This document shows positions 1 to 21,115 of a stretch of 21,115 nucleotides of DNA, piece by piece. Position 1 is the first letter of the stretch; the number at the start of each line of letters is the position of its first letter. A program made the translations under genes and the position numbers. The DNA comes from a virus. The stretch spans positions 1 to 21,115 of IMG/VR virus record IMGVR_UViG_3300043411_000609; one strand, 5' to 3'. The notes under the pieces are model-generated. The model saw only the letters and a program-made list of their open reading frames with translations, had not been told where the DNA came from and did not search any database.

Positions 1-1933
1 CATCGTAATCAGAACGATGAGAGTTTGTAGACCTAGCAGAACCAGTAGCATCGCCGTCGATCTCGTATTGGTATCCATGTTTGATTATGCCTCTGTCAAA
101 GAATTCGTCCATTATGTCGTCAGTCCTTGCACCCTCTACGATTACTTCGTGGAAGATGTGGAAGACGTCGTCTTGATAGCACATTGCAACAGCAGACATA
201 GGTTTGCCGTAACCGATGTTAAAGTCAAACGATATGATGATTGTTGTGTTGTCTCTAGGTTTCCATGGCTCTTTTGAGTACTGCTTATCAGAGTTGTACT
301 CGTAATAGATCACCTCTTCTCTAATCTCAATCCACTGCCCGTAAAGCATGCGCAGAGCCATCTTGGGATCTAAGTCACGCTTTAGCTGTTCGATGTACTG
401 CGGAGGAAGATACGGGTTGTCTTCGGTCCGGCTGTAGTAGACGTGTCTGGTCGGATGCTTTTGTCCACCCGAGTTTGGCTCAATGAAACGCTTATACACC
501 CAATGGCTTGGTGATCCCGGGTTTGTGGCAGAGATAATTAAAGGTGTTTTAATGTGCGGTAATCGGCCGAGACGAAACGATGTCTCAACATAGGCCTGCG
601 ATTCTTCCTCGTTGTTCTCGGTTAACTCCTCAAAGCAGGCAAGAGATAGCTCAAGAGACCTAAGCTTTGAGTAATGTTTGTCGGCCCAAGATCTCGAGAT
701 AATGCTGCTGCCGTTTCGAAAGTTGATACGTGCAATCGAATCAAGCGTGTCGTAGTAAGACTCGTCGACAGAACCAAGATGCTCTATGATCTTTTTGTAG
801 AGCGTATCTTTTAAGTCCGGCAGAGCACGCCTACCCATCATGATATTAGCGCGTATGTTTTCTACTGCGTGTCTAATTGCAACATGTGCAAGTAAAATGC
901 TCTTCGCACTGTTGTGGTGTTGATACCCATTTGCAACATAATTATGAGTATTAGGAACCTGAATGTCCCAATACCATTCCTCCTTGTCAAGCCTCTCTAT
1001 TTTCAATATGGTGCTATTGGTATAACCAACGTCAATACTAAGGATATCAAGCAATGCAGGCAAAAGACCGGAGAGAATTGATCGCAAGTCTTGCGGATGG
1101 GCGGTATGCATCTGAAATAGCAAAGATTGTAGGATGCCGGACAAAATACGTGCATAAGATTTTGAATCGTCCTGAGTACAAACATCTTCAGCGCCCAAAG
1201 GTCGGGCCGCCAAGAGGCGATTTAAATCCTGCATGGACCGGTGGAAGGGTGATTCAACGTTGTGGGAGAGTATTATCTCCCGCCCCAACCGGTCATCCAT
1301 TGGCGCGCATTTATTCATACAAAAAAATAGGCCGTGTTCTGGAGCATCGCCTTGTGATGGAAAAAACTCTAGGACGTTTTTTAGAAGAGAAAGAAGTTGT
1401 TGATCACATTGACGGATGTGTTTTGCACAATGACCCAAAAAACTTAAGAGTATTTGAGAGCAATGCAGAACACCTTCGCGCAACAATAACCGGGTTGCCG
1501 CACGATGTTCATTCAACAGGACGTGAGGCGCTGAAATCGGAAAACAAATCTTTGCCAGGTCGTAAACGCTGGAGTAGGTACAAGGAGATGTGGCGAGTAG
1601 GTGATGCCCGCTTGCTACAAATTCTCCATGCTCACCTATTACTCGATAGAGATAGTCCTTACCTTTTGGGAACGCAGCGCTACTTGGCGTTAGCGCAAAT
1701 CGACCCGTCTTCTCGTGAAAACTTAAAAGACGCTTTGATCCATCTATGCTTGAAATGGGAACTAACCCACAAGATGTCTGCACTAAAGCATCTTCTCTAA
1801 GACACCCAATACTGCCCGAGAGAAGTATCTCATGCGTGCCGAGTGAGTAATCAAAGGTAGCGATGTCTCGCAAGATCTTTGCTTGCATCGGCAGAGGAAC
1901 AAACTCTGCAAGTGTGGGAGTTGAGCCGATCAT
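1..1933 (-). CDS. terL: Terminase large subunit, interrupted by an intein; runs off the left edge
   Basis: This is the ATPase-nuclease motor that packages phage DNA into the prohead. The frame opens at ATG 1933, overlapping the TGA of the small subunit as ATGA, and stays open on the minus strand to base 1. The first 43 residues end in LLSGSIG. After a 298-residue intein (1804-911) the protein resumes with SAKSILLAHVAIRH, so splicing rebuilds the Walker A motif GSIGSAKS. Walker B is seen as LSLACFEEL. Past the ATPase domain the RNase H-like nuclease begins with SFDFN and IDGDATG, whose aspartates fit the metal-binding site. The C-terminus lies outside the window. The frame is easy to miss because it has no stop inside the window. 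The family call is sure. That active TerL needs protein splicing is inferred, because the uninterrupted P-loop cannot form without it. Confidence 0.95.
   Translation of the reverse strand, partial: MIGSTPTLAEFVPLPMQAKILRDIATFDYSLGTHEILLSGSIGCLREDALVQTSCGLVPISSIDGSKRLLSFHEKTGRFALTPSSAAFPKGKDYLYRVIGEHGEFVASGHHLLATSPCTYSSVYDLAKICFPISAPHVLLNEHRAATRLLLREGVLHCSQILLSFLGHCAKHIRQCDQQLLSLLKNVLEFFPSQGDAPEHGLFFCMNKCAPMDDRLGREIILSHNVESPFHRSMQDLNRLLAARPLGAEDVCTQDDSKSYARILSGILQSLLFQMHTAHPQDLRSILSGLLPALLDILSIDVGYTNSTILKIERLDKEEWYWDIQVPNTHNYVANGYQHHNSAKSILLAHVAIRHAVENIRANIMMGRRALPDLKDTLYKKIIEHLGSVDESYYDTLDSIARINFRNGSSIISRSWADKHYSKLRSLELSLACFEELTENNEEESQAYVETSFRLGRLPHIKTPLIISATNPGSPSHWVYKRFIEPNSGGQKHPTRHVYYSRTEDNPYLPPQYIEQLKRDLDPKMALRMLYGQWIEIREEVIYYEYNSDKQYSKEPWKPRDNTTIIISFDFNIGYGKPMSAVAMCYQDDVFHIFHEVIVEGARTDDIMDEFFDRGIIKHGYQYEIDGDATGSARSTNSHRSDYD
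911..1804 (-). other. Intein in the Walker A loop of TerL, with Hint domains flanking an antisense HNH gene
   Basis: This 298-residue in-frame insert begins at Cys1 (codon 1804-1802) with CLREDALVQTSCGLVPI, a typical intein block A. Block B follows as RVIGEHGEFVASGHHLLAT. The C-terminal splicing region reads WDIQVPNTHNYVANGYQHHN (blocks F and G), with penultimate His and last Asn (913-911), and the next extein residue is Ser. These are the residues of a class 1 intein (Cys1, His-Asn, +1 Ser), so it looks able to splice. The stretch between the two splicing regions, about residues 100-255, shows no LAGLIDADG or HNH motif in the intein frame. It is the antisense of the HNH gene at 1054-1800, yet contains no stop. 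Inteins in phage terminase P-loops are known. An endonuclease coded on the opposite strand is not the usual layout. Confidence 0.93.
1054..1800 (+). CDS. HNH homing endonuclease, encoded antisense within the TerL intein
   Basis: This 248-residue protein resembles the mobile HNH endonucleases common in phages. Residues 5-37 (RRELIASLADGRYASEIAKI and on) look like a helix-turn-helix DNA-binding segment. Residues 55-66 (GDLNPAWTGGRV) and 96-142 carry the HNH core: LEHRLVMEKTLGRFL, VVDHIDG, NDPKNLRVF and NAEHLR, with likely active-site residues His98, Asp117-His118, Asn130 and His140. An AAGGA site lies 9 bases before ATG 1054. The gene lies wholly inside the intein (911-1804) on the other strand, so it would move with it. 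About the last 70-80 residues, after GRKRW near 173, are antisense to the Hint N-terminal domain and match nothing I know. They may be a by-product of read-through to the first stop. The likely role is to cut intein-free terL alleles and promote homing; this is inferred. Confidence 0.88.
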   Translation: MQAKDRRELIASLADGRYASEIAKIVGCRTKYVHKILNRPEYKHLQRPKVGPPRGDLNPAWTGGRVIQRCGRVLSPAPTGHPLARIYSYKKIGRVLEHRLVMEKTLGRFLEEKEVVDHIDGCVLHNDPKNLRVFESNAEHLRATITGLPHDVHSTGREALKSENKSLPGRKRWSRYKEMWRVGDARLLQILHAHLLLDRDSPYLLGTQRYLALAQIDPSSRENLKDALIHLCLKWELTHKMSALKHLL

Positions 1934-2322
1934 TCTTTAAGAAGATCTTTTGGATTATACCCGAGGATAATAGGCTTAGCGTCATCACCTGACACCTCAA
2001 CTCTATCTGTCCACTTGAATCTGTTTTTCATTTGAAAACAGTAATTGCCAGTGTTGAGAGTCTTACCATCTGGCTCATTCCAAATGCCTTCGATGCCTAT
2101 AGACTCCCAAAATAGTTGACATTTTAGGAATGCTTCTTTTTTGGCGTCAACATACTCTGGGTGTTTTTCTTCCCAATCGTACATTGTTTGTTTTGATACA
2201 TTGACGACAGCCCCAAAGGTTTCATAGCTAAATCCCTTGGACATATGTTCAACGAGCAATTTGCAATATTCTGGTTTGTATAGTGTAGGACGGCCACCGG
2301 GGCCTTTCGGACTAGCTTCCAT
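1930..2322 (-). CDS. terS: Terminase small subunit
   Basis: A 130-residue DNA-recognition subunit of the packaging terminase. Residues 9-50 (GGRPTLYKPEYCKLLVEHM and on) match the N-terminal helix-turn-helix region of phage small terminases, including the FGAVVNVSKQTMYDWEEKHPE segment, where a resolvase-like HTH reads DNA. The C-terminal part (ESIGIEGIWNEP, YCFQMKNRFKWTD) is typical of this group. I chose ATG 2322 because GGGAG lies 8 bases before it; an in-frame GTG at 2343 would add 7 residues without a comparable site. The stop overlaps the TerL start as ATGA, indicating translational coupling. The gene stands at the head of the minus-strand packaging operon. Confidence 0.9.
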   Translation of the reverse strand: MEASPKGPGGRPTLYKPEYCKLLVEHMSKGFSYETFGAVVNVSKQTMYDWEEKHPEYVDAKKEAFLKCQLFWESIGIEGIWNEPDGKTLNTGNYCFQMKNRFKWTDRVEVSGDDAKPIILGYNPKDLLKE

Positions 2323-2418
2323 GCTAATAACTCCCTTGCTCACAGAGCAGACGGTTTAAAACCCACAGGATTTTATTTTTATTGTCAAGCATGGCACAAA
2401 TCTAGGATTACCGCAAGT

Positions 2419-2446
2419 TTGGCGGTTACAAGATCCGTGGTAAAAT
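2419..2446 (+). promoter_or_regulatory. Probable sigma70-type promoter for the phosphoesterase gene
   Basis: TTGGCG (2419-2424) and TAAAAT (2441-2446) are separated by 16 bases and lie just upstream of the GGAGG site and ATG 2473. The 150-base gap is shared by divergent genes. On the minus strand a TTGACA (2388-2383) points toward terS, but I see no good -10 at normal spacing. Confidence 0.45.
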
Positions 2447-2472
2447 AAATAAACTATTACGACGGAGGTGCT

Positions 2473-3213
2473 ATGGAGCGTACGGCCCTTGTGCTCAGTG
2501 ATCTACACTATCCACATGTTGACCCTAAGTACATATCCATCGCAACCTCCCTCATAAAATATCTAAAGCCCGACTACGTGATCCAATGCGGAGATGCATT
2601 AGATGCTTCAACTATTAGCAGTTACACACAAAATCCTAAGATTACAAATCGCCTGATTGACGAGATAGAAGCTTACCGTAAACAGCTTGATGTGTGGCAA
2701 AAAATTATGGTTCCTGGAAGCGTCTTTCACCAATTAGAAGGGAACCATTCTGAGCGTCTCCAGCGCTTTGTGGCAAAGAACTGTAAGGAAATACATCAGC
2801 TCGTAAATGACATTCCAACAATGCTTGGCTTCAAAGAAAGGAACAAAGGTGGTGTTAAGTTCGTTTGGCATCCTCTATATAAGTGGGACTCGTGCAAAAT
2901 TGGTGACGTTGTATTTCACCACGGAACTTACTACGACAAGAATCTAGCCGTCACAAACCTTACCAGATATCCAGGCGTCAACTTCTGTCAGGGCCATGCC
3001 CATAGGTACAGCCATGCAGCGGCTAACGGCTTTTGGAGTGTGAGTCTTGGTCACGGCTCACTTGCGCACAAAACCGCACACATTCACGCGCCTAATACGA
3101 CATGGCAACAAGCTATGGGCGTGGTCACGTTCATTAGCGGTAAAGGCCACTTTGAGCCTATCCTTGTAAACAATGGAAAGGCGGTCTTTCGTGGCAAAGA
3201 ATTCAAAGCCTAG
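2473..3213 (+). CDS. Calcineurin-like metallophosphoesterase
   Basis: A 246-residue two-metal phosphoesterase. The metal-binding motifs appear in family order: LSDLHYPH (DxH, residues 9-14), CGDALD (GDxxD, near 41), EGNHSER (GNH, near 90), FHHG (near 151) and GHAHRYSH (GHxH, near 176). This is the full set expected for an active enzyme. Phage members of this family are often annotated as DNA repair or nucleotide phosphatases; the substrate cannot be read from the sequence. A GGAGGTG site directly precedes ATG 2473. It overlaps the start of the next gene and forms a two-gene plus-strand unit divergent from the terminase operon. Confidence 0.88.
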   Translation: MERTALVLSDLHYPHVDPKYISIATSLIKYLKPDYVIQCGDALDASTISSYTQNPKITNRLIDEIEAYRKQLDVWQKIMVPGSVFHQLEGNHSERLQRFVAKNCKEIHQLVNDIPTMLGFKERNKGGVKFVWHPLYKWDSCKIGDVVFHHGTYYDKNLAVTNLTRYPGVNFCQGHAHRYSHAAANGFWSVSLGHGSLAHKTAHIHAPNTTWQQAMGVVTFISGKGHFEPILVNNGKAVFRGKEFKA

Positions 3214-3490
3214 ACGCAAACGCGTTATCAATATCATGGGGACTAAGGTCAAAGTACGCTACACGTCTAAGGTCCTTTACGACGGGGACGAAGAGCTTCA
3301 CGGAGCTTTCTACGCTGATACTATGACGGTCTTTGTCAGCAACAAATCAGCCGTTCATGAGACGCTATGCCATGAAATTTTCCATAGTTTTTTGGCCATC
3401 AGCGGCTACAATCAAGGCATGTCCGCAGCTACTGAAGAGGGTTTGACCCGTGCCTTTGAGCATGCGTTTTCAAAGTATCTTAAGTTCTAG
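3191..3490 (+). CDS. Small HExxH zinc metallopeptidase-like protein
   Basis: The protein contains VHETLCHEIFHSFLAISG, an HExxH zinc motif, followed by TEEGLTRAFEHAF, where a glutamate could be the third ligand. The pattern resembles the small phage relatives of SprT and ImmA/IrrE metalloproteins. The preceding strands (KVRYTSKVLYDGDEELHGAF, then MTVFVS) are typical of their N-terminal part. The start is uncertain. GTG 3191 has an AAAGG site 9 bases upstream and overlaps the phosphoesterase by 23 bases. ATG 3236 (84 residues) and ATG 3173 are also possible but have weak sites. A role as phage protease is inferred; many such proteins have no known substrate. Confidence 0.7.
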   Translation: MAKNSKPRRKRVINIMGTKVKVRYTSKVLYDGDEELHGAFYADTMTVFVSNKSAVHETLCHEIFHSFLAISGYNQGMSAATEEGLTRAFEHAFSKYLKF

Positions 3491-3602
3491 TTTGTCAAGT
3501 GAACGATCTTGCAGAAATTAACTTTATTATAGTGAAAATCGATCCAATTATTATATAAACAAAAACAAAGCCTTATGAAGGTTGTCGTTTAATTAATTAC
3601 CT

Positions 3603-3622
3603 AAGGTAAAACCCGTTACCTT
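3603..3622. terminator. Perfect hairpin at the end of the minus-strand lipoprotein gene
   Basis: AAGGTAA (3603-3609) and TTACCTT (3616-3622) are exact inverted repeats with a 6-base loop, overlapping the stop codon of the lipoprotein gene. There is no clean T tract on either side, so it could be a weak terminator between convergent genes or an mRNA-stabilising hairpin. The rest of the gap 3491-3602 is AT-rich and holds no gene I can support. Confidence 0.4.
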
Positions 3623-4112
3623 ACCGAGTCAGAAGAACCTGATACAAGTCAAAGTCCCTGGTGGCTTCTGTTCTACCGTCGTTTCCTACCGAGTAGAAGA
3701 CACCCATGTCGATATAAATGCCCTCATTAGGATTATTACGCCACGTAGCGTAGTAAGACTCGCCTGGCGTGAAGTATTCGAACCCTTCGGAGTCTCCAGA
3801 TAGTTGGTGGCTAACGTAGACCAGGTCAACGTTGTAGACGCCTTTGCCGTCGTCGCCAGTAACTTTGTAGTCTCTGGTCATCTCTGCTGACGCTGTCTCT
3901 TTTAGGCATGTTGCGTCGTCAAACTTTTTGATCGTGACTTTTGACGTCGTATTCGTATTTTCTACGCGCACTATCTGTTGGTACTTACACTCAGACTGAA
4001 AGTTACCATAGAAGCTTACAGGTACTTTGGCGTCTGCTGATGCTGGTGTGTGGTCGTTTGACTGACCGCATGAACTAAGAGCAACTGACATTATGAATAG
4101 AAAGTTACGCAT
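3621..4112 (-). CDS. Predicted phage-encoded lipoprotein
   Basis: 163 residues. The N-terminus (MRNFLFIMSVALSSCGQSND) is a short type II signal peptide with lipobox LSSC, so Cys15 is the predicted lipidation site. The mature part begins with a low-complexity tether (DHTPASADA) and continues as alternating polar and hydrophobic strands with two further cysteines (SECKY and ATCLK) that could form a disulfide. I recognise no family. An AGGAGG site lies 5 bases before ATG 4112. It is transcribed against its neighbours together with a tiny membrane protein (4193-4291), the layout of an independently expressed 'moron'. Phage lipoproteins sometimes block superinfection or alter the host surface; that role is a guess here. 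Confidence 0.75.
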   Translation of the reverse strand: MRNFLFIMSVALSSCGQSNDHTPASADAKVPVSFYGNFQSECKYQQIVRVENTNTTSKVTIKKFDDATCLKETASAEMTRDYKVTGDDGKGVYNVDLVYVSHQLSGDSEGFEYFTPGESYYATWRNNPNEGIYIDMGVFYSVGNDGRTEATRDFDLYQVLLTR

Positions 4113-4192
4113 AGGGCCTCCTGTTTGCTGATAACCCCTTATCGGTATCCTGTGGGTAAACTTGAGGCCTATTTTGTAAGCTATTGATTTGC

Positions 4193-4291
4193 CTACCTAG
4201 CCCAGACCGTAACAAGCCCCGCCAGGGACACAAGCAGCTGCATTAAACTGATGATTATGAGTAAGCCGATAGCACCAAGGATGTTTTTCAT
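4193..4291 (-). CDS. Tiny single-span membrane protein
   Basis: A 32-residue product, almost entirely one hydrophobic helix: MKNILGAIGLLIIISLMQLL followed by VSLAGLVTVWAR. GGGGAG lies 5 bases before ATG 4291. It precedes the lipoprotein gene on the same strand by about 80 bases and is probably cotranscribed with it. No family is recognised. A toxin-like, holin-like or small regulatory membrane peptide are all possible. It is too short to be certain, but the ribosome site and clean hydrophobic character support it. Confidence 0.5.
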   Translation of the reverse strand: MKNILGAIGLLIIISLMQLLVSLAGLVTVWAR

Positions 4292-4522
4292 AAGGTCTCC
4301 CCGTCTGAGTTTTGGATTTTCAACCTACCAAATTCCCAAAATTCTGCCTCAATTTTCTTCAAGGCTTCATAGAATCTTTTATAAAACCAAAATCCTAAAT
4401 AGTTACCTACAGTCTACACTGTATACGTTGTAGGCAATATGTCAGGTACTTTACTAAACATAACCTATGTAAAAATTATACAGCTTATTTATTGAGCAAG
4501 CTCATAAAAAATTTGAACTTAT

Positions 4523-4537
4523 AATGTTGATAACATT
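4523..4537. promoter_or_regulatory. Operator-like inverted repeat overlapping a TATAAT box
   Basis: AATGTT GAT AACATT is a perfect inverted repeat with a 3-base spacer. It shares bases with TATAAT at 4520-4525, a classic position for a repressor site. No good -35 is seen at 16-18 bases, so promoter status is uncertain. Confidence 0.35.
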
Positions 4538-4760
4538 TTACACACCTAAACATGTATGAGTTTAGAAAGTGCAAATTTTTCGTACAGGTTTTTGACACCC
4601 CACCTATACTTAGATTTTTAAAAATCAATGTCATGTAGAGTGACATGTGTTGTGTGGAGGGTGGTGCGGGGTTTTTAGCCTAAAATTTAATCATTGCATA
4701 TTTAATAAAATCTTGTAGATTCAGTTCCAGCAAATCCTCTTCGGATTTCTGAGTTAGAAG

Positions 4761-4787
4761 CCCTCCTACTTTGCTAGGGGGGTTTTT
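4761..4787 (+). terminator. Strong rho-independent terminator upstream of the replication operon
   Basis: CCCTCCTA (4761-4768) pairs with TAGGGGGG (4775-4782) over 8 bp including one G-T pair, with a 6-base loop, and is followed by TTTTT (4783-4787). It acts only on plus-strand transcripts. No plus-strand protein gene ends before it, so it may end a leader or small RNA made from 4292-4760, or insulate the helicase operon. Confidence 0.75.
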
Positions 4788-4869
4788 AATTTCTAGTTCC
4801 CTTCGAAGGAGGTTTTAGTTAAAACAGGTTCACTCAGAATTCCCGAGACTCTAAACCTAAGGATTTGCC

Positions 4870-6363
4870 ATGGCCAACAAGTTGGACCTTCTTGTACTCG
4901 AATTCAAAAAAATCCCCGGACTCAAAGTTACAAAGGCAGGGAAGCTTGCGGTTGCTAGCCGGACTATTAGCAATTCAGAAAATGCGTTCACCATCCTATT
5001 TAATTACCTGCCAGACCCCGCAAAAACTGAACTGATTACAAACTTTACCGAACTTTACATGGACTTGGTAAAGCCCGACGGGGATGCTTTGTTTAGAGCC
5101 CAACTCATAGAGTCACTTAAGGCTTTGAAAGTGTCGGTTTACAAAGTCCCCACGGTTGTATTTGACGCAGCTGCTCCGTGTTGTCTGACTAAGATCAAGG
5201 TCATTCAAGACTTTGAAAACTTCTCAAGCTCCTTTCTGTTCAACCCAGAAACCGAAGAAGTCTACAACGTCGACGTCAACAAAGTTCTGCCGTCCATTGT
5301 GGCAAAGCACTTCCCAGAGAAAGAGGACCGGGCTAGGTGGATGGCTGAGCACACCGACAGTAGGCTCATTCGCTATAAACCTTTCCAACCTAAGCTTTAC
5401 GAAGATGATTCTAGGATGGTTTTTAACAAATGGGCTAAGCCTGCATACCTGCTGGATTGGGAACCCGACCCCTCGGTAACCAATCCGCCGGAGGAGTTCA
5501 GCAAAGTTTTTGAGCATCTTTTCCCAAACCCCTCTGAAAGGCCCCACGTTCTCTCCTGGATGAGGGAGGCCCTATTTGGTAGGGAAAGTACCGTACTGAT
5601 ACTTACGGGCGTCCCAGGCTGTGGCAAAGGCGTTTTAACGTATAACGTTTTAGGCAACCTCGTCGGCCTTAGCAATTGGACCAAGGCAGCGGCTAACTTT
5701 GAGGACTCCCAATTCCACGGAGACATTAGGGGTCGGACCGTATTTGTACTCAATGAAATAAAACTTGGGAAAAAGACCAAAGATAAACTTAAAGACTTTG
5801 CAGATGGCATAGCCACCTTGAATGAAAAGCACGTAAGAAACGTCATAGCCGAGGACATTCATGCAAGTTTTGTCTTGACTAACAACTACCCTAGTCACAA
5901 CTGGCTTGAATACTCCGACAGAAAATTTTACGTCCCAGAGCTGGCAAATGAAAAGCTAGACGACAAATACGGCAAAGCTTGGGTAACTAATTTCTGTGAA
6001 ACGGTTACGAAAGACCCGGCATTTTTAAAAACTATGGCAAGTTATTTGTATTGTAATTTCACTAAGCAGGTAAATTACCCCAAGACAGAAACTTTTTACA
6101 CGATTTGCCGCATGTGTTTGCCCGCCTACTTTAAAAAATTCTTACTTCTTTGCGAAAACAAAAAAGAATTCTCCGAAAAAGACTTGGACCGCGTATCTAA
6201 ATTTAGAAGGCCTATAAATGTTTACGAATTGAAAGAAACTTTAGAGACCTACCAAAGAGAGACTGGGAAAAAAGTCGCAGAACTTGTAGAAGGTGTGTCC
6301 GGTTGGATTGCCCACAGCTACATATGCAAAGACGACTCTAGTGACTCTGAGGATTTGATCTAG
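4870..6363 (+). CDS. SF3-like replicative helicase (DUF5906/P4-type ATPase)
   Basis: 497 residues. The central ATPase shows Walker A TGVPGCGKGV (residues 246-255, Lys253), a Walker B-like VFVLNEI (291-297) in which Asn-Glu replaces Asp-Glu, and a sensor segment SFVLTNNYP followed by SDRKFYVPEL, where the arginine fits the arginine-finger region. This order is that of the superfamily 3 helicases of P4 and many phages, which unwind DNA at the fork as hexamers. The first 220 residues show no primase motif I recognise, so a combined primase function is not supported here. An AAGGA site lies 6 bases before ATG 4870. Its TAG shares a base with the GTG start of the polymerase gene, so the two are translationally coupled. 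Confidence 0.82.
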   Translation: MANKLDLLVLEFKKIPGLKVTKAGKLAVASRTISNSENAFTILFNYLPDPAKTELITNFTELYMDLVKPDGDALFRAQLIESLKALKVSVYKVPTVVFDAAAPCCLTKIKVIQDFENFSSSFLFNPETEEVYNVDVNKVLPSIVAKHFPEKEDRARWMAEHTDSRLIRYKPFQPKLYEDDSRMVFNKWAKPAYLLDWEPDPSVTNPPEEFSKVFEHLFPNPSERPHVLSWMREALFGRESTVLILTGVPGCGKGVLTYNVLGNLVGLSNWTKAAANFEDSQFHGDIRGRTVFVLNEIKLGKKTKDKLKDFADGIATLNEKHVRNVIAEDIHASFVLTNNYPSHNWLEYSDRKFYVPELANEKLDDKYGKAWVTNFCETVTKDPAFLKTMASYLYCNFTKQVNYPKTETFYTICRMCLPAYFKKFLLLCENKKEFSEKDLDRVSKFRRPINVYELKETLETYQRETGKKVAELVEGVSGWIAHSYICKDDSSDSEDLI

Positions 6364-8342
6364 TGAAACTGATATTTTTAGATTTTGAGTTCAATGGGAC
6401 ATCACAAAAAGATTTAAACCTAGTCTCCCTAGCGTATGAGTCTTACTGCAACGGCGCCAAGGTAGATCAAAGAGCTTTCTGGCTTCACCTTACGGACTGG
6501 TCTGAATGCAGGTCTGAAATCACAAGGCACGTCGAAGAGGGCTACATTTTCGTAGCTTTTGCAGCAGAGGCGGAGGTTCGGGCTCTGTTAACCCTAGCAC
6601 CCGAGATCGATTGGGTGGGTGTCAAATGGATTGATTTGTACTTAGAGTACAGATGTCTACTAAACCATAATCATGAGCTTATGTACGGGCTTCAGCTCAT
6701 TGACGGTAAACAGGTAAAGACTTCACCACCGCCTAACAAGTGGTTTAGTGACTTCGATGAAGATGAAGATTTATCACATCACAAACCGCAATACTCCCTA
6801 GCCGCTGCTACTTTTAAGCTGTTGGGTAAAATTATTGACACTGATGAAAAAGATCGAGTCAGAACGGAGATCATAAAAGGTGACGCAGATAGGCTAGAAA
6901 AACTCAATGAAGACATCTTAAACTACAACATCTCTGACGTTAAACATCTGAGGGCTTTGCTTCTTAGGATGTTAGATATCTACAAATCAAAAGGCATCAT
7001 TAGAGAGACCACGTTGCAAAGTGCCTACCTTAGAGGGAGGTACGCAGCCTTGACCGCACACATGGTTAGGCTTGGGTACCCTGTAAACTTAGACAAACTC
7101 AAAAACTTTACGTCACACATCCCAGAGATTCTTAATGACGAAATAAAAATGTGCGTTAAAGAATTAGCAACCTCGTTTAAAGATAAAAAAGGCCAGTGGG
7201 TCAGGGACGAATCCTCCATCAGAGCTTGGGTTACAGAGCAGGGTAAACCTTACTGGAGAAAAACAAACACCGGTAAAATATCTATTTCTAAAGACGCCTT
7301 TAAAGACTGGTACGACAGTGAGTCAGAAGGTTTTGGCGGAGCTTTTTGCAGATACCTAAAAACAAAGCAAAGTTTAAATGGGTTTTTACCGGGGTCTAAG
7401 AAAAAGTTTGAGGACTTTGTAGGTTCTGACGGACGTGTAAGACCTTACTTTGGTATCTATGGTGCGCAGTCGTCAAGGTCACAGCCTGGGGCTGCTGGGT
7501 TTATACCTCTAAAGTCTCACTGGATGAGAAACTTCATCGAAGCACCTACCGGCAAGGCCTTGGTAGGAATTGATTATGCTAGCCAAGAGTTTCTACTTGC
7601 CGCAATCATTACTCAGGATCAGGCAATGGTAGACGCATATGCCTCGGGCGATGTTTATTTGACATTTGCAAAGTCAGCGGGACTTGCGCCGGATTCTGCT
7701 ACTAAAGAGACACACGGCAAGGTGAGAGATCTTTGCAAGGCTTTGGTGCTAGGGATCTCTTACGAGATGACGGCCAAAGGCCTTGCACCAAGGCTATCGC
7801 AAGCAGCTTCGCAAACGATTACAGAAGAGAAAGCACAAGAGTACATCGATCTATTTGAGTCTACGTACCCGGACTATGCAGACTGGAAAAGGCAAACTTA
7901 CCAGGAGTATTTAAACTACAATGCCATCGTTTTACCCGACGGATGGGTAATGTTTGGGGATAACGATAACAGACGAAGTGTTTTAAACATGCCTATTCAA
8001 GGCACGGGCGCAGCTATTATGCGGGAGGCTGTTTTTAACTGCTATAGAAACAACATTGACGTTGTTTTTACACTTCATGACGCGATTTATTGTGAGATAG
8101 ATTACTGGGATTTAAATAAAATAAAACTCTTTGACGAAGTTCTTATATCTTCTTTTAACGACGTTGTTAAGAGTTACGGTGTCACAATTCCCATTCGCAC
8201 GGAGGGTCTAGCTTGGAGTAGATCTTACAAAGATTTTCCGCTAAAACACTTTCACAACACAGAGCTTCTCGGTGAGTACACTGATAAGAAATGTAAAAAA
8301 GATTTGGAGAGGTTCTCCAAGTATTTTAGTCAGCCAAGTTAG
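6363..8342 (+). CDS. Family A DNA polymerase with 3'-5' exonuclease domain
   Basis: 659 residues, starting at GTG 6363. The N-terminal proofreading domain has ExoI LDFEFNGT (Asp7, Glu9), an ExoII-like AFAAEAEVRALL and ExoIII YNISDVKHL. Polymerase motif A is IDYASQEFLLAA (about 403-414, catalytic Asp404). Motif B is RDLCKALVLGISYEMT (from about Arg455), where Arg and Lys fit the nucleotide-binding O helix. Motif C is TLHDAIYCEI (about His572-Asp573). There is no 5' nuclease domain, which is usual for phage replicases of this type. It is the phage's own replicative polymerase and works with the upstream helicase and the downstream putative ssDNA-binding protein. Confidence 0.95.
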   Translation: MKLIFLDFEFNGTSQKDLNLVSLAYESYCNGAKVDQRAFWLHLTDWSECRSEITRHVEEGYIFVAFAAEAEVRALLTLAPEIDWVGVKWIDLYLEYRCLLNHNHELMYGLQLIDGKQVKTSPPPNKWFSDFDEDEDLSHHKPQYSLAAATFKLLGKIIDTDEKDRVRTEIIKGDADRLEKLNEDILNYNISDVKHLRALLLRMLDIYKSKGIIRETTLQSAYLRGRYAALTAHMVRLGYPVNLDKLKNFTSHIPEILNDEIKMCVKELATSFKDKKGQWVRDESSIRAWVTEQGKPYWRKTNTGKISISKDAFKDWYDSESEGFGGAFCRYLKTKQSLNGFLPGSKKKFEDFVGSDGRVRPYFGIYGAQSSRSQPGAAGFIPLKSHWMRNFIEAPTGKALVGIDYASQEFLLAAIITQDQAMVDAYASGDVYLTFAKSAGLAPDSATKETHGKVRDLCKALVLGISYEMTAKGLAPRLSQAASQTITEEKAQEYIDLFESTYPDYADWKRQTYQEYLNYNAIVLPDGWVMFGDNDNRRSVLNMPIQGTGAAIMREAVFNCYRNNIDVVFTLHDAIYCEIDYWDLNKIKLFDEVLISSFNDVVKSYGVTIPIRTEGLAWSRSYKDFPLKHFHNTELLGEYTDKKCKKDLERFSKYFSQPS

Positions 8343-8359
8343 CCAAGAAAGGGCACGTT

Positions 8360-8794
8360 ATGGCATTTACAAAAAGTAGTTCTGGGCAAAGAGAGTACAT
8401 CAAGTATGCAGACTGTGAAGAGGGCGAGGTTTTAGTTACCGGGTTTTATGTCGGAGAAGAGATTTCAAAGTTTAACCGAGCCGTTTACATCTTCCGCGAA
8501 AGAGACACTGATAACGTGAGGTGTTTAAACGCTTCCGGAAAATTGACTAAGTGGATTGAAAACTTTGTTCAAGAGGGCGATCTGGTTCAGATCACTTACA
8601 AAGGCAAGAAAGAAATCACTAACGGCCCAATGGAGGGTAAAGAAGCTCATGACTTTGAATTCGGTATTGACCTGGATCACCGCAAAAAGTATCAAGAGCC
8701 CGCTAAATCCGAGCCTCAAAAAGGGTTTGCGTTCCCTAGCCCAACAGTAAAATCGGCGGAAGTGAACAAGGCGTTTGATGAAGGAATTCTATGA
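8360..8794 (+). CDS. Probable single-stranded DNA-binding protein (OB-fold type)
   Basis: 144 residues. The body (residues 12-105) alternates strands in an OB-like way: EGEVLVTGFYVGEE, RAVYIFRE, VRCLNASGKLTKWI, and EGDLVQITYKGKKEI followed by AHDFEFGIDL. The tail (PAKSEPQKGFAFPSPT and on) is polar and likely disordered, with acidic EVNKAFDEGIL at the end, as in ssDNA-binding proteins that recruit partners by their C-terminus. Sequence similarity to known SSBs is not obvious, so the call rests on fold pattern and on the place between polymerase and nuclease. AAAGGG precedes ATG 8360. Its end overlaps the next gene by 4 bases. Confidence 0.55.
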   Translation: MAFTKSSSGQREYIKYADCEEGEVLVTGFYVGEEISKFNRAVYIFRERDTDNVRCLNASGKLTKWIENFVQEGDLVQITYKGKKEITNGPMEGKEAHDFEFGIDLDHRKKYQEPAKSEPQKGFAFPSPTVKSAEVNKAFDEGIL

Positions 8795-9651
8795 ATGCTA
8801 AAATTGAACGGCCTCAATTGTCCCCTTCATCATTCAGCGAATTTCAGGCCTGTAATAGAAAGTATTACTACCGGAAGATTAAAAAACTTCCTTTTGATTC
8901 CGATTATGAAGACGATCAGACCGTGTTTAATGTTGGCAAGGCGTTCCACAAAGCATGCGAAGATTCTTTACATGACGTATCAAAGGTAAGCCGAGATCAC
9001 TTGTATGGGATCCTTCAGCTGTATGAGCTGGACGTACAAGAATGGTACCCTATGATTAAGGTTATGCTTGATACTTACGGCGTTGTGCATAGCCAAAGCA
9101 AGCTTGAGGTGGTCGCGTGTGAGCACGAAGTTGAGTCGCCTTTTTTCTATGGAATTGTAGACGTAATACTTCAAGACTCTAAAGGTTGGTGGATCGGGGA
9201 TTTAAAAACGGCCTCTAGTTTTGTTACAAGTCAGCTTCCTACGCTCTTAAGTCACCCTCAACTGAACTTGTATGCGGCTCATGCACCTACAATTGCTAAG
9301 CGTTTAGACCTAGATGTTTCTAAGTTTAAAGGCTGTAGGTACCGGGTTACTACAAAATCGAAGGTGCAAAGAAAACCTTTGGAACTAGAAGAGTCGTATA
9401 TGAAGAGGCTTCAAGGATCCATCAGGGCTTTTGACGTAGTGCTCCCTATTGAACGCATGATTCACCGTAGAGTTTACGAATCCTATAAATCGGCGTTTAT
9501 AGAGATTCAAAAAGGTGAGCAAGGTTCATACCCGCAAAACTTTTCAAATTGTTTTGCGTACTATAGACCTTGCCCTTACTGGAGTCAGTGCAACGGTAGA
9601 GAGTTTAGTCAGACGGGAGGGCTTGAAGTGCTTTCGAGCCACGGGAGCTAA
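8791..9651 (+). CDS. PD-(D/E)XK nuclease with iron-sulfur cysteines (Cas4/AddB-like)
   Basis: 286 residues. The N-terminus has LSPSSFSEFQACNRKYYYRK, the start typical of RecB/Cas4 nucleases, with a first cysteine near residue 22. NVGKAFHKACED supplies the GxxxH element. The PD-(D/E)XK core is FYGIVDVILQD, then WWIGDLKTASS, then HPQLNLYA, with Asp and Asp-Leu-Lys as metal and catalytic residues. Three more cysteines cluster at the C-terminus (NCFAYYRPCPYWSQCNG). With the early one they match the four-cysteine 4Fe-4S site of Cas4 and AddB. It is probably a recombination or replication-associated DNA exonuclease; substrate polarity is unknown. The start overlaps the SSB-like gene (ATGA). The stop overlaps the end of the opposite-strand endolysin gene. 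Confidence 0.85.
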   Translation: MNAKIERPQLSPSSFSEFQACNRKYYYRKIKKLPFDSDYEDDQTVFNVGKAFHKACEDSLHDVSKVSRDHLYGILQLYELDVQEWYPMIKVMLDTYGVVHSQSKLEVVACEHEVESPFFYGIVDVILQDSKGWWIGDLKTASSFVTSQLPTLLSHPQLNLYAAHAPTIAKRLDLDVSKFKGCRYRVTTKSKVQRKPLELEESYMKRLQGSIRAFDVVLPIERMIHRRVYESYKSAFIEIQKGEQGSYPQNFSNCFAYYRPCPYWSQCNGREFSQTGGLEVLSSHGS

Positions 9652-10121
9652 CGCGTTTTGAGTTCTACTACGGACCAGAGGGCTAAAATCCCCTGATCCT
9701 TAGCAATACGGTAGGCTTCTTTAGTCGAGAGGCCTGCCGTTATCTGTATGTGAGGCTTCTCCCATGAGATGGTTTCAAAGCCTAGAGGCTCAAATACTGC
9801 ATGTACTTTATCCCAAATTGCATCATCCGCATTTGGCCAGTAGATGTTTTTTCCACTTCCAAATACTAAGTCACACGCTAGAGAATACTGGTGCCAGCTT
9901 TGCCACGCAGGAGCTCTGGTTACAATCTTGCCGGGACGAGTTCTACCTTGAGCGTAGAGATAGTTCTGCCTATCAGGCGAACGGTAAGTTTCAAATACGC
10001 TTACATCTAATCCTCTTTCTTTGCAAATATCCAAACCTTTTAGCAGCAAATCTTCGACAAATGGAGCAAGCAGATCGGTACGGCTGTGACGTTTTTCCAC
10101 AGGTAAAGCTTCAGGCTTCAT
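9648..10121 (-). CDS. Endolysin, M15-family peptidoglycan peptidase
   Basis: 157 residues, the normal size for phage L-alanyl-D-glutamate or VanY-like peptidases. The region VFETYRSPDRQNYLYAQGRT is the family signature. Zinc ligands are the His and Asp of QSWHQYSLACDLVF (SxHxxxxAxD) and the His of EKPHIQI, with the preceding Glu as likely base. It cuts the peptide stems of peptidoglycan at lysis. No signal peptide is seen, so a holin should release it. It is read opposite to the replication operon, and its last codons overlap those of the nuclease gene tail to tail. A purine-rich GGAAAGGG stretch precedes ATG 10121. Confidence 0.85.
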   Translation of the reverse strand: MKPEALPVEKRHSRTDLLAPFVEDLLLKGLDICKERGLDVSVFETYRSPDRQNYLYAQGRTRPGKIVTRAPAWQSWHQYSLACDLVFGSGKNIYWPNADDAIWDKVHAVFEPLGFETISWEKPHIQITAGLSTKEAYRIAKDQGILALWSVVELKTR

Positions 10122-10192
10122 GGGTCATCCCTTTCCAGCTATAGTTATTTTGTCTATTGTACTACTAAACCAAAAAAGAATGGAGCTTGCCT

Positions 10193-10852
10193 ATGGAGCC
10201 GACCTACAACGCACCCATGAGACATGTAATCGTTGATTCCTTGACAAAGATTGGCCTTCAGACTGGCGATATTTTGGTGCGAAAAAGCGAAGCTAAGGGT
10301 CCTTTTGGCCTGCCATTTATGACGCTAGTTCAGAGTGCAACAAAGAGTAAATACACACACGCTGCCATGGTTGTGTGGATTGACATGGGCATACGTGTGC
10401 CGTTTGTCCTAGAAATCACAGACGTTGGCACGATGTTTTATAGACTCATAGACTGGCTGATCTTCTGCATTGACGGAGACCTTGCGGTTTACCGTCTCAA
10501 TAGGCCTTTAACAGACGAAGAAGATGCCGCGATAAAGAAAGCCGTTAGCGATACACTAATAGCAGACGCTGATTACGACTACACGTTTGAAGACGATAGC
10601 AAGTTTTACTGCGTAGAGAACGTCGTTGAAATGTATAGAGCAGCAGGTATCAATCTATGTGAGCCAACGCTGATTAAAGACATCGTAGGCCCTATGAAAT
10701 GGCCCCTGATTGTTGCTGGTAATTGGCTCTTTAAGAAGCTGACAAAAGGAAGCGTGAGCCTTCCGCTAGACGAAGGGATGTACTTTGTAGGTAACGAAAC
10801 TAACGGCGGCCTTATAGCTTCACCGCACCTAGTTAAAGTAGTCGAGTTGTAA
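10193..10852 (+). CDS. YiiX-like (permuted NlpC/P60) cysteine hydrolase
   Basis: 219 residues. The pattern GLQTGDILVRK, then SKYTHAAMVVWID, then KFYCVENVVEMYRAAG fits the permuted NlpC/P60 papain-like fold of the YiiX/YebB group, in which the His of the second segment and the Cys of the third form the active site. Such enzymes cut amide bonds in peptidoglycan peptides or lipids. No signal peptide is seen. I chose ATG 10193 because GGAG lies 7 bases before it; TTG 10187 is less likely. It starts divergently from the endolysin gene, and its last 24 bases overlap the end of the opposite-strand gene at 10829. A cell-wall role is inferred from fold and neighbour. Confidence 0.68.
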   Translation: MEPTYNAPMRHVIVDSLTKIGLQTGDILVRKSEAKGPFGLPFMTLVQSATKSKYTHAAMVVWIDMGIRVPFVLEITDVGTMFYRLIDWLIFCIDGDLAVYRLNRPLTDEEDAAIKKAVSDTLIADADYDYTFEDDSKFYCVENVVEMYRAAGINLCEPTLIKDIVGPMKWPLIVAGNWLFKKLTKGSVSLPLDEGMYFVGNETNGGLIASPHLVKVVEL

Positions 10853-11056
10853 ATTGCGCTGATCCCATTCTTCGGTCAAATGAACCGCGTAATCTAAAAA
10901 CGCTAGGTAACTTCCGTGATTGTCAAACATCACACGAAGGGCATTAGGAGTCTCTATAGTCCTACTGCCGTAAGCCTTTGCCGTGCTCTGAAGTCTTTCA
11001 AACTGACTTGGCGTGGCTCCTTCAAAGCAAATGACGCACGATACTTTTATATCCAT
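10829..11056 (-). CDS. Small hypothetical protein
   Basis: 75 residues beginning MDIKVSCVICFEGATPSQFE. The start at 11056 is fixed by GGAGGTG 5 bases upstream; a longer frame from 11086 has no such site. The sequence has a compact alpha/beta look (KVSCVICFEG, a helix FERLQSTAKAYG, then ALRVMFDN and YLAFLDYAVHL), but I recognise no family. It is a lone minus-strand gene, overlapping the YiiX-like gene tail to tail by 24 bases. Confidence 0.6.
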   Translation of the reverse strand: MDIKVSCVICFEGATPSQFERLQSTAKAYGSRTIETPNALRVMFDNHGSYLAFLDYAVHLTEEWDQRNLQLDYFN

Positions 11057-11260
11057 AGCTAGCACCTCCACGGCCGCATCTACCAAATAGTTTAGATGTT
11101 GGGAACTATTATTAAGGGTAGAAAACTGCCCTTTCGCCCATGCGTCCAGGCTTAAACAGGAGGAATGAACACTTAATTTTACCTGGTATTAGGCACTTAC
11201 AAAAATTTTCTAGGCTCTTTTTGAAAGCTTTGGTATTTAAAGGTTTCATGGAGGGAACAT
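11057..11260. other. Short intergenic region with a hairpin, upstream of the accessory gene run
   Basis: No gene is supported here. AAGGGTAG (11114-11121) and CTGCCCTT (11126-11133) form an 8-bp stem with an AAAA loop and no T tract. An AGGAGG at 11158-11163 is followed at once by a three-codon ORF, which I do not call. TATTTA at 11234-11239 with a preceding TGG could be an extended -10 for the downstream operon, but no -35 is visible. Confidence 0.3.
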
Positions 11261-11488
11261 ATGGCAGACGGCAAACATATATGCGAGTCGCAGGCAGTTA
11301 TGGCCAGGATCAAGCGCCACGCGGGTGACCACGCTAAGTGTGAGCAAAACAAGTGGTTTATAACTGGCAAAAAGATAAATGGAATATTGTCAGAAATTTG
11401 CACACTCTGTGGTGATGTGCTAAAGACGCACACATTTTACGTACCGAGTAAGGCAGTTAGTTTATTTGAGGGTGGTGATGGTGACTAG
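11261..11488 (+). CDS. Small zinc-binding-like accessory protein
   Basis: 75 residues. A GGAGGG site lies 5 bases before ATG 11261. Cysteines and histidines are spread as HICES, KRHAGDHAKCEQ and EICTLCGDVLKTH. The CxxC plus upstream His/Cys residues suggest a metal-binding finger. No specific family is recognised. It opens the long plus-strand run of small genes and overlaps the next by 11 bases. Confidence 0.65.
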   Translation: MADGKHICESQAVMARIKRHAGDHAKCEQNKWFITGKKINGILSEICTLCGDVLKTHTFYVPSKAVSLFEGGDGD

Positions 11489-11684
11489 AAGTAAGAGCGC
11501 AGCGATTGATTTGGAGCGAGGTAACGAGTTTAGAAGTAAATACAGAAAAGCAGTACTGCCGACAGCGTATGGTTTTATCTGTTCTAACTGCGAGAGAAGA
11601 TGGGGCGAGAGGCAGAGAGATGGTTACGTAGATATCAGGCGCTGTAAGACGTGTCCGCCTTTGAAGATGGCGGCTATTAATTGA
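11478..11684 (+). CDS. Small zinc-ribbon protein
   Basis: 68 residues from ATG 11478, chosen because GAGGG ends 6 bases upstream; TTG 11466 would add four residues. FICSNCERRW and RRCKTCPP give two CxxC knuckles 16 residues apart, a typical four-cysteine zinc ribbon. The rest is basic. Function unknown; such ribbons in phage accessory regions often bind nucleic acid or host proteins. Confidence 0.62.
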   Translation: MVTRSKSAAIDLERGNEFRSKYRKAVLPTAYGFICSNCERRWGERQRDGYVDIRRCKTCPPLKMAAIN

Positions 11685-11695
11685 GTGAGGCGGGG

Positions 11696-11884
11696 ATGAC
11701 TTGTGAAAAATGTAAAAACGCAAAGATGTTTACCTATTACGAGCAATGTTGGGCTTGCGGTCAGAATTTTTGGGACTGGCTGGGAAAGAAAATCCCTGAG
11801 CTAGCCGAGAAGCAAATGGCAAGCGTACAGCGTTATTTAGAGGAAGAGGAAAAGAGAGAGATTGCGAAAGGAAAGACGAGGTGA
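11696..11884 (+). CDS. Small zinc-ribbon protein with charged helical tail
   Basis: 62 residues from ATG 11696, with GAGG 5 bases upstream; a TTG at 11681 in frame is less likely. MTCEKCKNAK and QCWACGQ form two CxxC pairs, followed by a long charged helix (LAEKQMASVQRYLEEEEKRE). The layout, a ribbon then a helix, suggests a protein- or nucleic-acid-binding adaptor. No family is recognised. Confidence 0.6.
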   Translation: MTCEKCKNAKMFTYYEQCWACGQNFWDWLGKKIPELAEKQMASVQRYLEEEEKREIAKGKTR

Positions 11885-11887
11885 GAA

Positions 11888-12253
11888 ATGAGTCCCCTAC
11901 CCCGAGAAAATGTTTATGGATGCGAGTACGGTTGTCTTACTGTGACTGTGGATGTTGACGTAGGCGTTACCCCATTTATGATTAAATGTAGGTCTGTGTC
12001 GCGTCCCGATCGTCCACTTTTGGCAAGACTAACAGGGCCAGACGGCGAGTGTGTGGGTATAGCTGAATCTTGCTTTTATCCCAAGAAAAGACGTCCACCT
12101 CATATTCCAGAGCCAACCCATGAATGGTACAAGCCTGAAAATATAGACGGTCTATCTCCACAGGAAATCGAACATGTAAACCAGGGTGGCTTGCTTCTGA
12201 GGCCAAGAACTAACAGACATCCAATTTACCATGCAGAGGACGGTGAGAAGTGA
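11888..12253 (+). CDS. Hypothetical accessory protein
   Basis: 121 residues. GAGGTGAG lies directly before ATG 11888. The first half holds several cysteines (YGCEYGCLTV, IKCRS, GECVG, ESCFYPKK) in short strands. The second half is proline- and charge-rich (PPHIPEPTHEWYKPENIDGL). No family is recognised. Its stop overlaps the GTG start of the next gene within GGTGAGAAGTGA, a junction repeated further along this run. Confidence 0.6.
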   Translation: MSPLPRENVYGCEYGCLTVTVDVDVGVTPFMIKCRSVSRPDRPLLARLTGPDGECVGIAESCFYPKKRRPPHIPEPTHEWYKPENIDGLSPQEIEHVNQGGLLLRPRTNRHPIYHAEDGEK

Positions 12254-12483
12254 GCAGACCATCAGATTTTCCAGAAGACCAAGACGACTATGTATCTCAC
12301 GAAGACTATGTACAAGGTTTGAAAGACAGGATACGTGGTCTTGAGAAAGTGGTCGAAGCAGCTAGAGACCTTAGATGCGATTTGTCTGAAACGCACAATG
12401 CATATGATGTCGATATTGAAGGGCACAAGAGGCTTGAACGAGCGCTAGAAAAACTATACGAAGCGACGGGGGGTGAGAAGTGA
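12250..12483 (+). CDS. Coiled-coil accessory protein, first paralogue of the 'EAAR' family
   Basis: 77 residues from GTG 12250, overlapping the preceding stop by 4 bases. The middle helix LKDRIRGLEKVVEAARDLRC and the C-terminal RLERALEKLYEATGGEK are repeated in the genes at 12480, 12752 and 13159. Short phage proteins with a helix ending in EAAR and a closing LxxALxxL helix are common and have no known function. The shared ends and different N-termini suggest duplication followed by replacement of the front part. Confidence 0.65.
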   Translation: MSRPSDFPEDQDDYVSHEDYVQGLKDRIRGLEKVVEAARDLRCDLSETHNAYDVDIEGHKRLERALEKLYEATGGEK

Positions 12484-12755
12484 GTTGGATATTTGGACGA
12501 AGATCCGTACAAGCGTCTAAAGAACTTATACAAGCTAACTGGGATGTTCAGTTTATGGAGGATTTTACAAAGGGCTTAGATCAGAGATCCCGTCAAATCG
12601 ACCGTCTAAATAAGTTAGAGAAAGTCGCCGAGGCGGCTAAGTATCTAGATGAAAACTTCTATGAGGATTTTAGGAGCGGGACAAACCACGAGGCAAGAGA
12701 CGCATTAACTAAGTCTCTAAAAGAACTAGACGAAGCGACGGGGGGTGAGAAGTGA
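12480..12755 (+). CDS. Coiled-coil accessory protein, second 'EAAR' paralogue
   Basis: 91 residues from GTG 12480, with GGTGAG just upstream. The N-terminus (MSWIFGRRSVQASKELIQAN) is unique. The helix LNKLEKVAEAAKYLDENF and the end LTKSLKELDEATGGEK match the family. The last 15 or so bases, GACGGGGGGTGAGAAGTGA, repeat those of the previous gene. Function unknown. Confidence 0.65.
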   Translation: MSWIFGRRSVQASKELIQANWDVQFMEDFTKGLDQRSRQIDRLNKLEKVAEAAKYLDENFYEDFRSGTNHEARDALTKSLKELDEATGGEK

Positions 12756-12970
12756 CATTCAAATTGGTACGGAGAGATGACTGCTTAATGTGTGGCGTAA
12801 AATCTTCACATGTTGAAAAACTTAAGAAAGTCGCCGAGGCGGCTAGAGATGAGGCTATGTTTTGGAATGAAGAACTCTGCAAGTGGTCCGAGTACGAGCA
12901 AAAGGAAGCAGCTATACAAAGACTAGAAACCGCACTGAAAGAACTAGACGATGCGACGGGAGGGGAGTAG
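12752..12970 (+). CDS. Coiled-coil accessory protein, third 'EAAR' paralogue
   Basis: 72 residues from GTG 12752. It begins with a small CLMCG knuckle (residues 11-15), then KLKKVAEAARDEAMFWNEEL and a long helix to the stop. From 12835 to 12961 its DNA is almost the same as 13359-13485 in the gene at 13159, with 5 mismatches in 127 bases, which shows a recent duplication or exchange. The stop TAG shares a base with the next GTG. Confidence 0.65.
   Translation: MTFKLVRRDDCLMCGVKSSHVEKLKKVAEAARDEAMFWNEELCKWSEYEQKEAAIQRLETALKELDDATGGE
12835..12961 (+). repeat. 127-bp direct repeat, copy 1 (copy 2 at 13359-13485)
   Basis: The two copies are 524 bases apart, in the same reading frame of two paralogous genes, and differ at 5 positions by my alignment. 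The repeat starts in the EAAR helix and ends at the gene junction. Recombination between copies would delete 524 bases and fuse the two genes in frame. Confidence 0.9.
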
Positions 12971-13143
12971 TGAGCACACTAGAAGCGCAGTATTATATTG
13001 ACCGCACAAGACTTATCAAAAATGAGCTTAACAACCTCAAGCTAGAAATAAGAAAACGTGAGGATGACAAGGATTATGTTGAATATTTGGAGGGCGTTAT
13101 CGAATCAGCCAAACGTGTGCTTGATATCATAACCAATGATTAG
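12970..13143 (+). CDS. Small coiled-coil protein
   Basis: 57 residues from GTG 12970 (MSTLEAQYYIDRTRLIKNEL and on). An open frame extends back to 12883, but it is the antiparallel reading of the previous gene's repeat; the GTG is preceded by GGGGAG and shares a base with the previous stop. The protein is one long charged helix and lacks the EAAR/ATGGEK ends, so it is either a diverged member or an insertion between the two repeat copies. Function unknown. Confidence 0.6.
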   Translation: MSTLEAQYYIDRTRLIKNELNNLKLEIRKREDDKDYVEYLEGVIESAKRVLDIITND

Positions 13144-13158
13144 AACTGGACGGTGAGA

Positions 13159-13497
13159 ATGATTGACCTAGACAAACTTCTTGAGCTTGAAGCGAAGGCA
13201 AGTGCAGCGCCTTGGGAATGCTTTGAAGATATAGAGCCAGGATTAAAAATAGATTGGCCTCGCGGATATATGAGGGGATATGACATAAACTTTGTATCGA
13301 CGATGAGAAACAATTTTAAAGATCTGTGCCTTGAGCTTAAAGCTACGAGGAAAGTAGTCGAGGCGGCTAGGGTTGAGGCTATGTTTTGGAATGAAGAACT
13401 CTGCAAGAGGTCCGAGTACGAGCAAAAGGAAGCAGCTATACAAAGACTAGAAACCGCACTGAAAGACCTAGACGAAGCGACGGGACGTGAAAAATGA
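13159..13497 (+). CDS. Coiled-coil accessory protein, fourth 'EAAR' paralogue
   Basis: 112 residues from ATG 13159, with GGTGAG directly upstream; GTG 13153 is an alternative. The N-terminal part (MIDLDKLLELEAKASAAPWE and on) resembles the common small phage proteins that begin with a leucine-rich helix followed by APWE. The C-terminal part from 13359 is the 127-bp repeat shared with 12752-12970. So this gene looks like a full-length family member and its neighbour like a shortened copy. Confidence 0.65.
   Translation: MIDLDKLLELEAKASAAPWECFEDIEPGLKIDWPRGYMRGYDINFVSTMRNNFKDLCLELKATRKVVEAARVEAMFWNEELCKRSEYEQKEAAIQRLETALKDLDEATGREK
13359..13485 (+). repeat. 127-bp direct repeat, copy 2
   Basis: Second copy of the segment at 12835-12961, about 96% identical by eye. 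It covers the EAAR helix, the FWNEELCK segment and the closing RLETALKDLDEATG helix. Confidence 0.9.
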
Positions 13498-13877
13498 GCG
13501 AGTACAAGACACTTAAAGAATGGTTTGGAAACGCAAAGCGTGGAGACGGCCGCAAGTTTAGGCATATATGCTTCGAAGAAGGCAAGTTTTTTGAACCAAT
13601 CTTTTTAGACTGTGAAGGTCAGTGGGTAGGAGTTGATGAATTAAACGAATGTTCGTTCTACGATGAAGATGAAGGCGATTTCACAATATTTGTGCCGCCT
13701 AAGAAGACAAAGAGCATTCTGATGTATAGTCCAGTCAGAAAATCCCCAACAAAAGGACATCATTGGTCTTTTGTTGGAGAATCTTGGAATACACGAAAAG
13801 ATAATTTTCACAGTGGGTCTTCTGGAGAAATCGTCGGGTGGATGACTTGCCATGCGGAGGTAGAAGATGACACCTGA
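13494..13877 (+). CDS. Hypothetical protein, mostly beta, DUF551-like in layout
   Basis: 127 residues from ATG 13494, overlapping the previous stop as ATGA. It shows short strands: HICFEEGKFFEPIFLDCEG, WVGVDELNECSFY, DFTIFVPPKK. The end, HWSFVGESWNTRK followed by SSGEIVGWMTCHAEVE, recalls small phage proteins of the DUF551 type, but that match is loose. Function unknown. The last 11 bases overlap a tiny membrane gene. Confidence 0.6.
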   Translation: MSEYKTLKEWFGNAKRGDGRKFRHICFEEGKFFEPIFLDCEGQWVGVDELNECSFYDEDEGDFTIFVPPKKTKSILMYSPVRKSPTKGHHWSFVGESWNTRKDNFHSGSSGEIVGWMTCHAEVEDDT

Positions 13878-13962
13878 CCAACTGCTACTGCTTGGAAAAC
13901 TTACGCTTTACATGACAGTTTTTCTGCTCGCTGTGTATTTTGCATGGCTTGCTTATCGTTAA
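13867..13962 (+). CDS. Tiny membrane protein
   Basis: 31 residues: MTPDQLLLLGKLTLYMTVFL followed by LAVYFAWLAYR. One hydrophobic span covers nearly the whole chain. GGAGG at 13857-13861 lies 5 bases before the ATG. It overlaps the preceding gene by 11 bases, which suggests coupling. It could be a holin-like or regulatory peptide; no family recognised. Confidence 0.5.
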   Translation: MTPDQLLLLGKLTLYMTVFLLAVYFAWLAYR

Positions 13963-13982
13963 TTTTTAGGAGGAATGTTTAA

Positions 13983-14315
13983 ATGGAAAGTATCATCGTT
14001 AATGGCGTTACTTATGTCCCGCAAAATCCTGACAGTAATTATGTCGTAATTAGGTCGCGAGATGCAGGCGTTTTTGCTGGTTATTTGGAATCGCATGAAA
14101 ATGGGACTGTGGTTTTAAAAAACTCTAGGCGTATTTATTATTGGGACGGTGCCGCAACTTTGTCGCAGCTTTCTCAAGAGGGCGTCTCCAATGTCAAAAA
14201 CTGCAAGTTTCCAATTGAAATCCCGCGTCACACAATTGTTGGTGTTTGCGAAATCATTCCATCTACAGAAAAAGCTAAAGCTTCAATTGCGAGTGTACCT
14301 ATATGGAAAGCATAA
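13983..14315 (+). CDS. DUF6948-like phage protein
   Basis: 110 residues, with AGGAGG 9 bases before ATG 13983. Segments YVVIRSRDAGVFAGYLES, VVLKNSRRIYYWDGAATLSQ, QEGVSNVKNCKFP and the end TEKAKASIASVPIWKA match a widespread small phage family of unknown function that I know as DUF6948. Its last 13 bases overlap the start of the Gly-X repeat gene. From memory these two gene types are neighbours in other phages, but I cannot check that here. Confidence 0.8.
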   Translation: MESIIVNGVTYVPQNPDSNYVVIRSRDAGVFAGYLESHENGTVVLKNSRRIYYWDGAATLSQLSQEGVSNVKNCKFPIEIPRHTIVGVCEIIPSTEKAKASIASVPIWKA

Positions 14316-14575
14316 GAGTTTTGTCTAAGCAAAATCTTTGTGGCGATGGCTATGGCTATGGCTATGGCTATGGCAATGGCTATGGCTCTGGCTATGGCTC
14401 TGGCGATGGCAATGGCTCTGGCTCTGGCGATGGCAATGGCAATGGCTATGGCTCTGGCTCTGGCTATGGCTCTGGCTATGGCTCTGGCGATGGCAATGGC
14501 TCTGGCTATGGCTATGGCTATGGCGATGGCTATGGCAATGGCAATGGCTCTGGCTCTGGCTATGGCTCTGGCTGA
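14303..14575 (+). CDS. Gly-X dipeptide repeat protein
   Basis: 90 residues. A 13-residue leader (MESIRVLSKQNLC) is followed by 38 Gly-X pairs and a last Gly. X is Tyr 14 times, Ser 12, Asn 7 and Asp 5; no other residue occurs. The chain must be flexible and extended, with evenly spaced aromatic and polar side chains; the single Cys just before the repeat could anchor it. The start overlaps the DUF6948-like gene, so the pair is probably coupled. Function unknown. The leader is non-repetitive and in phase with a normal start, so I take the gene as real rather than a chance frame. Confidence 0.7.
   Translation: MESIRVLSKQNLCGDGYGYGYGYGNGYGSGYGSGDGNGSGSGDGNGNGYGSGSGYGSGYGSGDGNGSGYGYGYGDGYGNGNGSGSGYGSG
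14342..14572 (+). repeat. Hexanucleotide repeat tract GGC-NNT
   Basis: Every Gly codon is GGC, and every X codon is TAT, TCT, GAT or AAT, over 231 bases. Other synonymous codons are absent, so the DNA pattern itself is strict. Several frames on both strands lack stops for this reason and give false ORFs. Confidence 0.95.
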
Positions 14576-14578
14576 AAA

Positions 14579-14607
14579 TTTATAAACTGACTCCGATATG
14601 TTATAAT
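14579..14607 (+). promoter_or_regulatory. Probable promoter for the small membrane gene cluster
   Basis: A perfect TATAAT (14602-14607) has TTTATA (14579-14584) 17 bases upstream. The GGAGG site and ATG 14637 follow about 20-30 bases later, so the cluster and perhaps the protease operon can be read independently of the genes before the repeat tract. Confidence 0.5.
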
Positions 14608-14636
14608 AACCAAAACACACATCTCGGAGGTTTACT

Positions 14637-14807
14637 ATGGCTTGGCTTACCCTTATCCCAACTGTAATCAGCTGCCTCATATCCCTTGCTAAGTTTTTAA
14701 TGTCCCTAAACAGCAAAGAAGAAATTAAGAAAGTTAAGGCTGCGGCCAAGGCTGGTTGTGAGGAGGGCGTTTGCAGCCCTGTCCTCGAGGTTATGGAGAA
14801 AAAATAA
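14637..14807 (+). CDS. Small membrane-associated protein
   Basis: 56 residues, with CGGAGG 6 bases before ATG 14637. The N-terminus AWLTLIPTVISCLISLAKFL is a hydrophobic span, followed by a charged helix (SKEEIKKVKAAAKAGCEEGV) with cysteines. The stop overlaps the next start as TAATG. It could be a holin or a signal-anchored regulator; no family recognised. Confidence 0.6.
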   Translation: MAWLTLIPTVISCLISLAKFLMSLNSKEEIKKVKAAAKAGCEEGVCSPVLEVMEKK

Positions 14808-15055
14808 TGATCATGTATGCAGTCCTAGCTATTGGAGTCCTAAGCGCACTTGCGTCATTCTTTAAATGGTTCAACATGCCCAAGACACTTGAAGAGAAAA
14901 GGCTTGCGCAGGAAGCCAAGGACAAAGCTAGGGACGAGAAACGTGATGACAAGGCTAGGGCTAAAGAAGCCCGCCAGAAATACCTTTTGGAGAAGCGTGC
15001 TTTGAAAGCGGCACAGCGCGGAGCCGACCGCGCTAGAAAGCAGGACGCCAGATGA
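14807..15055 (+). CDS. Membrane-anchored charged coiled-coil protein (inner spanin-like topology)
   Basis: 82 residues from ATG 14807, with GGAG 7 bases upstream; a frame back to 14771 lacks a site and would overlap the previous gene heavily. The N-terminal helix (MYAVLAIGVLSALASFFKWF) spans the membrane, followed by an unbroken run of Lys, Arg, Glu and Ala heptads to the end. An N-terminal anchor with a long charged helix is the topology of an inner-membrane spanin, and a proline-rich lipoprotein gene follows 146 bases on, but sequence alone does not prove this. The stop overlaps the next ATG. Confidence 0.6.
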   Translation: MIMYAVLAIGVLSALASFFKWFNMPKTLEEKRLAQEAKDKARDEKRDDKARAKEARQKYLLEKRALKAAQRGADRARKQDAR

Positions 15056-15162
15056 CTACAGCAGAAATAGTCTTTTTGGCCTACTTCATCATAGGGCTTT
15101 CCGGGATCATCATATCTATGTCTATCTTAGAGCTTATTTATTCATCGTTTTTTAGACGCTGA
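15052..15162 (+). CDS. Tiny single-span membrane protein
   Basis: 36 residues starting MTTAEIVFLAYFIIGLSGII, one hydrophobic span with a basic FRR end. It overlaps the previous stop as ATGA. Third in a row of coupled small membrane genes; a holin or holin-antagonist role is possible but unproven. Confidence 0.5.
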   Translation: MTTAEIVFLAYFIIGLSGIIISMSILELIYSSFFRR

Positions 15163-15174
15163 TCGGGTAACCTT

Positions 15175-15191
15175 TTTGGATAACTTCCAAA
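15175..15191 (+). promoter_or_regulatory. Hairpin directly before the lipoprotein ribosome site
   Basis: TTTGGA (15175-15180) and TCCAAA (15186-15191) pair with a 5-base loop and abut the GAGG at 15192-15195. It could tune translation of the lipoprotein gene. There is no T tract, so it is not a terminator. Confidence 0.3.
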
Positions 15192-15200
15192 GAGGTATTT

Positions 15201-15629
15201 ATGATCAAACAAATTGCGCTTTTGTGCCTTTTGGCCGCGTGCTCTAAATCCAAAGAGCCGGACGTCGGGAATTTCCCCATGCCGCCACCGACCCCCATCC
15301 CTGCTCCACCCCCCGAAGACGTAGAAACAAAGATAAAGTGTTCTCTGGAGTGGCCTTTAGAGGGTGACCCAGCAGGTAGGGCATATCTTCTCGACTACCA
15401 CGTTACTAAAACCAAGACGAAAGACATATACATAGCCTTTAGGTCTGTTTACCAGACCGACATTGGCACGCTCATACAGGATAGATCTACCGCACGCTAC
15501 GGAGGCAATACTCCCAATGGGCTTGCTGCAAAAATGGCAACAGTCCAGTGGGTTTTGACGCTTAACAAAAAGACTGCAACAGTAAAACGTGTACACACCA
15601 ACGAAGTTAAGGAGGTTTCATGCGATTGA
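15201..15629 (+). CDS. Proline-rich lipoprotein upstream of the secreted protease
   Basis: 142 residues. MIKQIALLCLLAACSKSKEP is a short lipoprotein signal with lipobox LAAC (Cys14). A proline-rich tether follows (PMPPPTPIPAPPPED), then a domain of about 100 residues with strands and two cysteines (KIKCSLEW and the final EVSCD) that may pair. No family is recognised. A GAGG site precedes ATG 15201. Its last 10 bases overlap the protease start, so the two are made together. It might be an inhibitor, anchor or partner of the protease. A proline-rich outer-membrane lipoprotein after a spanin-like gene could also be an outer spanin, though it is large for that. Confidence 0.7.
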   Translation: MIKQIALLCLLAACSKSKEPDVGNFPMPPPTPIPAPPPEDVETKIKCSLEWPLEGDPAGRAYLLDYHVTKTKTKDIYIAFRSVYQTDIGTLIQDRSTARYGGNTPNGLAAKMATVQWVLTLNKKTATVKRVHTNEVKEVSCD

Positions 15630-16543
15630 TTCTTGTATTGGCTTTAGGTCTTATGTCTTGTCAAACCATGCTAGCAAGTGAGGTTATCAAGCCAAAAGAA
15701 GGCGCGGTACCTGTTGCTTACGATGCAAATGGCAACCCTATTTATAAGCTCATAGACCTTGAAGAGCGCATTGATACTACACTTTACAGCGGTACTAAAT
15801 CCGTAGAAGGGGAGTTCCCCGAACTAGGATTCCTAGGATTCTGCACAGCGACAGCCGTCGGCCCTAACATCATCTACACAGCAGCTCACTGCGTTAGTAA
15901 CGGCCAGCGCGTAAACTGGAAAATGAGAAAAGACAACGTAGCCTATGCAGGTACTTGCAACAAACACCCCGAGTACAACGACCGCACGGTATTTAATGAC
16001 TACGCATTTTGTATCTTAGATCAAAAGCTTCCTGCTGATACCGTGTTTGCTTCGTTTAACATTAAAGGAAGCCCGGATGTAGGAGCCCAAATGCTTCTTA
16101 ACGGCTACGGCGCGCCAAACCTAGGGACTCACTACTGGGGTAAAGCCTCGGTTAAAAGCAATGGCAGTCAAGACATTGTCACTTGCGGACCATCTAACCT
16201 AGGCGGTGGAGACTCTGGCGGACCTTTCTTTAAGTGGTCTGACGACAGAAAAAACCCAGGATTACATATCATCGACGGAACAAACTCTCGCGCTGGCGGT
16301 GGATGTTCATACTTCAATTCAACGTCTCACCCTAACTTTAAACCCTACGCGGAAAGTGTTGCGGCAAAGGCTGGCACCTATATCTGCGGCGTCACTAAAG
16401 ATTGTGGTAATGGCGGCGGTGGGGGAGACGATATCCCCGGCAAGTGTGAAGATGAAAAACGCTACGTGGCCTACATCACAAAGCAATTAGTATTTGCAAA
16501 CGAAGCGGTGAGGATGTGTCTTGCTTCTTCACCTAAACATTGA
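15620..16543 (+). CDS. Secreted trypsin-like serine protease (S1 family)
   Basis: 307 residues with AGGAGG 6 bases before ATG 15620. The signal peptide is MRLILVLALGLMSCQTMLAS, ending in a possible lipobox (LMSC) or an ordinary cleavage site after LAS. The catalytic triad is complete: His in YTAAHCVS, Asp in FNDYAFCIL, Ser in GGGDSGGPFF. LYSGTKSVEGEFPELGFLGF corresponds to the mature N-terminus of trypsins (IVGG..GEFP), but no basic residue precedes it, so zymogen activation may differ. A five-glycine linker leads to a C-terminal segment with two cysteines (GKCEDEKRY, RMCLASS). Secreted S1 proteases are uncommon in phages but frequent in predatory and other hydrolase-rich bacteria, so host origin is plausible. 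Its target is unknown. Confidence 0.88.
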   Translation: MRLILVLALGLMSCQTMLASEVIKPKEGAVPVAYDANGNPIYKLIDLEERIDTTLYSGTKSVEGEFPELGFLGFCTATAVGPNIIYTAAHCVSNGQRVNWKMRKDNVAYAGTCNKHPEYNDRTVFNDYAFCILDQKLPADTVFASFNIKGSPDVGAQMLLNGYGAPNLGTHYWGKASVKSNGSQDIVTCGPSNLGGGDSGGPFFKWSDDRKNPGLHIIDGTNSRAGGGCSYFNSTSHPNFKPYAESVAAKAGTYICGVTKDCGNGGGGGDDIPGKCEDEKRYVAYITKQLVFANEAVRMCLASSPKH

Positions 16544-16582
16544 TAGTACTCGTTCAGGTTTTTATTTTTTATTCGGTTCGCG

Positions 16583-16616
16583 CACCTCAGGCATTTATGC
16601 TTGGGGTGTTATTTTT
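16583..16616 (+). terminator. Rho-independent terminator after the protease
   Basis: CACCTCAGGCAT (16583-16594) is complementary to ATGCTTGGGGTG (16597-16608) over all 12 positions with two G-T pairs; the real loop is probably 4 to 6 bases. TTATTTTT follows (16609-16616). The T tract overlaps the end of the opposite-strand VRR-NUC gene. Confidence 0.75.
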
Positions 16617-16965
16617 CGTAGTAATATGACACGAATTCAACAAGCTCCTCAAACGTTCTGATGATTCTAGTCGGCGCGTTTGCAGCGTTTAGCTTATCAA
16701 TCCACTCTACTTGTTCCGGACGAATTCTTCCTTTAGTCGTCTTAAGCTCTATGCAACAAAGCACGCCAGATCTGCTCAGAAAAGATAGGTCTGGAAAGCC
16801 TTTGATGGGTGACGGCCTCATAAATGTCTTGCTGCCTACGGTGTAAAGAGATCCCTGAACGGGGTTTCTCCACCACGTAATACCTCTGGACGATAGGTAA
16901 GCAGCAGCCATTCTCAGTAAGTCAGCTTCAGTCTGTTTGATAACAGGAGGTTTCTTAGCTTTCAT
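16609..16965 (-). CDS. VRR-NUC domain nuclease
   Basis: 118 residues, the size of a stand-alone VRR-NUC protein. The PD-(D/E)XK-type core is visible: Glu in KQTEADLLRMA, GFPDLSFL, then CCIELKTTKGRIRPEQVEWI, where Asp and Glu-x-Lys are catalytic. Phage members are thought to act as structure-specific or Holliday-junction nucleases that clear branched DNA before packaging. GAGGG lies 4 bases before ATG 16965, within the tail of a terminator, so reading through that terminator, or a promoter I cannot see, is needed. Confidence 0.85.
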   Translation of the reverse strand: MKAKKPPVIKQTEADLLRMAAAYLSSRGITWWRNPVQGSLYTVGSKTFMRPSPIKGFPDLSFLSRSGVLCCIELKTTKGRIRPEQVEWIDKLNAANAPTRIIRTFEELVEFVSYYYEK

Positions 16966-16973
16966 AATCCCTC

Positions 16974-17004
16974 AAAAAGAAAGCGCCGGGCAATAAACCC
17001 GGCG
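16974..17004 (-). terminator. Rho-independent terminator of the tail operon (minus strand)
   Basis: Read on the minus strand, CGCCGGG (17004-16998) pairs exactly with CCCGGCG (16990-16984) around a 7-base loop, followed by CTTTCTTTTT. It lies between the small gene at 17035 and the VRR-NUC start. Confidence 0.8.
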
Positions 17005-17034
17005 TGAGCCCAAGACTAAGCTTAAGGGCTTAAT

Positions 17035-17316
17035 CTATTTTACCGCGTCTTTGAACTTAGGTAAAAGGTCTTGGAGAACTAGTTCAATTAAAATTCCCCA
17101 GATCTCTTCGGCTTCTTCACCGTCAATGTCTTGGAATTCGCCAGCAGCTACAGCAGCGCTTACAGCTTTTGCCAAAGACATGCCGTCCGAGATAGCAGAA
17201 GGAGCATGGCGGAAATCGAGAAGTGTTAACTTCCCGTCTTCAAACACTAAGCTTGCCACTTTTAGTAAATCACGAATTTCTTGTAATGCTTGTTTTGTGT
17301 TAGCAATCCCTGCCAT
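17035..17316 (-). CDS. Small phage protein, mostly helical
   Basis: 93 residues, with AGGAGG about 9 bases before ATG 17316. Helices TKQALQEIRDLLKVASLVFE and SDGMSLAKAVSAAVAAGEFQ are followed by an acidic stretch (DIDGEEAEEIW) and an amphipathic end. No transmembrane span is clear. It sits between a likely holin-type protein and the operon terminator, at the end of the tail genes, where lysis-associated genes are frequent. No family recognised. Confidence 0.6.
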   Translation of the reverse strand: MAGIANTKQALQEIRDLLKVASLVFEDGKLTLLDFRHAPSAISDGMSLAKAVSAAVAAGEFQDIDGEEAEEIWGILIELVLQDLLPKFKDAVK

Positions 17317-17319
17317 AAC

Positions 17320-17535
17320 TTAGCCCCTCCTTGGTTTGATTAAGATCAACTTCACATCTTCTTGTAAAACTTCGATATCTTTTTCAGCGCCTTTTAAACG
17401 CGATGAAAACTCTACTGTATGTTCTTTGAGAACATTTATATCACGAGAAATGGTTCTTACATAACCAGTAATAATGCCTAGAAGGCCAATGATGGCTGAT
17501 GCAACAAGTTCGTTTATGATTCCTTGTAGGTCCAT
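17320..17535 (-). CDS. Small membrane protein with coiled coil, possible holin or XhlA-like
   Basis: 71 residues. One hydrophobic segment (residues 10-27, LVASAIIGLLGIITGYVR) is followed by a coiled coil (DINVLKEHTVEFSSRLKGAE and on) and a basic end. Membrane helix plus coiled coil recalls XhlA-type lysis proteins, though here the membrane span comes first. It directly follows the tail fibre gene (3-base gap), a usual site for holin-like genes. Function inferred only. Confidence 0.6.
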   Translation of the reverse strand: MDLQGIINELVASAIIGLLGIITGYVRTISRDINVLKEHTVEFSSRLKGAEKDIEVLQEDVKLILIKPRRG

Positions 17536-17537
17536 AA

Positions 17538-18998
17538 TTAACCGATCCTATAAGCCATAAAAATACCCTGATAATTACTTCCATTGTTTGACGCAAAAAT
17601 TTCTCCGTAACTCGTACCGCCGTTTTGTTCCCTGAATGCTCTAAGTTTATAGCTAGTATTAGTAGATATTCTGACAACCTCTTCAGCGGCAAGAACTCCA
17701 GCCAAGTTAAGTGATGAACCCGAAACGCCGTTTGCGTACAAGCTTCGGATAGAAGTGCCGACTAAAGCATCCGCGCTAGTTGTAATTTTTAAAACGACCT
17801 TCCCATCAGTCCCTGTTCCTGATGGGGCCGCTACAAGTGCGCTAATGTTGTAAACTATCCGCCAGACGCCGGGCGTTAGATTTATCGTAGATCCGCCTAC
17901 GTCGGTTTCCGTGGTCGTTAAAACCAAACCTGATGTCGTAGCAGACACATATTGAGTATCTAAATCACTTGTCAAAGAAATCTCTGACGGAGCGGAAGCC
18001 CAGGTCCCCGCTGTCGTTTGATTTGATAGCATCTTACCCAGAAATCTAATCGGTACGTTAGTTCTTGCTGTTGTGGAGTAAAGAACATCAATCGAGTCCG
18101 AAGATGATGACATAACTGTGGAGCTATAAATTTTTGTCGTATCTAAGAGACGAGAGCATACAGCCAGCTCAACGGTACCCGCGTTGTCTAATGCGTAAAC
18201 GTAAATGTAAGATGCGACGCCGCTCGTGTGTCCTAACGTTGCCCCGGAAGTCACGACAATATCTAAAGCAGCAGTGACAGACCTTGAACTATAAGTACCA
18301 GTCGCAAGCGTCGCGTTACGCATAGAAATTGTAATAGGATCGCCGACAGAAGCATCAGAACCGGCAGCGTTCTTTAATGCGATTGTCAAAGCACTTGCGC
18401 CCACTGATGCAGTGAATCCGTAATTCGTAGCATCAATCGGAGACGACGCCGCGCCGCCACTGCCTGCTGTGTCCCAGCTAACATCAGTGCCGTCAGTCTT
18501 AAGGAACTTACCGGCGTTTCCGGATTGTGTAGGAAGCAGCGCGTTGCGTGCGGTCTGTGCCGTTGCCTGCCCTGTACCGCCGTTGGCGATAGGAAGTTGT
18601 CCGCTCACTTCAGAAGCTAAAAGAATAGGCAACACTGGAACCGTGCCGGTCTCGTCTTGAAAGGTGTAGGTTCTATCGTTAGTACAGGCAAACAAGATCT
18701 TTGCAAACTTAGCCGTGGTATTGCCTGAGATGTCTACATAAAAAATCTTAGTAGGATCTGCTGGGTCATTAGCAGGGACAAGGTTACGCCAAGAGCTACC
18801 GGTGTAGTACCTAAGGGTTTTAACACCGGTTGCAGATGAAATATAGACGGAACCAGCGGCTGCTGCGCCGTTTGCCGATACGTATGCCGCGTCACTTGCA
18901 TACTCTGAAATACGGATCGTTGAGCTTGTAGAGCTTAGATCACTAGGAGCTGTAATGGTTACGCCGGTTATAGTTTGCAGCTTTTTGATCTCAGGCAT
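17538..18998 (-). CDS. Tail fibre or receptor-binding protein
   Basis: 486 residues. The middle contains PIANGGTGQATAQTARNALL followed by GNAGKFLKTDGTDVSWDT, a segment shared by many phage tail fibres. The sequence around it is rich in Ser, Thr, Ala and Gly, and the C-terminal 200 residues look like beta-rich receptor-binding or knob domains (SINLTPGVWRIVYNISAL; SNNGSNYQGIFMAYRIG). The N-terminus (MPEIKKLQTITGVTITAPSD) probably joins the tail. The start at 18998 shares one base with the stop of the upstream gene (TAATG). It likely decides host binding; variability would be expected in the C-terminal part. Confidence 0.82.
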   Translation of the reverse strand: MPEIKKLQTITGVTITAPSDLSSTSSTIRISEYASDAAYVSANGAAAAGSVYISSATGVKTLRYYTGSSWRNLVPANDPADPTKIFYVDISGNTTAKFAKILFACTNDRTYTFQDETGTVPVLPILLASEVSGQLPIANGGTGQATAQTARNALLPTQSGNAGKFLKTDGTDVSWDTAGSGGAASSPIDATNYGFTASVGASALTIALKNAAGSDASVGDPITISMRNATLATGTYSSRSVTAALDIVVTSGATLGHTSGVASYIYVYALDNAGTVELAVCSRLLDTTKIYSSTVMSSSSDSIDVLYSTTARTNVPIRFLGKMLSNQTTAGTWASAPSEISLTSDLDTQYVSATTSGLVLTTTETDVGGSTINLTPGVWRIVYNISALVAAPSGTGTDGKVVLKITTSADALVGTSIRSLYANGVSGSSLNLAGVLAAEEVVRISTNTSYKLRAFREQNGGTSYGEIFASNNGSNYQGIFMAYRIG

Positions 18999-21085
18999 TA
19001 TGGTAACCCTCTAAGTGAGTTTAGTTTTATTCGAACATCATCTCGACTTACGCTGATCGATGTAACCAGCGCCCTTGTGTCGCCGTCTTCGTCATCAACG
19101 CCGTCATTTTTAATAATGATAACGTCACCGACCTTAATATTTAAATCTAAATGTGCTGTAGTCAGAGTATATTCTACTTGCCCACGGCTTAAATAGCCAA
19201 TAATTGCATCGTCACGGCTTTGGATAGACGTTAAAACGTGCTTATATTCCGTTGATTTCTCAACTCCGTGCAAGTACTTAGCACCTAACGATTCCTTAAT
19301 TGAGGATGGGCCAGTGCCAGACCAATGCTCTAAGTTTTTGTACTGGTCATTTTGGAAAACAACCTCGTTTACAATGTCCTGATACCTAAACTCACTGGAG
19401 AATGAGCCTTCAAGAATGTTTGACGTGTCCCGTGTGCCCGCAGGTGTTTCTCCTCCGGGCGGTTTTAAGATAACGTATTCAACCTGATCGTCAGTATTGA
19501 CCCTAAGAATGCCAAAAGATGACTTCGTGATGGCTTGGGCGACTTCCAAATAAGAAGGAAAATCCCCGCCGTCTTGAAGTGGTACGGTCATGGCTACGTT
19601 TGCCGAAAGATCTGACGCCGCCGTTGTAAAGCTTGTGGAGTTTGTAGACATCCCAGAAGACTCAACAATGAACTTCATAGCATCGGCGTGGTTAACTTCG
19701 CTGGCTGGTGAGAATCTGTAGCGGATTGTAGCAGACTGTAATTGATTATTTGCGTTTTCAAGATTTAACTCGTTTAAGGCTGGGTCAATTTCAAAAGCAA
19801 CGGTGCTTATCGAGTAGCCGTTAAATGTGTAGGTGTTTACCACTGAGGCAGTAAATCTTAAATACCTGGTATCGGCAGCAGAACCCACAGAATTACCAAA
19901 ATATCTTGGGAAAAAATCATAATACGGAGCAGAGTCGCCGCCTTCTATCCAGACACACATAGAAGGGTAGACGTTGTTTGTAAATGTCGGCAAATCTATG
20001 CCAGTCAGGGGACCGCTGTCTCCGGTTTTATCCCCTTCTGGAAAGTCTCCATAAGCCTGCTCACATACTAAAACGTTGTGTCCATCCCAAAGGTTAGTCC
20101 CTACTGCTACAACATTGGCACCCATAGATCCCCAAGCGTCACTAGGTGGTAAATAGTCACCTATTTGGACATCTGTAGCAGAGCAAGTTAAGTAACACAT
20201 CTTCATTGATATGTATGCTGTGCCTGTCCGACCGCCACCGCTAGGGATTTGGCGCGTTAAATACAGGCGATAAGCGGCAGAAATTGTGCCTAGGTTTATT
20301 GTTTTAAGAGCTGTTCCAAGAAATCTAGCCGCAACATATTCGACAACCGTAGAGCTGCCAATTGTTTGAGGCGTTGCTTTAATTGCTTTATAGCCGTCAC
20401 TTACGTGAAACGTTGTTGTGTTTGGAACGCTTCCATATTGATCAAGGTGTCTCCAGCCGCCAGAAATAGTGAACGGAGACGACGCGCCAATAACTAAAGG
20501 TATGGCAGTGTTAACGTCGCCGGCATTTGGGTAAGGAGTGTTTGTGCTGCCGTTAAAGACTCTGCTTTTTGATTTATCGCCAAACGAAGCAGATTTTTGA
20601 AGCTTATTAAAAGCATCAATAACGGTAAAAGTTATAATGCCTTCCCTAAAAGTTGCACCGACACACTCCCCGTTAAATACTTTCTTATTTGTCGACACTT
20701 CTCCTATGCACATCCAAACCCTTACCCTTGCGCCGTAAATAGAGGAGTCGTCTGTAAGGATGTAAGTTAGGTATTTATCAGGCGCGATAATTGAAATGTC
20801 GGATCCTGAAAGAGTAAACACGCCGTCAATGACATTGGCCACAGACTGCGTGAAGTTAGGGGAGCTAGAAACCCTAGGCAACCAAATGGTATTAGGAATG
20901 CCCGAAAGTCCTTCGGTGACTCTGGTTTTCTCTGTGGTGTAATACAGCACAAAGCTAATCACGACAACATTGCCGGGGTTTGTTAGATCGCTAAGAGAGT
21001 CGACCGTTAAAAGCGTTCCATCTCTATCGAATGTCGTCGCTGTTCCGTTAACAAACACTTGGAAAACAGAGAAGGCCTGAGACAT
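18998..21085 (-). CDS. Large tail (hub or tip-type) protein, possibly continuing past the right edge
   Basis: 695 residues from ATG 21085. The frame remains open upstream to base 21115 and I see no good ribosome site before this ATG, so the true start may lie outside. The N-terminal third has a structural beta look (VVVISFVLYYTTEKT; FNGECVGATFREGIITFTVI). DAFNKLQKSASFGDKSKSRV and then AIPLVIGASSPF resemble the central tail-tip proteins of siphoviruses. The end (LDLNIKVGDVIIIKNDGVDD, then ALVTSISVSRDDVRIKL) is like the C-termini of hub proteins. It is next to the fibre gene, as tip proteins are. The exact role is not certain. Confidence 0.65.
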   Translation of the reverse strand: MSQAFSVFQVFVNGTATTFDRDGTLLTVDSLSDLTNPGNVVVISFVLYYTTEKTRVTEGLSGIPNTIWLPRVSSSPNFTQSVANVIDGVFTLSGSDISIIAPDKYLTYILTDDSSIYGARVRVWMCIGEVSTNKKVFNGECVGATFREGIITFTVIDAFNKLQKSASFGDKSKSRVFNGSTNTPYPNAGDVNTAIPLVIGASSPFTISGGWRHLDQYGSVPNTTTFHVSDGYKAIKATPQTIGSSTVVEYVAARFLGTALKTINLGTISAAYRLYLTRQIPSGGGRTGTAYISMKMCYLTCSATDVQIGDYLPPSDAWGSMGANVVAVGTNLWDGHNVLVCEQAYGDFPEGDKTGDSGPLTGIDLPTFTNNVYPSMCVWIEGGDSAPYYDFFPRYFGNSVGSAADTRYLRFTASVVNTYTFNGYSISTVAFEIDPALNELNLENANNQLQSATIRYRFSPASEVNHADAMKFIVESSGMSTNSTSFTTAASDLSANVAMTVPLQDGGDFPSYLEVAQAITKSSFGILRVNTDDQVEYVILKPPGGETPAGTRDTSNILEGSFSSEFRYQDIVNEVVFQNDQYKNLEHWSGTGPSSIKESLGAKYLHGVEKSTEYKHVLTSIQSRDDAIIGYLSRGQVEYTLTTAHLDLNIKVGDVIIIKNDGVDDEDGDTRALVTSISVSRDDVRIKLNSLRGLP

Positions 21086-21115
21086 ATTGTAGGTGTACTG
21101 ATCGCCACCAATAGA

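Follow-up and report, generated by a model that had tools for sequence, protein, structure and literature searches.

Phage terminase inteins with a putative HNH homing endonuclease gene on the opposite strand

Inteins are described as single polypeptides that carry out protein splicing and, if they are mobile, homing as well. In 2009, Dassa et al. reportedly described split inteins whose endonuclease is not fused to the intein but stands free between its two halves. In large, HEN-containing inteins, which are inserted at conserved active sites, the splicing blocks A, B, F and G belong to the same polypeptide as a LAGLIDADG or HNH endonuclease that is nested in frame between blocks B and F. The dCTP deaminase intein of cyanophage CL131, with its in-frame HNH_3 domain, is of this kind (PMC6293099). 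Phage TerL is also a known intein host; the mycobacteriophage inteins TerL1-a/b lie in the Walker A loop, and the paper that describes them makes no mention of an opposite-strand gene, the words 'opposite' and 'free-standing' being absent from it (PMC5050341).

Antisense homing endonuclease genes are established in nuclear group I introns, and one of them, I-DsqI in the Didymium L2066 intron, is expressed and active (PMC9548176). In the phage methylase genes of ShiLan and Pacc40, out-of-frame HNH insertions have been described: the insertion is in frame with the host gene and free of stops, and the HNH gene occupies a different reading frame; it shares the transcript of its host gene, no splicing domain is present and no ribosome-binding site was detected by the authors (PMC11855218).

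The DNA analysed here, termed the window, is a stretch of 21,115 nucleotides that makes up positions 1 to 21,115 of IMG/VR virus record IMGVR_UViG_3300043411_000609. Its TerL gene runs on the minus strand from position 1933 to the contig edge, and a 298-residue intein splits its Walker A loop between LLSGSIG and SAKS. On the plus strand, an open reading frame for an HNH protein lies wholly within the intein, its stop codon ending 4 nt from base 1 of the Cys1 codon. The features of the locus are as follows.

2..910, minus strand: TerL C-extein (Terminase_3, by Pfam), running off the contig end
911..1804, minus strand: intein of 298 aa (TerL residues 44-341), from Cys1 to Asn298, ending ...GYQHHN and followed by the +1 Ser of SAKS
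911..931, minus strand: intein block G (NGYQHHN), directly before the +1 Ser
932..979, minus strand: intein block F (EWYWDIQVPNTHNYVA), by family conservation and domain match
984..1012, plus strand: promoter-like site TTGTCA-N17-TATGGT, 9/12, at the family's conserved offset, 73 from the intein edge
1039..1044, plus strand: Shine-Dalgarno TAAGGA, 9 nt before the HNH ATG
1040..1507, minus strand: linker between blocks B and F, where the TerL frame is open but unconserved and pLDDT is low
1054..1800, plus strand: putative HNH homing endonuclease gene (248 aa), antisense to the intein, by HNH profiles, conservation and structure
1054..1215, plus strand: helix-turn-helix (HTH) DNA-binding part of the HNH protein (residues 1-54), by a weak HTH_29 match, winged-helix/HTH structure matches and a Cap repeat profile match
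1345..1473, plus strand: HNH motif, H98-R99 ... D117-H118 ... N126 ... N130 ... H140, in columns that are invariant or nearly so
1579..1797, plus strand: all-helical C-terminal domain (HNH protein residues 176-248), sharing its DNA with intein blocks A-B and showing flat codon-position variation
1589..1642, minus strand: intein block B region (..GEHGEFVASGHHLLAT), with His68 invariant and Ser in place of the usual Thr
1766..1804, minus strand: intein block A (CLREDALVQTSCG), with C1, T10, G13 and I17 fully or almost fully conserved across the family
1805..1933, minus strand: TerL N-extein (residues 1-43), ending ...LLSGSIG, the first half of Walker A; insert-free relatives read GSVG/SAKS
1930..2343, minus strand: terminase small subunit, upstream of TerL, given for context

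The locus resembles HEN-containing inteins in its splicing blocks, in its insertion at a conserved active site and in having endonuclease DNA between blocks B and F, and it shares the TerL Walker A loop with the mycobacteriophage inteins. Unlike in those HEN-containing elements, the two functions here lie on opposite strands: the HNH enzyme is a separate protein, and what remains in frame between the blocks is a spacer without conservation. The Didymium intron has the same placement of a homing gene on the strand opposite its splicing host element, but it is an RNA intron in eukaryotic rDNA with a His-Cys enzyme and no second frame that must stay open. The split inteins share an endonuclease unfused to the intein, but there the host gene and intein are themselves split, whereas here intein and HNH gene overlap base for base. 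ShiLan and Pacc40 differ in the ways given above, and the ShiLan HNH protein is distantly related to that of the window by a tblastn match. The original prediction named no described example of an opposite-strand endonuclease gene in an intein, and none was found in the open-access literature, the scope of the search. As far as that search reaches, the parts are known and the two-strand architecture is new. In another part of the window (14341-14573), about 39 copies of the 6-bp unit TGGCTA leave several frames open on both strands.

On the minus strand, TerL is recognised in its frame by Pfam and NCBIfam. The original prediction, made by reading the sequence, placed blocks A, B, F and G in this frame together with Cys1, an HHN end and a +1 Ser; the intein is confirmed at 1804..911, base-exact. 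The NCBIfam intein_Cterm profile matches above its cut-off and Pfam Intein_splicing matches TerL residues 303-341 (E 3.8e-05, below the gathering cut-off), while the intein profile (A5), in a comparison with mini-inteins of known structure, matches the Spl DnaX mini-intein (E 5e-8). The claim that this frame lacks an endonuclease motif was also borne out, as no endonuclease family was found in the TerL/intein frame by Pfam and NCBIfam profiles, even at E 10. A HEN-containing (large) intein was rejected on the grounds that no in-frame endonuclease domain lies between blocks B and F and that the linker is unconserved. At the block B position, some relatives have Ala where the window has Ser, and because the usual Thr is replaced, the splicing efficiency of the window intein is uncertain.

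The plus-strand frame had been predicted to encode a full HNH endonuclease with HTH and ribosome site, and each of these parts was found. The protein matches Pfam HNH_3 above cut-off and, over residues 3-234, PHROG_10730 'HNH endonuclease' (E 5.3e-35); the HTH_29 match (residues 6-39) is weak. It is full length and its catalytic residues are present. The AlphaFold model built from the HNH alignment (pLDDT 86) has a confident HTH, the HNH core and a confident C-terminal helical domain, which is encoded opposite blocks A-B and reaches pLDDT 92-97 over residues 181-248. Foldseek with this model gave no match at E<=0.001 (closest solved structure weak, E 0.32); on re-alignment, the best solved match of the HNH core is I-HmuI (Z 7.0, 72 residues, rmsd 3.2), and the I-HmuI match spans residues 64-147, covering the HNH motif. 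In the model of the intein, residues 1-97 and 259-298 form a Hint fold, with the Ssp DnaB mini-intein as best Foldseek match (E 2e-7) among 32 at E<=0.001, and a low-confidence linker sits between them where an in-frame endonuclease would be. According to the models, one strand encodes a Hint fold and the other an I-HmuI-like HNH enzyme.

The arrangement extends to a large family, which goes beyond the original prediction. A total of 195 loci were collected by profile-guided scans of IMG/VR and GTDB together with a few annotated records; the sets used below, 113 loci led by HNH and 187 led by the intein, overlap and come from phages and prophages. Among the 113 loci with an HNH relative, 112 have matches to the N- and/or C-terminal intein profiles on the opposite strand, and for the other (L111) the intein was seen by eye. 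Where the intein profiles identified an intact intein, the HNH gene is antisense in all cases (187/187) and in sense in none. A search for plus-strand HNH frames in other TerL P-loop inteins had been proposed as a check, and its outcome is therefore positive. The intein-led pipeline needed one open frame and so would miss broken inteins, a bias that the HNH-led search does not have. The 187 inteins form 98 clusters at 90% and 62 clusters at 50% intein identity; C1 is present in 186, the ends are HN or KN and the +1 residue is Ser or Thr. The inteins precede the [ST]xK[ST] motif of a P-loop, and Pfam assigns all C-exteins that it recognises to Terminase_3 or Terminase_6. The register is identical in all loci checked, with HNH codon position 1 opposite TerL position 1, so that HNH positions 1, 2 and 3 correspond to TerL positions 1, 3 and 2. 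A sequencing error as the source of the plus-strand frame, which the original prediction had named as a way to be wrong, is at odds with the double-open layout in 98 of 98 non-redundant relatives. The two-strand arrangement is neither chance nor an assembly artefact.

Among isolated phages, tblastn gave nine full-length HNH matches, in eight Pectobacterium or Dickeya phages and Pseudoalteromonas phage PHS3, and end-to-end intein matches on the other strand were found in those nine phage records and no others. Against GTDB genome contigs, a single-sequence HNH query gave no match and an alignment query then gave 8; a search of plasmids yielded partial HNH matches only. In an enterobacterial group (L034, L039, L108 and L197), the HNH frames are longer, at about 330-350 codons between stops, and seem to include an additional HTH-like repeat at the N-terminus; the inteins of this group measure about 336 aa.

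Selection on the two frames was assessed by codon-position variation in 43 independent pairs of 50-95% HNH identity. Opposite the linker, variation at HNH positions 1, 2 and 3 is 0.25/0.19/0.47, with the third position highest in 43/43 pairs, which means that the HNH protein is preserved there and the second codon position of the intein is the freest. Opposite blocks A-B, the values are low and differ little (0.17/0.22/0.19), a pattern to be expected where both proteins count and both frames are constrained. In the C-extein the values are 0.33/0.26/0.59 and the third TerL position is highest in 43/43 pairs; the exteins evolve under TerL-frame constraint. HNH identity exceeds intein identity in 42/43 pairs, and the window compared individually with L011 and L012 shows HNH substitutions biased to the third position. 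When the HNH protein is held fixed and synonymous codons are redrawn, about 8 stops are expected in the intein frame, and in the converse case, with the intein protein fixed, about 7 are expected in the HNH frame; the number observed in 98 elements is 0 in both. This count also bears on the case, raised at the outset, that the antisense frame is always broken in relatives, which fails. For the window element, the antisense frame is open with P about 0.003 under codon resampling with the intein protein fixed.

Signals for expression of the antisense gene lie inside the intein. A Shine-Dalgarno of at least 4 bases precedes the HNH start in 85% of elements versus 14% of control ATGs. Family column frequencies, taken with no preselection, give TTGACA at offsets 73-78 and TATAAT at 96-101 from the C-terminal edge of the intein, 17 apart, and the promoter is perfect (12/12) in two elements. 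Sites of at least 11/12 occur in 14% of elements versus 0.8% after synonymous resampling of intein codons; across the successive controls (antisense C-extein, then shuffles, then synonymous resampling), the enrichment shrinks but persists. A direct promoter scan of the window found 3 sites versus 2.0 expected, so that the 9/12 copy by itself is within chance; it is comparison across the family that reveals a predicted consensus sigma-70 promoter of the HNH gene's own, at a fixed place inside the intein.

Intein-free relatives with an empty site, which the original prediction had suggested seeking, were found. The element is present in Enterobacter cloacae DSM 26481 (L108) and in E. coli MEI003 (L197). 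Escherichia phage PHB10 and E. coli ET729 both have the same TerL, their 3' exteins sharing 92.5% and 82.7% nt identity with L108, respectively, and in both the two flanks meet at the insertion codon with nothing between them. The nearest intein-free relative of the window TerL, L013 (61% aa identity, ungapped nt identities not being meaningful because of indels), reads GSVG/SAKS, and no HNH match was found on its contig. Supported splits of the HNH tree conflict with the TerL tree in 10/25 cases, versus 2/23 and 0/18 in split-half controls, a supporting rather than decisive result given that TerL is very diverged (mean column identity 17%); the conflict suggests movement of the element. At L022 (4920-7730), the HNH gene lacks its start and HTH while the intein is still open and intact at 205 aa, which looks like the expected loss stage; by eye, a second intein-like insert (FGGDQLVETDKG...) seemingly occurs in the same TerL. 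In L053, a single TerL gene (ORF 988-4362, minus strand) apparently combines inteins of two kinds: the P-loop is interrupted by the antisense-HNH type, and further downstream lies another insertion with an in-frame LAGLIDADG_3 domain.

Codon bias can yield long antisense ORFs, and the plus-strand frame might on that account be a by-product of intein codon choice; this reading has next to no chance, being refuted by HNH homology, by the linker varying most at the intein's own second codon position, by the enrichment of ribosome sites and promoters and by synonymous resampling. It is just as implausible that there is no intein at all and that an HNH gene has turned TerL into a pseudogene by interrupting it, as RefSeq annotates E. 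coli MEI003, in which PGAP calls TerL incomplete and HNH a gene. The TerL frame is unbroken and has the splicing blocks, a Hint fold and the Cys1 and HN ends conserved in the family, and the C-extein is still under TerL constraint; with the MEI003 TerL-intein frame open over 802 codons, the broken-TerL reading was rejected.

Two further readings accept an expressed or inherited HNH gene. The protein could serve DNA packaging as a terminase partner, its place in the intein being historical: wherever a host gene was identified from the C-extein, it is TerL, and terminase-adjacent HNH proteins are known to aid packaging according to work cited in PMC11855218. This is unlikely, since close relatives with the same TerL and no insert lack the HNH gene at that place, the gene is found inside the intein only, and the HNH and TerL trees conflict. 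Also unlikely is that the gene is mostly an inherited passenger, left by an ancient invasion of a mini-intein, open by recent ancestry and no longer homing in the window lineage. Degenerating copies such as L022 do occur and the promoter copy in the window falls short of the family consensus, but the full-length window protein with its catalytic residues and the third-position bias relative to L011 and L012 indicate continuing constraint, and short HNH matches are found at just 2 of the 187 intein loci.

The locus is very probably a mobile intein in which two genes overlap on opposite strands: the minus strand encodes a cis-splicing Hint domain, and the plus strand carries an HNH homing gene that is self-contained. 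This reading is carried by two intact and selected frames in a fixed register, by the promoter and ribosome-site signals, by empty and filled sites in close relatives and by trees that suggest movement. TerL would be translated together with the intein, and the Hint domain would excise itself post-translationally; we propose that the phage tolerates an insert in the Walker A loop for this reason. The antisense sigma-70 promoter and ribosome site would give an HNH mRNA independent of TerL. In TerL alleles that have no intein, the P-loop DNA would be cut or nicked by the HNH protein, and the intein would be copied in during repair; an I-HmuI-like enzyme may only nick rather than cut. TerL is usually a late gene, so the antisense promoter would, speculatively, let homing start without the late transcript, an independence that we infer to be advantageous.

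The two-strand design explains annotation errors in several records. RefSeq lists the antisense HNH gene of E. coli MEI003 (NZ_CP071263.1) and marks TerL incomplete; in Pectobacterium phages Sabo and Pappous (L025, L026), HNH was missed in the deposited annotation; and in PHS3 (L027), the deposited TerL is truncated at the intein and HNH is listed as a separate gene. Surveys that seek in-frame endonucleases would class such inteins as endonuclease-free.

Mobile inteins of this two-strand type quite probably form a class that is widespread in phage TerL, with a base-for-base overlap in one fixed register, about 75 codons doubly coding two functional domains, splicing that would follow the host gene and homing that would be controlled independently. 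The dual coding of the HNH C-terminal domain with blocks A-B, which like the promoter had no place in the original prediction, is of a kind rarely seen in prokaryotes, an antisense overlap in which the same DNA encodes two functional but unrelated protein domains. Placing splicing and homing on opposite strands alters the ways in which intein mobility can be timed and a mini-intein invaded by a homing gene.
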